DNA of 64,000 nt from NCBI RefSeq assembly GCF_002834295.1, contig NZ_PISP01000001.1, positions 1 through 64,000 of the forward strand. Reading direction: 5' to 3'. Positions within the stretch are counted from its first letter, which is position 1, and each line of letters starts with the position of its first letter. The notes below the pieces were generated by a model, which was not told the origin of the DNA, did not search any database, and saw only the letters and a program-made list of their open reading frames with translations. Below, in pieces: positions 1-64,000 of this stretch. Origin of the DNA: Rhodohalobacter barkolensis (lineage in GTDB: Bacteria; Bacteroidota; Rhodothermia; Balneolales; Balneolaceae). The translations under genes and the position numbers were made by a program.

Positions 1-37
1 CCCAACAACGTCATAAGAGATTCCATACAAGTTTTGA

Positions 38-146
38 TGTGGTGATTATAGCGCGGAGGTCCCACCCGTTCCCATCCCGAACACGGCCGTTAAGCTCCGC
101 AGCGCCGATGGTACTGCATACGCGGTAGAGTAGGTCGTCGCCTCAT
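38..146 (+). rRNA. rrf: 5S ribosomal RNA
   Basis: This is the 5S rRNA of the large ribosomal subunit. The conserved internal blocks are visible: CCCGTTCCCATCCCGAACACGG at about 68-89 (loop B/C region), GTTAAGCTCCGCAGCGCCGA at about 89-108 and GGTAGAGTAGG near 124-134. The ends pair: GGTGAT at 41-46 with GTCGCC at 137-142. Length (about 109 nt) is normal. It is followed directly by a strong terminator and is therefore the last gene of an rRNA operon whose 16S and 23S genes lie before the window. The exact ends are uncertain by a few bases. Confidence 0.93.
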
Positions 147-157
147 CTTTATACTTC

Positions 158-192
158 AAGCCCCTAACGCTATGCGTTCAGGGGCTTTTTTT
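158..192 (+). terminator. Rho-independent terminator of the rRNA operon
   Basis: AAGCCCCTAACGC (158-170) pairs with GCGTTCAGGGGCTT (174-187) around a TAT loop and is followed by a T run to 192. It lies 12 nt after the 5S rRNA, as expected for the end of an rRNA operon. Confidence 0.9.
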
Positions 193-242
193 ATTTCCAC
201 ACCTCCACAATACCATGAAATGGTTTTTAAACAGCTATTGTT

Positions 243-250
243 TATATTTG
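243..250 (+). promoter_or_regulatory. Candidate -7 promoter box
   Basis: TATATTTG matches the Bacteroidota-type -7 consensus TAnnTTTG. It sits 38 nt before the TTG start at 288 and after the rRNA terminator, so it would give the following gene its own promoter. No clean -33 TTTG is seen, only a TGG-TTTTT stretch at 221-228. Confidence 0.4.
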
Positions 251-287
251 CTGTATACAACCCATCAAATAAAAAAGCAGTAGACCA

Positions 288-1814
288 TTGGAATTTAATT
301 TAGCCCAAAACTTGAATATCAAAAAGGATATAACCTCATTCTTATCAGACTATAAAGAGAAATTGTCTGAACTTTTTACTGATAGAAATGATGAAAATGA
401 AATGCTGGCCACCCGTGGCCTACCACCCTATGTTTTACGTGAAGTTTTAGAGCATAATCCATTATCCACATTCATTCCTAAAGAGTATAATGGAAGAGGA
501 GCCATCACCAGTGAAGCACTTTCTATGCTGGAAACAACTTCATACCAATCATTACCTCTATCATTAATGATGGGGATAAACGGTGCACTATTTCTGCAAC
601 CGGTTGCTAATTATGGTAAAGAGGAGGCACAAAAGTCTGTTTTTCAAAGATTCTTGCAAAAGAAAAATATGGGTGGACTAATGATTACAGAACCTGATTA
701 TGGTTCTGATGCTTTGAGGATGCAAACCAGTTTTGAATACGATGAAGATCAAGATTCATACTCTATAAAGGGATTAAAACATTGGGCCGGCTTAACAGGA
801 TGGGCCGATTTTTGGTTGATTACTGCCCGTGGAATGGATAAAAATGGTGAGTTGGGTCGAGATATAGGATTTTTTATCCATGACAGTTCCAATGGTGGTA
901 TTGAAGTATTGGAGTATTACAAAAATCTTGGTCTCTACATGCTTCCTTATGGAAAAAATAGTATTGACATCAATGTTCCTGGCACCCACAGATTAGAGCC
1001 TAATACTACCGGGGTTACGATGATGCTGGATATTCTTCATCGAAGTCGCCTTCAGTTCCCGGGTATGAGTACAGGTCATTTAAAGAGAATGTTGGATGAA
1101 GCTTTAGATCACTGTAGAACCCGATTGGTTGGCGGACAAAGCTTATTCAATTACGATCAAGTGAAAGAGAGATTAGCTCAGCTCCAGTCATACTTTACAG
1201 TAAGTTCGGCAATGAGCTTTTTCACGAGTACGAATATTCCCTTGGAGAAAAACACATCCCGCATGGATGTAGCAGCTAATTCAATTAAATCAGTGGTTAC
1301 AGATTATATGCATGAAGCTTCCCAATCATTGATGCAGTTGGTGGGTGCAAAAGGATACCGTTTGGATCATATTGCAGGAAGAGCGATGGTAGACAGTCGT
1401 CCATTTCAGATATTTGAAGGATCCAATGACATACTCTATCAGCAAATATCAGAATCTGTGCTGAAAAAGATGAGAAAGAGTAAAGAAACGAATCTTTATA
1501 AATTCCTGAAAAGTTACTCTCTGACAGAGAATGCAGCCGATTATTTTAAAGATCTGCTCAATTTTGAAATTGATTATAAACTGCCTCAACGTAAGCTCGT
1601 TCAATTGGGCCGCGCTTTGGGTCGTATCGTATCTATGGAAATGACACTGAAACTGGGCAATACAGGCTTCAATTCCGATATGATTTCAAACAGTTTAAAA
1701 GTATTAAGATCAGAAGTTCATTCCTTAGTGAGTACGTTCAGTAACAATGAAGAGCCTTCCGTGCTTGAAGATTACAGTGATGACAGCAGCTGGCTCAAAT
1801 TTGTGAAAGCTTAA
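288..1814 (+). CDS. Acyl-CoA dehydrogenase family protein
   Basis: A 508-residue FAD enzyme of the acyl-CoA dehydrogenase superfamily, expected to introduce an alpha-beta double bond into an acyl-CoA and pass electrons to ETF. The middle-domain signature is clear (MITEPDYGSDA near residue 132, then KGLKHWAGLTG near 162). The C-terminal helical domain has FEGSNDILYQ near residue 378, where this family carries its FAD-binding and catalytic segment. It is longer than the usual 380 residues because of a C-terminal extension of about 110 residues, as in the larger FadE-like members. The start is a TTG; the next in-frame ATG is 39 residues in and would remove part of the N-terminal helical domain. 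Substrate chain length cannot be read from the sequence. It is followed after 23 nt by a sirtuin gene, probably the same operon. Confidence 0.85.
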   Translation: MEFNLAQNLNIKKDITSFLSDYKEKLSELFTDRNDENEMLATRGLPPYVLREVLEHNPLSTFIPKEYNGRGAITSEALSMLETTSYQSLPLSLMMGINGALFLQPVANYGKEEAQKSVFQRFLQKKNMGGLMITEPDYGSDALRMQTSFEYDEDQDSYSIKGLKHWAGLTGWADFWLITARGMDKNGELGRDIGFFIHDSSNGGIEVLEYYKNLGLYMLPYGKNSIDINVPGTHRLEPNTTGVTMMLDILHRSRLQFPGMSTGHLKRMLDEALDHCRTRLVGGQSLFNYDQVKERLAQLQSYFTVSSAMSFFTSTNIPLEKNTSRMDVAANSIKSVVTDYMHEASQSLMQLVGAKGYRLDHIAGRAMVDSRPFQIFEGSNDILYQQISESVLKKMRKSKETNLYKFLKSYSLTENAADYFKDLLNFEIDYKLPQRKLVQLGRALGRIVSMEMTLKLGNTGFNSDMISNSLKVLRSEVHSLVSTFSNNEEPSVLEDYSDDSSWLKFVKA

Positions 1815-1837
1815 AATGATCTTGAATTCCAATTTCG

Positions 1838-2548
1838 TTGCTAGATAGGCCTATCGAACATATAGTTGTACTAACCGGTGCCGGTATTAGTGCCGAAAGC
1901 GGACTCTCAACATTCAGGGATGCCGGTGGATTATGGGAAGGCTTCGATATTAATGAAGTAGCTTCTATAGAAGGATGGTATAGGAATCGGGAGAAAGTTC
2001 TTGATTTCTATAACATCAGAAGGAAACAAGCGGCACAAGCTAAACCCAATGAAGCTCACACCGCTCTGGCTGAATTAGAGAATCGGTATCAGGTAACCGT
2101 TGTGACTCAAAATGTAGATGATCTGCATGAGCGGGCCGGCTCTTCGGAAGTTATTCATCTGCATGGTAAACTCAGAGAAGCACGCAGCGAGGAGGATCCC
2201 GACCTAATCACAGATATTGGCGAAAATCCAATATCGATCGGACAAAAATCGTCTGATGGCACACAGTTAAGACCAAATGTAGTATGGTTTGGAGAACCGG
2301 TCCCGATGATTTCTAAAGCAGCAGAAGTTGTTTCTAAGGCAGACCTTTTTATGGTAATCGGCACATCATTAGCTGTTTATCCTGCAGCAGGATTGACGGA
2401 TTATACACGGCCGGGAATTGATAAATATTTAGTGGATCCAGGTACACCCGAGTTATACTCTTTCGAAGGATGGGAGCACATCAAAGAAAGTGCTGCAAAT
2501 GGAGTTCCAAAATTAATAGAAAAATTGTTAAACGAAGATTATGAGTAA
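1838..2548 (+). CDS. cobB: SIR2-family NAD-dependent protein deacylase
   Basis: A class III sirtuin of 236 residues that removes acyl groups from lysines using NAD+. Visible motifs are GAGISAESGLSTFRD (residues 14-28, NAD binding), TQNVDDLHERAG, the catalytic His in HLHGKLRE, and the class III block LRPNVVWFGEPVP. FYNIRR carries the Tyr-x-x-Arg pair that in CobB/SIRT5 reads negatively charged succinyl or malonyl groups, so desuccinylation is likely. The four zinc-ribbon cysteines of classical sirtuins are absent: the segment between HLHGKLRE and the LRPNV block has no Cys. Some bacteroidete sirtuins share this loss, so it is not a sign of decay. Start is TTG with no alternative ATG nearby. 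The last 8 nt overlap the next gene, which implies translational coupling. Confidence 0.88.
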   Translation: MLDRPIEHIVVLTGAGISAESGLSTFRDAGGLWEGFDINEVASIEGWYRNREKVLDFYNIRRKQAAQAKPNEAHTALAELENRYQVTVVTQNVDDLHERAGSSEVIHLHGKLREARSEEDPDLITDIGENPISIGQKSSDGTQLRPNVVWFGEPVPMISKAAEVVSKADLFMVIGTSLAVYPAAGLTDYTRPGIDKYLVDPGTPELYSFEGWEHIKESAANGVPKLIEKLLNEDYE

Positions 2549-3434
2549 TAGAGCATCAGATAAAGAGAAAGAAGCATTGGAGAAATATCTGCTCCAGTTT
2601 TTAAACATTGAAAAGCAATTTCCACTCCTACCGGGTATAACCGATAGAAACGCCATTGCCGGTTTGATGGGAATTGAAACGGAAGAACTAACCAAATTAA
2701 GAAATCATTTTGCAGACAGTGCAAAGGATGCCGCGCTGGAATTGTTAAAAGAAGATGATATCACAGATTGGCTGGACGATCTGCCATTCAAAAAGGATGA
2801 TACCATCGTGGCGTTAGGTGATTCGTCAACGGATGACCTGCAGGGGTGGTTTGAAATTTTTAAAAACTTACTGAATATCACCATTGAAGGTGCCGATTTT
2901 ATATTTATAAACGCAGGTATAGCGAATAATACAACATCAGAGGCGCTGCGAAGAATGCATCGGGATGTGCTGGCTCATGAACCTGACTGGGTGATTGTGA
3001 GCTTAGGTACATTTGACACGATACGTCCACGATTTATGCCGAAACGAACACTTCTTCCGCTATCCGAAACATGGGAGAACCTGGCTACGATTGGAGATGC
3101 GATTAAAACGGTTACGGATAATCCTCCTATCTGGATTTCACCCCAGCCTGTCATTCCGGGCCTGCTCGATGAAATGGAGCTGTTCGATTTTGATATAAAT
3201 GAAAAGGATCTGTCTCAAATCCGCCAAATTCTGTTAGGAAAGGCTGGCTATATTGTTGATCCATTGGGTAAAAGAATGGGCAATCCGCCGGAAGCTTGGT
3301 ATTATTTGAGTGATGGGATCAATCCATCACTTTCTGGACATGTTAATACCGTTCGCGAATTGATTAAAACTCTTGCTACTGCAGAAGAAAAAGACGGAAC
3401 AATGGCTTCCGTTGATTTTGATCCGGAGGAGTGA
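2541..3434 (+). CDS. SGNH/GDSL-like hydrolase
   Basis: A 297-residue protein with an SGNH-hydrolase core starting near residue 85. Block I is VALGDSSTDD (nucleophile Ser in GDSS), block II is the Gly in NAGIANNTT, block III is VSLGTFD where the usual GxND Asn is replaced, and block V is DGINPSLSGH with the catalytic Asp and His. These enzymes are esterases or lipases; the substrate is not predictable. There is no signal peptide, and about 80 N-terminal residues precede the catalytic core. Its ATG overlaps the sirtuin stop by 8 nt (ATGAGTAA), so the two are translationally coupled. It converges with the next gene with only 21 nt between stops. Confidence 0.72.
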   Translation: MSNRASDKEKEALEKYLLQFLNIEKQFPLLPGITDRNAIAGLMGIETEELTKLRNHFADSAKDAALELLKEDDITDWLDDLPFKKDDTIVALGDSSTDDLQGWFEIFKNLLNITIEGADFIFINAGIANNTTSEALRRMHRDVLAHEPDWVIVSLGTFDTIRPRFMPKRTLLPLSETWENLATIGDAIKTVTDNPPIWISPQPVIPGLLDEMELFDFDINEKDLSQIRQILLGKAGYIVDPLGKRMGNPPEAWYYLSDGINPSLSGHVNTVRELIKTLATAEEKDGTMASVDFDPEE

Positions 3435-3455
3435 AAAATCAGGTTATGAGCTGAT

Positions 3456-4115
3456 CTAAAATTGCGCCTTGAAGGAGACCATTTTTAGTGCAGGTGTTAA
3501 CTCATATCTTAATTCCTGAGTGCTCAGCGATTTTTGTGCGATGATGTCCGGTGCTATCAGTCCAACACTGATTTGATCGCTGTTGTACTCAATCAATGAG
3601 TCTCGGTTCATAAGGTTTGATGATACAAAGTCTGAATTGCGTTCTGCGTAGATGAAAGAGTCAAACAGTCCCACTCCAAAACCAACCCAGGCTCCAACTC
3701 CTGAACCATATTGTAATCCATCTACGATCGGGCTGTTGCTAATCAACATTACGGCAGAACCGAGAATTGCCCCACCGGCCGCTCCGTAAAATGTATCCAA
3801 AAGGACAATGACGGATGAGTTGTTGCCATCATTAAACATTCCTGAGATGAAAAATTCCTGACCCTGCGGAAGGGTTACGATATCGTACACGGCAACTCCC
3901 GCCCCTGCTAAAATACCGGCTCCTAAACCGATTCGCAGCGGCGCAAAATCGCTGCTGTTCTGAAGTCCCATTGTTGCTGCACCCAGTGCAGTTCCGGTTA
4001 AAGCTCCATTCAAAACATTACCGCCAAGCAGCTGTCCGGTTTGAGCGGATGACTTTTCAGAAGTAGAAATTGTTATCAATAACAGAAATAGAGTCAGCAG
4101 GGAAAATTGCTTCAT
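3456..4115 (-). CDS. Secreted or membrane-associated hypothetical protein, Gly/Ala-rich
   Basis: I do not recognise this 219-residue protein. It starts with a cleavable signal peptide (hydrophobic residues 4-18, then SSAQ-TGQ). It then has several Gly/Ala-rich stretches of about 20 residues (near 35-55, 60-80, 108-125 and 135-150) that resemble short membrane-spanning or glycine-zipper segments. The C-terminal 60 residues are polar and end in SFKAQF, an aromatic C-terminus as in many outer-membrane proteins. An outer-membrane or lipid-associated role is possible but is inference. It stands alone, convergent with the SGNH gene. Confidence 0.6.
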   Translation of the reverse strand: MKQFSLLTLFLLLITISTSEKSSAQTGQLLGGNVLNGALTGTALGAATMGLQNSSDFAPLRIGLGAGILAGAGVAVYDIVTLPQGQEFFISGMFNDGNNSSVIVLLDTFYGAAGGAILGSAVMLISNSPIVDGLQYGSGVGAWVGFGVGLFDSFIYAERNSDFVSSNLMNRDSLIEYNSDQISVGLIAPDIIAQKSLSTQELRYELTPALKMVSFKAQF

Positions 4116-4188
4116 GAAACACCTTGATTTAATGAGATAATAGCTTTGCAGAATTTACCAATAATCATCCTTTAAAACAGTTTAAATT

Positions 4189-4884
4189 CTAACCGGGATC
4201 ACCCAACGTAACGGGTAAAATCTGGCCATTATAAAATTTGTGTCCGTTTATGATAAAATCAGAAATATAGTCCGCCATTTCCTGAGGGGAGACCGGTGCT
4301 TCGATACCCGGAAAAGCCTGCTCCAGCATCTCAGTTTGTACAGCTCCCAGGCACAGAGAATTACAAGATATTTTATCTTCAGAAAGCTCAGTTGCGAGGC
4401 ACTCGGTTAAAATGGACAGGCCTCCCTTTGTGGCACTATAGACCGATAAACCAGGAAACTTGCTGCTTCCCTGGAAACCGCCCATACTGCTAATGGTTAC
4501 AATGTGCGATCCAGGATTAAAGTGTGATTTTAACTCTTTGGTTAAAAGAGCCGGAGCCATCAGATTTACTTCAAACTGCTTTTGCCAATCAGCACGTTCT
4601 TGTTCGGCAAATGGCTTATTGATTAAAACTCCTGCGTTGTGAAGTAATCCGTCTATGTTCTGACTAAGACTATTTAGATGCTCAGCAATCTTTTTCCCGG
4701 CATTTTCTTCAGTAATGTCCAAAACGAGTGTCGAAATATGATTCGGGTAATCACTCTTTAACTGATTTAACTCTTCTTCTGATCTGGAAATAGCAGTCAC
4801 AGTATGTCCCATTTCTGCCAACTTTCGTGAGGTTTTATTACCGATTCCCCGGCTGGCACCCGTTATAACAATGTGCTTTGACAT
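4189..4884 (-). CDS. Short-chain dehydrogenase/reductase (SDR)
   Basis: A classical SDR of 231 residues, a soluble NAD(P)-dependent oxidoreductase. The Rossmann cofactor motif is ITGASRGIG (residues 7-15), the structural motif is HNAG (near 87), and the catalytic triad is Ser in ISSMGG, Tyr and Lys in VYSATKGGL (YxxxK near 150). An Arg after beta-2 (ISRSEEE) suggests NADPH preference. It is close to 3-oxoacyl reductase-like members, but the substrate cannot be assigned. It is a single gene with its own intergenic region, divergent from the aminotransferase. Confidence 0.85.
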   Translation of the reverse strand: MSKHIVITGASRGIGNKTSRKLAEMGHTVTAISRSEEELNQLKSDYPNHISTLVLDITEENAGKKIAEHLNSLSQNIDGLLHNAGVLINKPFAEQERADWQKQFEVNLMAPALLTKELKSHFNPGSHIVTISSMGGFQGSSKFPGLSVYSATKGGLSILTECLATELSEDKISCNSLCLGAVQTEMLEQAFPGIEAPVSPQEMADYISDFIINGHKFYNGQILPVTLGDPG

Positions 4885-5166
4885 TTTTACTCTATAGTTC
4901 TGAATGTTTAAATTTTTAGTGGAGAAACATAAGGTCTGAAACCATTTAAGCCCATCGGCTTAACCGGTATCTTAAAAATAGACCATGCTTTTGACTTTAA
5001 AAAGTTGCCATTGCAAGCGCTTTTTTTGTTTCTTTACGTGGCTTTAACAAAATTGCATTAGATTGAATTCGATGCTAATTAACAATTATGACTGTTTAAA
5101 ACAGATAGAGACGCACAACATCTAAATAAAATTCAAATTGAATAAGAATCACTTGGGTTGATCGCC

Positions 5167-6270
5167 ATGAATATTGCAGATTTACTACCGGAAAATATAA
5201 AACGATTAAAACCATATGTAGCCGGTAAAACCATAGCAGAAGTAAAAAAAGAGTATGGTCTGGAGCGAATATCCAAGCTGGCTTCAAATGAAAATCGGTT
5301 GGGCTGCAGTTCAAAAGTTAAGGACGCTGTTTTAACCAGTCTGAAAGAGATTCAGGACTATCCCGACCCAGTTTCGGGCAAATTGAGAGCTGCCATTGCA
5401 GATAGAAATGCAGTAAAAGAGTCTGAAGTAATTTTGGCGGCGGGTTCAGAAAGTATCATTTCAATTTTGTGCAGAACCTTTTTTAAACATGATGAAAATG
5501 CTGTAACCGCCAACGCAACCTTTGTCGGATTTTTTGTGCAGGCGGGGGTTCGGGGTGTAGAGCTGAAAAAAGTGCCGGTTACCGAAAGTTACCGCTTTCA
5601 TGTGGATGGTATTCTGGATGCGATTGATGATAAAACAAAAATGGTCTACCTGGCCAATCCCAATAACCCAACAGGTACGTATTTAAAAGCAGATGAGTAC
5701 AGGAAATTGGTCGATGGTATCCCCGAAAATGTACTTTTAATAGCTGATGAAGCTTATTTTGAATATGCCAATGAAGTAGACGACTATCTTTCGGCAATGG
5801 ATTACCGTAAACCGAATGTGATTATCTTGCGAACATTCTCTAAAGCCTTTGGTCTGGCTGGTTTCAGAATCGGGTACGGCATCGCAGACGAAACGTTGAT
5901 TACGGAGATGCTAAAAACAAAACTTACCTTTGAGCCCACTGCTCCGGCTCAGGCAGCTGCCTTGGTTGCGTACGATGACCTGGAATTTCTGAAAAAGAGT
6001 ACTGAAGTAGTAAAAAAAGGCAGAGATCGGCTGTACTCATTTTTTGACGATCACAATGTTCAGTACGAAAAATCGATTTCAAATTCTGTGATGATGATTT
6101 TAGACTCCGAAAGTGAAGCGGTCGATTTTACTCAGAAAATGTTAGAACAAGGCGTTATTTTACGACGTATCAATGCGTTTGGACTCCCGAATTGTGTACG
6201 GATCACGATTGGAACACCATCAGAGATGGACCATTTTGAAGAAAGTTTTAAACAAATTTTTAAGCAGTAG
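5167..6270 (+). CDS. hisC: Histidinol-phosphate aminotransferase-like (PLP fold type I)
   Basis: A 367-residue class I/II aminotransferase most like HisC, which converts imidazole-acetol phosphate and glutamate to histidinol phosphate. Visible signatures are KLASNENRLG near residue 35, YPDP near 60, NPNNPTGTY, IADEAYFEYA, and the PLP lysine in TFSKAFGLAGFRIGY (Lys226). The ATG at 5167 gives a normal HisC N-terminus; an in-frame TTG lies three codons upstream at 5158. No other his genes are near. The gene sits 14 nt before a fused 2-oxoacid dehydrogenase, so a role in aromatic or branched-chain amino acid transamination is possible; several HisC paralogues act on phenylalanine or tyrosine. Confidence 0.83.
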   Translation: MNIADLLPENIKRLKPYVAGKTIAEVKKEYGLERISKLASNENRLGCSSKVKDAVLTSLKEIQDYPDPVSGKLRAAIADRNAVKESEVILAAGSESIISILCRTFFKHDENAVTANATFVGFFVQAGVRGVELKKVPVTESYRFHVDGILDAIDDKTKMVYLANPNNPTGTYLKADEYRKLVDGIPENVLLIADEAYFEYANEVDDYLSAMDYRKPNVIILRTFSKAFGLAGFRIGYGIADETLITEMLKTKLTFEPTAPAQAAALVAYDDLEFLKKSTEVVKKGRDRLYSFFDDHNVQYEKSISNSVMMILDSESEAVDFTQKMLEQGVILRRINAFGLPNCVRITIGTPSEMDHFEESFKQIFKQ

Positions 6271-6284
6271 AAAGAATCTGATTT

Positions 6285-8354
6285 ATGGCTAAAAAGAAAG
6301 ACGCGAAAAAAAAGATTGACTGGCTACAGGTTGCCGATACACTCCTACTTTCCAGGGCAATAGATGATCTTGAAGAAGCTGAACTGGTTCCAGATAAGAA
6401 GATTCTCTATCAATTTTCTGCCAGGGGACATGAATTAGGCCAGATTCTCTTGGGAATGCAGCTGGATCAACCCAATGATGCAGCTTCTGCATACTATCGC
6501 TCTCGCCCGTTAATGCTGACGCTTGGACTTTCTGCTGAAGATGCGATTGCATCAGGTATGGCAAAATCTGGCGGGTACAGTGATGGTCGCGATATCGGTG
6601 TGGTTTGCAATATGCCCGGTAATGAAGGAGTAACCGTTCTTCCCATGGCGGGTGATGTGGGATCGCAGTACACTCCAGCAGCAGGCTGGGCACAAGCTAT
6701 TGAGTACAGGAAAAAAGTGTTAAAAGAAGAAGCATACTCGAATGCAATTTCTGTGATTCTGGGCGGCGATGCTTCAGTAGCGACGAACGGCTTTTGGTCG
6801 TGCCTTACCATGGCTACTACACTGAATTTGCCCATATTGTTTTACATCGAAGACAACGGATATGGAATTTCGGTCACCAGTGATATGCAGACGCCGGGAG
6901 CTAATATCGCCAATAATCTCTACTCATTTAAAAATTTAAGAATTTTTGATGGCGATGGTACAAGCCCGGAAGAAGCGTTAGCCCTGATTACTGAAGCTTC
7001 CGATTATACACGGGAAAGAAAAGGTCCGGCACTGCTTCGACTTACGGTTCCCAGATTAAACGGTCATTCATACCAGGATAATCAAGCTTATAAAGACGAA
7101 GAGCTGTTGAAAAAGGAGAGTGATAGAGATCCTCTCAAAACTCTGAAAGAATTTATGATACCTGATCTCATCAGCAAGAAGAAGTGGGATGAGCTTGAAG
7201 AAAAGAACCGTGAAAAAGCTCGTGAAGCAGCTGATTCTGCGTGGAACAGACCGGACCCGGATAAAGACAGTTTAACAAAGTATGCGTTTTTTAAAGAGGG
7301 TGATGAAATTCAGCAGGTAGGCGGTTTATTTAAAGAAGGGTTTGAGTTTCCTGATGCTTCAGAAGATCCGTCACCGGAAAAACAGAGAATCAATATTGTG
7401 GAAGGAGTTCGCCGAACCCTGGAACACGAACTGGATATCAATGAGAAGGTTGTGGTTTTTGGTGAAGACGTAGGCGCAAAAGGCGGAGTTCATGCTGCTA
7501 CTATGGGGCTGCAGACCAAGTTTGGTGAGGAACGCGTATTTGATACCAGTTTGTCAGAGGAAGGAATTATCGGACGTGCAGTGGGGCTTGCCTACGCCGG
7601 ACTGATGCCGGTGGCGGAGATTCAGTTCAGGAAATACGCAGACCCGGCAACGGAGCAATTGAAGAATACAGGAACCATACGCTGGAGGACGGCCAATAAA
7701 TTTGCTGCCCCGATGGTAGTTCGAATGCCGGGCGGATTTGCGAAGTGCGGAGATCCATGGCACAGTGAATCGAATGAGGTGTTTTTTGCGCATATGATCG
7801 GCTGGCAAGTGGCCTATCCGAGCAATGCACAGGATGCTGTTGGACTTCTTCGATCGGCAATGAGAAGCAATAACCCAACAATCTTCTTCGAACATCGTAA
7901 TTTGCTCGACTCTAAATATGCCCGAAAGCCATATCCGGGAGATGATTTTATTGTTCCGTTTGGAAAAGCTAACAGACTTCGGGAAGGAGAAGATCTCACC
8001 ATTATCACGTGGGGAGCCATGTGCGAACGCTGCGAAGCTGCAGCAGATGAGTCTGATATCTCAATGGATATCATAGATTTGCGAACAATCATGCCCTGGG
8101 ATAAAGAAGCTGTATTTGAATCCGTCAAAAAAACCAATCGATGTTTAATTGTGCATGAAGACAGTGAAACAGCCGGATTTGGTGCAGAATTGGGGGCAAC
8201 GATTTCTAATGAGTTGTTTAGATATCTTGATGCTCCCGTACAGCGATTAACCATGCCGGATATTCCGATGCCCTACAATGTGGAATTGATGAATCATGTG
8301 CTGCCATCTGTAGAGAAAATTGTTGAAAGGGCAGATCAGATCGTTCACTATTAA
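6285..8354 (+). CDS. 2-oxoacid dehydrogenase E1, alpha and beta subunits fused
   Basis: A single 689-residue chain carrying both halves of a thiamine-diphosphate E1. Residues about 15-330 are the alpha part, with the ThDP/Mg motif spread over GGDASVATNGF and EDNGYGIS near 165-200. Residues about 365-689 are the beta part, with FGEDVGAKGGVHAAT, FDTSLSEEGIIGRAVG, FRKYADPATEQLKN and a transketolase C-terminal domain. It is most like branched-chain 2-oxoisovalerate or acetoin-type E1, which decarboxylates a 2-oxoacid and acylates the lipoyl group of E2. No E2 or E3 gene is in the window. Its position right after the aminotransferase suggests amino acid catabolism or branched fatty acid primer supply. 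A terminator follows. Confidence 0.88.
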   Translation: MAKKKDAKKKIDWLQVADTLLLSRAIDDLEEAELVPDKKILYQFSARGHELGQILLGMQLDQPNDAASAYYRSRPLMLTLGLSAEDAIASGMAKSGGYSDGRDIGVVCNMPGNEGVTVLPMAGDVGSQYTPAAGWAQAIEYRKKVLKEEAYSNAISVILGGDASVATNGFWSCLTMATTLNLPILFYIEDNGYGISVTSDMQTPGANIANNLYSFKNLRIFDGDGTSPEEALALITEASDYTRERKGPALLRLTVPRLNGHSYQDNQAYKDEELLKKESDRDPLKTLKEFMIPDLISKKKWDELEEKNREKAREAADSAWNRPDPDKDSLTKYAFFKEGDEIQQVGGLFKEGFEFPDASEDPSPEKQRINIVEGVRRTLEHELDINEKVVVFGEDVGAKGGVHAATMGLQTKFGEERVFDTSLSEEGIIGRAVGLAYAGLMPVAEIQFRKYADPATEQLKNTGTIRWRTANKFAAPMVVRMPGGFAKCGDPWHSESNEVFFAHMIGWQVAYPSNAQDAVGLLRSAMRSNNPTIFFEHRNLLDSKYARKPYPGDDFIVPFGKANRLREGEDLTIITWGAMCERCEAAADESDISMDIIDLRTIMPWDKEAVFESVKKTNRCLIVHEDSETAGFGAELGATISNELFRYLDAPVQRLTMPDIPMPYNVELMNHVLPSVEKIVERADQIVHY

Positions 8355-8364
8355 TTACCAAATC

Positions 8365-8386
8365 AAAAGGTTTGAAGACCTTTTTG
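8365..8386 (+). terminator. Rho-independent terminator after the E1 gene
   Basis: AAAAGGTT (8365-8372) pairs with GACCTTTT (8377-8384) around a TGAA tetraloop and runs into Ts. It lies 10 nt after the stop at 8354. Confidence 0.7.
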
Positions 8387-8480
8387 TAGATTTATTAGTA
8401 CAGTGATATTGAGACTGCGAATAAGCCAATTTTTATATCATTAAGAACACTGTTGTAAAAACCAGGGATTAGAGTACTTG

Positions 8481-8499
8481 CCGGCAACTCGGTTGCCGG
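8481..8499. repeat. Perfect 8 bp inverted repeat before the sensor kinase
   Basis: CCGGCAAC, a TCG spacer, then GTTGCCGG. It lies 150 nt before the kinase start in an otherwise AT-rich leader. A short T run at 8506-8510 follows, so it could be a second terminator or an operator; nothing decides between them. Confidence 0.4.
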
Positions 8500-8649
8500 T
8501 TATACTTTTTGCAAATACTTCTTTGTAAGTTTAAAAAAGCTTTACACTTCAGACTTAATAATTTCTGAAACTTCTCTACAAAATGTATTACATTCCCCTC
8601 AGAGTGATTTTTTGACTGACCAAGATGAGTAAATAAAATCGAGATATAA

Positions 8650-10506
8650 ATGCGTCTTGGTACTAAATTATTATTGGGCTTTATCTCTATTGCACTACTG
8701 GTGTTGATTACCGGAAGTTTGTCGTACTATCTGAGTAATGCGGTAAAGAATGATCTGATTGAAACCAGTGAGTTAACCTCCCGTCAGCTTCAGTCTTTAA
8801 CTGAGATGACGTCAGATCTGCAAAATTCCCTACTTTATACGCGGAATTATCTCACAGAATATGATAAACGAATCAGAGGGGATCGTTCGCTCCCGGTTAC
8901 TGCACAGATACGGGAATCCCGCCGTATTGTAGAAAAGAGCCTGGATCAATTTGAATCTGACTTCAAGGAATTCAGGGAGTTTTCAACTAATAATTTCGGC
9001 AATACCGAAGATGATCCGTCATTTGAATCGGAAATCGATGGATTGGCTGATTCCCTTCAGGTATCATTTTCTTACTACAGTTCCCTCACGCGACAGATTA
9101 TCGATGTGGATCAAACCGACTTTGGAAATGAAATTTTCAACGTAACCGTTGAGCCATATTTCCGGAATACAGTACTCCCATATTTGATTGAGCTTAGGGG
9201 AATGTTTCACGACCGGGTCAATTTGCAGCTCGCTGAGCTTGAAAACAGGGCAAATACAACTATTCGGCAGGTCATTGTAATTACCATACTTGCTTTCCTG
9301 ATCGCAATTTTATTTACGTTTATTGTTTACCAATCTATTGCCAAACCCATACAGAAATTACAGCGAACGGCTGATGAGCTGGGTTCAGGAGATCTCTCGA
9401 AGCGGATTCATATTCAAACCAAAGATGAGCTGGCCGATTTAGCAAACTCATTTAATATGATGGCGGAGAACCTGAGCAAAAGCATGGTTTCCCGGAGTTA
9501 TATGAATAATATTATCCAGTCGATGGGAGATATGCTGGTTGTAACGGATAAAGAAAATCGGATTGAATTGATAAATCATGCGGTTTCACTAACCCTGAAC
9601 TATGATCCAAAGAAATTAAAAGGGAATAATTTCTTTGATCTTTTCAACGAGGATGACAGAACGGAAGTAGCTGAAACCTACGCCGAAACGAAATCTGATA
9701 ATCCTGTTGTGGATGAGTGGATTATGAATACCGGTACGGATCAAAAGATTCCTGTAGTTGTGACCCATACCGAAATTCAGGATCAAAATGGCGAGAGAAA
9801 GCATATCTATGTTGCCCGGGATGTGACAGAGCAGAAGGAGGCCGAAAAGCGGATCAGCGACTCTTTGAAGGAGAAAGATGTAATGCTATCGGAAATTCAT
9901 CATCGTGTAAAAAACAATCTGGCTGTCATTTCGGGGCTGCTTGAAATGCAGGTATGGAATACCGAAGATGAGTCGATTGCTGAAATATTACGCGATAGTC
10001 AGCTCAAAATTAAGTCGATGTCTTTGGTGCATGAGAAACTCTATCAGAATGAAAATTTTGCAAATATAGATATCGGCAATTATACGGAAGAATTGGTCAG
10101 TGAAATTCAGAAATCATATCAGTCGAAAAGAAAAAATATTGAAGCATTTTTTGACTGCGATTCCATCTCTGTTACGTTAAATCAGGCTATACCAATTTCA
10201 CTGCTTCTAAATGAGAGTATCGTAAATATATATAAACACGCGTTTACCTCGATGAATGAAGGTGTTATTTCCATCAGAATGAAAATGTTAAATGGAAATA
10301 TCGAAATCCGAATTTCTGATAACGGAATTGGTTTGCCGGATGGATTCGATAAGGAGACAGGCGGCTCAATGGGCCTTGTGTTAATTGACACACTTGCCAA
10401 ACAGCTGAATGGTACTTATCAGTTTCAAAATGGAGAAGAGTCAGGAACCGAGCTGTTGATCTCTTTCCCTAAAAATGATAAAAGCGGCGGCGGATTTGTG
10501 AAGTAG
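8650..10506 (+). CDS. Membrane sensor histidine kinase, HAMP-PAS-HisKA_2
   Basis: A 618-residue inner-membrane kinase. A transmembrane helix at about 7-27 is followed by a periplasmic helical sensor to about 205 and a second transmembrane helix at about 206-228. Then come a HAMP domain (IAKPIQKLQRTADELGSGDL), a PAS domain (about 285-395, ending ARDVTEQKEAEKR) and a HisKA_2 dimerisation block with EIHHRVKNNLAVISGLLEMQ (phospho-acceptor His near 417). The C-terminal ATPase domain has NESIVNIYKHAF (N box) and ISDNGIGLP (G1 box). The HisKA_2 type often signals to unlinked response regulators, and none is encoded here, so it is an orphan kinase. The bound ligand is unknown. It ends 35 nt from the convergent glpD. 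Confidence 0.9.
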   Translation: MRLGTKLLLGFISIALLVLITGSLSYYLSNAVKNDLIETSELTSRQLQSLTEMTSDLQNSLLYTRNYLTEYDKRIRGDRSLPVTAQIRESRRIVEKSLDQFESDFKEFREFSTNNFGNTEDDPSFESEIDGLADSLQVSFSYYSSLTRQIIDVDQTDFGNEIFNVTVEPYFRNTVLPYLIELRGMFHDRVNLQLAELENRANTTIRQVIVITILAFLIAILFTFIVYQSIAKPIQKLQRTADELGSGDLSKRIHIQTKDELADLANSFNMMAENLSKSMVSRSYMNNIIQSMGDMLVVTDKENRIELINHAVSLTLNYDPKKLKGNNFFDLFNEDDRTEVAETYAETKSDNPVVDEWIMNTGTDQKIPVVVTHTEIQDQNGERKHIYVARDVTEQKEAEKRISDSLKEKDVMLSEIHHRVKNNLAVISGLLEMQVWNTEDESIAEILRDSQLKIKSMSLVHEKLYQNENFANIDIGNYTEELVSEIQKSYQSKRKNIEAFFDCDSISVTLNQAIPISLLLNESIVNIYKHAFTSMNEGVISIRMKMLNGNIEIRISDNGIGLPDGFDKETGGSMGLVLIDTLAKQLNGTYQFQNGEESGTELLISFPKNDKSGGGFVK

Positions 10507-10514
10507 TTCCCGGG

Positions 10515-10536
10515 TGTAATTGTGAATTACATTTTC
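10515..10536. terminator. Short terminator hairpin between convergent genes
   Basis: TGTAATT (10515-10521), GTG loop, AATTACA (10525-10531), then TTTTC. It fills the 35 nt gap between the kinase stop and the glpD stop and could act for the plus strand. Confidence 0.5.
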
Positions 10537-10541
10537 TGAAC

Positions 10542-12101
10542 TTAAAGAATATAGGCTGATGCTACGGCTTCGTATGAAGCGACTTGCGTTTTTTGCCACT
10601 CCCTGCTTTTGTCCATTTCATTCCCCATAAGTTCTGCAACTTCAGGAGCCATTTCCACACTGGCTTTTGCATCCAGAAGTAAAGCTCGGGTTCGGCGGGC
10701 CAGAACGTCTTCTACCGTCATGGCCATTTCATTTCGTACTCCCCATATTACTTCAGCTTTCAGGTAAGGAAGTCGCTCATGAAGCGGTTCTCCAAGTTCA
10801 GGATTTTCTTTGATTAGCTTTTCAATTTCAATACGATCTGACCCATAGTGGTGCAACGGATCGGAGTGGTCGGTGTTCTTGAGCCATCCGTGGATCCGCA
10901 TATTTTCGGTCACACATTCATTGATGTTCAATCCGGCAATGGTGGCGGCCTGATCTACAGTATCCTGAGCCATTTTCCGATAGGTTGTCCATTTACCGCC
11001 TGTAATGGTAACCAATCCGCTGTTTGAAACGATGAGAGTATGGTCGCGGGATATGGAGGCGGTATCACTGCCGTCACCTCCTGCTTTAACAAGTGGGCGT
11101 AAACCGGCAAATACACTGCGAACATCTTCGCGGGTAGGGTCACCGGTCAAATATTGGGCCGCATGTTTTAAAATAAAGTCAATCTCTTCTTCCATTGCTT
11201 TCGGCTCAAGCTCAGGATTGTCAACGGGCGTGTCTGTTGTGCCTAATACGAGTTTCCCATTCCATGGAACGGCAAAAAGTACACGTCCGTCATCGGTATG
11301 CGGCACCATAATGGCCGATTCACCGGGTGAAAACTCACTGTCAATAACGATGTGTACGCCCTGACTTGGAGCAATTATCGGTTTCGCTTCAGGGTTGTCC
11401 ATCTTTAGAATGTTGTCGGTAAAAACGCCTGTAGCATTGATAACTACCCGTCCATTTATTTCATACTCTTCCCCGGTCAGCTGGTCTTTAAATGCAACAC
11501 CATCAACCATATTATTCGTTTTCAGGAGCTCCGTTACTTTACCGTAGTTAATGAGTGTAGCTCCATGCTCTGCTGCAGTTTGAACCAGATTGATTGCGAG
11601 TCTGGAGTCGTCAAACTGTCCATCGTAATAGATCACACCGCCACGGAGACCATTCTGCTCAAGTGTTGGAAGCTGCTCAATGGTCTTTTCCAGCGAGAGA
11701 TTCTTAGATGGCCCCAAACCAAGTTTTCCCGCTAGCATATCATAAACTTTCATGCCGATACCGTAAAAAGGCCCTTCCCACCAATCGTAGTTGGGTACGA
11801 TGAACGATTGATTACGAACCAGGTGAGGTGCATTTTGAATGAGAAGTCCACGTTCGCGTAAGGCCTCCAAAACCAAAGAAACATTTCCCTGCTGCAGGTA
11901 ACGGACACCACCATGAACCAGTTTAGTGGAACGGCTTGAGGTACCCTTTGCAAAGTCGTGCTGCTCTAAAAGCAGCGTGCTATACCCGCGTGAGGCCGCA
12001 TCAACAGCTGTTCCCAAACCTGTGGCTCCACCACCGATGATAATAAGATCGAAGTAGCCTTTTTTATTCTTAACAGCGTCGATCATTTCAGTTCTGATCA
12101 T
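10542..12101 (-). CDS. glpD: Aerobic glycerol-3-phosphate dehydrogenase
   Basis: A 519-residue FAD enzyme at the inner face of the membrane that oxidises sn-glycerol 3-phosphate to dihydroxyacetone phosphate and feeds quinones. The N-terminal Rossmann motif IIIGGGATGLGTAVDAASRG (about 20-40) binds FAD. The family signatures GTSSRSTKLVHGGVRYLQQG and ITGGKWTTYRKMA are both present, as is the C-terminal DAO_C domain with RNEMAMTVEDVLARRTR. Length is normal. The start is ATG; another ATG lies five codons later. No glpK or glpF is adjacent. It is divergent from the susC gene across 266 nt. Confidence 0.95.
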   Translation of the reverse strand: MIRTEMIDAVKNKKGYFDLIIIGGGATGLGTAVDAASRGYSTLLLEQHDFAKGTSSRSTKLVHGGVRYLQQGNVSLVLEALRERGLLIQNAPHLVRNQSFIVPNYDWWEGPFYGIGMKVYDMLAGKLGLGPSKNLSLEKTIEQLPTLEQNGLRGGVIYYDGQFDDSRLAINLVQTAAEHGATLINYGKVTELLKTNNMVDGVAFKDQLTGEEYEINGRVVINATGVFTDNILKMDNPEAKPIIAPSQGVHIVIDSEFSPGESAIMVPHTDDGRVLFAVPWNGKLVLGTTDTPVDNPELEPKAMEEEIDFILKHAAQYLTGDPTREDVRSVFAGLRPLVKAGGDGSDTASISRDHTLIVSNSGLVTITGGKWTTYRKMAQDTVDQAATIAGLNINECVTENMRIHGWLKNTDHSDPLHHYGSDRIEIEKLIKENPELGEPLHERLPYLKAEVIWGVRNEMAMTVEDVLARRTRALLLDAKASVEMAPEVAELMGNEMDKSREWQKTQVASYEAVASAYIL

Positions 12102-12261
12102 GGAATCGGGATTTGGTTTTCGTTGAAATTGATTGAAAATAATCTCTTATGGAATTACGTAATAACTGATCGAATTTTCCAATGATTTAAAAAATAAATC
12201 AGGAAAAAAATTATCAAAAATTCACTGTGAAATTAAAATGTAAAAAAAGCCAAAAATTGTT

Positions 12262-12296
12262 TGTTGTTTTATTCTGAATTAACTAATTAGGGTTTG
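12262..12296 (+). promoter_or_regulatory. Candidate promoter of the susCD operon
   Basis: A TTG-rich -33-like region (TTGTTG at 12261-12266) lies about 21 nt before TAGGGTTTG (12288-12296), which is one base longer than the Bacteroidota -7 consensus TAnnTTTG. The start codon of susC is 72 nt downstream. The match is imperfect, so this is only a candidate. Confidence 0.3.
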
Positions 12297-12367
12297 GCTT
12301 GTTTTCAAACGAGCTGGAATGACTAAAATAAACCTTCATAATTATACAAATCACTAACCCCTACTTT

Positions 12368-15322
12368 ATGAAAAATCAATACAAATCAACTCTTTTTATA
12401 GTGTTGTTCTTGTTTTTGTATTCGGGTAGTGCCTACGCTCAATTTACGGTGAATGGTACTATTGTAGATGCGGAAAGTAATGAACCACTATTTGGTGTTA
12501 CTGTCGTCGATGCTCAAACAGGTGATGGCGCTGCTACAAATATTAATGGTGAATTTTCACTCAATGTATCTGGTGAGTCAACAACCCTGAGAGTGACCTA
12601 TATCGGTTACATTACGCAGAATGTTGACGTAACTCGAAACGGTAACTCAGTAGTAGAAATTGAAATTGAACTCGAACCTGATATTTCCCGATTGGATGAA
12701 ATCGTTGTAACAGGTTTGGCTTCAAATGTTAAGAGAAGTAACCTTGGTAATTCAGTTGCTACAGTTTCCAGAAAGGAGCTTGCAGGAACTACAATCGGAC
12801 AATCGCTAGATAACTCTTTATCCGGTAAAATTCCGGGTGTAAATATAGTTGCAAACGGTGGTTCTCCCGGCGGTGGTAGCAACGTACAGCTAAGAGGAAT
12901 TTCAACATTAGGATCCGGTTCATCTCAGCCACTCTATATTATTGATGGCGTTTATGTGGATAATACAGTTATCTCAACCGGACGGTCTTCGGTTAGTGGT
13001 GCCGGTGGATCTAATCAGGATGATTCTGCAAGCCGTATTTCAGATTTGAATCCAGAAGATATTGAATCCATTGAGGTGCTTAAAGGTCCCTCCGCCGCTG
13101 CTATTTATGGTGGACGAGCCAATGCTGGAGTTATCATCATCACCACGAAAAGAGGACAAGCCGGTGAAACACGTGTTGGTATCAAACAAGATATAGGTTT
13201 TACCAGTGCCTTAAACCTGCTTGGCTTTGACGATTGGAGTGAAGATAAAATAGACTTGGTTTACAGTGGTCAAAGAGCTGAAGCTGAAAAGGCAATCTTC
13301 AGACAGAATGGAAATTTATTAGACTATGAGGAAGAGTTCTACGGTGAAACCGGCCTGTTGAGTAATACACAGATCAGTGCTTCCGGTGGAAATGAAAGAA
13401 CTCAGTTTTATGTGAGTGCAGGTGTACAATCGGAGGAAGGCATTATTAAAAATACCGGTTTTGATAGAAATAACATTCGTTTGAATCTGGATCACTCCAT
13501 AAACAATAATATTTCTGTTACATCGAACTCAAACTATATCAGAACAGATTCGGATCGAGGTTTTACGGGTAACCAAAATGGAACAGGTGGAAGTATCGGG
13601 TATAATATTGCATATGTTCCGAGTTATTTCGACCTCAGACCCGATGAAAACGGTCTCTATCCGAACAACCCATATTTTGCGGAGAATCCATATAACCTGC
13701 GCGATAATGCGGAAAATAATCAGTTAGTCAACCGTTTCTTACAGAGTGTTCGTCTGGATGCTAATCTTTATAGCAGTGACAACAGTTTTCTAAGATTTAA
13801 TACTCAGGTGGGTTTGGATTATCTGAATTCAAATTCAATAATTTACTTCCCGGAATCTTTTCAGTCACAACAGGCAAGTTCCACTCCCGGTGACGTTATT
13901 CACGGTAAGCAGGATAACTTCAACCTGAACATGCAGGCATTTCTGGTTTACAATGTTGATGTGAGTGATTTCAACTTCAATACACAGGTTGGATACACAC
14001 GCTTGTATGAGGAGTCTAACAGACTTCTGAACCGTGGCCGAGGTCTAGCGCCCGGACAAACAAATCTGAATCAGGCACAGGTTCAATCTGTATTTTCACA
14101 AGTGTTTCAGGAAGTTTCGGAAATTGGTTTAGTTGCTCAGGAAGAGATCAACTGGGACGATAAAATTATTGCATCACTGGGTGTTCGGTTTGATAAATCA
14201 ACACTTAATGCACAGCAAAATACATTCTATCCGTTTCCAAAAGCATCGTTAGCCGTAAATCTTACAAGCTTTGATTTCTGGAATGTAGATGAGATTGAAC
14301 TCTTTAAACTCCGTACAGCTTATGGAGAAACAGGAGGTAAAGCACAGTTTGGAAACACTTTTGAAGCATTGGGTGGTGTGAACATCGGTGGCGGACTCGG
14401 TTCAGTAATTTCAACTCGAGCTATTGATCCTGACCTGAAGCCTGAGACAGCCAGTGAGATTGAATTTGGTGCAGATATCAGTGCATTTCAAGGAAGAGTG
14501 GGTCTTGAAGCAACGTACTACATCAAAAATGTAAGAGACTTGATTCTTGACCTTACACCCGCATCCTCAACAGGTATTACAGCGATTGCTACAAATGCTG
14601 CAGAACTTGAAAACAAAGGTGTAGAGCTGGCACTGACAGCATCACCGTACAGAAGCAGTAACCTTTCTTGGATTACAAGGCTGATGTATTGGAGTAATGA
14701 TTCAGAAATCACACGACTGGATATTCCTTCTTACGATACCGGAGCTTTTGGACTATCGTTAGGACAGTATTTGATTCGCGAGGGTGAATCACCCACATCG
14801 ATTGTTGGGAATCCACAGGATCCTGATCTGACGTTTTACGGTGACGCACAGCCTGATTATCAGATGTCCTGGTATAATGAATTCTCATTCTTAGGTAATT
14901 TCGAATTTAGTTTCCTATTTCAGTATCAAAAAGGAGGAGATAACATCAACCTGACTAACTTTCTGCTAGATGGCGGTGGCAATACGCCAGACTGGAGTAA
15001 TGATGACGATGGTGATGGTACACCTAATGGTCTGGACAGAGGTCCATTTAATCCAAGTCAATTTGTGGAAGATGCTTCCTACATCAAACTGAGAGAAGTT
15101 GGTCTTTACTATACTCTTCCCGGTGAGGTTGTGTCAAACTTCTTCAACGCTCAGCGTATGCGTTTTGGCGTTTCAGGTCAAAACTTACTGTTATTTTCAG
15201 ATTACAGCAGTTACGATCCTGAAGTATCGAACTTTGGCGCGCAACCGGTTTCGCAATCTGTGGAAGTGACACCGTATCCAAGTGCAAGAAGAGTATTCTT
15301 CCATATTAATCTCGACTTTTAA
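12368..15322 (+). CDS. susC: SusC/RagA-family TonB-dependent outer-membrane transporter
   Basis: A 984-residue outer-membrane receptor of the SusC/RagA type that imports oligosaccharides or peptides together with its SusD lipoprotein. A signal peptide (1-24, ending AYAQ) is followed by a carboxypeptidase-regulatory-like domain (about 28-110), a TonB-box-like LDEIVVTG (near 113), and the plug domain with SLSGKIPGVNI, PLYIIDGVYV and LKGPSAAAIYGGRANAGVI. The rest is a beta barrel ending in FHINLDF with a terminal Phe. No ECF sigma or anti-sigma gene is adjacent. It is followed after 2 nt by susD. A secreted peptidase gene next to the pair suggests peptide uptake, as in RagAB, but the substrate is inference. 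Confidence 0.94.
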   Translation: MKNQYKSTLFIVLFLFLYSGSAYAQFTVNGTIVDAESNEPLFGVTVVDAQTGDGAATNINGEFSLNVSGESTTLRVTYIGYITQNVDVTRNGNSVVEIEIELEPDISRLDEIVVTGLASNVKRSNLGNSVATVSRKELAGTTIGQSLDNSLSGKIPGVNIVANGGSPGGGSNVQLRGISTLGSGSSQPLYIIDGVYVDNTVISTGRSSVSGAGGSNQDDSASRISDLNPEDIESIEVLKGPSAAAIYGGRANAGVIIITTKRGQAGETRVGIKQDIGFTSALNLLGFDDWSEDKIDLVYSGQRAEAEKAIFRQNGNLLDYEEEFYGETGLLSNTQISASGGNERTQFYVSAGVQSEEGIIKNTGFDRNNIRLNLDHSINNNISVTSNSNYIRTDSDRGFTGNQNGTGGSIGYNIAYVPSYFDLRPDENGLYPNNPYFAENPYNLRDNAENNQLVNRFLQSVRLDANLYSSDNSFLRFNTQVGLDYLNSNSIIYFPESFQSQQASSTPGDVIHGKQDNFNLNMQAFLVYNVDVSDFNFNTQVGYTRLYEESNRLLNRGRGLAPGQTNLNQAQVQSVFSQVFQEVSEIGLVAQEEINWDDKIIASLGVRFDKSTLNAQQNTFYPFPKASLAVNLTSFDFWNVDEIELFKLRTAYGETGGKAQFGNTFEALGGVNIGGGLGSVISTRAIDPDLKPETASEIEFGADISAFQGRVGLEATYYIKNVRDLILDLTPASSTGITAIATNAAELENKGVELALTASPYRSSNLSWITRLMYWSNDSEITRLDIPSYDTGAFGLSLGQYLIREGESPTSIVGNPQDPDLTFYGDAQPDYQMSWYNEFSFLGNFEFSFLFQYQKGGDNINLTNFLLDGGGNTPDWSNDDDGDGTPNGLDRGPFNPSQFVEDASYIKLREVGLYYTLPGEVVSNFFNAQRMRFGVSGQNLLLFSDYSSYDPEVSNFGAQPVSQSVEVTPYPSARRVFFHINLDF

Positions 15323-15324
15323 GA

Positions 15325-16707
15325 ATGACTACTATGTTAAAAACAAAACACTACTTAACGACGATTTCTATAGTACTGTTGTCATTTTTAATGGCTACAG
15401 GATGTGATTTGCTTGATGTGGAGGAGGTTATTGACCCCAATAATCCGTCTTCAGCCGGCGTGTTAAATGATGCGACTCGCGGTGAATTACAAAATATGGT
15501 TACCGGTCTTGAAAGCCGGCATCGAGGATATGTGGCAAACACCACACAGCTCTTTGGGTCATTCGGCCGCGAAACATGGAACTTCTTTGCTTCTGATCCG
15601 AGATTCACCATTGACTGGTTGGGACAGGAAACCATAACAGAGCCGTATCCAAACTTCTTTTCCTCAGGAGGGACATATAACACACCCTATCAGGCAATTA
15701 AGCAGGCTAACCTGCTAATAGGAGCGGTGGAGAACACAACGACTGTGACTGAAGCCGAAGCAAATGCTTATCTCGGGTTAGCAAAGACGATTAAGGCATT
15801 TCAATATCTCATTCCGTTAAACGGACAGTACCAAAACGGAATTCGAATTGATGTGGCTGACCCTCTAAATCCGGGACCATTTTTAAGCTATGATGACGCA
15901 TTGGATGAAATCCTTGCGCTTCTGGATGAGGCCTACAATGATTTAGGTAATGCTCCTGCAGATTTACCTTTTAATCTAACGGATGGATTTGGTGAGTTTG
16001 AATCTACGGATGGGTTAAGACAGGTGAACCGTGCCATCAAAGCACGAGCTTCTATTTATGCTGAAGATTTTACCGGTGCTTTAGACGCGTTGGATGACTC
16101 ATTCATGGATTTAACTGCCGGTGAAGAGAGTATGAATCGCGGGGTGGCACATGTTTACGGAAATCCACCGGATTCATTCAACCCGCTGTTTTATCCTTTG
16201 GATGCAAATACAAATCAGATTATGGTTGTTCACCCATCCATGATTGAAGATGCGGAAGCCGGTGATTTGCGCGTTGAGAATAAATTCTTTGAGCGTACGA
16301 CTCCTGTTTCCAATTCAAATGTTCCCGAAGATGCAGAATACCAGGATGCTCGATTTGAGAGTAATACCTCACCAATCCCTTATTTACGCAATGAGGAGTT
16401 AATTCTGATCTATGCGGAAGCGTTGGCACAAAGAGGACAGGGCACCGATTTTGTGGATGCTACAGCCGCAATTAATCTGATTCGAGAGACATGGGATTTA
16501 ACCCCGGTTGCTCTGGCTACCTCGGATGAGATCATTGATCAGGTTTTGTTTGAAAGAAGATATTCACTTTGGGCAGAGGGCGGTCATCGTTGGATTGATG
16601 CTCGTCGTTACGATCGGTTGGATGAAATTCCAAATCGATACGGAAGAGTATTTACTCAATTGGCTCGCCCAACAAGCGAAACCAACTGGGAGAACCAGAA
16701 CAATTAA
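15325..16707 (+). CDS. susD: SusD/RagB-family nutrient-binding lipoprotein
   Basis: A 460-residue surface lipoprotein that forms the lid over the SusC barrel and binds substrate. The signal peptide ends in a lipobox LMATGC with the lipidated Cys27. SusD features follow: an N-terminal helical TPR-like part starting NPNNPSSAGVL, and the typical C-terminal segment with YLRNEELILIYAEALAQRG, AAINLIRETW and VLFERRYSLWAEGGHRWIDARRY. Two ATGs lie three codons apart (15325 and 15334). The gene starts 2 nt after susC and ends before a strong terminator, so susC-susD form a two-gene operon. Confidence 0.93.
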   Translation: MTTMLKTKHYLTTISIVLLSFLMATGCDLLDVEEVIDPNNPSSAGVLNDATRGELQNMVTGLESRHRGYVANTTQLFGSFGRETWNFFASDPRFTIDWLGQETITEPYPNFFSSGGTYNTPYQAIKQANLLIGAVENTTTVTEAEANAYLGLAKTIKAFQYLIPLNGQYQNGIRIDVADPLNPGPFLSYDDALDEILALLDEAYNDLGNAPADLPFNLTDGFGEFESTDGLRQVNRAIKARASIYAEDFTGALDALDDSFMDLTAGEESMNRGVAHVYGNPPDSFNPLFYPLDANTNQIMVVHPSMIEDAEAGDLRVENKFFERTTPVSNSNVPEDAEYQDARFESNTSPIPYLRNEELILIYAEALAQRGQGTDFVDATAAINLIRETWDLTPVALATSDEIIDQVLFERRYSLWAEGGHRWIDARRYDRLDEIPNRYGRVFTQLARPTSETNWENQNN

Positions 16708-16788
16708 CTCAACCTATGTTTGGAACAGTCTGCTTGTAAGCATATAAAAGCAGACTGAGACGAGATCGAAGGATTAACAAAATCAAAA

Positions 16789-16825
16789 AAAGGCTCTGTG
16801 ATTAAGTTCACAGAGCCTTTTTTAT
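16789..16825 (+). terminator. Rho-independent terminator of susCD
   Basis: A perfect 12 bp stem: AAAGGCTCTGTG (16789-16800) and CACAGAGCCTTT (16809-16820) around an 8 nt loop, followed by a run of Ts. Confidence 0.92.
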
Positions 16826-16878
16826 ATCTTTAAACTTTCAAAACTTAGTAAAAAAAGGTGAGATTGAAGGCCTGAAAA

Positions 16879-16915
16879 TCCCCTCCTTTCAAAGGAGGGG
16901 AATAAGGGGTGGTTG
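16879..16915. repeat. Dispersed CCCCTCC palindrome, copy 1
   Basis: TCCCCTCCTTT, C, AAAGGAGGGGA (16879-16901) followed by ATAAGGGGTGG. The same plan of palindrome plus TTTAGGGGTG recurs at 37193-37219. It lies between the susCD terminator and the stop of the convergent peptidase gene. Such elements are common in intergenic DNA of this group; function unknown. Confidence 0.6.
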
Positions 16916-16927
16916 CATATAACTGAC

Positions 16928-18811
16928 TTAGTTCCGAATAATCGGTAACGTGATACTACTCGGGTACTCCTTCGAATGGTGAATGTTATTTGTTGCTGTT
17001 ACTCCTTCCGATTCATCATAGTTATTCCCACCGGTATTCAGGTTGCGATCAAACCGAGGAAAGTTGGAACTCGAAACTTCAATTCGAATTCGATGACCTT
17101 CCTTGAAATAGTTACTGGTCGACATGGGTGTCATGTTGACTTCATAAATATTTCCTTCTTCCATGAAGACCTCTTTCTCATAGCCTTCGCGATATCTGAC
17201 ACGCTGAATGGTTTCGTCAAGGTTATACGCGGTTCCATCCGGATAAACATCAATCAGCTTGATGGTTACATCCGTATCTTTAACATCTGAAGAGAGGTAT
17301 AGTTTGCTCTCGATAAAACCGCTCACTTCAATGCCTTCTTCCAGCGGTTCAGATGTGTAGACCAGAATATCATCCCGCAATTCCATCTCCTGCTGATCAA
17401 AAGCACCACCCTGCACGGCATTTCCGGTACAGCAGACATTACCGCCATAAGAGGGAACCGGCTCCATTGGATCGTAGACAAAAGAGTCAGGCTGATCCTG
17501 ATCAGGAGCTTCATCTTGAAGAGCACCGTCACCGTTTCTGGTGTTTGCACTACCGCCGCTGTTCAGGTAGAATGTGGTCATTTCTGCATTTGCGGGGGGC
17601 CATTGATCGGCAGTCTGCCACTCATTGGAACCCATCGTGTAGTATCGAACTCTCGGTAGCTCTTCAGTAATATTATTGTCTTCTCCTTTCATCCAAAAAT
17701 CGAACCAGTCGTAGATCATCTCCTCGTAGTTGAGGGTGGCATCTCCCACATTTCGTTCACCTACTACGGTCTCTTCTGTGGCTCTTGTATAAGAACAGTG
17801 AAGGGTAGGGGCAATAACCAGGTACTGGTTGTCGCGGATATCCGGGTCGGATGCGTTTTCCCTGACGTGATTAAAAAGAGCCAGGTTTGGACTCACACCT
17901 ACATCATACCAGGAAACGAACCAGAAGCTTGGAACTCCAAAATCCATGTCGTCGTGATACAGGCCGCTTTGATACCATTGGGGATCATTCGGTTTTCGGG
18001 TGATCATCTCTTCGTAAATCCCTTCCGGTCCGTTTACGTTTTTGATGATATCCTGAATGGGGAGATGACGTAAGCCTTCAGCCCAGTCAACCCGGGGATA
18101 GGTGGGAGCCATATCATAAAAACGCTGTAACCGTTGCAGGTCTTCCTGTGAAATACCGCGTGGAAGCTTGGGGGCCATGGGATCGTGCTGGGTAGAGTAG
18201 AGCCACGCTGTAAAGAGCATCTGTCCGGCACCGCCTCGGTACCAGTTGCCCTGCTCGTAAAACTCACCGACTCGCCCAACCCCGGCTCCATATCCCTGCG
18301 GAACCATAGCGGCGTGTGCGGGGTGATCCATGGCGGCCACAGCCATCTGCCATTCTGCTGTAGATGAACAGCCAAGCGTTCCGATATTCCCGTTGCTCCA
18401 CTCCTGGTCGGCCATCCAGGTAAACGCATCGTAACCGTCCGTTAGCGGAGTGCCGAGGATATCCCAGTCGCCCTCAGAGAAAAATCGTCCTCTTTCGTTC
18501 TGAACCACGTAAGCATATCCACGCTGTACAGCTTGAAGTGCAGAGTTCATCGTTCGTGTATTCAGTTCTCCGTTACGGTAAGAGTTAAAATTATAGGGAG
18601 TTCTGGAAAAGATGATCGGCACCGGTTCATCTGTTTTGGGCCGATAGATATCGGTTGCTAATCGCACTCCGTCAGACATCGGCATCATCACTTTTTGATC
18701 GATGATGGCGACCTCTTCGAGCTGCTCTAATATATTTTGATTCTGCCCATACGCGAAACTGACACATAATATCAGAAATGAGGAGAGCAGAATTGAAATT
18801 TTATATCTCAT
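16928..18811 (-). CDS. Secreted CocE/NonD-family hydrolase (X-Pro dipeptidyl-peptidase-like)
   Basis: A 627-residue periplasmic or secreted serine hydrolase of the CocE/NonD family. A signal peptide (1-22, ending AYGQ) is followed by the alpha/beta-hydrolase domain with [16 protein letters not shown] and the nucleophile Ser in [14 protein letters not shown]-terminal jelly-roll domain typical of X-Pro peptidases follows ([40 protein letters not shown]). Family members cut X-Pro dipeptides, glutaryl-7-ACA or esters; proline peptidase activity is the most likely guess. It converges with susCD, which fits peptide breakdown coupled to uptake. Confidence 0.88.
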
Positions 18812-18904
18812 AGTGGAAAGATTTGATTGATTGATAATACACTTAATGTATATGATTCGCAGTTGAGAATGAATCTGTATTAAAAAGAATGGATTAAAAC
18901 AAAA

Positions 18905-18994
18905 AACGCCGGACAGCTCTTACCGCTCGGCGTTTTTGTTTGAATATGTTTTACCTCAACCCTCCAAGGGTTCATAACCCTTGGAGGGTTTTAG
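18905..18994. repeat. Composite direct repeat, left copy
   Basis: Two hairpins in a fixed order. The first is AACGCCG with CGGCGTT (18905-18934). The second is a perfect 15 bp inverted repeat AACCCTCCAAGGGTT and AACCCTTGGAGGGTT with a CAT loop (18958-18990), ending in TTTAG. A diverged copy in the same orientation lies at 20004-20087. Here it follows the stop of the 18999-19268 minus-strand gene and may also terminate it. Confidence 0.75.
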
Positions 18995-18998
18995 ATGC

Positions 18999-19268
18999 TC
19001 ACTCCGAATCAGTTTTCAATTCCCCTTTATTGTATTTATGGATGATGCTTGAAATAAGTTTCTGATAAGGAATGCCCTCTTCCATTGCTTTAACCTGAAT
19101 ATCCTTAAAGTCCTTTTCCGTGAGGCGAATATTAATTCGTTTATTTTTCAGCGTGCTGTTTTTGGCTGCTTGTCTGATCTCTTTCTTTAGTTCTACTCCG
19201 GAAGAAACCCACTCTTCGTTTTCATAGGACTCAATAATCTCTTTCTCTTCTTTATCTATATAATCCAT
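18999..19268 (-). CDS. CopG-like ribbon-helix-helix antitoxin
   Basis: An 89-residue protein of the CopG/BrnA antitoxin type. An acidic N-terminus (DYIDKEEKEIIESYENEEW, about 2-20) precedes a basic linker and the motif KNKRINIRLTEKDFKDIQVKAMEEG (about 41-65), where RINIRLTEKD is the ribbon strand and the rest the helix-helix that binds operator DNA. The usual toxin partner of BrnT or RelE type would lie just upstream on the same strand or downstream, and neither flank contains one. It is therefore an orphan antitoxin, or its partner is the divergent pair at 19395-19974. It ends right at the left composite repeat. Confidence 0.72.
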   Translation of the reverse strand: MDYIDKEEKEIIESYENEEWVSSGVELKKEIRQAAKNSTLKNKRINIRLTEKDFKDIQVKAMEEGIPYQKLISSIIHKYNKGELKTDSE

Positions 19269-19394
19269 TACTGATTCTCATTATTGATCTATGTTTGAGT
19301 TGCTTTACGGCTGCGTTAAACTGCAACCGTTTAACGTGAATCAATCCTGTGATCGTTTATGTTATGGTGATTTTGTATATTTAGGGTATTATAA

Positions 19395-19595
19395 ATGGAA
19401 AAATACGTTAAAAAATATCACCTCGAAGACCCACAGCAGTACGAAGATGAACGGGAGTACTGGCGCAGTAAAACGCCGGAGGAGCGGCTTTTGGCACTCG
19501 AACAACTGCGCAAGCAATACATGAAACTAAAAGGGATAGATGCTGAGCAAGGAGTTCAAAGAGTTTGCGAAATTATTAAACGATCAGAAAGTTGA
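19395..19595 (+). CDS. Small YWRS-motif protein paired with a nucleotidyltransferase
   Basis: A 66-residue acidic/basic helical protein with the motif EREYWRSKTPEERLLALEQL (about 19-38). I recall proteins of this kind encoded just before DUF6036/AbiEii-like nucleotidyltransferases in bacteroidete-type genomes, but I cannot search for it. It overlaps the next gene by 56 nt in another frame, which implies tight coupling. It has no membrane segment or signal peptide. An antitoxin or partner role for the transferase is inference. The other frame open across 19291-19524 is rejected as a shadow. Confidence 0.62.
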   Translation: MEKYVKKYHLEDPQQYEDEREYWRSKTPEERLLALEQLRKQYMKLKGIDAEQGVQRVCEIIKRSES

Positions 19596-19974
19596 ATATC
19601 TGCTTGTAGGTGGATATGCCGTAGTTCTTTACGGGTACGTTAGATATACCGGTGATATTGATTTCTGGATTAACCCAACCGAGGAAAATGCAAATCGCAT
19701 AGTTGAGGTTCTCGATCGGTTTGGATTTGGAAGCTTAAATCTTACTATTAAAGATTTCACCAAAGATGATCAGATCATTCAATTGGGATATCCGCCCAAC
19801 CGAATTGATATCATTACTTCTGTAACAGGTCTGACATTCACGGAGTGTTATCCTAAAAGAAAATCATTTTCAATTGAGGGAGTTGAAGTTCAAACCATTT
19901 CTCTTGAAGACCTGAAGAAGAATAAAAAAGCAGCCGGTCGATACAAAGATCTTGATGATCTTGAAAACCTTTAG
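19540..19974 (+). CDS. Nucleotidyltransferase, DUF6036/AbiEii-MNT-like
   Basis: A 144-residue soluble protein with a minimal polymerase-beta nucleotidyltransferase fold. The nucleotide-binding Gly pair and strand are in YLLVGGYAVVLYGY (residues 20-33), the metal-binding acidic pair is in YTGDIDFWI (36-44), and a third acidic residue is in NRIDIITSV. The C-terminus AAGRYKDLDDLENL is the helix seen in many toxin-type nucleotidyltransferases. Relatives act as AbiEii-type toxins that modify tRNA or proteins with nucleotides. Its coding start overlaps the small YWRS gene. The target is unknown. Confidence 0.78.
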   Translation: MLSKEFKEFAKLLNDQKVEYLLVGGYAVVLYGYVRYTGDIDFWINPTEENANRIVEVLDRFGFGSLNLTIKDFTKDDQIIQLGYPPNRIDIITSVTGLTFTECYPKRKSFSIEGVEVQTISLEDLKKNKKAAGRYKDLDDLENL

Positions 19975-20003
19975 TTTTATTAAGCAGAATTTTTAATTCA
20001 ATA

Positions 20004-20087
20004 AACCCCGGACATCTTTCACCGCCCGGCGTTTGAATTTATTTACAACTAAACCTCCAAGGGTTTCGAACCATTGGAGGGTTTTAG
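20004..20087. repeat. Composite direct repeat, right copy
   Basis: The second copy of the 18905-18994 element. It has the same order of a CCCCGG...CCGGCG hairpin and a CCTCCAAGG...TTGGAGG hairpin, ends in the same GTTTTAG, and shares AC-C-CCGGACA and ACCGC-CGGCGTTT blocks. Its second palindrome is less perfect. It lies between the convergent stops at 19974 and 20107 and may serve as a bidirectional terminator. Confidence 0.75.
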
Positions 20088-20106
20088 TTTTTAGTATGAA
20101 TGGTGA

Positions 20107-23100
20107 TTAATGCCCGTGCCCATTACTGTTTCCACCGGTGATGGCATGCCAGTCGAACTGCTCGCTGTAGCCTTCCTGTTCCCACCAGAAGGGCAGACGC
20201 TCCCGCTCATGGTTACCGAACTCATTCATCGTTTTGGAATCGTATAGACGGCCGTTGATCATGGTGTACTCCACAAACTCGGTATCGTAGATATCCTCGA
20301 GAGGATTCCCGTCAATCACAATCAGGTCAGCCAGCTTGCCAGGCTCGAGTGAACCGATATGGTCTCCCATCCCAATGTAGTTGGCGCCGTTGAGAGTCGC
20401 CACTTTCAGTGCATCGTGATTGCTCATGCCACCCTGAGTAAACATCCATGTCTCCCAGTGAGCGGCGAGTCCCTGCAGCTGTCCGTGGGCACCGATATTT
20501 ACAGTAATTCCGCGATCGTGAAGCTCTTTGGCCGCCGCGGCAACCTGCATGTGGCCAATCTCATACTCCTCTTCAGGAACCATCGTTCGGTGACGAGATC
20601 TGGAATCAACCATTCCTCTTGGAGTGAATGTCAGCAGATGCTCTTTTTCCCAAACGTTGGTATGCTGATACCAGTAATACTCACCATTCATACCGCCGTA
20701 GTTTACGACCAAAGTAGGCGTGTATCCCACATTCGACTCACCCCAAAGTGTTAGTACATCATTGTAAAGCGGAGCAATTGGAATATTGTGCTCTATTCCT
20801 GTGTGCCCGTCCAAAATCATGCTCATGTTGTGGGTGAAGGTAGAACCGCCTTCAGGGACTACATTCACTCCTAATTCGCGTGCGGCTTCCAGAACCTGCT
20901 GTCGCTGTTCACGCCTTGGCTGGTTGTAGCTTTTCACGGATGTGGCTCCGAATGCCTGAGTTCTGCGAATGGCTGAACGTGCGTCTTCCAAATTGTTAAT
21001 GACTGTTTTTTGCACATTTTCCGCACCGTACAGAATTCGTCCGGTAGAGAAGATTCGCGGCCCGATCATATTTCCGGATCGCACCATCTCAGCCTGAGAG
21101 AAGATCATCTCTGTGTTGGATGACGGATCGTGGGCTGTGGTTACACCGTAAGCCAGGTTCGCAAAATACTCCCACTGTTGATTCGGACTCAGTCCGCTTC
21201 GGAAATTACCAATATGAGCGTGCGCATCCACAAGTCCAGGCATGATGGTTTTTCCTTCCACATCCATCACATAGGCACCGCGCGGAATGGAAATTTCGTC
21301 AGCCGTTCCAACGGCTTCAATTCGGTTTTCGCGAACCACAATGGTTCCGTTTTCTATAACCTCTTCGCCGTTCATCGTAATGATATGGGCGTTGGTAAAC
21401 GCAACGGTACCGGATGGTTTGTCAGATTCAATTTCCAGGCCGATGCTGATTGCATCATTATCTCCAAGCGGAAGCTCCTCATTTGTTTCTCCATTCAGAA
21501 ATTCAAAAGCTTCGTTCAAGCCTACGCTGTAGAATTGTTCACCGAGTGTCCATCGAAGTTCATCGCTGTCGGCTGACCAGTGCAGGTTGTATCCTGCATC
21601 ACGAGCCACATGTGTGACCGGAATGGATCGAGTGTTGGAACTCAGTGTGATGTCTGTACCAACCTGCGGCATCGGAGCAATGTAAACCTTGTAGAGCTCG
21701 GTAAACGCAATCCATTTGTTGTCAGGGCTTGGCGTGTAATCGATAGCATACTCAGATTGGAAATGCTGGCGGTCATCCTGGCCATTCAAATCCATACTTC
21801 TAAAGCTGGTGTAGGCCTGATAAAAGATTCGGTCACCGGAAGCATTAAACTTCGGGTTACTTCCACTTTCGGAAATCAGTTTCATTTCGCCACCGCTAAC
21901 CGGCATCGTGTAAATTCCCGGATTTTGCGTGTATGCATGTCCCTGATGGTTATTTCCGCTATCCCTGCGGAAGAGCAAGGTCTGTCCATCGGGTGAGAAA
22001 GATGGTGTACGGTAAATCCCCTTTTCAGTGGTGATCGTTTGCGGACGAGCGTTTCTTCGGTCTAATCGAAGAGTTTTAATTTTTCCAAGCTCTTCATCCG
22101 TCCAGGTAACATAGGCAAGTAAATTGCCATCCGGAGAGAAGGACGGTTCAAATTCCAGGTTTTCCTCTTCAGTGATTCGCTCTGGAGTACCGTTAGGCAG
22201 ATCTTTCTTCCAGAGATATCCGGCCGCGTTGAATACCAGCGTTTCTCCATCAGGTGAGGTTACAGCGTGGCGTACGGCTTTAGCCTGAAATGTATCGGGG
22301 GCGGGATCAAACTCAAAATGGACAACATCCGCCAGTTGTTGGTTTACTTCTGCACTGAATGGTATTTCTTCTGCTTCAAGTGTTTCCGTATTCAATTTGT
22401 GAATTTTGCCCATGGCCCAGAATACGAGGTGATTTCCATCGGGAGTCCAGCTGATGTTAGTATAGGGACCAAAAATTGCCCAGGCCTGCTGTTGATCAAA
22501 ACTTAGCTCATCATAAACAGGCTTTTCAATACCGGTTTCAAGATCACGAATGTAGAGAACGGATTTAGTTCGAACCCGCTTTACAAATGCGAGCTGCTTT
22601 CCATCGGGAGATACAGTAGGGGAGATTGCTCCGCCGGGTCCGCCTGTAATTCGGTCAATTTCACCGGTTTCGCGATCGTAACGGTTAATGACATAAATCT
22701 GACTATTGGCATCTCTGTTGTACTGAAATCCTCCACCGGGGTAAACATCCTGGCTATAGTAGATATATCGTCCGTCAGGAGAAACGTTTGGCTGACCAAG
22801 ATCCTGCTGATCATTCATTCGTTCCACCAATTGAATACCTGAGCCTCCTGTGATGTGGTACAACCAGAGCTCTCCGGCTCCCAATGACCGACCCGAGGTG
22901 AAGTGTTTACGGGCTACGATGTAGTCGCCGTCGGGAGACCATGAGGCATTATTTAGCAGCCGAAAACTCTCTTCGGTAATCTGTTTGGCATCCGAACCGT
23001 CGCGATTCATCACCCAGATATTGTCTCCACCGCCGGCATCACTGGTGAATGAGATTTTGGAGCCATCGGGACTAAATCGAGGTTGAATTTCATATGCGAG

Positions 23101-23352
23101 GTTTTCGCGCAGAACTTTTGCCTCACCACCTTCAATCGGAATGATGTAGATATTTCCAAGAAGGTCGAACACAATTTCAGTTCCATCCGGACTCACATCC
23201 AGATTCATCCAGGTTCCTTCTTCAGTGTCGAAACTAATTTCTGTGAAATCGGCACGATGCTGGGTTACATCCCATTTATCGTCACCATTTTCCTGTGCGT
23301 AAGTACCCAACGCAAAAAAGAAAGATAGAGCAAAAAGTAAAAGTCGTTTCAT
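20107..23352 (-). CDS. Secreted PD40 beta-propeller plus amidohydrolase fusion
   Basis: A 1081-residue exported protein. A signal peptide (1-19, ending TYAQ) is followed by a TolB-like PD40 beta-propeller (about 45-620) with repeated SPDG motifs (VSPDGTEIVF, FSPDGSKISF, VSPDGRYIYYS). An amidohydrolase domain follows (about 655-1055) with MPGLVDAHAHIG, where the HAH metal-binding pair sits, and LEPGKLADLIVIDGNPLEDI at the end. These are imidazolonepropionase or dipeptidase-like hydrolases of the periplasm; the substrate is unknown. The C-terminus HGH-rich tail (SNGHGH) could bind metal. It is a single gene with its own promoter region, divergent from the TPR gene. Confidence 0.87.
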   Translation of the reverse strand: MKRLLLFALSFFFALGTYAQENGDDKWDVTQHRADFTEISFDTEEGTWMNLDVSPDGTEIVFDLLGNIYIIPIEGGEAKVLRENLAYEIQPRFSPDGSKISFTSDAGGGDNIWVMNRDGSDAKQITEESFRLLNNASWSPDGDYIVARKHFTSGRSLGAGELWLYHITGGSGIQLVERMNDQQDLGQPNVSPDGRYIYYSQDVYPGGGFQYNRDANSQIYVINRYDRETGEIDRITGGPGGAISPTVSPDGKQLAFVKRVRTKSVLYIRDLETGIEKPVYDELSFDQQQAWAIFGPYTNISWTPDGNHLVFWAMGKIHKLNTETLEAEEIPFSAEVNQQLADVVHFEFDPAPDTFQAKAVRHAVTSPDGETLVFNAAGYLWKKDLPNGTPERITEEENLEFEPSFSPDGNLLAYVTWTDEELGKIKTLRLDRRNARPQTITTEKGIYRTPSFSPDGQTLLFRRDSGNNHQGHAYTQNPGIYTMPVSGGEMKLISESGSNPKFNASGDRIFYQAYTSFRSMDLNGQDDRQHFQSEYAIDYTPSPDNKWIAFTELYKVYIAPMPQVGTDITLSSNTRSIPVTHVARDAGYNLHWSADSDELRWTLGEQFYSVGLNEAFEFLNGETNEELPLGDNDAISIGLEIESDKPSGTVAFTNAHIITMNGEEVIENGTIVVRENRIEAVGTADEISIPRGAYVMDVEGKTIMPGLVDAHAHIGNFRSGLSPNQQWEYFANLAYGVTTAHDPSSNTEMIFSQAEMVRSGNMIGPRIFSTGRILYGAENVQKTVINNLEDARSAIRRTQAFGATSVKSYNQPRREQRQQVLEAARELGVNVVPEGGSTFTHNMSMILDGHTGIEHNIPIAPLYNDVLTLWGESNVGYTPTLVVNYGGMNGEYYWYQHTNVWEKEHLLTFTPRGMVDSRSRHRTMVPEEEYEIGHMQVAAAAKELHDRGITVNIGAHGQLQGLAAHWETWMFTQGGMSNHDALKVATLNGANYIGMGDHIGSLEPGKLADLIVIDGNPLEDIYDTEFVEYTMINGRLYDSKTMNEFGNHERERLPFWWEQEGYSEQFDWHAITGGNSNGHGH

Positions 23353-23664
23353 GTAAGGTAGTTTTAGTTAAAAATCGATTGCTTGGATGTTACTAAAACT
23401 TGAGGAGAATCGTGGCGCAGAAATGTAATTTGTTTTAAACGGAAAGGGCGGTTTTGGTAATGGAACAAGTTGTTTCAAAAAGACTTTAAAAGAGTAGTAC
23501 TGCCTTTAAAAGTGTTTAAAAAGGCAAAAAAATGAAATTTAATTTGAATTTTCGTTTTCATTCGGTCATATTCACCGTTTAGAAAAATATAAACATACAA
23601 TGAATTTCTACCCGACCCGTTATGTTTTGGGTTAAAGAGCATCATTAACAAACAAGCAATAGAT
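23353..23664. other. Divergent intergenic region
   Basis: This 312 nt stretch must hold the promoters of the amidohydrolase (minus) and the TPR protein (plus). It contains a 7 bp hairpin TGCCTTT with AAAGGCA (23501-23526). No clear -7/-33 pair, small gene or RNA is seen. Confidence 0.4.
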
Positions 23665-24987
23665 ATGAAATCATTAATAATCACACTCGCAATGCTTATA
23701 GCAGGATCATCTGCTGTATTTGCACAGCAGGAACCCCCAAACGGTATGGGTGAGCTTCAGGCTTATGCTGTATTCATGGATGCATATAAAGGAGATGACT
23801 ACGATATGGCCATCAATTTTGGTGCATGGATGATTGAAGCAAAACCTGAAAAAATTGAGGGTCATGATGGTTTTGACCTTCTTCGACAGTTTGACCGTAT
23901 GGTGAAGGTTTACAAAGGTGCGGCAGAGAACGAGAGTGACCCGACATCTAAATCAGAATACATGAAAAAGGCTGTTGATGTATTCGATCAAGCGTTTGAA
24001 ACGTTTTCGGAGGATGAAATGGATCAGTTTGAGTGGAAGCTAAAATTGGGTCGATTTTATCATGAGAACAATTCTGCTCTGAATGTTGGTACCAGTCAAA
24101 TTGCTGAAAAATATGAAGAGGCTTACGAAGAAGATCCAGAAAGATTTGCAAATGCAAGTGATGGATACTTTGCAGGCTTTCTGCTCGATCGTTATGCATC
24201 TCAGGGTCAACGGGATAAGGCTTTTGCCATGATTGATGAAATTGAAAGCTACGCAACACCTGATCTTCAGAATAAAATTACTTCCGCACGTGAGTCACTA
24301 TTCGACGGACCGGAAGAGCGTATTGAATTTTATGAATCACAGCTTGCCGATGCAGGTGATAGTGAAAAGGAACAGCTTCTTACCGACCTGGTTAATCTTT
24401 ACGAGGAGACAAGTGAGGGTGATAAGGCTGCAGATGCTGCGATTCAACTTTATGAGCTGAATTCAACATATGCAAACACCCGAAAAGTTGCTTCAATCTA
24501 TCTGGACGACGGAGAATATGAAGCTGCAATTGAATTCTTGGAAGAATCATTTGAAAAAGCTGAGAATGATGCGGACAAAAAAGAGATTTCACTTGAACTG
24601 GCAGAAACTCATCAGCAGCTTGAGGAATTTCGTCAGGCTCGACAGTACGCGCGTCAAGCCATTGATATCGACAGTAACTATGGTGAAGCTTATATGAGAG
24701 TCGCTGCCATCTATGCTGCATCTATTTCAGAATGTACAGGCGGACAGGCACTGGAGCGGGAAGATCGAACCGTGTACTGGTTGGTTGTAGACTATCTGAA
24801 TAAAGCAAAAGAAGCAGATCCAAGTCTTGCGTCTAATGCTAACAATCGTGCCGAATCTTACAGTAGTGCAATGCCAACATCTGAGGATAAGTTTTTCAAA
24901 GGATGGGAAGCAGGCGATAACTTCAGAATTAACGGCGAAGTGAGAGAGTGTTATGCATGGATTGATGAGGCTACCACTGTGAAGTAA
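23665..24987 (+). CDS. Exported TPR-repeat protein
   Basis: A 440-residue periplasmic protein. A signal peptide (1-20, ending VFAQQ) is followed by an all-helical acidic region with TPR-like pairs, most evident at about 235-360 (AADAAIQLYELNSTYANTRKVA, AAIEFLEESFEKAENDADKK, ARQYARQAIDIDSNYGEAYM). Two Cys residues flank the C-terminal part (SECTGGQAL and RECYAWI) and may form a disulphide. TPR proteins act as scaffolds; the partner is unknown. Proteins with this layout appear in the Balneolales/Bacteroidota group as conserved hypothetical proteins. A strong terminator follows. Confidence 0.75.
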   Translation: MKSLIITLAMLIAGSSAVFAQQEPPNGMGELQAYAVFMDAYKGDDYDMAINFGAWMIEAKPEKIEGHDGFDLLRQFDRMVKVYKGAAENESDPTSKSEYMKKAVDVFDQAFETFSEDEMDQFEWKLKLGRFYHENNSALNVGTSQIAEKYEEAYEEDPERFANASDGYFAGFLLDRYASQGQRDKAFAMIDEIESYATPDLQNKITSARESLFDGPEERIEFYESQLADAGDSEKEQLLTDLVNLYEETSEGDKAADAAIQLYELNSTYANTRKVASIYLDDGEYEAAIEFLEESFEKAENDADKKEISLELAETHQQLEEFRQARQYARQAIDIDSNYGEAYMRVAAIYAASISECTGGQALEREDRTVYWLVVDYLNKAKEADPSLASNANNRAESYSSAMPTSEDKFFKGWEAGDNFRINGEVRECYAWIDEATTVK

Positions 24988-25010
24988 TTTTTCAAAAGAA
25001 ACAGTTAGAA

Positions 25011-25045
25011 AAGGCACCCTGATGTAAATTGGGGTGCCTTTTTTT
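25011..25045 (+). terminator. Rho-independent terminator after the TPR gene
   Basis: AAGGCACCC (25011-25019) pairs with GGGTGCCTT (25032-25040) and is followed by seven Ts. It lies 24 nt after the stop. Confidence 0.9.
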
Positions 25046-25260
25046 ATGTGTAAATTATTTTAGGCACAAGGGGAGACAGTACCTTCAATTGAGTATAGAA
25101 ATGTACGTGGGTTAAAAGAGATGAAACCAAATGGGTAAGAATTTGATTATGTGAAAGCGTCCGGATTTATGTGAACACTCTATCTGCAATGCAAATACTC
25201 ATGATAAAATATCTGATTAATAAGCCCCTGCTTAGAAAGGGTGATGGATATTTTCCCTCA

Positions 25261-26379
25261 ATGAATTTGGCTGACCGCTATTTTAAACTGCTAATCACAT
25301 CTTTCTTTCCCTTTTTTCTTCTACTGCTGTTTCCGGACCTGAACTATTCTCAAAGTACTGTTTCAGATGAAAAGGTGATTTCAGGGAGAGTTATTGATAA
25401 AATCTCCGGAGAAGCTCTGGAAGATGTAAATGTATATTTATCGTACACTACCAAAGGAATCGCTACTGATGAATATGGGCAATTTTCATTCGGAACAACT
25501 CTAACAGGGCAGTTTGAGTTGGTATTCAGCATCATAGGCTACGAGTCACAAAAAAGGATTGTAACATTGGGTGACGGAACAGATCATTTGATCTTTGAAG
25601 TTGAACTGATTAAAAAGCCAATACGTCTTACCGAATTAGAAGTTCGGGCGGATAATTCGGATTGGATAAGAAACTTTGATGATTTCAGCAGACAATTTTT
25701 GGGAGAAACATACAACGCTTCGGAGACTGAAATTGAGAATCGATGGGTTTTCAATTTTGATCGTAATGAAGACGGTGATCTTATTGCTACTGCGGATGGA
25801 CCGATTCGAATTTTAAATCATGCTTTGGGTTACGAGCTTCTGGTAGATCTCACAGACTTCTCCTGGAATGTAAGTGAAGGAAGCGGATATTATCTTGTAC
25901 AAATACGATTTAAGGAGATGGAACCGGAATCGGGCCAGGAATTTCGTTCTTGGGTCAGAAACAGGGAGCAGGCTTATAATGGATCCTTTCGGCACTTTCT
26001 GAAAAGCCTTTATGATGATCGGCTGGCAAGAAATCGATTTGAAGTGGTTTGGATGGACACAAATCAAAGAGGGCGTATCCAACCAATTGACCAGTCCCAA
26101 TTGGATCAGAGTTTGCGTTTTCACGGTTTGAATCCAGGGTTAGCATCGCAAGGGGTAAAAGGGTATCTATTAAGAGAGCCTGTTGATATTCTGATTGGCA
26201 GAAGAAATGTTCTTGTCGATAACAGGAAACGGGCGCGGCTGGTACCGATGAGAGATGACAATATCTTTTTTATAATGCCTGACGGAAATCTTGCGGATCT
26301 TTTAGCAGTAGCCATTGCGGGCTATTGGTCTACATATAGAATAGCAGATATGGTTCCTATAGACTATGAGCCGGGTTAA
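25261..26379 (+). CDS. Exported protein with carboxypeptidase-regulatory-like domain
   Basis: A 372-residue protein counted from the ATG at 25261, which gives a good signal peptide (NLADRYFKLLITSFFPFFLL, cleavage after LNYSQ). An upstream in-frame GTG at 25171 would add 30 residues in front of it. Residues about 40-120 form a carboxypeptidase-regulatory-like beta sandwich (VISGRVIDKISGEALEDVNV), as at the N-terminus of SusC proteins. The remaining 250 residues are beta-rich and I do not recognise a catalytic motif. An envelope role is likely, since this domain marks outer-membrane or surface proteins in this group. No operon partner is visible. Confidence 0.72.
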   Translation: MNLADRYFKLLITSFFPFFLLLLFPDLNYSQSTVSDEKVISGRVIDKISGEALEDVNVYLSYTTKGIATDEYGQFSFGTTLTGQFELVFSIIGYESQKRIVTLGDGTDHLIFEVELIKKPIRLTELEVRADNSDWIRNFDDFSRQFLGETYNASETEIENRWVFNFDRNEDGDLIATADGPIRILNHALGYELLVDLTDFSWNVSEGSGYYLVQIRFKEMEPESGQEFRSWVRNREQAYNGSFRHFLKSLYDDRLARNRFEVVWMDTNQRGRIQPIDQSQLDQSLRFHGLNPGLASQGVKGYLLREPVDILIGRRNVLVDNRKRARLVPMRDDNIFFIMPDGNLADLLAVAIAGYWSTYRIADMVPIDYEPG

Positions 26380-26538
26380 TTCAGAGTGTATTTTAGATTT
26401 AGAGAGCAAAAAAATATCATTCCGGACATTATCAAGAACACATTTTTCTGATTTAGCAAAATGATTCTTATCCAACACCCGGAATGACACGAATATACTT
26501 TCGTTAAGCCGTTGATTAATTTCAAAAGGGCGACAAGT

Positions 26539-27075
26539 TTACATTTTAAAATTTTGCACTTCTACACCTAACATTTGCTCTAGCTCAGAAAGTGTGTTTA
26601 TATCACTTAGTTTCATCGCCTTGTTGGTATTCAAAAATGCAGCCGGAACGTGAACGGCACGAATCAGGAGATCTTCATATTCATCAATAGAACCCAGATT
26701 GTAGTTAGCATCCATGAATATTCGAATATCAACAAAGGTATAATCAAAATTGATCTGAACAGTCCCCCTGCTGTTGAAATCAGTTATTGGAAGTTGACGC
26801 CATACTTCAAGATCATCTTCAGGAATATAATCCTCTAAAACGTAGGCAAGCATAACATCAGACTCAAAAACCTCTATTTGAGTTGGAATATCCCTGAAGA
26901 ATTCAAATCCATTGGATTGCGTCAGATCTGCTTCAAATTCAAATGAAGTTGGAAGTACTTCAGGTCCGGGAGGGCCCTGCGGACCTTCGGGGCCAACCGG
27001 GCCGGGTTCGCCACACCCGTTGAGAAGTAAAAATAAGGCAACAGAGGTAAAGAGAAATTTTATCAGCTTTTTCAT
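26539..27075 (-). CDS. Lipoprotein with a short collagen-like stalk
   Basis: A 178-residue lipoprotein. The signal peptide ends in LLLNGC with lipidated Cys21. Six collagen-type Gly-X-Y triplets follow immediately (residues 22-39: GEP GPV GPE GPQ GPP GPE). The remaining 140 residues are a compact acidic domain with no motif I recognise. Similar small lipoproteins with a collagen-like tract right after the lipobox exist in Bacteroidota; the stalk probably holds the domain off the membrane. A short G-X-Y stretch may also vary in length between strains. It stands alone beside the REP cluster. Confidence 0.72.
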   Translation of the reverse strand: MKKLIKFLFTSVALFLLLNGCGEPGPVGPEGPQGPPGPEVLPTSFEFEADLTQSNGFEFFRDIPTQIEVFESDVMLAYVLEDYIPEDDLEVWRQLPITDFNSRGTVQINFDYTFVDIRIFMDANYNLGSIDEYEDLLIRAVHVPAAFLNTNKAMKLSDINTLSELEQMLGVEVQNFKM

Positions 27076-27246
27076 AGCAGCAAAATTTAGTGAGGTTAGT
27101 TGAATGGTTTCCTTTTCTAACGCTGTATTGTACTGCAGGTTGCGCTGTGTTTTACAAGCCTTAAGTAATTGAAAATATTAGGATAATATATGGGATACTC
27201 CTCTCGCATATTCATGTTACAAACTAGGCGTTTTGTGCGTATAAAG

Positions 27247-27560
27247 ATGAGTCGTGCCTCTGGCACTTTCGTTGTAGTGTACTACTCAATACACCAAAAT
27301 AAATTGTGGCGTTACAATATTGGGCGTGCCGAGTGGCACTTACTTTAAATATCAAATAAAGTATTCATCATAGAGCTATTTTTATAGCAGTGAGGACTCA
27401 AAAATAAAGTGCTTAACTAGGTACACTGTTTTTTGAAAGTAAAACCAAACCCAAATGCCGTTAGGCATGAGCGGATATTGTATCCACAGAATTTAATCTG
27501 TGGGTTGAGGTGAGTAAAACACCCCAAAAAGTGCCGTAGGCACGGTGTATGTGAGTGGTA
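27247..27560. repeat. REP-like palindrome cluster, left copy
   Basis: A 314 bp unit built of short palindromes. These are GTGCC-TCT-GGCAC (27254-27266), GTGCC-GAGT-GGCAC (27326-27339), ATGCC-GTTA-GGCAT (27455-27468), CCACAGA-ATTTAA-TCTGTGG (27484-27503) and GTGCC-GTA-GGCAC near 27531-27543. It starts ATGAGTCGTGCC and ends GAGTGGTA. A homologous unit in the same orientation lies at 28121-28457, on the other side of the transposase. The 516 nt gap holds no gene. Confidence 0.85.
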
Positions 27561-27591
27561 ATTAATCGTCTTGGCAAAAGTGATCGCTTAA

Positions 27592-28053
27592 TCAGATAGG
27601 CTCATGGAATAGATATTTTGCATTGTAGTCTATATCAAAATATTCAAGTAGCTTGACATACTCCTCGTGGAAACTTCTCTTTTTATGATGCTCTTCCTGA
27701 TTTTTTATGTATTCATAAACCCGTTGAATTTGTGAATGTCCATAGCTGAAACAGCCAAACCCTTTTTGCCACTCAAATCGATTTGTAGTTAAAGCCTGTT
27801 CATTCACCCATTTTGAAGATTTTGACTTAACTGATTTCATGACTTCTGACACAGATATGTTTGGTTTTAGAGCAAAAAAACAGTGGATATGATCCTCGCA
27901 ACCATTTACGATTAATGTGTTACACCCCATCTCATTGATCAGATTACCTATGACTCCACACAGTTTAGATCTCCATTTTTTATCTATAACTGCTTTTCTA
28001 TATTTCACGGGAAAGACAGTTTGTATATAGATTTGATGGTATGTATTTGCCAT
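27592..28053 (-). CDS. IS200/REP-associated tyrosine transposase (RAYT-like)
   Basis: A 153-residue Y1 transposase. The HUH metal-binding motif is in CEDHIHCFFAL (residues 52-62, His-Ile-His) and the catalytic Tyr is in VYEYIKNQEEHH near 113-124. Length and both motifs indicate an intact enzyme. Such proteins nick and join single-stranded hairpin DNA. The bacteroidete RAYTs are thought to handle REP palindromes instead of moving as full IS elements. The gene is enclosed by two palindrome-rich clusters that are its likely substrates. Whether it is active cannot be seen. Confidence 0.88.
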   Translation of the reverse strand: MANTYHQIYIQTVFPVKYRKAVIDKKWRSKLCGVIGNLINEMGCNTLIVNGCEDHIHCFFALKPNISVSEVMKSVKSKSSKWVNEQALTTNRFEWQKGFGCFSYGHSQIQRVYEYIKNQEEHHKKRSFHEEYVKLLEYFDIDYNAKYLFHEPI

Positions 28054-28120
28054 TTTTGTATTCTTATTATGTTGTTATGTATGGATTTAACATAGGGAAA
28101 AAATGAGTACAATACTTGAT

Positions 28121-28457
28121 ATGAGTCGTGCCTCCGGCACTTCAGACGTGATGATCTACCCAATACACCACAATGAATTGTGGTGATACAACATTGACCG
28201 TGCCTAATGGCACTTGGTTTGAGTTTTATATCAGATATAAAATGCTTATCGCAGAGTTATAGCGTGTGGATGATTAGTTTTCTACTAAAGAGTATTCGAT
28301 ATGAGTTAAAAATTTTGGGTGATGCTCCCAAACCCAAATGCCGTTAGGCATGACTGGATATTGTATCCACAGAATTTATTCTGTGGGTTGAGTTGCCCAA
28401 ACGACCAAAGGGTAAGTGCTGTAGGCACGGTTCATTTTGGTTTCGTCATGAGTGGTA
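28121..28457. repeat. REP-like palindrome cluster, right copy
   Basis: A 337 bp unit homologous to 27247-27560. Its palindromes are GTGCC-TCC-GGCAC (28128-28140), the perfect CACCACAAT-GA-ATTGTGGTG (28166-28185), GTGCC-TAAT-GGCAC (28200-28213), ATGCC-GTTA-GGCAT near 28338-28351, CCACAGA...TCTGTGG near 28366-28386 and GTGCTGTAGGCAC. The best-kept palindromes are here, so this copy may be the younger one. Confidence 0.85.
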
Positions 28458-28537
28458 AAATTTTGCAATGCCTTTGCGTCTCAACTAAGTTCTCACTATT
28501 TAGAAAGTCGATTATTTAACCAAACAAATCGACCTAT

Positions 28538-30991
28538 ATGACTGCACAACCTACTATTAAATCACTACTCATTTATTCTATTCTGATTCTGTTTACCGGG
28601 ATTGCCTGTCAAACGACAGGACAAACCACAAGTTCAGAGAGTTCACCGTCATCTTCTCAAGCTATCCCTGCCAATGCGGAAGTGGACGAAGGGCTTTTTA
28701 ATGTTTATCAATCCGGTGATAAAATCTATTATGCAATTCCTGAAGAGATGTTGGGACGAGATATGGCCATTATGAGCCGGATTGCAAAAACAGCGGAAGG
28801 CCTGGGTTGGGGCGGTGATCGACTGGCCGGTCAGCAAGTTGTGCAATGGGACAGAAGAGGGGATAAGATCCTTCTCCGCGGTGTATCCTACAGCAATACA
28901 GCTGATGAGAATCAACCCATTTACGAAGCGGTTCAGAATTCCAATTTCCCGCCAATCATCGAATCATTCGACATTCTGGAAACAAGAAACGGTTCGGTGG
29001 TGATCGATGTAAGTGATCTCTACCTGGAAGATTCCCGCATATTTGGCCTGCAAAACCGGCACCGCCAACAGTATACAGTTCGCGGACTGGACCGTGATCG
29101 ATCGTTTATGGAGTTTGTAAAGAGTTTTCCGGAGAACATTGAGGTTCGAACCGTACTGACATACAATGCAGAAAATCCCCCATCACAGCAGAGAACGGGT
29201 TCGATCTCAATTGAAGTGAACCACAGTATGATTTTGCTACCTGAAGAACCAATGCGTCCTCGATTGTATGATGAACGTGTAGCAATGATCAGTATCTCAC
29301 AAACCGATTACGGTGATGATGCTCAATTCAGCAAGACCAAGCGATTTGTTACCCGCTTTCGGCTCGAGCCGGTAGATGAGGATGCGTATTTGAGAGGGGA
29401 GTTGGTGGAGCCGAAAGACCCGATTGTGTTTTATATCGATCCGGCCACACCTGAGCAATGGCGCCCGTATTTTAAAGAAGGAATTGAGGAATGGAATGTT
29501 GCTTTTGAAGAGGCCGGATTTAAAAATGCGATACGCGCCGAGATGGCACCGGTTGATGACCCCGATTTCAGTATGCTGGATGCACGCTATTCTGTGATCC
29601 GATATGTCTCGAGCCCGGTGCACTCGGCCAATGCAGGTCCGGATGTGATCGATCCCCGTTCAGGTGAGACGATTCGTGCTCATATGAATATGTATCATAA
29701 TGTTCAAAAAAGGCTACACTGGTGGTCACTTAGCCAGACCGGCCCTCGGAACCCGGAAGTTCAGCAGCCTCACCTCTCCACGGAGGAAATGGGCCAATAT
29801 TTGCAGTATGTAGTATCTCATGAGTTGGCGCACGCGCTGGGCTATCCACATAATCAGCGTGGGAATACAGCTTACTCAATTGAAGATTTACGTGACCCGG
29901 AGTTTACGAATGAGAAAGGTAATTCATCCTCAGTGGTTGGGCGGACCCGATTTAATTATGTAGCTCAGCCGGAAGACGGGGATGTTCGTGTTCACAGAAG
30001 TGTAGGTGAGTATGATGTATGGGCAATAAAATGGGCCTATTCCTATCTTCCTCAATTTGACACACCTGAGGATGAGAAAGAACTCCTGAACGAGTGGGTT
30101 CTTGAAAGAGCTGATGATCCCGCCATGCAGTTCGGATATGGCTATGGAGATTTTGACCCAACTCAGACCACAGAGTCGATTGGTGACGACTGGGTTCGAG
30201 CCAGTGAATTGGGAATGCGAAATCTTCATCGGGTTATACCAAACCTGCTCGACTGGATGGGCGAAGAGGGAGAGACCTATGATGAGGTTCGCATGCGCTA
30301 CATGCAGATGTTTGTGCACTGGGGCAGAATGACCGAGCGTGTAATTGCAGCCATTGGCGGATCGCGTGAGGAGCATAAACGATTTGGGCAGGAGGGACCG
30401 GTTTACTCCGATATTCCTAAAGAGGATCAAAAACGGTCGATGGAGTTTCTGGATGAACATTTGTTTGCAACACCGGAGTGGCTCCTTGATCAGGAACTGC
30501 TCAGAACATTTGAATATGTTGGCACGGTAGAACGAATTCGCTGGTACCAGGTGACCGGTCTCAACGCACTTCTATCACCACACCGTATGGAGCGTCTGGT
30601 AGAGCAGCATGCCATGAACGGGGATGACGCCTATGGCCCTGCTGAGATGCTGGATGATCTGCGTCAAAGCATCTGGAAAGAACTGGATGGCAGTGATCCG
30701 GTAGACACTTACCGGCGCAATCTCCAGCGCGCATATTTGGATAGAATGGAGTACTTGTTGAAGGAAGCTTCAGCCGAAGCGGGTAACCCTCCGGCAGATT
30801 ATCGACCGGATGTTGGCATGGAAAACCTTAGGACCGATTTTCATATTCAGCAGTCGGATATTCGTCCATTGGTGATGGAGCAATTGAACGAATTGAAATC
30901 AGATGTTGAACGCAACTTGAACAGTACTTCTGACCGCTATACGCGAACTCACTTCGAGTATGTGGTGAAGCGGATTGATGAGATGATTTGA
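28538..30991 (+). CDS. Zinc-dependent metalloprotease lipoprotein (DUF5117-like)
   Basis: An 817-residue exported metalloprotease. The signal peptide ends in the lipobox FTGIAC with lipidated Cys24. Residues about 50-330 are a beta-rich N-terminal region. The catalytic motif HELAHALGYPHN (His428, Glu429, His432, His438) is the extended HExxHxxGxxH zinc site of metzincins. The C-terminal 300 residues are helical. It belongs to the bacteroidete family of large DUF5117/DUF5118 zinc proteases. It probably sits on the outer membrane and degrades proteins or peptides, in line with the peptide-uptake genes in this window. It is followed by a palindromic terminator. Confidence 0.88.
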   Translation: MTAQPTIKSLLIYSILILFTGIACQTTGQTTSSESSPSSSQAIPANAEVDEGLFNVYQSGDKIYYAIPEEMLGRDMAIMSRIAKTAEGLGWGGDRLAGQQVVQWDRRGDKILLRGVSYSNTADENQPIYEAVQNSNFPPIIESFDILETRNGSVVIDVSDLYLEDSRIFGLQNRHRQQYTVRGLDRDRSFMEFVKSFPENIEVRTVLTYNAENPPSQQRTGSISIEVNHSMILLPEEPMRPRLYDERVAMISISQTDYGDDAQFSKTKRFVTRFRLEPVDEDAYLRGELVEPKDPIVFYIDPATPEQWRPYFKEGIEEWNVAFEEAGFKNAIRAEMAPVDDPDFSMLDARYSVIRYVSSPVHSANAGPDVIDPRSGETIRAHMNMYHNVQKRLHWWSLSQTGPRNPEVQQPHLSTEEMGQYLQYVVSHELAHALGYPHNQRGNTAYSIEDLRDPEFTNEKGNSSSVVGRTRFNYVAQPEDGDVRVHRSVGEYDVWAIKWAYSYLPQFDTPEDEKELLNEWVLERADDPAMQFGYGYGDFDPTQTTESIGDDWVRASELGMRNLHRVIPNLLDWMGEEGETYDEVRMRYMQMFVHWGRMTERVIAAIGGSREEHKRFGQEGPVYSDIPKEDQKRSMEFLDEHLFATPEWLLDQELLRTFEYVGTVERIRWYQVTGLNALLSPHRMERLVEQHAMNGDDAYGPAEMLDDLRQSIWKELDGSDPVDTYRRNLQRAYLDRMEYLLKEASAEAGNPPADYRPDVGMENLRTDFHIQQSDIRPLVMEQLNELKSDVERNLNSTSDRYTRTHFEYVVKRIDEMI

Positions 30992-31017
30992 TTGATTAGT
31001 CGGTTGAATAAATAAAA

Positions 31018-31050
31018 AAACCTGTCAGGTCTCGAAGACCTGACAGGTTT
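31018..31050. terminator. Bidirectional palindromic terminator
   Basis: A perfect 15 bp stem, AAACCTGTCAGGTCT and AGACCTGACAGGTTT around a CGA loop, between the convergent metalloprotease and P5C dehydrogenase genes. A weaker CTGACAG...CTGTCAG pair follows at about 31082-31113. Confidence 0.85.
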
Positions 31051-31127
31051 GAAATTAATTAAGCTAAATAAAAATAGACGCTGACAGGAGGCCTGTTCAG
31101 ACCACGCTGTCAGGTCAAGTTTAAGAT

Positions 31128-32759
31128 CTACTCATCACCCATATATGGATAGGTCCAGTCGAGCGGAGCCTGGTAGGTCTCTTTCATGGATCTCATGGAG
31201 AGCCACTTGTAGAGGTTCACCATACTTCCCGCTTTGTCGTTGGTACCTGACCGTCGGGCACCGCCAAATGGCTGCTGATTAACAACCGCGGCTGTCGGTT
31301 TATCGTTGATATAGAAGTTACCGGCTGCTTGACGCAACTTGTCGGCCATGATATTTAATGCGTAACGATCTTTCGCCCATATGGCACCGGTGAGTGCGTA
31401 AGGAGATGTGCTATTACACAGATCCAGTGTCTCCTCAAATTTGTCGTCTTCATAGACGTAGATTGTCAGAACCGGGCCGAAGATCTCTTCCTGCATGGTT
31501 TTAAACTTCGGGTTGGTTGTGAGGATCACTGTAGGCTGGATGAAGTAGCCTTTGCTGTCGTCATACTCACCGCCGGCAATGATCTCTGCATCATCGGCCT
31601 CTTTCGCATAGTCGATATATCCGGAGATTTTATCAAACGCTTTGCGGCTGATGACGGCTCCCATAAAGTTGGAGAAATCTTCCACGTCGCCCACTTTTAT
31701 CTTCTTCACTTCAGCAAGAAGTTTCTCTCTGTACTCCGGCCAAAATGATTGCGGAACATACATTCGGGAAGCTGCCGAGCACTTCTGTCCCTGGTACTCA
31801 AATGCACCACGAATGGCTGCAATAACCAACCGGTCGACATCTGCTGTTTTATGAGCAAAAATGAAATCTTTACCGCCTGTTTCACCAACAATTCTCGGAT
31901 AGGTTTTGTACTTATCTACATTGTTACCGATGGTTTTCCAAAGGTGATTGAACGTCGGTTCTGATCCGGTAAAGTGAAGTCCGGACAGATTTTCGTTTGC
32001 CAAGACAGGTTCACCCACATCAGCACCTTCTCCGGGAAGGAACTGGATTACACCGTCGGGCAGACCCGCTTCCTGAAGAACTTTCATCACGTAATAGCTG
32101 GAGTAAACAGACTCGACAGATGGCTTCCAGATTGCAACATTACCACACATTGCCGGAGCAGATGGTAGATTACCTGCAATTGCCGTGAAGTTGAATGGAG
32201 ACACCGCAAAAATAAACCCTTCCAGCGGACGATACTCAACTCTGTTCCACATCCCGTCCGGTGAGTAAGGCTGGTCTTTATAAATTTTAGTCAGATACCA
32301 GGCATTGAATCGAAGAAAATCAGCCAGTTCGCCTACAGCTTCAATTTCTGATTGCTGTGGTGTTTTAGACTGCGCCAGCATGGTAGTCGCGTTCATGGTA
32401 AAACGCTCCGGGCCTGTAATGATATCAGCGGCTCGCTGGAAAATCGCTACACGTTCCTGCCACGGCATATTGGCCCACTCTTTTTGAGCCTCAAGTGCAC
32501 CGTCAACGGCCATTTTCACCTCTTTCTCACCACAAAGATGAACGGTTCCAAGTTTATGCGAGTGATTATGAGGCATCGTAACATCTTGTGTGCGGTCTGT
32601 TTTTACCTCTTTCCCGTTGATAATAGCCGGGATCTCTATCTCTTCTTGTTTCAGTTCTTTAAGTCGTTCTTTGAGTACTTTTCTTTCAGCTGAACCCGGA
32701 GCGTACTGCAGATACGGCTCGTTGATCGGTTCCTGAAAGTTGAAATATGCGTTAGACAT
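31128..32759 (-). CDS. pruA: L-glutamate gamma-semialdehyde (P5C) dehydrogenase
   Basis: A 543-residue aldehyde dehydrogenase of the group 1 P5C dehydrogenase family, the second step of proline breakdown (glutamate semialdehyde + NAD+ to glutamate). Visible signatures are VSPFNFTAIAGNLPSAPA (NAD-binding region), VGETGGKDFIFAH (catalytic Glu region) and FEYQGQKCSAASRMYV with the nucleophile Cys. The end is RRSGTNDKAGSMVNLYKWLSMR. The ATG at 32759 gives the usual N-terminus NAYFNFQEPINEP; a 26-residue upstream extension to 32837 is basic and unlike the family. No proline dehydrogenase gene is nearby. Proline catabolism fits with the X-Pro peptidase at 16928. Confidence 0.94.
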   Translation of the reverse strand: MSNAYFNFQEPINEPYLQYAPGSAERKVLKERLKELKQEEIEIPAIINGKEVKTDRTQDVTMPHNHSHKLGTVHLCGEKEVKMAVDGALEAQKEWANMPWQERVAIFQRAADIITGPERFTMNATTMLAQSKTPQQSEIEAVGELADFLRFNAWYLTKIYKDQPYSPDGMWNRVEYRPLEGFIFAVSPFNFTAIAGNLPSAPAMCGNVAIWKPSVESVYSSYYVMKVLQEAGLPDGVIQFLPGEGADVGEPVLANENLSGLHFTGSEPTFNHLWKTIGNNVDKYKTYPRIVGETGGKDFIFAHKTADVDRLVIAAIRGAFEYQGQKCSAASRMYVPQSFWPEYREKLLAEVKKIKVGDVEDFSNFMGAVISRKAFDKISGYIDYAKEADDAEIIAGGEYDDSKGYFIQPTVILTTNPKFKTMQEEIFGPVLTIYVYEDDKFEETLDLCNSTSPYALTGAIWAKDRYALNIMADKLRQAAGNFYINDKPTAAVVNQQPFGGARRSGTNDKAGSMVNLYKWLSMRSMKETYQAPLDWTYPYMGDE

Positions 32760-32837
32760 GGAGATATGTTTTTTTGATTTACGTGCTATGGTTTGTTCTG
32801 CCCTAAATATAGGAACTCTATAGCGGAGTTCCCGCAT

Positions 32838-33532
32838 GGTTCACTGAATTTTAAAGGAGAGGAGGTCTATAAATAGAACTTAATTCTTCTTTCTTTATAT
32901 CTCGTTTTACTCTTTTCTCGCACAGAAATGGCAAAAATTGATAAAAAAAATTGAAATGGGAGATGTAACAAAGCGCTTCTTTTTCATGGAGTTCAAAAGC
33001 CAGATGAGAGTATGAAGCGCTTTTCTGATTTGTGTTCGCTTGTTATTGGGTGTATAGATAATATCTACTGAAAAAAATCACCTGTAACGAATCATTAAGT
33101 TAGATTCTACGGTTTAATAATTGAAAATAAATCAAAGATAAACAGCTTCTGTGCAATACAAAGCTTGAAAGCTGAAATCAGTCAAAAATTAAATAAGAAC
33201 CAACAAAATGAACGGTCTAAAAAAATTTTTCAAACTACATTTCGATCAAAATATTATCGTCTTTCACCCCAGAGCTATTGGAGGATTAAGCAGAGGCGGA
33301 AAGGATATCGAAAGGTTCAGAGGCTCACACACCGAAAAACCTCCTTCTAAAAAAGGGTAAAGCCCATATAGTCTTTTATTCGGAAAAGGAACTCTTCCCG
33401 GGTTAAATATCCCATAAACTGTATTTTCTTGGGATTTCGATTGATCCCAATAGGATGGTAGTTATTTAATTCTTGAAATGGCAGTAGCCGGCTCCGACTA
33501 TTTATTATATCGACTGACCAGGTTGTAAATGG
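32838..33532. other. Intergenic region before pruA and after nagB
   Basis: Nearly 700 nt without a convincing gene. It holds an AT-rich leader for pruA (A-runs near 32930-32955) and one small open frame at 33208-33360 listed separately. No RNA gene or strong hairpin is seen. Confidence 0.4.
33208..33360 (+). CDS. Possible 50-residue basic small protein
   Basis: An ATG-TAA frame of 51 codons. The product begins with NGLKKFFKLHFDQN, has a central HPRAIGGLSRGGKD, and ends KPPSKKG. It is strongly basic with no membrane segment. An overlapping 61-codon frame at 33165-33350 is the other choice. Codon evidence is too short to be decisive, and I know no homologue. It is reported because it is the only candidate in a 700 nt gap. 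Confidence 0.22.
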   Translation: MNGLKKFFKLHFDQNIIVFHPRAIGGLSRGGKDIERFRGSHTEKPPSKKG

Positions 33533-35470
33533 TTAAGTATGATATCGAACAAACCCTTCGATCGCCTCATACTCGGCCAGTCCCAGATCGTCGTAAATTT
33601 TTGCGGTTTCCCGGTTGCGGTCTTCAGAGCGCTGCCAGAACTCCCGAGTGTCTGTTCCCGGAAATAGAGGGCGATCCTTCTGAGACTGATGCTTAAAAAT
33701 TGCCCGGCGCTTTCGCTTCAACTCGATTGGACTGAGCGGTACAGCCATCTCAATTTCGTTGACATCCCACTCTTGCCACGCTCCACGGTACATCCACACA
33801 AAGCAATCCTCGATCCATTTATCCTCTTTGCAGACTTCGAGTGCTTCAAAAACTGCTTTCAGACAAACCCGGTGTGTTCCGTGCGGATCAGACAGATCAC
33901 CGGCCACATAAACCTGATGAGGCTTGATCTCGCGAAGCAGTTCAACGGTTAAATCGATATCCTCCTGCCCGAGAGGTTTTTTCTTCACACGACCGGTTTC
34001 GTAGAAGGGAAGATTCATAAAGTGCATATTCTCATCCGGTACGCCACAATACCGGCCGGCCGCTTTCGCTTCGCCCTTTCGTATCAGACCTTTGATGGTT
34101 TTAATCTCAGGTGAGTCCACTTCACCCGGATTCTTCTGTTTCAGGAAGTCGTTGATTTTATTCAGAAGAGCGTCCGCTTTTTCATCCTTCATTCCAAAAA
34201 TGTCTGCGTAGTCGGTTACAAAATCGGCAAATCGAACAGCCTCATCATCAAACACAGCAATATTACCTGATGTTTGATAGGCTACATGAACATCATGGCC
34301 GTGATCTACCAGCCGGATCAGTGTTCCGCCCATCGAGATCACATCATCATCGGGATGCGGACTAAAAATCAGGCAGCGTTTAGGGAACGGTTCAGCACGT
34401 TCGGGACGATATTTATCATCCTCTTTCGGTTTACCGCCGGGCCACCCGGTGATGGTATGCTGAAGCTCATTAAATATTTTGATATTGATATTGTAAGCCG
34501 GACCTTTTTTGGTGATCAGATCGGCCATACCGTGCTCATTGTAATCTTCATCTGTTAATTTAAGCACCGGTTTATCGAGCTTTCTGCAGAGCCAAACGAC
34601 GGCTTTACGGATCAATATATCGTCCCAATCACATTTTGAAAGAAGCCAGGGTGTTTTGAAGCGGGTTAGCTGTTCGGCCGCAGCTTCATCTAAAATTACT
34701 GCGGCGTTAGGATGTTCCTGAAGATAGGTAGCAGGGACTGTTTCTGTGATTTCTCCTTCTACAGCTTCACGAATGATGGGCGCTTTACCTTCGCCCCAGG
34801 CCATCAGAAAAATTCGTTTGGCTTTGAGGATCGTACCGACGCCCATTGTGATTGCTCTCCGCGGAACGTACTCTTCACCAAAAAAGCTGCTGGCAGCATC
34901 TGTTCGTGTTACTTTGTCGAGGGTGATAAGCCGGGTTTTGGAATCCTTGCGGGAACCAGGTTCGTTAAAGCCAATATGGCCGGTTTTTCCGATTCCCAAT
35001 ATCTGAATATCAATCCCGCCGGCACTCTTTATTTTCTTTTCGTACTGCTGGCAATACTGTTCCACTTTCTCCTCATCCAGGGTCCCGTCAGGAATGTGAA
35101 TCTGATCTTTCGGGATGTTGATATGATCAAACAGGTGTTCGTGCATAAATCGAACATAGCTCTGAAGAGAATCGGGCTCTATTGGGAAGTACTCATCCAG
35201 ATTGAATGTTACTACATTTTGAAAGCTCAGCTCTTCTTCCCGGTGCAATCGAACCAACTCTTCATAAACTTTTACCGGAGTAGAGCCGGTGGCAAGTCCT
35301 AAAACACACGGCTCACCTTTTTTTGCTTTATTTCGAATGGTTTCGGCAATTTCCTGAGCCACGGCAAGTGAAGCAGTCTGGCTGTCATCAAAGATGGCTG
35401 TTGGAATTTTTTCGAGAAGTCTGAGTCGTTCATCTACAGAGCTTACACGTTCCGAGATTGTGGATTTCAT
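33533..35470 (-). CDS. nagB: Glucosamine-6-phosphate deaminase fused to a PIG-L/LmbE domain
   Basis: A 645-residue two-domain protein. Residues about 25-270 are NagB, which converts glucosamine 6-phosphate to fructose 6-phosphate and ammonia. Its signatures are LGLATGSTPVKVYEEL, FNLDEYFPI (catalytic Asp) and GKTGHIGFNEPGS. Residues about 365-640 are a PIG-L/LmbE deacetylase-like domain with the zinc motif SPHPDDDVISMGG and a later DPHGTHR. The second domain is of the N-acetyl-sugar deacetylase type, so the protein may deacetylate a GlcNAc derivative and then deaminate it; that coupling is inference. The fused form is known in Bacteroidota NagB. It is divergent from a sugar-type MFS transporter. 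Confidence 0.9.
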   Translation of the reverse strand: MKSTISERVSSVDERLRLLEKIPTAIFDDSQTASLAVAQEIAETIRNKAKKGEPCVLGLATGSTPVKVYEELVRLHREEELSFQNVVTFNLDEYFPIEPDSLQSYVRFMHEHLFDHINIPKDQIHIPDGTLDEEKVEQYCQQYEKKIKSAGGIDIQILGIGKTGHIGFNEPGSRKDSKTRLITLDKVTRTDAASSFFGEEYVPRRAITMGVGTILKAKRIFLMAWGEGKAPIIREAVEGEITETVPATYLQEHPNAAVILDEAAAEQLTRFKTPWLLSKCDWDDILIRKAVVWLCRKLDKPVLKLTDEDYNEHGMADLITKKGPAYNINIKIFNELQHTITGWPGGKPKEDDKYRPERAEPFPKRCLIFSPHPDDDVISMGGTLIRLVDHGHDVHVAYQTSGNIAVFDDEAVRFADFVTDYADIFGMKDEKADALLNKINDFLKQKNPGEVDSPEIKTIKGLIRKGEAKAAGRYCGVPDENMHFMNLPFYETGRVKKKPLGQEDIDLTVELLREIKPHQVYVAGDLSDPHGTHRVCLKAVFEALEVCKEDKWIEDCFVWMYRGAWQEWDVNEIEMAVPLSPIELKRKRRAIFKHQSQKDRPLFPGTDTREFWQRSEDRNRETAKIYDDLGLAEYEAIEGFVRYHT

Positions 35471-35553
35471 AAATGAGACAGGAGGTTGAATTTTGTAAGT
35501 TCATTGAACGCATAAATATAGTGATTTATCCGCCGCTATTCATTGGTGAACCG

Positions 35554-35567
35554 TTATGTTAACGTAA
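35554..35567. promoter_or_regulatory. Candidate operator between nagB and the MFS gene
   Basis: TTATGTTAACGTAA is a 14 bp near-palindrome with one non-matching base pair. It lies 84 nt before the nagB start and 95 nt before the transporter start. It could be a shared operator for a sugar-sensing repressor; no repressor gene is nearby. Confidence 0.3.
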
Positions 35568-35661
35568 ATTCCGGGTTGGGAAATCAATCTATGATTTCGG
35601 TGAGAGAATTATTAAAATAAAAGGTTTAAAAGATTCTGCAGACATAAATAACTGATTTCAT

Positions 35662-37179
35662 ATGCTTGATATTCAAAAGAGGTTATCGAACTCTTTTTAC
35701 GCCCTTCTCGCTCTGCCTTCCACCGCGATGGGTTTTGCACTCTCCGTTCAAATCGCTGCACTTAGCTGGATTCTGACCTATCAATACGGACTTGAAATTT
35801 CTGATGTAGGTTTGGTCTGGGCTACCGGTCCTATCGCCGGAATTTTAGGTCAGGTAATTATCGGAATTATAAGCGATAACGTTTGGGTGTGGAATGGCCG
35901 CCGAAGAGTGTTCATCGTAGTGGGAGGTACACTGGCCTCATTGATGTTACTTGCGCTTCCAAACCTCGGTCTTATTCAGGCCGCACTTGGCCTCGAAGCT
36001 ATTCTGGGAATTGCCATTCTGATTTCGATGATACTCGATCTCTCCATTAATGTCTCATTCAATCCAACCCGATCCATTATTGCGGATGTAACTCCGGAGG
36101 GGAGAGAGAGAACCAAAGGCTACACCTGGATGCAGACCGTTTCGGGTACGTTTGGCGTGCTGTCTTACTTTATCGGGGCTACATTGGGTAATATTTTTCT
36201 GATCTACTTCAGTGTTGGTTTGGTTTTCTTCTTCTCGGTGCTTCCGCCATTTTTTGTGAAGGAACCGAAATATCTGGGGCGATATGGCGAGGATGAAGAA
36301 GATATTGCTAAGGAAGCCGCAGAGGAGGAAGTACCGGGGAGTATCAATGATGCGTCTCTGGCAGAAATTTTGAAAAGTATTCGTCCGTTGTGGGGATTTT
36401 TGATTTATGGGATTTACGCCATTGTAAAGCGTTTGAGCGGATTTGAGTTTCCCGGCTACTGGTTTGAGTTCTTTGCCCTGGGTTTATCTCTTTTACTGAT
36501 TGCCCAAGCACTTTTGAAAAGTGAAGAGGGAAAGAGCAAAGAAGAGGCCGGAAAAATCGGGTTTCAAAAAGTACTGGCTGCACACTCTTTCTCGTGGATC
36601 GGTGCACAGAGTATGTTTATCTACTTCTTTGCCTTTGTGGATTTCAGGATGCCGGGAATGAGTAATGAGGGCGTTGGCGATGTGGTAAACTGGAGTTTCT
36701 TCTCGCTCAATCTGGTAGCTGCTATTATCCCGGTTCTGGCATTAGAGCCGCTGGCTAACAAATTTGGCCGGGTAAAAACACATGCATACTCTCTGGTTGT
36801 AATGGCAATTGGGTATGCCTCGATTGTGTTCCTTGGTGAGTCGCCATTTGTGCTCTACATATTGATGGCAATTGTTGGAATTGGTTGGGCATCCATTATC
36901 AGTTTACCATTTGCCATTATGTCTCAGAAAATATCCCAAAACAAGATGGGTTTGTACATGGGACTGTTTAATCTTTCGGTTGTTCTGCCCCAGCTGGTAT
37001 CCAGTTTTGCAGTTGGAGATCTTGTTCAAACATTTGATGACAAAACCGTGCTTTTGATGATCTGTTCGGTAACGGTTGCAATCTCTGCAATCTGCTGGTT
37101 CATGGTAAAAGAGCCAAAAGATGAATTCACCGAAAATCCGGTTCTGATGGATGAGAAAATCGATGAGAAGCTGGGTTGA
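35662..37179 (+). CDS. MFS transporter, SLC45/GPH-like sugar permease
   Basis: A 505-residue inner-membrane permease with about 12 transmembrane segments and a long cytoplasmic loop at about 205-240 (acidic, EEDIAKEAAEEEVPG). The first loop motif is WNGRRRVFIVVGG after DNVW, typical of the SLC45/sucrose-H+ symporter group of MFS. Members move di- or oligosaccharides with protons. Divergent placement next to nagB suggests an amino sugar such as GlcNAc or chitobiose, but this is inference. The end of the gene is followed by a repeat-rich stretch. Confidence 0.85.
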   Translation: MLDIQKRLSNSFYALLALPSTAMGFALSVQIAALSWILTYQYGLEISDVGLVWATGPIAGILGQVIIGIISDNVWVWNGRRRVFIVVGGTLASLMLLALPNLGLIQAALGLEAILGIAILISMILDLSINVSFNPTRSIIADVTPEGRERTKGYTWMQTVSGTFGVLSYFIGATLGNIFLIYFSVGLVFFFSVLPPFFVKEPKYLGRYGEDEEDIAKEAAEEEVPGSINDASLAEILKSIRPLWGFLIYGIYAIVKRLSGFEFPGYWFEFFALGLSLLLIAQALLKSEEGKSKEEAGKIGFQKVLAAHSFSWIGAQSMFIYFFAFVDFRMPGMSNEGVGDVVNWSFFSLNLVAAIIPVLALEPLANKFGRVKTHAYSLVVMAIGYASIVFLGESPFVLYILMAIVGIGWASIISLPFAIMSQKISQNKMGLYMGLFNLSVVLPQLVSSFAVGDLVQTFDDKTVLLMICSVTVAISAICWFMVKEPKDEFTENPVLMDEKIDEKLG

Positions 37180-37192
37180 TGAGAGTAGAAAG

Positions 37193-37219
37193 TCCCCTCT
37201 TGAGAGGGGATTTAGGGGT
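37193..37219. repeat. Dispersed CCCCTC palindrome, copy 2
   Basis: TCCCCTCT, TG, AGAGGGGA (37193-37210) followed by TTTAGGGGTG. It has the same plan as 16879-16915 and sits just after the MFS stop, where it could also act as a terminator. Confidence 0.55.
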
Positions 37220-37630
37220 GTGTATTGAATGAATTCAAAGAATAATTCCAGATTTTCCATAAAACAATTCATTCAAATAAATTCATATAGACGGCCTAAG
37301 ATTTAAAAGCAGGGGCATGGGGGATGATGAGATCTCTCCACTCGTTTCACTCGGTCGAGACGACATTGGGTTACTTTATCACTGCGGCGTATGAGGTCTT
37401 GTGTAATGACGAATTCTGTAGTACGCCGCTACTGAATTTTTCACCCACCCCTCGCCCCCCTCTTTCCGAATAATCGGGACAGGCCAGAGTGGAGGTGTAT
37501 GGTAAAATTTTCAGTTTGTTTGAAAAATGTACTCTAACTCCTTAGGAGTGAACAGCATATAGCCTCCCGATCAAAAACATCGGGACAGGCTCAGGGTTTC
37601 AACCCCGGGGATGTGAGGGTCAAAAAATGT

Positions 37631-37737
37631 TCCCGCCGAACAGTGGGATGGATTCGGAGACAAGGAAGGTTTGAGGAGGAAAACCTCAGATTCATTTTCA
37701 GACAAAAAAACCTCCAAGGTTTTCGAAACCTTGGAGG
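37631..37737. repeat. 108 bp direct repeat, copy A
   Basis: It starts TCCCGCCGAACAG, has TCAGATTCATTTTCA in the middle, and ends with a perfect palindrome CCTCCAAGGTTT-TCG-AAACCTTGGAGG (37711-37737). Copy B is at 38003-38110 in the same orientation with about 15 differences. Confidence 0.75.
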
Positions 37738-38002
37738 CATTACGACTCACCCTCTGGCTCCCTCTCTGTTCACTCCGTTCACAAAGAGGGAGGACGCGTG
37801 AAACTAAATTATGCTTTTCGAAATTCGTAAATCCTAATCATCATCTCGATTGACGAATTAAAGGTGAACCGAACTGCGATGGGCGAGGTAGACTTTGAAT
37901 GATGAGATTGCTGCAATTGCAATCCGCACCCTGAAGGGGTGCAGTGTGATTAGCCCCGTACGAGCGTTAGCGAAGTGCGGGGTTGTAGAGAGCAAGGATG
38001 AA

Positions 38003-38110
38003 TCCACGCCGAACAGAGGAATGGGTTCGTAGAAATAGAAGGTTTTGAGGCGGAAAACTCAGATTCATTTTCAAACAAAAAAACCTCCAATGTTTTCGAA
38101 ACCTTGGAGG
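38003..38110. repeat. 108 bp direct repeat, copy B
   Basis: It starts TCCACGCCGAACAG, shares CAGATTCATTTTCA with copy A, and ends in a palindrome with one changed base (CCTCCAATGTTT...AAACCTTGGAGG). It lies between copy A and the crotonase terminator. Confidence 0.75.
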
Positions 38111-38131
38111 TTTGGTCTAAGGATTAAAACA

Positions 38132-38162
38132 CTCGTGGCACAACTTAGAGGCGTGCCACGAG
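38132..38162 (-). terminator. Terminator of the crotonase gene
   Basis: A perfect 10 bp stem CTCGTGGCAC (38132-38141) with GTGCCACGAG (38153-38162). On the minus strand it starts 9 nt after the stop at 38172 and is followed by TGTTTTAAT. Confidence 0.65.
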
Positions 38163-38171
38163 GAATAGAAT

Positions 38172-38939
38172 CTACTTCTTCTTGAACTCCTGAATAAACT
38201 CACGGGTAAAATCAGAGAGCACCAGTCGCCCGCTGATTTCAGCACGCTGCTCCAAAGTGGCGTGCCAGTGTCCGGTACTCTGCCAAAGAATTTGTTTCAT
38301 CTCCTTCATCGCTTCAGGGTTGCTTGAAGCCAGATCCGTGGCTAGCTGTTGAACCGATTCATCCAACTCTTCAGTCGTATCCATAACTTTATTGAATAAA
38401 CCTTTCGAATGGGCCCAATCGGAGGTATACCAATTGCGTGCATCCAGGGCGAGAGAAGAAAAAGAGGCTGTGCCCAGCTTTCGGCTCACCGCAGGTCCCA
38501 CGACAAACGGGCCAATTCCCAGTGCGAGTTCACTTAATTTTATGGACGCACTACGGTGTGCAATACAATAATCGGCCGCTGATGCAATCCCAATTCCGCC
38601 CCCAACGGTTTTACCTTGAACTCTTACAATGATCAGCTTGGGACAAGTTCGCATTGCGTTTAACACATGGGCAAATCCCATGAAAAATTTCTTTCCTTCA
38701 TCTAAATTTTCAATAGCCAGCAGCTCATCAAAAGATGCGCCCGCACAAAAGGCACCGTCCCCATTACTGCGAATAACGATTACTTTGTTGGCATCATCAA
38801 CACCTGCTTCAATGATAGTATCAGCAAGTTCTCGAAGTAATGCACCCGGAAGTGAATTACCTTTCGGATGGTGAAATTCGATGGTTCCAATATTGTCTTT
38901 GTTTGAATAGGAGATAGAGCCCTTTTCAATGTTAGTCAT
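38172..38939 (-). CDS. Enoyl-CoA hydratase/isomerase family protein
   Basis: A 255-residue crotonase-fold enzyme acting on acyl-CoA thioesters. The oxyanion-hole segments are visible: GAFCAGASFDELL (near 60-72) and GKTVGGGIGIASAADYCIA (near 107-126). The usual PE-x-x-LG catalytic segment reads SELALGIGPFVVG, so the first Glu (in SEL) is kept but the second Glu of classical hydratases is replaced. It is similar to methylglutaconyl-CoA hydratase or PaaG-like members. It may act in branched-chain amino acid or aromatic acid breakdown; the substrate is open. A single gene, 81 nt upstream of the start of the thioredoxin-domain gene's end on the same strand. Confidence 0.82.
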   Translation of the reverse strand: MTNIEKGSISYSNKDNIGTIEFHHPKGNSLPGALLRELADTIIEAGVDDANKVIVIRSNGDGAFCAGASFDELLAIENLDEGKKFFMGFAHVLNAMRTCPKLIIVRVQGKTVGGGIGIASAADYCIAHRSASIKLSELALGIGPFVVGPAVSRKLGTASFSSLALDARNWYTSDWAHSKGLFNKVMDTTEELDESVQQLATDLASSNPEAMKEMKQILWQSTGHWHATLEQRAEISGRLVLSDFTREFIQEFKKK

Positions 38940-39019
38940 GATAGATTTTTTGATTCAAATGGTAGTTTTGTATAGATCCAATACAGAGAAAATAAGACTT
39001 ATTCTGTAAGAGTGAACCT

Positions 39020-41062
39020 TTAATTTTGAAGCAGATTTTTTAAAGATTCCATATCAAATACCGGAGCTCTACAGGAAAAATTGCTGCAGACATATACGGC
39101 TGGCTTCTCCTTGATTGGGTAGGATTTGGCAAAAGGTGCGACAGCTCCAAGTTGATCTGAAGTTTCTACTGTTTTCAACAGGATTACAGAGCCCGTTCCG
39201 GCAAACTCTCGTGCGGTATTTAACAGAGAATTCGTTTTTTCATCGACCTTTTCGGCTGTGATCAGAATTTCGTTTGAAGGCTGTTGTATCACTTGATGGG
39301 CATAGATCGCAAAGGTATATCCGGCCGGTGCGTCAGAGATCTGTTCTGAAAAAGCCGTTAAAATCTGTTCGACTTGGTGTTCAAATTCCGATTGACCTGT
39401 GAGCCGGGAGAGTTTATAACCGTTGTAAACGGCAACTGAGTTGGATGACGGAATTGCTCCATCATAAATTTCTTTTTGCCGACCGAGTAGCACTTCGGCA
39501 TGTTCAGCTGTGTAGAAAAATCCGCCGTGCTTTTGATCGGCAAAATGCTCAGTAAATCGTTTCTGAAGTTCAACCGCCTCTGACAGGTAACCGGGATCAA
39601 ATGTGGCGTTGCAAAGTTCGGTAGCTCCCCAGATCAGAAAGGCGTAGTCATCTGCCATCCCTTCAATTTCAGCTTCGCCATCTTTGATTCGATGGAGCAG
39701 GAGTGATTGTTCTGTTTTACATAGATTGAGAAGTTGCTTGAACGCTTTCTCTGCCTTTTCAATCAATTCTGTTTCATTTAAAAGAACTCCGGATTTGGCC
39801 AGGGCCGCAATCATCAAGCCGTTCCAGTCGGTCAGGATTTTGTCATCCAATAGCGGACGGATTCTTTTTTCTCTTTGTTGATTAAGTTTCTGTCTTATTT
39901 CAGTCAGTTTACTTTCTTCTAGATCAGTTAGCAAATGCGACAGGTGTGGAATATTCTTTCCCGTTCGCTGCCGGGTCGACTCATCCAGGAAATTTCCTTC
40001 CGAACGGATATTGTAGTGTTTACAAAAAAGATCTGACTCTTCATCCGTTAAAACAGCGTCGATCTCTTCCCGACTCCAGACATAAAATTTACCCTCTTCA
40101 CCTTCACTGTCTGCATCTTCGGCTGAGTAGAAGAGTCCGTCAGGCGACTTCAACTGAGATTCAACATAATCCACGATATCGAGTGCTGTTTCTTTGAATA
40201 GAGGCTCCCCGGTGAGCTTCCATCCCTCGGCGAAGGCCATCAACAGCGTGGCTTGATCGTAGAGCATCTTTTCAAAGTGGGGGAGAAGCCACTCATGATC
40301 GGTGGAGTAGCGATGAAATCCCTTACCGATGTGATCCCAGAGACCGCCGAGCCTCATCTGAAGCAGAGTCTTTCCTACCATCTCTTTTGCTTCATCATGT
40401 TCATGAATGTGTGCGTAATCGGCTAAAAAGAGAAGATTGTGAGGGGAGGGGAACTTAGGAGAACCACCAAACCCACCAAACTCGGGATCGTATCGGTTCT
40501 TCAGATTTTGGAATGTGTCCTCTGTGATATTTTCAGGAAGCGCCTGATTGGATTGCCCCAAATGCAGGCTTTTCGAGAAGCCCTCCTTAATTCTCTTCAC
40601 GGCTTCATCAATTCGCTGCCGATCGTTCTGCCACGCATTTTTGATTTGCGGTACGAGGTCTGTCATTCCGATCCGATTCTGCATCGAGCGTTTGGGCAGA
40701 TAAGTAGCGGCAAAAAAGGGTTCTTTGTCCGGAGTCATGATGATGGTCAGTGGCCAGCCACCCTGACCGGTCAGCATCTGGCAAACGGTCATATAGGTGT
40801 TGTCGATATCGGGGCGCTCTTCGCGGTCTACCTTAATGTTCACAAACGCTTCGTTCATCAACCGTGCAACCTCATCATCTTCAAAACTCTCATGTGCCAT
40901 CACATGACACCAATGGCAGGTGGCGTATCCAATCGATAGAAAAACCGGTTTATTCTCTTTCCGAGCCTTATCAAACGCTTCTTCGCTCCACGGAAACCAA
41001 TCCACAGGATTCTCGGCATGCTGAAGGAGGTAGGGTGATTTTTCTTTTGAGAGGCGGTTCAT
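39020..41062 (-). CDS. yyaL: YyaL/SSP411-like thioredoxin-domain protein
   Basis: A 680-residue cytosolic protein of the DUF255/spermatogenesis-associated 20 family. The N-terminal thioredoxin-like domain (about 1-160) has the hallmark start [17 protein letters not shown] and the CxxC-type motif [16 protein letters not shown]. The following (alpha/alpha)6 barrel (about 180-600) resembles N-acylglucosamine 2-epimerases, with [20 protein letters not shown] and [14 protein letters not shown]. Function is not settled; a role in redox or sugar chemistry is guessed for the family. Length matches the family. No operon partner is apparent. Confidence 0.88.
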
Positions 41063-41148
41063 AAAAACTGGGTATTGATTTGAAAGAAGATAAAGTTAAA
41101 AGATACGGAAAATGAAAGAAGCATAAAGAGAAGAGCTATAGAGACCGG

Positions 41149-41188
41149 AATGTTCAATTCATTTTTTAATGAATGATGTAATTGAACA
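41149..41188. repeat. 10 bp inverted repeat hairpin
   Basis: ATGTTCAATT (about 41150-41159) and AATTGAACAT (41180-41189) form a perfect stem, with a smaller CATT...AATG pair inside. It lies between the YyaL start and the HicAB cassette boundary. It could be a terminator for neither strand in particular; function unknown. Confidence 0.4.
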
Positions 41189-41282
41189 TCACACTTTAAA
41201 ATCACTAACTATAAATAAGTAAAGCCGAAGTTGGTGTATTTATTGAAAAGAAGTAAGTTCATCAATAATATGTTAGGCAACT

Positions 41283-41690
41283 TTACTTAGCATCTTCTTT
41301 CTCTTGAAAATCAATAATAATTGGAAGCTGTTTAACTTTTTTCCATTTCTTTTTGGTTTTTTCTTTGATAATAATTTTAAACTCTCCAGCTTGGTTTATC
41401 TCAAAGGGACTTATTCTTATATGAGTCCTATGGAAATTGCTATTAAATTTTATATCTGATAGTTCTTTTTCTTTTTTTACTTCACCATCAGGAGCTATTA
41501 CTTCTATCTTGATGACTAAATCTTCTTCATCAGATTCCCTTTTCCATAAACTTGCCACAACTAATGGCGGGAAAGCATATGGTAATTCTGGAATACCAAT
41601 TTGATCAAAGGAATTAATATAAGACACTAAATTTGTGTGCTTATCTACAATTGCATTCTGACATGTTACACTCCAAATATGTTTAGCCAT
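41283..41690 (-). CDS. DUF6941-like small protein, third gene of the hicAB operon
   Basis: A 135-residue soluble protein that begins with AKHIWSVTCQNAIVDKHTNL, a start typical of the DUF6941-like family of unknown function. The middle has a beta-sandwich pattern (PPLVVASLWKRESDEEDLVI, RTHIRISPFEINQAGEFKI) and the end is Lys-rich. It starts 2 nt after the hicB stop, so it is in the same transcript. It lies inside the same cassette boundaries. I know no function. It might modulate or shield HicA/HicB, but nothing in the sequence proves it. Confidence 0.68.
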   Translation of the reverse strand: MAKHIWSVTCQNAIVDKHTNLVSYINSFDQIGIPELPYAFPPLVVASLWKRESDEEDLVIKIEVIAPDGEVKKEKELSDIKFNSNFHRTHIRISPFEINQAGEFKIIIKEKTKKKWKKVKQLPIIIDFQEKEDAK

Positions 41691-41692
41691 TG

Positions 41693-42247
41693 TTACACCA
41701 CCTCAATATTGTCTTTGTTACTTTCTTTTAGGCCAGTAAAATCAAAAAATGATGATTCTTGTATACCAGTGCTTACATCAATGCTTCCCTGTATGTATGG
41801 GTTAATCTGTCCAATCCACTTTGATTCAATGTTTCCAAGATTCCATCTATGGATTTCAGATGTTTTTTGGAATACATCAATCATCTTTTTAAATGAAAGT
41901 TGTTCTTTTTTGGTTGTGAATCCCTCAGTTAAATACTGAATCATTAAGGTATTTAATGAAACACCTTCTTCTTCAGCCATTCCAGCTAAACGAGCATGCA
42001 ATGATTTAGGTAACCTTACTCTAATTTGTCCGCTGTATTCTTTGGTAAGGTTTGGATTAGGCAGTTCCTTGCATTCCTCTTCATAAGTTTCAATGAATAA
42101 TTCTAACGCAATCTCTGCTTCCTGAATAGCTTCACTTGGAGTTTCACCAAACGCAGATAAACCTGGAAACTCAGGACATTCTGCGATATAACCTTCATCT
42201 TCTTCACTATAATGGACTTTAAAACTATACTTTTCTTCTTTTTTCAT
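41693..42247 (-). CDS. hicB: HicB-family antitoxin with Arc/RHH-like DNA-binding end
   Basis: A 184-residue antitoxin counted from the ATG at 42247 (KKEEKYSFKVHYSEEDEGY); an in-frame upstream ATG at 42286 would overlap hicA. Residues about 5-60 are the partially degraded RNase-H-like HicB domain (YSEEDEGYIAECPEFPGLSAFGETPSEAI). Residues about 75-105 form a ribbon-helix-helix (GQIRVRLPKSLHARLAGMAE), which would bind the hicA operator. The C-terminal 75 residues are longer than in most HicB and of unknown role. It lies 10 nt after hicA and 2 nt before the third gene. Confidence 0.85.
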   Translation of the reverse strand: MKKEEKYSFKVHYSEEDEGYIAECPEFPGLSAFGETPSEAIQEAEIALELFIETYEEECKELPNPNLTKEYSGQIRVRLPKSLHARLAGMAEEEGVSLNTLMIQYLTEGFTTKKEQLSFKKMIDVFQKTSEIHRWNLGNIESKWIGQINPYIQGSIDVSTGIQESSFFDFTGLKESNKDNIEVV

Positions 42248-42257
42248 CAGTCTATAA

Positions 42258-42497
42258 CTATAGGTTATGTTCTTCAATCGCATCAAGTAATTGCTTTACT
42301 TGAAATGGTTTGGCTTCACCATTTCGTTCTTGAAAATTCATAAATATGGATTTATCCGGATGATTCATCATAATATGGGAACCCTTTTGCCTTTTGAACA
42401 CAAAGCCATGGTATTCAGCAAGTTTTATCAAGTCATTAAACTTGTAATTCTTAGCTGAGTTCTTTGCGCTTTCAAGTAACTTTTCCTTTTTCCCCAT
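42258..42497 (-). CDS. hicA: HicA mRNA interferase toxin
   Basis: A 79-residue toxin of the YcfA/HicA family, a dsRNA-binding-fold RNase that cleaves mRNA and is blocked by HicB. The conserved core is KLAEYHGFVFKRQKGSHIMM, with the catalytic His in GSH near residue 41, followed by HPDKSIFMNF. The end EAKPFQVKQLLDAIEEHNL fits the C-terminal helix. It is the first gene of the operon (toxin before antitoxin, as usual for HicAB). Its start lies 16 nt after a tandem TCGGTACC repeat that is the likely operator. Confidence 0.85.
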   Translation of the reverse strand: MGKKEKLLESAKNSAKNYKFNDLIKLAEYHGFVFKRQKGSHIMMNHPDKSIFMNFQERNGEAKPFQVKQLLDAIEEHNL

Positions 42498-42512
42498 TGT
42501 GTAACGTAAAAG

Positions 42513-42538
42513 TCGGTACCATATTCGGTACCAAATAT
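42513..42538 (-). promoter_or_regulatory. Tandem operator of the hicAB operon
   Basis: TCGGTACCATAT (42513-42524) is repeated as TCGGTACCAAAT (42525-42536). Each copy contains the palindrome GGTACC and the two are 12 bp apart, about one helical turn. This suits a dimeric RHH-type HicB that represses its own operon. It lies 16 to 41 nt upstream of hicA. Confidence 0.55.
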
Positions 42539-42573
42539 ACTTTTTTATAAATTATCAACCAAATTTCGAAGTT

Positions 42574-42697
42574 GCCTAACAATACGCATTAACTAGGGGC
42601 GCGGAGGTGCCGTTAGTTTCCGGAGTTGCTTGTTTAGAATTTTTAGCCGTTAATTAACTCATAATCTCCGCGCCCGTTATACGCATTGCTGTTAGTC
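42574..42697 (+). other. attC-like recombination site
   Basis: GCCTAAC at 42574-42580 fits the R'' box RYYYAAC, and GTTAGTC at 42691-42697 fits the R' box GTTRRRY with one mismatch. Just inside are long stem arms GGGCGCGGAG (42597-42606) and CTCCGCGCCC (42666-42675). An ATACGCATT sequence lies in both arms (42582-42590 and 42680-42688) in direct orientation. The 124 bp length is that of the long attC sites of Vibrio-type integrons. The folding and the imperfect R' box keep the call tentative. Confidence 0.5.
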
Positions 42698-42860
42698 TAC
42701 CAAATACATAATCAATGACCTTTTTCAGATATCATGGTTTCTCAATTTCACTTTATCACTAAGGCATATTGTAATCATGAAAAGATTTTAGCATGATTTG
42801 TCAGTTTATGGTGGTAAACTTCAATTCGATTATCGACACTGAGCCAACAATACTGACTAT

Positions 42861-43061
42861 ATGAAAACAGAACCCATCGTTTCAATTTTGACAGGGTCGG
42901 TTTTGGCAACTGCAATCATTTTCATTGGTTTATCAATAATGAATTCAGTTGAAATTGCGCTGTACAATTTTCTGGGATCACTTTTCGCTGCCGTCTCTAT
43001 TCATTTAGTACACTACTATCGAAAACTGTATGACAGAAGTGGTTTTAAAAATGAGTATTGA
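42861..43061 (+). CDS. Small two-helix membrane protein
   Basis: A 66-residue protein with two hydrophobic segments (SILTGSVLATAIIFIGLSIM, about 8-27, and ALYNFLGSLFAAVSIHLVHY, about 33-52), a short turn and a basic tail (YRKLYDRSGFKNEY). It is probably a small inner-membrane protein. I do not recognise a family. It lies just outside the cassette and could belong to a lost neighbouring cassette, or be unrelated. No second attC-like site is seen on its right. Confidence 0.5.
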   Translation: MKTEPIVSILTGSVLATAIIFIGLSIMNSVEIALYNFLGSLFAAVSIHLVHYYRKLYDRSGFKNEY

Positions 43062-43214
43062 AGCTATTGATTATCAAGTAAAACTAGGAGTTAAAGTTTC
43101 CCATTAAATTCTAAAAAAATTCAGACAGTGCGCCACAGCTCCAATGAGAGTTGGGAGTTAATTACAATTGGTTATAATGTTCTTTTCTGAAGCCTGAAGC
43201 CTGGTATTTAAAAC

Positions 43215-43721
43215 CTACTCCTCATCTATCTTTAAATTTTTCAGTCTCTCACCATAATCCACCAAAAACCGGTCGTACTCTTTGTCCATCAGTTCTGAGG
43301 TAATTAAAAAATCGGCTGAGGTACGATCGCAGGCCAAGGCGATATTGTACACAATGGATATGCGAAGAAGTGCCTTCACGTCCACATCGTGAGGTTGCGC
43401 CTGGAGGGGATCCCAGAAAAAGATCAGAATATCCAGTTTGCTTTCGGCGATGGCTGCACCAATCTGAAGATCGCCTCCCAGAGGTCCGCTCATAAACCGG
43501 TGTACAGGCAAATTCAGTTTATCTGCAAGGAGACCGCCGGTAGTGCCTGTTCCGTAAAGATCGTGCTGCATCAGGATATCGCGGTTGTAATCGGCCCAGT
43601 CAATCAGGTCGCGCTTGCGATAGTCGTGGGCAACAAGTCCTATTCGTTTTCTTTCACCCATTGGTGCGGTGTGGGATGCAATGCTGGGGTGGGGTTTTCT
43701 TGTGTTGGTTTCTTTGCTCAT
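43215..43721 (-). CDS. mgsA: Methylglyoxal synthase
   Basis: A 168-residue cytosolic lyase that converts dihydroxyacetone phosphate to methylglyoxal and phosphate, a bypass of lower glycolysis. Signatures: RKRIGLVAHDYRKRDLIDWA, YGTGTTGGLLADKL (phosphate binding), SGPLGGDLQIGA (catalytic Asp in GGD) and FFWDPLQAQPHDVDVKALLR. It has about 20 extra N-terminal residues before the core. GlpD, which makes the same substrate, is elsewhere in the window, but no operon link exists. Confidence 0.95.
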   Translation of the reverse strand: MSKETNTRKPHPSIASHTAPMGERKRIGLVAHDYRKRDLIDWADYNRDILMQHDLYGTGTTGGLLADKLNLPVHRFMSGPLGGDLQIGAAIAESKLDILIFFWDPLQAQPHDVDVKALLRISIVYNIALACDRTSADFLITSELMDKEYDRFLVDYGERLKNLKIDEE

Positions 43722-43905
43722 ACGAAATCTACATTTACTGTTCTCTAAAAGTTCGAAGCCGGAATAAGATCATTCTTTCTAAATAAAACAATCTGAACTC
43801 TTGTTCGAATATATGTTCTACTCAAACAATATATGATTTGTAAGCGAAGTGTGTAGAGTCATCAGTGAAGAAGAGGAGAAAAAAACGTATAAAATCAAGA
43901 ATGGA

Positions 43906-45744
43906 TTAAACAACAAGTCGAAGCGGACTCATTTTTTCAGACATCTTCAGGATTTCGAAGGGTTCGTCATCAAATCCTTTAAGGGTAACCTCTCTCGAAT
44001 GGACGCGCAGTGAATTTGTTTTGGTCCTTAAATAATCTTTGAGATCCGAACACTTGTAGGATTCTGAAGATATTACAACCTCAGATCCCTGAGCGAAATC
44101 TACAAGTCGTGAAGCTATATTTACATTATTTCCAAAGTAGTCTATGCGGTTGTTGAGCGTTACCGCCATGCAGTTCCCGGTGTGAATCCCGCCCTTTAGC
44201 TCTATTGGTGAGTCGCCATCCGGACCTGTTTTAAATATTTGATCAGCTTTATAAAATGCTTTTACCGCATTAACAGGTTTGGGGAAAATAGCCATTACGG
44301 CATCGCCGATTGTTTTTACAACAGCTCCGCGCTCTTCAATAATGGCCTGTTCCAAAATGTCGAAGTGATCCATCACAATTCCCAGTGCAGATTCATCACC
44401 ATCTTTTCTGTATAAATCTGAGGAGTTGTAGAGATCGGTAAAAAGGATCGTAAGGTTATTTGCATTCAGTTTTTTCTTGTCCCGGAGAAGTTCCTGGGGG
44501 AAAAGATTTCTGAACAGCTGCCATGATGTGACTTCAGCGGCAGAAACCGAGTAGTTTTCCCGATCAATATTCTCACACTGCACAATCATTTTTTCACCGC
44601 TTTGATTGTGAATGATCAAATTTGGTGTTGTTGAAAGATAAACTTCCTGGGTTTTTGCACGATTATTTTTGAAATGGATCGTTGCATTATTTAACCCGTT
44701 TTGATCTATTTGAGCATAGATCACTTCATTACCGGAATGTGAGAAGATTTTGTAAAACCCTTCTTTCAGGTTCATTTTTACAAAACGCTTTTGTCCCGGA
44801 CTGAGGGTGATATGTAAATTGACTTGCGGTTGTTCGGCGGGATTTGCAAAACTGTACGTTTTCTTTGTCAGCTTGCGAACCAATGGGTGTGGTTGAAAAG
44901 TGAGCTCTAAAGCCTGATGGAAATCTACATTAAAATCTTGTTCACAATGACTGCAGAAAACGGGATCCGTAATCTCTTTCAGTTTTTTGATGTTCTTAAC
45001 CTTTGATTTACACTCAGGGCAGAGAACATTCCAGCTGAAATTGAGCAAATCAATTTTTGCTGCGAAAAACAACACTTTTAAAACTGCAGAAAGAGGTTTG
45101 TCCCAAAGTTTAGAAAGATGATTGGGGTTTAGCCGTCTGAGTTCCGATTCATTACCTGTTCGAATCGTATGTATGAGCAATCGGGAAATGCTTTCATTTC
45201 CACTCACTTTTGTTAGCTGCTCAATATATAAATCCCATCGTCGAGCATTTGGAATAGAGATAAATCCGTTTCTGTTTTCGGGTAGAAAGCTTCCGGCGAT
45301 GGATTGATCATAAGACTGAATCAGATTCTTCAGGCGAAACTTAAAACGGCTGTTAAATCTGCGTTTATTGAAAAGGTATCCTGTAAATCGGTTTGCTTCT
45401 CCACGGTAACGAAACGTCACAATACTTCCGCCTTCAACAGCATTGATGTCTATTGAAAAAAGCAACTCCTTAAAATAACCAGACTTGTAGACTCTTTTTA
45501 CGCTCAAATGATAGGGCGCTTCCCATTGGATCGGTTCTTCTTCCCACATATCTGTTCTGTGAAGAGGCTCGTAAGTGAGCTCAAGAACTCCCTGTCGGTT
45601 TTTGTGAGAGAGGCTGGTTTGTTCTACCGGCAACTCACCTAAATCCCTGAATAACCGATTGGTATCCGATAGTACAGGCCAGAGTTGCTCAGGTGTTGAT
45701 GAGCTTTGAATCTGCCAGCTATGTGAGAAATGATAGTCGATCAT
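43906..45744 (-). CDS. Class III adenylate/guanylate cyclase with SRPBCC and zinc-ribbon regions
   Basis: A 612-residue soluble protein. Residues about 1-150 look like a START/SRPBCC ligand-binding fold (FSHSWQIQSSSTPEQLWPVL). A zinc-ribbon-like CPEC...CSHC pair sits at about 238-265, then a beta-rich linker. The class III cyclase domain starts near 430: ILFTDLYNSSDL (first metal Asp), TIGDAVMAIFPK (second metal Asp) and a GNNVNIASRLVDFA helix. Such proteins make cAMP or cGMP. The layout matches the DUF5939-type cyclases, so the N-terminal part probably senses a lipid or small hydrophobic ligand. There is no membrane segment. Nucleotide choice cannot be settled. Confidence 0.82.
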   Translation of the reverse strand: MIDYHFSHSWQIQSSSTPEQLWPVLSDTNRLFRDLGELPVEQTSLSHKNRQGVLELTYEPLHRTDMWEEEPIQWEAPYHLSVKRVYKSGYFKELLFSIDINAVEGGSIVTFRYRGEANRFTGYLFNKRRFNSRFKFRLKNLIQSYDQSIAGSFLPENRNGFISIPNARRWDLYIEQLTKVSGNESISRLLIHTIRTGNESELRRLNPNHLSKLWDKPLSAVLKVLFFAAKIDLLNFSWNVLCPECKSKVKNIKKLKEITDPVFCSHCEQDFNVDFHQALELTFQPHPLVRKLTKKTYSFANPAEQPQVNLHITLSPGQKRFVKMNLKEGFYKIFSHSGNEVIYAQIDQNGLNNATIHFKNNRAKTQEVYLSTTPNLIIHNQSGEKMIVQCENIDRENYSVSAAEVTSWQLFRNLFPQELLRDKKKLNANNLTILFTDLYNSSDLYRKDGDESALGIVMDHFDILEQAIIEERGAVVKTIGDAVMAIFPKPVNAVKAFYKADQIFKTGPDGDSPIELKGGIHTGNCMAVTLNNRIDYFGNNVNIASRLVDFAQGSEVVISSESYKCSDLKDYLRTKTNSLRVHSREVTLKGFDDEPFEILKMSEKMSPLRLVV

Positions 45745-45794
45745 CAGGTTCGTTTTTCCGAGTAGTTTTACTCGTGATTTTTATGAGTATCCCG

Positions 45795-45802
45795 TATCTT
45801 TG
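45795..45802 (+). promoter_or_regulatory. Candidate -7 box of ndk
   Basis: TATCTTTG matches TAnnTTTG exactly, 54 nt before the ATG at 45856. It overlaps the upstream in-frame TTG codon at 45802, so translation from there is unlikely. No clear -33 box is seen. Confidence 0.45.
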
Positions 45803-45855
45803 TGCGTAGTAAAAAGAGAACTAAAACCGACAATTGTTACAAAAAAATTAAAATA

Positions 45856-46287
45856 ATGGCTGTAGAAAGAACCCTCACAATTTTAAAACCAGACTGTGTT
45901 CGCAAGAATTTAATTGGCGAAGTTACCCGTAGAATTCAGGAAGCAGGATTTAAAGTAGTAGCGATGAAAATGACTCGTTTAACAAAAGAAACCGCCGGCG
46001 GATTTTATGCTGTACATAAAGAGCGACCATTTTTTGGTGAGCTGGTTGAATTTATGAGCAGTGGTCCTTGTGTTCCTATGATCCTTGAAAAAGAGAATGC
46101 TATTGAAGATTTCAGAACTCTGATTGGAGCGACGAATCCCGATGAAGCTGATGAGGGAACCATCCGTGCAGACTTTGCAGACAGTGTTGGAGAAAACATG
46201 GTTCACGGTTCAGATTCTGTAGAAAATGGAAAAATTGAAGCCGCTTACTTCTTTACCGAATCAGAAGTGGTTGCAAACAAAGCTTAA
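45856..46287 (+). CDS. ndk: Nucleoside diphosphate kinase
   Basis: A 143-residue housekeeping enzyme that transfers the gamma-phosphate of ATP to NDPs through a phospho-His. The active-site His117 is in NMVHGSDS, and the N-terminal [17 protein letters not shown] and [15 protein letters not shown] are standard. Length is normal from the ATG at 45856; the 18 residues that precede it in frame overlap a promoter box and are not counted. A terminator follows within 30 nt. Confidence 0.97.
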
Positions 46288-46316
46288 ACAGATCTTTTTG
46301 CTTAAAAGATTTTGAT

Positions 46317-46345
46317 AGGGTGAAGTGAAAACTTCGCCCTTTTTT
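46317..46345 (+). terminator. Rho-independent terminator of ndk
   Basis: AGGGTGAAGT (46317-46326) and ACTTCGCCCT (46331-46340) with a GAAA tetraloop and one G-T pair, followed by Ts to 46346. Confidence 0.9.
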
Positions 46346-46425
46346 ATTTGTGAAAGAAAATCTGCAAAATATCAGCTTGTTTACCATTTTTGATACGAAC
46401 TGATAGTAAACACGAATTAACAAAT

Positions 46426-47667
46426 ATGAATCGAATTCAATTAACAGCATATACTATTTCCGTTTCTTTTTTTCTGGTCACCTTAATCTCTTGTGAAGAT
46501 GCTTCAACCAATCAGAAACAGATGGTTCGTACCGGAGCAGAAATGCTGATTGAAAATCATCTGGATGAACTGGAGGGGAAACGGGTCGGATTGGTCATGA
46601 ATCCGACTTCCCGGATCGGAGAAACGCACATGCTGGATACGCTGATGGCAAGAGGCGTAAATGTTCAGGCACTCTACGCGCCGGAACACGGGTTCAGGGG
46701 AGAGGCCGGAGCGGGAGAAAAGATTGAAGACGGAGTGGATCAGCAAACCGGATTACCTGTCTTTTCTCTGTATGGTTCTACAAGGAAACCGACTGCTGAG
46801 ATGCTGAGTCATGTAGATCTTCTGCTGTTTGACATGCAGGACGTCGGAGCGCGATTTTACACCTACATTGCAACGTTGGGTTTGGTAATGGAAGCCGCAT
46901 CTGAGTCCGGTATTCCGGTATGGGTGCTCGATCGACCGAATCCTTTGGGAGGAAATTATGTAAGCGGCTGGATTTTAGAAGAGGAGTTTGAATCGTTTGT
47001 GGGTCCGTATCCAATACCCATTACACATGGGTTGACAATGGGAGAGATGGCTCAAATGATTGTCGGAGAAGAATGGATGCAATTCGAGTCAACGCCTGAT
47101 CTCAACGTGATTGAAATGGATGGATGGCAGCGGGAAATGATTTGGCCCGAAACCGGCTTGGAGTGGGTTGCACCCTCACCTAATTTGGCAACGTTTGAGC
47201 AGGCATATCTATATCCCGGTACCGTCTTTTTTGAAGGAACAAGTATGAGCGAAGGGCGCGGTACTGATGAGCCGTTCCTGATTTTGGGAGATCCCGAAAC
47301 AGAACTGCCCGCAGATACCATTAGAGCATTAAATGAAATATCTGATCAGCTTCAGATCAATTCATTAACTTTTACGCCCAGATCTATTCCCGGAGTAGCG
47401 GCTACACCAAAGCACATGGATTTGGAGAGTTTTGGGGTTCAGGTAGAAGTTTTGGGGTTTGACTTTGATCCTGTAAGAACCGGACTTGAAATATTCAGGG
47501 TGTTATTAAAGGCAACACCGGAAGCTGAAGTGAATAATTTTCTGTACAACCTTGCAGGTTCCGGAGATATTGATAGAGTTCTATCAGGTGAAGTGAGTCC
47601 GCAAGAAATCAATTTTGAAACGGAGTCGTTTATGGAGCTGCGTAAACCATACCTGATTTATAATTAG
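46426..47667 (+). CDS. NamZ-like exo-beta-N-acetylmuramidase lipoprotein (DUF1343)
   Basis: A 413-residue exported lipoprotein with lipobox VTLISC (Cys23). It belongs to the DUF1343 family, in which NamZ is an exo-lytic beta-N-acetylmuramidase of peptidoglycan recycling. Signatures: GKRVGLVMNPTSR, ALYAPEHGFRGEAGAGE, FDMQDVGARFYTYIATLG, VLDRPNPLGG and PLAPSPNLATFEQAYLYP-type sequence (APSPNLATFEQA). The ATG at 46426 gives a clean lipoprotein signal; the 12 codons before it in frame are discarded. The next gene starts 10 nt later. Recovered GlcNAc/MurNAc would feed NagB, encoded 11 kb away. Confidence 0.9.
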   Translation: MNRIQLTAYTISVSFFLVTLISCEDASTNQKQMVRTGAEMLIENHLDELEGKRVGLVMNPTSRIGETHMLDTLMARGVNVQALYAPEHGFRGEAGAGEKIEDGVDQQTGLPVFSLYGSTRKPTAEMLSHVDLLLFDMQDVGARFYTYIATLGLVMEAASESGIPVWVLDRPNPLGGNYVSGWILEEEFESFVGPYPIPITHGLTMGEMAQMIVGEEWMQFESTPDLNVIEMDGWQREMIWPETGLEWVAPSPNLATFEQAYLYPGTVFFEGTSMSEGRGTDEPFLILGDPETELPADTIRALNEISDQLQINSLTFTPRSIPGVAATPKHMDLESFGVQVEVLGFDFDPVRTGLEIFRVLLKATPEAEVNNFLYNLAGSGDIDRVLSGEVSPQEINFETESFMELRKPYLIYN

Positions 47668-47677
47668 GGAATGTTAA

Positions 47678-48127
47678 ATGGGATATAAAAACACACAAAT
47701 CGGGTATTTTACGATCCTGGTTTTTGGGATTGTACTGATTTTCCTTTCGGTGATTACATTCTCCGGAGGGATCAACCCAGCTGAACAGCCAATCCTGAAT
47801 GGTGCTCTTCTTCTGTTTCTACTGTTGTTTATCAACTTTTCAAGCCTGACGGTTCAGGTAAACCGCCGTGAGTTAATTTGGTATTTTGGACCCGGTGTTT
47901 GGAAATATCGAATACCAATCGAACAGATACGCGATGTCTCAGAGGTGAAAACAAATCCGCTTGAGGGTGTGGGCTTCAGGTGGAATCCGCTTAAAGGTTG
48001 GCTGTACAACGTTTCAGGATTGAAAGCAGTAAAGGTTATACAAAAAGATGGAAAAGCTACTCGCATCGGGACAAATGAACCTGAACAACTGGTTCAAGCG
48101 ATTAGGGAAGAGCTGAACTATTTATAA
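47678..48127 (+). CDS. Membrane protein with PH-like domain
   Basis: A 149-residue protein with two transmembrane segments (about 8-29 and 42-57, LLLFLLLFINFSSLTV), then a soluble PH-like beta domain (LIWYFGPGVWKYRIPIEQIRDV to REELNYL). Such bacterial PH (YdbS-like) modules have no known enzymatic role. It starts 10 nt after the NamZ-like gene, so the two share a transcript. Confidence 0.65.
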   Translation: MGYKNTQIGYFTILVFGIVLIFLSVITFSGGINPAEQPILNGALLLFLLLFINFSSLTVQVNRRELIWYFGPGVWKYRIPIEQIRDVSEVKTNPLEGVGFRWNPLKGWLYNVSGLKAVKVIQKDGKATRIGTNEPEQLVQAIREELNYL

Positions 48128-48169
48128 GAATACATTGTCAGTTGGTTAAATTAAAAAAGTCAAAAATTG

Positions 48170-48192
48170 GCAGATATTTTAGTATTATCTGC
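48170..48192. repeat. Inverted repeat before the barrel/SPOR gene
   Basis: GCAGATA and TATCTGC, 9 nt apart, in the leader 65 nt before the start codon at 48257. Could be an operator or an mRNA hairpin. Confidence 0.3.
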
Positions 48193-48256
48193 AAGGGAAA
48201 CAGTGTTTTTAAGAGTTTAACACCCAAAATTTCTAACTAACCGGCAGAGGTAAATT

Positions 48257-49465
48257 ATGGAGAGAAAGTTATTCCGTTTTTGGTCAGTAGCTATGATTTT
48301 ATTGATCATTCTTATTTCCGTTCCCACAGAATCTGATGCTCAACAGATTACACCAAAGAAAGTGAGTTTCACTGTTGGTTCGGGAGTAACTTACGGTTCG
48401 GCTGGAGATGGAGCTATAGGCCGATTAGCCGGTAATTTTAACACACCCTCATTTCGAAAACAGATCTATACAGGAAGTTTCCAATATGCATTTAGCCGGG
48501 CGTGGTCACTGGATATAGGCTTTCAATCCGGGAAATTCACAAATCAGTATGATTTCGACCCCGCTTATGAAAATGATTTCTTCAGTGTGACCGTAAAAGG
48601 AATAACCAATATGAATGGGTTATTTAATGTAAACTCAAGATTTTTAAATCCATATCTATCGTTTGGACTAGGCATGATTAGAAGCCAGCTGGAATCCGAG
48701 GATCTTAATTCGGAAGATTTGTCACTTTTGGCCACAGCCGGTGCGGGTATGAACTTTTATCTGTTTCGCGGTGCAGACCTTTTTATTCAATACGATTACA
48801 ATGCTGCCGGGAGTGATTTGCTGGATGGATTGGCAGGTTCCGGGAGTTCAGATCAATTTGCATCTGTAACCGGGGGTATACGAATTAATTTTGGTTCCGG
48901 CGGGGGAAAACTTGCCTCTTGGCCACCGGCTCGGGAACGAACAACGATAACGCCTCAGCCGGAAGAAGCAGAGGTTGAGGATGAACCATTGACAAGAACA
49001 GAAGCAGAGCCGGTACAAGAGCCTACTGAAGAGCAGCTGATGGAGAGGGAGAAAAGAGAACAAGAGCTGCGTGAAAGAATCGATCAGGCTGAAGACGCTA
49101 TGATGCAGAAGAGAGAAGAAGCAAGAATTTTCGCAGACAACTGGCGGGAAGAGCAGCGGATCAAAGAGATGGAGGCTCAAGTGAACAGATTCTATACAGA
49201 TCAACCGGAACCCGGACATTATGTTCAGGTCTACTCCTTGCTAAACCGGGAAAATGCAGAAACGACAAGACAGAAATTGGTTGAATTACTTGAAGGAGAT
49301 ATCGATGATCCCTCCGATAAAGTACTCATACATCGGTTTGATGATTTCAACCGTGTGATAATAGGGCCGTTTCCACAATACAGAGAGGCGAACAGGGTTA
49401 TGCAGTTGATGATTTCTGACTACGAAGAATCATTCATCATCACATTTCCAAGATCTGCTGAATAG
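48257..49465 (+). CDS. Outer-membrane beta-barrel protein with C-terminal SPOR domain
   Basis: A 402-residue exported protein. A signal peptide (1-28, ending SDAQQ) is followed by an eight-strand-like barrel region (about 35-215), a charged coiled linker rich in Glu and Arg (about 225-310, EREKREQELRERIDQAEDAM) and a SPOR domain (about 318-400, GHYVQVYSLLNRENAETTRQ). SPOR domains bind denuded peptidoglycan at the septum, so this would tie the outer membrane to the wall. The gene ends 1 nt from the convergent rlmB stop. Confidence 0.78.
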   Translation: MERKLFRFWSVAMILLIILISVPTESDAQQITPKKVSFTVGSGVTYGSAGDGAIGRLAGNFNTPSFRKQIYTGSFQYAFSRAWSLDIGFQSGKFTNQYDFDPAYENDFFSVTVKGITNMNGLFNVNSRFLNPYLSFGLGMIRSQLESEDLNSEDLSLLATAGAGMNFYLFRGADLFIQYDYNAAGSDLLDGLAGSGSSDQFASVTGGIRINFGSGGGKLASWPPARERTTITPQPEEAEVEDEPLTRTEAEPVQEPTEEQLMEREKREQELRERIDQAEDAMMQKREEARIFADNWREEQRIKEMEAQVNRFYTDQPEPGHYVQVYSLLNRENAETTRQKLVELLEGDIDDPSDKVLIHRFDDFNRVIIGPFPQYREANRVMQLMISDYEESFIITFPRSAE

Positions 49466-49466
49466 T

Positions 49467-50216
49467 TCATGAGCTTTGAATTTTCTGTCGGCGCCATTCA
49501 TAGCAAACGAGGGCGGCACTTACAGATGCATTCAAAGATTCGACGTTGTTCATCATGGGCAGGGAGAGCAGAAAATCGCAATGTTCTCCCGTCTTTTTAC
49601 GCATTCCACGACCTTCGTTGCCAATCACAAAAGCCATAGGCACATCGTAGGTTTGATCCCAGACCATGGTATCGCTGTTTTGATCCAGACCGGCGATCCA
49701 GAATTTATGCTCTTTCAGGGAAAGGATAGCCTGGTTCAAATTTACAGCTCTTACAATTGGGATTCGTCCGGCTGTACCGGCGCTGGTTTTAAAAACGGCA
49801 GCATTGACCGGTGCTTGCCTGTGTTTAGGTACAATGACCGCCGTTATGCCTGCCGCGGCAGCTGTGCGTAAAATTGCCCCAAAGTTGTGTGGGTCTTCAA
49901 TTTCATCCAAAAGTAAAACGGCCGTGCTTTGGTCGGGGGAAATGTTTTCAAGCCACTCTTCAAATTCCTGATACTCCGCCTGAGATATGGAAGCAACAAT
50001 TCCCTGATCATTAACACCCCCCACCAGTTCATACAGTTTATTACCGGGAACTTCCGTCACCGGCACTCGGTTATTAGATGCAAGAGTTAGTATGTTAGCA
50101 ATCTGAGAGTGCTGTAATCCTTTTCTGATATAGATTTTGTCAACATTCTCTGCACCCTCTTGAAGTTGTTCTTCAACTGGGTTTCTGCCATAGATGTAAT
50201 GATTAGAATTTTGCAC
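49467..50216 (-). CDS. rlmB: 23S rRNA (guanosine-2'-O-)-methyltransferase, TrmH/SpoU family
   Basis: A 249-residue SPOUT-class RNA 2'-O-methyltransferase. Family motifs: NHYIYGRNPVEEQL, LLLDEIEDPHNFGAILRTA (motif 1), VIGNEGRGMR (motif 2) and LPMMNNVESLNASVSAALV (motif 3, the SAM-binding knot). It most likely modifies G2251 of 23S rRNA. The start is uncertain. A GTG at 50216 gives the normal N-terminus, while a TTG at 50276 adds 20 residues unlike the family. Confidence 0.9.
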   Translation of the reverse strand: MQNSNHYIYGRNPVEEQLQEGAENVDKIYIRKGLQHSQIANILTLASNNRVPVTEVPGNKLYELVGGVNDQGIVASISQAEYQEFEEWLENISPDQSTAVLLLDEIEDPHNFGAILRTAAAAGITAVIVPKHRQAPVNAAVFKTSAGTAGRIPIVRAVNLNQAILSLKEHKFWIAGLDQNSDTMVWDQTYDVPMAFVIGNEGRGMRKKTGEHCDFLLSLPMMNNVESLNASVSAALVCYEWRRQKIQSS

Positions 50217-50292
50217 GAATTCCGAGGAATATTTTGTTAATTGGATACAGTTTGTATAATGGTAATGTGTTCTCAATTAAATTGATAATAAA

Positions 50293-50637
50293 ATGATCGA
50301 CAAATCAAATAAATCAAAAGATGTCGAGGGTTCTCAACTACTACCGGGGCATGCAACGGGTCCTCATTCGAACGATGTTCACCCGATTGTAAGCAATATC
50401 GACGTCATCATTCAAAATCTAGCCGGAATCTTACAAATCTTAACTGGAATAGCATTAATAACTGTGTCTGTACTAGGCATGATCACGCCAACGTGGCTCT
50501 CTGCAATTTTGAGTATTGCCGGAAGCGTTTCCTGTATGTTTGGTGTACTGCTGTTCTATTTTACGTCTGCCAAAAAAAGGTCATTCGAAAGTTTGATCAA
50601 CCAGTCTATTCGACGAGTAATTAATTCGCAAAATTAA
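50293..50637 (+). CDS. Small membrane protein, unknown
   Basis: A 114-residue protein with a polar N-terminal third and two strongly hydrophobic segments (about 43-63, LAGILQILTGIALITVSVL, and 70-91, SAILSIAGSVSCMFGVLLF), ending in a basic tail (KKRSFESLINQSIRRVINSQN). It is probably an inner-membrane protein. I do not recognise the family. It is divergent from rlmB across a short shared leader. Confidence 0.6.
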   Translation: MIDKSNKSKDVEGSQLLPGHATGPHSNDVHPIVSNIDVIIQNLAGILQILTGIALITVSVLGMITPTWLSAILSIAGSVSCMFGVLLFYFTSAKKRSFESLINQSIRRVINSQN

Positions 50638-50649
50638 TTACAGTTACGC

Positions 50650-50709
50650 GATTCGAACTTATACATTTCCCCTCTGGGCATTCATTTATTAGAATGCTTG
50701 GTTCGAATC
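50650..50709. repeat. Nested inverted repeat upstream of pyrG
   Basis: An outer 9 bp pair GATTCGAAC (50650-50658) with GTTCGAATC (50701-50709) encloses an inner pair GCATTC (50678-50683) with GAATGC (50692-50697). It lies 12 nt after the stop of the small membrane protein and about 120 nt before pyrG. It may be a terminator-like or regulatory RNA structure. Confidence 0.4.
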
Positions 50710-50741
50710 ATGTTTAAAGAGCAGTCTGTAAACTTTTTTAA

Positions 50742-52942
<2,201 letters not shown>

Positions 52943-52986
52943 AATCTTTGATAGAGTAGTTAAGCCAAACCATAACATCGACATAT

Positions 52987-54657
52987 ATGAATAAGATACA
53001 ATCACTTTTTATAATCCTTCTTTTCCTTGTGGCAACCGCTTGTACATCACAGGAAAATGGGTTTATCATGCATAATGTAAACGGATACACGATAGCCGGA
53101 GAAGATCAGGAGCTGATCACATTTGATGCTATTGCTGTACAAGAGGGAAAGGTTGTAGCAACCGGGAATCTGGCAGATCTGCAGCAGCAATTGGCAGGAT
53201 TCAATACCATTGACGGTGAAAGCAAAACGTTAATTCCCGGGTTGATTGATGCTCATGTTCACGTTATGGGACTTGGCTATCAACAGCTGGATGTTGATGT
53301 TCAGGGTGTCGATTCCCTGGAAGAAACGTTGGAAATGATTCGTGAATATGCCGAGGATAACCCTGATTTGGAGTGGATCCGTGGGCGTGGATGGAATCAG
53401 GTACTGTGGGAAGAGAATGAGTTTCCAACAGCTGAAGATCTCGACAGTGTTGTTCCGGATCGTCCGGTTTATTTAACGCGTGTGGATGGGCATGCAGCCT
53501 GGACCAACAGTAAAGCAATGGAGCTTGCAGGCATCAGCCGGGATACACCCGATACACAAGGCGGACGAGTTGTACGGGATGAATTTGGCGATGCAACCGG
53601 AATATTCGTAGATGCTACAATGTCGTACATCACACAGCATATCCCGGAAAGAACACAAAAAGAAAATGAACAGGCCTTTGAACTGGCTCTACAGGTGATG
53701 GCTGAACACGGTTTAACATCGGTACATGATGCCAGAATTGATGTAGACACCTGGGATATGTATAAAGATTTTGCAGATAATGACAAGCTGATTACCAGAA
53801 TTTACGCAATGATTGGAGGTACAGGAGATATTTTTGATGAACTTGCAGAAAATGGTCCTATTGAAAGCTATGCGAACGATCTTCTTGCACTCCGGAGTGT
53901 GAAAATTTCAGCTGATGGTGCATTGGGGAGTCGCGGAGCAGCTATGATTGAACACTATCATGATGATCCCGGCAATGACGGACTTCTTTTTTATGATCAG
54001 GAAGAGCTGAATGAGATGGTTCTGAAAGGTGCATCCAATGGATTTCAGATGAATATTCACGCCATTGGTGATGCAGCAAACCGGCAAGTTTTAAACTCGT
54101 TTCAGTACGCACAGGAACAACTGGGAGATCAGTCTGAACTGCGCCACCGTGTTGAACATGCTCAAATTGTTCACCCTGATGATATTCCGCGATTTGTAGA
54201 GCTGGACATTATTGCTTCCATGCAGCCAACACACGCCACCAGTGATATGAATATGGCAGAAGACCGTGTTGGTTCAGAGCGAATGGAAGGCGCCTATGCG
54301 TGGCAAACCTTTTTAGATCAGGGAACAGTAATTGCCGGCGGTTCAGACTTTCCGGTAGAAAATGTAAATCCGTTTTATGGATTGTACTCGGCAGTTACCC
54401 GCCAGGATCACGGTGGAATGCCTCCCGGCGGATGGTACAGCGAGCATAGACTCAGCCGTGTGGAAGCTCTAAGAATTTTTACCCGCGATGCCGCTTATGC
54501 AGCTCATCAGGAAGATGTTTTAGGTACATTGGAAACCGGTAAATGGGCAGATTTTATCCTGATTGACAGAGATATTTTTGAAGTGGATGCTTCTCAGATC
54601 TGGGAAGCAGAAGTTTTAGAAACATGGGTAGCCGGAGAAAAAGTTTATCAGCAGTAG
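52987..54657 (+). CDS. Amidohydrolase family lipoprotein (YtcJ-like)
   Basis: A 556-residue exported amidohydrolase. Lipobox LVATAC, lipidated Cys19. The YtcJ type is visible: LIPGLIDAHVHVMG (metal HxH), RGRGWNQVLWEENEFPT, VDGHAAWTNSKAM, NIHAIGDAANRQVL and ENVNPFYGLYSAVTRQD. It would cleave C-N bonds of an unknown amide substrate in the periplasm. It lies 44 nt after the NUDIX gene and 3 nt before nadE, so it is likely part of the same transcript. Confidence 0.87.
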   Translation: MNKIQSLFIILLFLVATACTSQENGFIMHNVNGYTIAGEDQELITFDAIAVQEGKVVATGNLADLQQQLAGFNTIDGESKTLIPGLIDAHVHVMGLGYQQLDVDVQGVDSLEETLEMIREYAEDNPDLEWIRGRGWNQVLWEENEFPTAEDLDSVVPDRPVYLTRVDGHAAWTNSKAMELAGISRDTPDTQGGRVVRDEFGDATGIFVDATMSYITQHIPERTQKENEQAFELALQVMAEHGLTSVHDARIDVDTWDMYKDFADNDKLITRIYAMIGGTGDIFDELAENGPIESYANDLLALRSVKISADGALGSRGAAMIEHYHDDPGNDGLLFYDQEELNEMVLKGASNGFQMNIHAIGDAANRQVLNSFQYAQEQLGDQSELRHRVEHAQIVHPDDIPRFVELDIIASMQPTHATSDMNMAEDRVGSERMEGAYAWQTFLDQGTVIAGGSDFPVENVNPFYGLYSAVTRQDHGGMPPGGWYSEHRLSRVEALRIFTRDAAYAAHQEDVLGTLETGKWADFILIDRDIFEVDASQIWEAEVLETWVAGEKVYQQ

Positions 54658-54660
54658 ACA

Positions 54661-56361
54661 ATGAAGATTAGAATTGAGCAGCTAAATCCAACGGTTGGAG
54701 ACCTGGCCGGAAACAAATCACTAATACTAAATGCACTTCAGCAGGCCCAGAAGGATGGTATCGAACTTTTGATCCTGCCGGAGATGACGGTAACGGGATA
54801 TCCGGTTGAGGACTTGTTGGAGGAGGCTGCTTTCAGGCAGAAGTGTTATCAAACAAACCGGGAAATTGTTGAATCGACGGGCAAGACAGCTCTTCTATTC
54901 GGGTCCATCACGCAAAATGATGGAGAATTTGGCCGGAAAATGTACAACTCTGCACTACTGGCTCAAGACCAAAAAGTTCTTGATACAGTTCATAAAACCC
55001 TGCTACCCACCTACGATATTTTTGATGATCTGCGTTATTTTGAACCCAACCGGGAATTTCGATGTATCGATTTTAAAGGTTTAAAACTGGGTGTAACCAT
55101 TTGTGAGGATATCTGGTACAACGAAAACGAAATTCAGTACCATACGTATCCGGTTAATCCTGCTCGAGAATTAAAAAATTTGGGTGCAGATGTAATTATT
55201 AACATCTCGGCATCTCCTTACACAAATACAAAACATCAGAATCGTGTAAAGATGCTTCAGAATCATGCCAGAAACCTTAGTCTTCCGTTGCTGTATAGCA
55301 ATCAGGTTGGTGCTCACACCGACGTGATTTTTGATGGTGACTCCATGGCGATCACAAAGTCGGGAGATGTAGTGGCCAGAACAGAACCCTTTTGGCCCGA
55401 CTCTACAGATGTTGTATTAAATGCTGAAGATGGATCTGTTGAATCCATCAATAAAAATGAGAAACAGCCGATCTATCCCGGATTAAAACAAGAACGACAG
55501 CTTGAGGCCATCAAACTGGGTCTCCGTGATTACATCCGTAAAACAGGTGTGACAGATCAGGTATTATTTGGTTTGAGTGGCGGAATTGACTCTGCGGTCG
55601 GATGTGCGCTGGCGGTGGAGGCACTCTCACCCGATCAGGTAAAGGCCATTACGTTACCGGCAGAATTTTCGAGTGAAGGCAGTGTGACCGACTCTCAAAA
55701 GCTGGCCGAAAATTTGGGAATAGAGCTGTTTGAAGTTCCGATTCGGTCTATTTTTGAGGATTATCGGTCGGCACTGAAGCCGGTTTTTGAGGATAATACT
55801 TTTGGTGTGACCGAAGAAAATCTTCAGAGCAGAATTAGGGGAACTATATTGATGGCATACGCTAATAAGACGAACAGCTTTTTGATTGCTACCGGTAATA
55901 AATCGGAGTATGCTGTTGGTTACGCTACCCTTTACGGAGACATGAATGGTGCACTTAGCCTGATCGGTGATCTATACAAAACAGAAGTATATGAGATGGC
56001 CAAATGGTTGAACAGCTCTTATTATCGAAGTGAAGTGATACCTGAGGCAATAATAAACAAAGCGCCAAGCGCTGAATTGCGGCCTGGTCAAAAAGACAGT
56101 GATAGCCTTCCGGATTACGCCATTCTTGATGCAATACTCTATCAATATTTGGAACTGCAAAAAGGCAGATCAGAACTCATTGATGAAGGATTTGACGAAA
56201 AAGTTGTGGATCGTATTCTCAGACTTGTTGATTATAATGAATTTAAAAGAAATCAGGCCGTTCCCATACTTAAATTGGGTTCAAAATCGTTCGGTAGCGG
56301 AAGGCGTTGGCCCATTGTTCAAAAATGGACAGCCAATAGGGGTAATTTCGAAAACCAATGA
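54661..56361 (+). CDS. nadE: Glutamine-dependent NAD+ synthetase
   Basis: A 566-residue two-domain enzyme for the last step of NAD+ synthesis. The N-terminal nitrilase-type glutaminase (about 1-260) has LPEMTVTGYP (catalytic Glu), HKTLLPTYDIFDDLRYFEP (Lys) and GVTICEDIWY (Cys). The C-terminal ATP-pyrophosphatase (about 285-560) has LFGLSGGIDSAVGCALA with the P-loop SGGIDS. NAD+ made here also feeds the sirtuin. It starts 3 nt after the amidohydrolase stop. Confidence 0.96.
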   Translation: MKIRIEQLNPTVGDLAGNKSLILNALQQAQKDGIELLILPEMTVTGYPVEDLLEEAAFRQKCYQTNREIVESTGKTALLFGSITQNDGEFGRKMYNSALLAQDQKVLDTVHKTLLPTYDIFDDLRYFEPNREFRCIDFKGLKLGVTICEDIWYNENEIQYHTYPVNPARELKNLGADVIINISASPYTNTKHQNRVKMLQNHARNLSLPLLYSNQVGAHTDVIFDGDSMAITKSGDVVARTEPFWPDSTDVVLNAEDGSVESINKNEKQPIYPGLKQERQLEAIKLGLRDYIRKTGVTDQVLFGLSGGIDSAVGCALAVEALSPDQVKAITLPAEFSSEGSVTDSQKLAENLGIELFEVPIRSIFEDYRSALKPVFEDNTFGVTEENLQSRIRGTILMAYANKTNSFLIATGNKSEYAVGYATLYGDMNGALSLIGDLYKTEVYEMAKWLNSSYYRSEVIPEAIINKAPSAELRPGQKDSDSLPDYAILDAILYQYLELQKGRSELIDEGFDEKVVDRILRLVDYNEFKRNQAVPILKLGSKSFGSGRRWPIVQKWTANRGNFENQ

Positions 56362-56446
56362 TATCCTGCTATTTTTATTCGATAATTCCGAATAACTGAT
56401 GAAATCGTTAATTTAAAATATTCTAAAACTTCTAACTGCATACCCA

Positions 56447-58423
56447 ATGAAGCAAACGGTACTTCTGCTGCTAACCTTTTTTATTACTCAACCATTATTT
56501 GCTCAGGACTCTACCCGGACAGATGAAATCGAGATTCCGGTAAAACTCTTACCCTATTCTAACCCTTTAACAGAGACCCAACAAGAACAACCCAGGCGTG
56601 AAACCCTTGGAGAGCAGACTGAACTGGATAAAGAGGTTCTAAGAAGAATTTCAGATGTATACAGGATTCAAGTGCTTGCAATTGATTCTCAGGTACAGGG
56701 AGATTTAGTGCAGACAGAGGCTTATATAAACCAGGCGTTTGGAGCCATTCAGTCTCTGATGGATGAATATCCCGAAGTTCAGAACAATCGACGATTTGCA
56801 GAACTTTACCGAACGGTGATGGCAGAACACAGCGAGTTTTACGGAATTACGGAGACTCGACGTGAAGTAGAGGGAGATGTTTTTGAGATTCAGGAAGAAC
56901 TTTTCTCAGAGCAGGATGATTGGATTGCAGAAGGCTATGCGCTTCCGGATAATTTAACGATCAATCAAACTCAAGTGCCTCTGGTTCAGAACCAGCATGT
57001 AAACCGGCATCTGATGTATTACACACTTCGTCGACCAGATGTAATGGAGCGTTGGTTGGAGCGGTCGGAGTATTACTTTCCGATGATGCGTGAAATTTTT
57101 GAAGACGAAGGAGTTCCTACGGAATTAATTCATCTCTCTATGATTGAGAGTGGTCTGGTTCCAACAGCAAGAAGCTGGGCCAGCGCAGTTGGGTTATGGC
57201 AGTTTATCCGTGCTACAGGTGCCGTTTATGGGCTTGAAGCAAATTGGTGGGTTGATGAACGTCGAGATCCAATTAAAGCAACCAGAGCAGCAGCACAGCA
57301 CCTTCGGGATCTGCATGATATTTGGGGAGATTGGCATCTGGCATTAGCGAATTACAACTTAAGTCCGCGAGGTCTGAGAAGAGCGATTCGTGCAGCCGGT
57401 GGAGTTGAAGATTACTGGGCTGCTTACCCTTATCTGCCCCGTGAAACACGTGGATATGTGCCCGGATATATCGCCGCAACTATGATTGCAATGAATCCGG
57501 ATGAGTTTGGGTTCGAAAACGATTTTGATGTTACTCCCTACTCTTATGATGTAGTAGAAGTGGATGGTTTGATGCCGCTTGAAGAACTTGCAAAAGCTGC
57601 CGGTATTACACTGCAGGAGATAAAAGATTATAATCCAGAGTTGCTTCGATGGGCAACACCTCCGGGCGGGAAATATCCCCTAAAAATACCAACCGGAATA
57701 CAGGAGCAGTTTTTGGCAGCCTATCAGGAAATTCCACAAGATTCACGTGCATCAGAAGTTGCAATGCATACCGTTAGCAGTGGTGAAACCCTTGGGTATA
57801 TTGCCAGAAGATATGGTACATCTGTCCGTTCACTCTTTGAAACGAATGAAGGATTGAGCAGCACCATTCATCCGGGGCAACGAATTGTTGTACCTGTAGC
57901 TCCGGGTTCGCAGGAGCAAATTGCCTCAAACCGGCCAACCAACAGCTCATCTTCCAATACCAGAAGAACAACGCAGCAACCTCAGGCTCCACCAAACACA
58001 ACTCCGGTAACCTACACGGTTAAAAGTGGTGATACCGTAGGGCACGTTGCCGAATGGTTTGATGTGCGGGCATGGCAAGTGCGTTCATGGAATGGAAGCA
58101 ACAACACCATTAGAGTGGGACAAAGACTCACCATTCATGTTCCTACCCAGCAAAGTGATTATTTTGCACAAGTGGATGATCTGAGCTACGCCCAAAAACA
58201 AGAGGTTGAACGCAGACAGAGAGCCGGTGAAAATATTTATTCAATTCGGTTTGATGGAAGTTCCACAAATCCATCCGACAGTATTCAATACACTGTAAGA
58301 AGAAATGATACCCTTGGAAGTATTGCCAGAAGACACGGTGTATCTGTAGCTGAAATTCAGAGAGTAAATAATTTGAGTGGAACTACAATTTACGCAGGCC
58401 AGTCGCTTACAATCAGAAGATAA
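56447..58423 (+). CDS. Membrane-bound lytic murein transglycosylase with LysM repeats (MltD-like)
   Basis: A 658-residue exported protein. A signal peptide (1-19, ending LFAQ) is followed by an N-terminal region of about 180 residues, the SLT domain with LIHLSMIESGLVPTARSWAS (catalytic Glu234) and GLWQFIRATGAVYGL, and then three LysM domains near 447-490, 523-564 and 610-655 (YTVKSGDTVGHVAEWF, YTVRRNDTLGSIARRHG). The enzyme cuts the MurNAc-GlcNAc bond, leaving 1,6-anhydro-MurNAc, and the LysM units bind the glycan. Linkers are Ser/Thr/Asn/Gln-rich. Confidence 0.93.
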   Translation: MKQTVLLLLTFFITQPLFAQDSTRTDEIEIPVKLLPYSNPLTETQQEQPRRETLGEQTELDKEVLRRISDVYRIQVLAIDSQVQGDLVQTEAYINQAFGAIQSLMDEYPEVQNNRRFAELYRTVMAEHSEFYGITETRREVEGDVFEIQEELFSEQDDWIAEGYALPDNLTINQTQVPLVQNQHVNRHLMYYTLRRPDVMERWLERSEYYFPMMREIFEDEGVPTELIHLSMIESGLVPTARSWASAVGLWQFIRATGAVYGLEANWWVDERRDPIKATRAAAQHLRDLHDIWGDWHLALANYNLSPRGLRRAIRAAGGVEDYWAAYPYLPRETRGYVPGYIAATMIAMNPDEFGFENDFDVTPYSYDVVEVDGLMPLEELAKAAGITLQEIKDYNPELLRWATPPGGKYPLKIPTGIQEQFLAAYQEIPQDSRASEVAMHTVSSGETLGYIARRYGTSVRSLFETNEGLSSTIHPGQRIVVPVAPGSQEQIASNRPTNSSSSNTRRTTQQPQAPPNTTPVTYTVKSGDTVGHVAEWFDVRAWQVRSWNGSNNTIRVGQRLTIHVPTQQSDYFAQVDDLSYAQKQEVERRQRAGENIYSIRFDGSSTNPSDSIQYTVRRNDTLGSIARRHGVSVAEIQRVNNLSGTTIYAGQSLTIRR

Positions 58424-58442
58424 GTACAATTAAAAGAAGTTC

Positions 58443-60062
58443 ATGAAAGCTGCATTTAAAAGACGATATATACTGCTAATTGCAGCTTTTTTGATTGTTA
58501 CCACTGCATTTGTACAGGCTAATGATCTGTTTTTTCAAATAAAAAAGCAGATGACCATTTTTAGTGATGCTTACAAAGAGATTGCTATTCGCTATGTAGA
58601 TGAGGTGAGTCCGGAAACATTGATGAAGAATGCTGTCAATGGGATGCTTTCAGAGCTTGACCCTTATACGGTATTTGTAGATGAGGGAGAGCAGCAGCAG
58701 TTGGAAATAATTTCTTCGGGTTCGTATGGCGGAATTGGGATTGAGGCCGGATTTAGAGGAGATCGAATTGTAGTTATTGCGCCTATGGATGGATATCCGG
58801 CGCAAAGAGCAGGGATTCGGCCGGGTGACGTAATTGAAGAAATTAACGGTGTGGAAATTCGAGACATAACGCCCGAAGAGGTTCAAAGATTAACCATTGG
58901 CGATGTAGGATCAGAAATAGAGATTGTAATTGAACGATCGGGAGTGGATCGGCCCATTTCATTTACCCTGGAACGGGAAAGAATTGAGGTGAAGAACATC
59001 AGTTATTATGGATTTGCAGATGCTGAGAACAGTATTGGATATGTTCAACTCAATCGGTTTGGAAACCAAACCGGCGAAGAGTTGCGGGAAGCCTTACTTG
59101 ATCTGAAAAATCAATCAGAATTAAACGGATTGATTTTGGATTTGAGAAATAATCCGGGAGGCTTGTTGAATGAAGCGGTAGAAGTAGTGGATAAGTTTTT
59201 AGAACCGGGTATTACAGTTGCAGAAACCCGAAGCCGTTTTGAAAGCCAGAATAGCGTGTATGCAACTGAAGAACCACCACTGTTTGAAGATCTTCCTCTT
59301 ACAGTACTGATAAATAGTGGAAGTGCCAGTGCATCTGAGATTGTAGCGGGGGCACTACAGGATTTAGATCGAGCTGTGATTTTCGGTGAAAAGAGTTTTG
59401 GTAAGGGATTGGTGCAAACGATACGGCCACTATCCTATAACACATCATTGAAAATTACAGTATCGAAATACCTGATTCCGAGCGGTAGAAGTATTCAATC
59501 CATTCAGTACCAGGATGAGGATAATGGAATCCGTACATTTAAAACTCGCAATGGGAGGGATGTACGAGATGGGAATGGCATTGAACCGGATGTACTGGGT
59601 CAAGAAAATATTCCATCACAACTGGACGTAGCCTTGAAACAGGATAATTATTATTTCTTCTATGTAAATAAAAAACTGAGAAACAGCGGTTTTGATTCAG
59701 GAGAAGCCCCGACATCACTCTACAGAGAATTTGTTCAGGAGTTAATTGAAGAAGGATTTACATTTTATACCTCAGCAGATGAGCATATTGAAGAACTGGA
59801 GCGGCAATTCCGGGACATTGTGGAACAAGAGGACGCTGAAGAGAATATATCTGAATTGAAAGCAATGCTTCGTGATTATAAAATTGCTCAAATTTATGAC
59901 AGCCGGGAATACATTGAAAATGAACTTCAAAGAGAGTGGATTTCACAAACGATGGATGGCGAAGAAAGACAACACTCTCTGTTGCAGCTGGACAATGATG
60001 TGCAGCAATCGCTGGAATTAATTCTGGATAGAGGACGATACGAGTCGATATTAAAACCGTAA
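58443..60062 (+). CDS. ctpA: S41-family C-terminal processing peptidase
   Basis: A 539-residue periplasmic protease. An N-terminal signal/anchor (about 8-26) precedes a helical part, a PDZ domain (about 90-180, GIEAGFRGDRIVVIAPMDGY) and the S41 domain with NSGSASASEIVAGAL (nucleophile Ser) and FGEKSFGKGLVQT (catalytic Lys). The C-terminal 150 residues are Glu-rich and helical. It trims C-termini of exported proteins, often peptidoglycan hydrolases. It starts 19 nt after the mltD-like gene, a fitting pair since Prc/Ctp proteases control murein hydrolases. Confidence 0.94.
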   Translation: MKAAFKRRYILLIAAFLIVTTAFVQANDLFFQIKKQMTIFSDAYKEIAIRYVDEVSPETLMKNAVNGMLSELDPYTVFVDEGEQQQLEIISSGSYGGIGIEAGFRGDRIVVIAPMDGYPAQRAGIRPGDVIEEINGVEIRDITPEEVQRLTIGDVGSEIEIVIERSGVDRPISFTLERERIEVKNISYYGFADAENSIGYVQLNRFGNQTGEELREALLDLKNQSELNGLILDLRNNPGGLLNEAVEVVDKFLEPGITVAETRSRFESQNSVYATEEPPLFEDLPLTVLINSGSASASEIVAGALQDLDRAVIFGEKSFGKGLVQTIRPLSYNTSLKITVSKYLIPSGRSIQSIQYQDEDNGIRTFKTRNGRDVRDGNGIEPDVLGQENIPSQLDVALKQDNYYFFYVNKKLRNSGFDSGEAPTSLYREFVQELIEEGFTFYTSADEHIEELERQFRDIVEQEDAEENISELKAMLRDYKIAQIYDSREYIENELQREWISQTMDGEERQHSLLQLDNDVQQSLELILDRGRYESILKP

Positions 60063-60064
60063 TT

Positions 60065-60916
60065 TTGGGAAAAGCAGATCTACATACGCATACAATTGCA
60101 TCGGACGGGGCTTACACTCCGGAAGAACTTCTTGAAAAAGCATTCGAGAAAAAATTAAAAATCATCTCCATAACCGACCACGATACGATAAAAGGGTATC
60201 TGAAGGGAAAGGAAAAAGCAAAAGAACTTGGAATTGAATTGATACCGGGTGTAGAGGTGACGGCAGTCTGGAACAAGAGAGAAGTACATATTTTAACGTA
60301 CTGTTTTGATGAAGATGACCAGGAATTTCGCCGAATGCTGCTGAATCAAAAAAAATCCCGTGTTAAGCGTATGGAGAGAATTGTGAAAAAGCTCCAAAGC
60401 AAAGGTCTGGATATCACTATGGATGAAGTTCGAGCAGAGGCGGGTCCCGGAAATATTGGTCGCCCACATGCGGCTTCCGTATTGATCAACAAAGGGTACG
60501 TTGCCTCAGTGGCGGAAGCATTTATTCGCTATCTTTCTACTGATAAGCTGGGTCATATTAAAACGATGTATGTTTCCGTTGAAGAGCTGGTGAAGATTGC
60601 TAAAAAAGCAGGTGGTGTATTGTCTCTTGCTCATCCAGGGCCACTCTACACGCAGAGTGAAATTGATGAATTAATGGCGCTTGGGCTTGATGGACTTGAG
60701 TGTATTCATCCGAGTCATAATTTTAATTTACAGAGGTCGTTTTCAAAAATTGCAGAAAGGGATAATTTGCTGATTACGGGTGGAAGTGATTTTCATGGAA
60801 AAGGGAAAAAGGATTATGATCCCTATTTTGGAATTGTAACTGTTGGAGATCAGCACGTTATGTCATTAAAAAGAATGGCCCGAAGAAGACGCGAACTAAC
60901 CAGAATGAATAACTAA
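60065..60916 (+). CDS. PHP-domain phosphoesterase
   Basis: A 283-residue PHP-family metal-dependent phosphoesterase, related to 3',5'-nucleoside bisphosphate phosphatase (RNase AM). Metal ligands are seen in ADLHTHTIASDGAYTPEEL and SITDHDTIKGY, followed by PGVEVTAVW, LSLAHPGPLY and GGSDFHGKGK. The start is TTG at 60065, 2 nt after the ctpA stop. Its likely job is small nucleotide clean-up, but this is inference. Confidence 0.85.
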   Translation: MGKADLHTHTIASDGAYTPEELLEKAFEKKLKIISITDHDTIKGYLKGKEKAKELGIELIPGVEVTAVWNKREVHILTYCFDEDDQEFRRMLLNQKKSRVKRMERIVKKLQSKGLDITMDEVRAEAGPGNIGRPHAASVLINKGYVASVAEAFIRYLSTDKLGHIKTMYVSVEELVKIAKKAGGVLSLAHPGPLYTQSEIDELMALGLDGLECIHPSHNFNLQRSFSKIAERDNLLITGGSDFHGKGKKDYDPYFGIVTVGDQHVMSLKRMARRRRELTRMNN

Positions 60917-60918
60917 AT

Positions 60919-61401
60919 ATGCCCGAAATAAAACAGAAATCAGAATCGAGTTTGAATGGGAAAAAGGTGGCTGTGGTAGCTGCAAAGTGGAACTCCTTTG
61001 TAACTGATGAAATGCTTGAAGGTGCGGTTACGGCTTTAAAAGCAAAAGGAATTGCAGATTCGAACCTGATTACTATGCGCTGCCCGGGATCGTTTGAATT
61101 ACCTTTATCATGCAAATACTGCATTGACCACCTGAATGTGGACGCCGTAGTTGCAATCGGTGCTGTAATTCGAGGAGGCACACCTCACTTCGATTATGTC
61201 TGTGATGCAGTTACCCGGGGGATCACCGATTTGAATATGAGTTCTTCCATACCGGTGGCATTTGGTGTTCTGACAACCGATACCGTAGAGCAGGCAACCG
61301 AACGTGCCAGCATGGACAAAGGCAATAAAGGGGCGGAAGCAGCGCTCTCGGTTATTGAAATGATTCAGCTGAAAGAAGCTCTGATTCAACAAGGCTTATA
61401 A
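60919..61401 (+). CDS. ribH: 6,7-dimethyl-8-ribityllumazine synthase
   Basis: A 160-residue enzyme of riboflavin synthesis that condenses the pyrimidine and the 4-carbon unit; it forms icosahedral or pentameric shells. Signatures: KVAVVAAKWNSFVTDEMLEGA, RCPGSFELPLSCKY, VVAIGAVIRGGTPHFDYV (catalytic His near 90) and PVAFGVLTTDTVEQATERA. ATG 2 nt after the PHP stop. Other rib genes are not in this window. Confidence 0.96.
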   Translation: MPEIKQKSESSLNGKKVAVVAAKWNSFVTDEMLEGAVTALKAKGIADSNLITMRCPGSFELPLSCKYCIDHLNVDAVVAIGAVIRGGTPHFDYVCDAVTRGITDLNMSSSIPVAFGVLTTDTVEQATERASMDKGNKGAEAALSVIEMIQLKEALIQQGL

Positions 61402-61470
61402 TTAGCTCTTGAAAATCGCATCATTTAGCTCTATTTTTTAAAGCTTGAAACACCTCATGAAATTATTGCA

Positions 61471-62298
61471 TTGGAACCACTAACACTGACAGATACAATT
61501 CAGAGCGAAGAGGACAAAAAGCTCCAGGAGGAGGTTAAATCTTCCGGTTCCATACCCAACCATATCGCAATTATCATGGATGGTAACGGGCGATGGGCCA
61601 AGGATAAAGGAAACATTCGCTTATTCGGCCATAAAGCCGGAGTGGAATCTGTACGCGATATTACAGAAAGTAGCGCTCAGATCGGTGTTAAACATCTTAC
61701 TCTCTACGCGTTTTCAACCGAAAATTGGAATCGTCCGTCAGCAGAAGTCAATGGGTTGATGAAGCTCCTTGTAAATTCTTTGAAGAATGAGGCAGAAAGA
61801 CTTCATAAAAATAATATCAAGTTAACGTCGATCGGCCAGATTGACCGTCTACCGGAAAGTTGTCAGAATCAATTGCAAGATGTGATTGAGATGACAAAGG
61901 ATAACGATCGCCTGGAGCTCTGTTTAGCGTTGAGTTATTCGGGGCGATGGGATATCACGGAGGCCGTTAAAAAAATGTCACAGGATGTTGCCAAGGGGAA
62001 AATTTCTCCGGATGACATCAGCGACGACTTAATCAGTTCATATCTCTCAACTGCAGATATTCCTGATCCTGACCTTATTATCCGAACGAGCGGCGAGTAT
62101 AGAATCAGTAACTTTTTACTGTGGCAACTTGCCTACTCAGAACTTTACATTACAAAGACATACTGGCCGGATTTTAGAAGAAATGAGTTGTATCAGGCAA
62201 TAAATTCTTATCAAAAGCGTGATCGTAGGTACGGGAACGTGAAAAACGGATATACAAAAAAGTTATCCGCAGCAGTTATAAATAAAATTATCTCTTAA
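61471..62298 (+). CDS. uppS: Undecaprenyl diphosphate synthase
   Basis: A 275-residue cis-prenyltransferase that makes the C55 carrier lipid for cell-wall glycans. Signatures: HIAIIMDGNGRWAKDKG (catalytic Asp), GHKAGVESVRDI, LTLYAFSTENWNRP and PDPDLIIRTSGEYRISNFLL with WPDF. The start is TTG with an N-terminal extension of about 29 residues before the core. It sits between ribH and bamA; uppS next to bamA is a common pairing in this group, because both serve envelope growth. Confidence 0.95.
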   Translation: MEPLTLTDTIQSEEDKKLQEEVKSSGSIPNHIAIIMDGNGRWAKDKGNIRLFGHKAGVESVRDITESSAQIGVKHLTLYAFSTENWNRPSAEVNGLMKLLVNSLKNEAERLHKNNIKLTSIGQIDRLPESCQNQLQDVIEMTKDNDRLELCLALSYSGRWDITEAVKKMSQDVAKGKISPDDISDDLISSYLSTADIPDPDLIIRTSGEYRISNFLLWQLAYSELYITKTYWPDFRRNELYQAINSYQKRDRRYGNVKNGYTKKLSAAVINKIIS

Positions 62299-62317
62299 AG
62301 AAGTAATTATCTATCAC

Positions 62318-64000
62318 GTGGTCAAATACAAACGACTCTACATTTGCATAATCGTCTCTTTTATCGGGTTACTATCCATCAATCAAAGTTTTGCACAGGA
62401 TTCGACTTTTACAATCCAGGACCCGACTTCAATATCTCCCCTTGAATACGAAATACAGGAAATTACCGTCTCAGGTATTGTAACAGCTCGGGAAAGCTAC
62501 TTGATCAGCAGTAGCGGGCTTCGTGTTGGGGACCGGATCAACATTCCCGGTGAAGAAATTTCTGAAGCCATTCGCCGGCTTCACCGAACCAGTCTGTTCT
62601 CGGACGTTTCGATTGAACACGAACGGGTATCCGGAGGCGTGCGAATCCATATTAAAGTGCAGGAGCAACCGCGTTTGGAAAGCTTTGAACTTGTTGGGGG
62701 TAAACGATCTCACCGAAGAGATTTGCGTGAGCGTCTGAATTTAATTTCCGGATTTGCCGTAACAAACTCCGTACGAACACAGGCTGTCAACACAATCCAT
62801 CGGTACTACAGAGAGGAAGGATATTGGAATACCGAGGTAAATGTTGTTGAGGAAATGAGTGATGATGAGCGAAATAGAATTTCACTCACATTTGAGATCG
62901 ATCCTGGCGAGCGAGTCAAAGTTCGAGAAATAAACTTTGAAGGTAATGAAGAGTTTAGTGATCGCAAGTTGAGAAAAAGTTTTAATACCATTAAACAGGA
63001 TCGCTGGTGGAGAATTTTTAAGCGCCACGTATATACTCAGGATGAATATGAAGAGGGCATACAAAATGTTCTGGAGTTCTATCGGAATAGCGGTTTTCGA
63101 GACGTTCGGGTACTGGAAGATTCGGTTTATGTTGATGACTGGAGGAGAGATAAAGACGGTGTGATATTCGATATCGAAATCGAAGAAGGTCCACAGTATC
63201 GGGTGCGTAATATAAACTGGGAAGGTAATACGGTTTATACTGATCAGGAACTGACCAACACCCTGGGTTTTCAAACCGGTGACATATTCAATGAGTCAAA
63301 ATTTGATGAAAACCTTACAGGTCGCCGTGATGAGGAAGACATTTTAAGCCTTTACCAAAATGTAGGTTATCTGTTTTTTGAATTTTATCCCGATTTAGAA
63401 ATTGTTGATGGAGATTCACTGGACTTAAACATTGAGATTGTTGAAGGTGAAATTGCCACCATTCGAGAAGTTGAATTTTCGGGGAACACAAAAACACATG
63501 ATGATGTAGTTCGAAGAACGTTACGAACCGTTCCCGGACAAACGTACAGCCGGTCAGCAATTATTCGATCGATACGTGAGCTCGGACAGTTGGGCTATTT
63601 CAATCCGGAAGGGATACAACCTGACCTACAGCCCGATCGTGAAAACCGAACAGTAGACATCGATTATCAGCTTGATGAAACACAGGGAACAGATAACTTT
63701 GAGTTCTCCGGTGGATTTGGTGGTCGTCAGATCGGGATTATCCTTGCTGCAAGAGTTAACTTTAACAACTTCTCTGTTCAACGAATGTTCGAGCCGGGCG
63801 GTTGGAATCCAATTCCTTCCGGCGACGGTCAAAAACTATCCCTTGGAGTACAAGTTACCGGACGTGGCTATCAAAGTTACAACTTCAGTTTTACAGAACC
63901 GTGGCTGAGAGGTCGACCTACTTCGTTGGGTGTTAGCTTGTCGTACGATTTCCTGAATTATAACAACAATCGCAGTTTTGGTGGAATTCAGCAGCCGGAT
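62318..64000 (+). CDS. bamA: Outer-membrane protein assembly factor BamA (5' part)
   Basis: An open frame of 561 codons from a GTG at 62318 that runs past the right window edge. A signal peptide (ending SFAQ, about residue 25) is followed by five POTRA-like repeats (YEIQEITVSGI, LESFELVGGKR, VKVREINFEGN, YRVRNINWEGN, ATIREVEFSGN) and then the beginning of the beta barrel (FSGGFGGRQIGIILAARVNF). BamA inserts beta-barrel proteins, such as the SusC protein above, into the outer membrane. The C-terminal barrel is outside the window. Confidence 0.95.
   Translation, partial: MVKYKRLYICIIVSFIGLLSINQSFAQDSTFTIQDPTSISPLEYEIQEITVSGIVTARESYLISSSGLRVGDRINIPGEEISEAIRRLHRTSLFSDVSIEHERVSGGVRIHIKVQEQPRLESFELVGGKRSHRRDLRERLNLISGFAVTNSVRTQAVNTIHRYYREEGYWNTEVNVVEEMSDDERNRISLTFEIDPGERVKVREINFEGNEEFSDRKLRKSFNTIKQDRWWRIFKRHVYTQDEYEEGIQNVLEFYRNSGFRDVRVLEDSVYVDDWRRDKDGVIFDIEIEEGPQYRVRNINWEGNTVYTDQELTNTLGFQTGDIFNESKFDENLTGRRDEEDILSLYQNVGYLFFEFYPDLEIVDGDSLDLNIEIVEGEIATIREVEFSGNTKTHDDVVRRTLRTVPGQTYSRSAIIRSIRELGQLGYFNPEGIQPDLQPDRENRTVDIDYQLDETQGTDNFEFSGGFGGRQIGIILAARVNFNNFSVQRMFEPGGWNPIPSGDGQKLSLGVQVTGRGYQSYNFSFTEPWLRGRPTSLGVSLSYDFLNYNNNRSFGGIQQPD

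Follow-up and report, generated by a model that had tools for sequence, protein, structure and literature searches.

The origin of cassette clusters that lack an integrase gene is an open question in integron biology, and two answers compete: integrons may decay, or cassettes may be inserted at random secondary sites. The answer is hidden because current finders ignore attI sites outside class 1. A lone cassette in Rhodohalobacter barkolensis raises the same question for a single locus. We analyzed a stretch of 64,000 nucleotides (here called the window) that is part of the 1.8-Mb contig C1; the genome (G000) comprises 3.6 Mb in seven contigs, and the assemblies compared are drafts. An initial annotation had described a hicAB region in this window as one integron gene cassette lying outside an integron, either inserted at a secondary site or left from a lost array.

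The cassette and its attC site

The motifs that the initial annotation had placed at the cassette borders, GTTAGGC at 41272, GCCTAAC at 42574, and GTTAGTC at 42691, are present there. The cassette limits drawn at the G|TT points are sound as well (Table 1), and relatives swap cassettes at exactly those points. The 5' end of the cassette is complementary to R'' (GTTAGGCAACTT / AAGTTGCCTAAC), and its GC content is 33.9%, compared with 42.9% for the window. The inverted repeats said to flank the genes are real and exact, but they extend over 13 nt and not 10 bp. As described, 1 nt separates the DUF6941 stop codon (41283-41285) from the 10-bp repeat; the codon touches the 13-bp repeat. Such a repeat alone is not rare, with about five other sites in the window carrying exact 13-mer inverted repeats 300 to 1,300 nt apart. 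Because counting did not rule out chance for the repeat alone, we did not treat it as evidence; the part that exceeds chance is how well it fits the anatomy of an attC.

Table 1. Features of the cassette locus and its flanks, in window coordinates.
Feature	Position	Strand	Basis or remarks
Left neighbor, thioredoxin-domain DUF255/DsbH-type gene	39020-41062	-	PF03190
attI module, GTTCAAT class, 124 bp, without intI gene	41152-41275	+	aligned with intI-linked attI of G054
13-nt exact inverted repeat	41271-41283 / 42569-42581		TGTTAGGCAACTT / AAGTTGCCTAACA
Left crossover G|TT, attI/cassette junction	41272-41273	+	left side common to G042, G044, G058; sequence then differs in each
Gene cassette, 1,419 bp	41273-42691	+	genes oriented opposite to attI-to-attC direction
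DUF6941 gene, third in operon, 135 aa	41283-41690	-	PF22091, E = 2.5e-6, just above cut-off
hicB antitoxin, 184 aa	41693-42247	-	PF05534, E = 1e-13; C-terminal ribbon-helix-helix-type HicB domain plus extra tail
hicA toxin, 79 aa	42258-42497	-	PF07927, E = 2e-10; KGSH motif present
hicAB promoter region	42510-42566	-	repeated GGTACC half-sites (GGTACCGAATATGGTACCG)
attC, 124 nt	42574-42697	+	R'' GCCTAAC, 42574-42580; L'' CGCATTAAC, 42585-42593
attC, other arm	42676-42697	+	L' GTTATACG, 42676-42683; R' GTTAGTC, 42691-42697, currently target-supplied
Right-hand rest of inserted segment	42692-43215	+	like G044 at start; not found in the other 26 genus genomes
Right neighbor, MGS-like domain gene	43215-43721	-	PF02142; synteny

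Rfam returned no attC match at the window site, and we therefore built our own models. The attC covariance model (R1) was seeded with eight attCs from integron arrays of other species of the family, with the window excluded. In these seeds, 12 of 24 pairs changed on both sides, and 91% of cells are paired, compared with 30-46% in slid structures. R1 produced one match only in the 64-kb window, at 42574-42697 (94.5 bits, E = 2.4e-22), so the lack of an attC match, which the initial annotation had named as the refuting outcome, did not occur. The match supports the proposal of a single integron gene cassette with a real attC, located at its 3' end and showing the R''/L''/L'/R' architecture. Folded as single-stranded DNA, as had also been suggested, the bottom strand reaches -20.3 kcal/mol (z -2.6) and the top strand -18.0 (z -1.6); the recombining attC strand is predicted to be the bottom one. 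Closure of the cassette into a circle gives an R box paired over 13 bp and a fold of -29.1 kcal/mol, against -20.5 in the integrated form. The nearest attC compared is that of G025, from another genus (84%), and the best within G000 is at 77%.

The three minus-strand genes of the initial annotation are supported by family matches to HicA, HicB, and DUF6941; NCBIfam returned no match to any of the three proteins. The adjacent hicA and hicB genes, matched by the HicA_toxin and HicB families, are a predicted toxin-antitoxin pair by family and adjacency. The GGTACC half-sites are likely a HicB operator. HicB relatives are scarce, with only two among 92 genomes of the family. The hicAB genes of G055 share 82% DNA identity over 679 bp with 41891-42566 of the window, and the homology stops at 42566, 3 nt short of the extended R'' box. 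Because the match ends just before R'', the operon and its promoter form one unit to which the attC was joined. We considered the G055 HicB as a second cassette copy and rejected it: no attC is present there, and the G055 hicAB does not lie in a cassette.

A putative attI site without an integrase gene

The module left of the cassette consists of palindromic GTTCAAT...ATTGAAC iterons at its leftmost end, a spacer, and then the core GTTCATCAATAATATG|TTA. The iterons are conserved, and the alignment with the intI-linked attI of G054, which extends from them to the core, scores 118; shuffles reach 58 at most. The core motif adjoins integron-integrase genes in G054, G025, and G032 and is directed away from them, and the core end in the window, AATAATATG|TT, resembles published attI2 cores, AATAAAATG|TTRRRY (PMC12901181). 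We also built a sequence model of the module (R2), trained mostly on copies without intI and with the window copy included; it matches the window module, itself a member of the training set, at E = 5.8e-26. The model recovered an untrained copy in G073, which adjoins intI too. With homologues that adjoin intI and a crossover at G|TT that has cassettes on its right side only, the left flank (41152-41275) is, judged by homology, a true attI.

Copies matched by R2 occur in 22 of the 92 genomes, about 18 of them strong. An intI lies within reach of just two of the strong copies, those in G054 and G073; variants adjoin intI in G025 and G032. Around the other strong copies, the search covered mostly 1.5 kb on the intI side and gave no match to intI at E ≤ 1e-3, leaving aside G049, where the contig ends. 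Modules of the GTTCAAT class that lack intI are common in the family, and the intI-less ratio applies to this class only because R2 was trained mostly on intI-less copies. The copies start sharply at GTTCAAT, and for this reason we considered that the attI module might itself be mobile; this idea was rejected, as intI leader remnants in G063 (contig C72) and G016 fit deletion of intI better. One locus of G061 (C259; L262:2401-4060) has two tandem attI modules separated by about 1.5 kb that include a gene; their left flanks resemble each other, and the arrangement recalls attI-type cassettes.

A tblastn search of the window returned no match to IntI at E ≤ 1e-3, and no intI stands next to the attI at this locus. 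The sole integron integrase of G000 is encoded on contig C6, together with a cassette and further attCs. The integron-integrase model NF011946 gave weak Xer-type matches in every control genome, and the count in the genus was therefore limited to matches below 1e-40. In a tree of 19 IntIs, those of G054, G073, G025, and G032, which accompany GTTCAAT-class attIs, group with that of G043 (support 100/99), apart from the C6 IntI, which belongs to another clade and has another attI class than the window module. The attI type appears to follow the IntI clade. The description of the cassette as outside an integron is thus right in that no integrase gene is present here, but the cassette appears to sit in an integron without intI, the complete one being elsewhere, on C6. 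At the C6 site (C6:270656-271606; L001, L008), which recurs in G044 and G042 (C228 and C52; L185, L186) with its flank at 83-84% over 1.3-1.5 kb, the species differ in the IntI clade and attI class of the integron platform that they carry, and the site looks as if intI and attI had been replaced in situ.

No integrase was found in G058, G055, or G049, and G067 yielded a short intI fragment only. An intI leader without intI precedes the attI module in G063 (C72; L242:1430-1500), and another is present in G016; together with the G067 fragment, these leaders show that intI has decayed in the GTTCAAT class. The junction GAGACCGGAA(T/A)|GTTCAAT is common to G000 and G058, and for this reason intI was probably lost before the two split. 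No genome has intI in place at the window locus, where it would have been deleted.

The locus is not the only one of its kind in G000. R1 found ten attCs in this genome, several of them far from C6, and their cassette starts led to further attI-like flanks. The stretch C1:785.9-786.4 kb aligns to the attI of G044, G042, and G060 with a score of 152 (shuffles ≤ 53), an attI-like stretch on C7 near 0.7 kb (L261:1-900) belongs to the same class (148 versus 63), and C1:484.4 kb aligns to a second attI of G044 (72 versus 47). By these alignments, two or three further cassette clusters of G000 stand behind intI-less attIs of other classes. This brings the attI classes that head such clusters in the genome to at least three, and the class that goes with the resident integrase is not among them. 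A further candidate orphan attI at C1:1633.6 kb (C1:1634072) was dropped as borderline, with a score of 56 versus 53 for shuffles. The intI-less cluster at C1:783.0-786.4 kb (L017:8998-12430), with its other attI class, contains two attCs or more, and its far end carries a Phd/ParE-like pair. In the C7 stretch, the core GTT now reads GTA, and an attC lies about 0.4 kb away.

Cassette exchange and the history of the locus

We located the orthologous locus across the genus via the dsbH-type gene. In G054 and G062, this gene and the MGS gene are 80-130 bp apart with no attI between them, which is the ancestral, insert-free arrangement. The left flank up to the core GTTCATCAATAATATG|TTA is retained in G042, G044, and G058, and the content to the right of G|TT is different in each. 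The left flank of G044 matches the window at 83% over 2.2 kb and the right flank at 93% over its first 57-58 bp, where the G044 contig ends; the right-flank comparison thus covers 58 bp in one relative, and the G058 contig ends 70 bp past the attI. Between the same two G|TT points, G044 carries a PIN toxin gene (PF13470, 9e-20) and a small partner gene in a cassette with its own attC (32.6 bits). Behind the same attI, G042 has two cassettes, ParE with its antitoxin (ParDE) followed by HepT/MNT. All four cassettes found at the locus in three species are toxin-antitoxin modules or look-alikes, and the species exchanged cassettes exactly at the two G|TT points.

Other changes at this place were also observed. 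In G042 (C55; L132:6930-8060), an IS30-type element splits the attI module at the orthologous locus. The right flank in the window contains a 66-aa plus-strand open reading frame (42861-43061) with no family match. Unrelated inserts of 3.6-5 kb occupy the gap between the dsbH-type and MGS genes in G067, G055, G061, and G065 (L136, L138, L140, L143), and the place is therefore variable even without an attC.

These comparisons indicate that the locus is most probably the remains of an integron between the dsbH-type and MGS genes, which lost intI and kept its attI and an addictive cassette. The data show the attC, the homology of the attI and its linkage to intI elsewhere, the lack of intI here, the exchange at G|TT, and the ancestral arrangement without insert. 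A GTTCAAT-class integron with intI, attI, and cassettes would have arrived between the two genes in the ancestor of G000, G042, G044, and G058. The integrase gene would then have been lost, with the attI and one or two cassettes remaining. The hicA-hicB-DUF6941 cassette would have entered at the G|TT of the attI in an ordinary attI x attC recombination, the attI being double-stranded and the attC a folded bottom strand. The former presence of intI and its deletion here, the enzyme that made the last exchange, and the retention of toxin-antitoxin cassettes through addictiveness are the inferred parts of this scheme. The phrase "left from a lost array" fits it only in part: intI was probably lost, perhaps along with further cassettes.

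One of the two origins offered by the initial annotation was insertion at a secondary site, for which attG sites would be the targets. Such insertion likewise puts a cassette away from an integrase and is documented (Loot et al. 2024, as cited in PMC12901181 and PMC12444791), and no integrase lies nearby here. However, a short degenerate core suffices for an attG, which is neither attI nor attC, whereas the target in the window matches an intI-linked attI over 124 bp, and other species carry different cassettes at the same point. Insertion at a secondary site is contradicted by the homology of the target to the intI-linked attI modules of the family, and we consider it very improbable. Scarcely better placed is the idea that the 124-bp module has nothing to do with recombination and serves the dsbH-type gene as a promoter or regulator site. 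The module does lie 90-210 bp upstream of that gene, but it adjoins unrelated genes in G055, G064, G067, G061, G068, and G071 and intI in G054 and G073, and the sequence changes fall exactly at G|TT. The exact 13-bp inverted repeats at the ends could also mark a transposon-like unit, yet the right repeat is 110 bp interior to the true end, neither a target duplication nor a transposase was found, and any attC R box necessarily has such a repeat in common with the cassette start. The attC model match and the G044 junctions contradict this reading, and its probability is close to negligible.

The same structure could be read differently, with the intI-less attI being no relic but a working docking platform, kept by selection and served in trans by integrases, resident or incoming, that are encoded elsewhere. 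When the locus is compared between G000 and G058, columns without variation in other-locus copies are kept in 59 of 69 cases, compared with 23 of 54 for the remaining columns (Fisher p = 5e-7). The attI core has remained conserved since the loss of intI, which suggests, short of proof, that the site has been useful; the neighboring gene cannot account for the constraint because these elements are conserved next to unrelated genes as well. The probable loss of intI before the G000/G058 split, the three different cassette contents in three species, and the frequency of intI-less modules in the family also favor a platform. On the other hand, the resident C6 IntI is of a different clade, whose attI class differs from that of the window module, three of the genomes with the module (G058, G055, and G049) yielded no integrase and G067 no more than a fragment, and an intI lost after each exchange would look identical. 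We regard a working platform as possible but rather unlikely. Equally tentative is its extension to the whole family, in which integrons would shed intI and keep attI, and several specificities per genome would form standing platforms, filled and emptied in trans, with toxin-antitoxin cassettes turning over between species.

Relation to known integrase-less clusters

With the integron remnant as the preferred reading, a lone cassette that resembles a random insertion in fact appears to sit in a real, conserved attI, as other clusters of G000 do in attIs of different classes. The question of cluster origin becomes testable, as integrase-less clusters can be scanned for attI. The locus also raises the possibility that an attI may outlive its own integrase as a usable platform. 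We found no report of a family-wide conserved intI-less attI or of several classes per genome in a literature search that left most subscription journals outside, and a search for integrons in Balneol- returned nothing on the topic.

One proposal holds that CALINs are degraded integrons (Cury et al. 2016; IntegronFinder 2.0, PMC9024848), and they can be mobilized in trans (PMC12444791). Like a CALIN, the window locus has an attC-bearing cassette and no intI nearby; unlike one, it has a recognizable attI and a single attC, where the IntegronFinder 2 default is now at least two. It would be a single-attC CALIN by the older definition, and G042 has two cassettes. Sites of the attI type outside class 1 are poorly described and undetected by IntegronFinder 2.0 (PMC9024848), and attIs in CALINs would therefore be missed.

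The sedentary chromosomal integrons of Vibrio and Xanthomonas (PMC11023631, PMC12444791) likewise contain toxin-antitoxin cassettes with their own promoter, and they too include inactivated intI genes with arrays kept and CALINs at fixed loci. In contrast, the genome studied here has small arrays and several attI classes, and attI is kept at intI-less loci. The delta-attI sites and delta-attI-type cassettes of class 1 and 2 integrons (PMC12901181) also place an attI away from intI and share the core AATAAAATG|TTRRRY, but they are truncated attI pieces inside arrays, whereas the window has a full-length module at a chromosomal locus. In the Shewanella prophage M16-3, one CALIN begins with an attI (PMC9892861), so that, as in the window, an attI heads a cassette array without intI. 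That attI is nearly identical to the one of a complete integron in the same prophage, whereas the attI of the window belongs to a class without an integrase in its genome, its site is kept across species, and other attI classes occur likewise.
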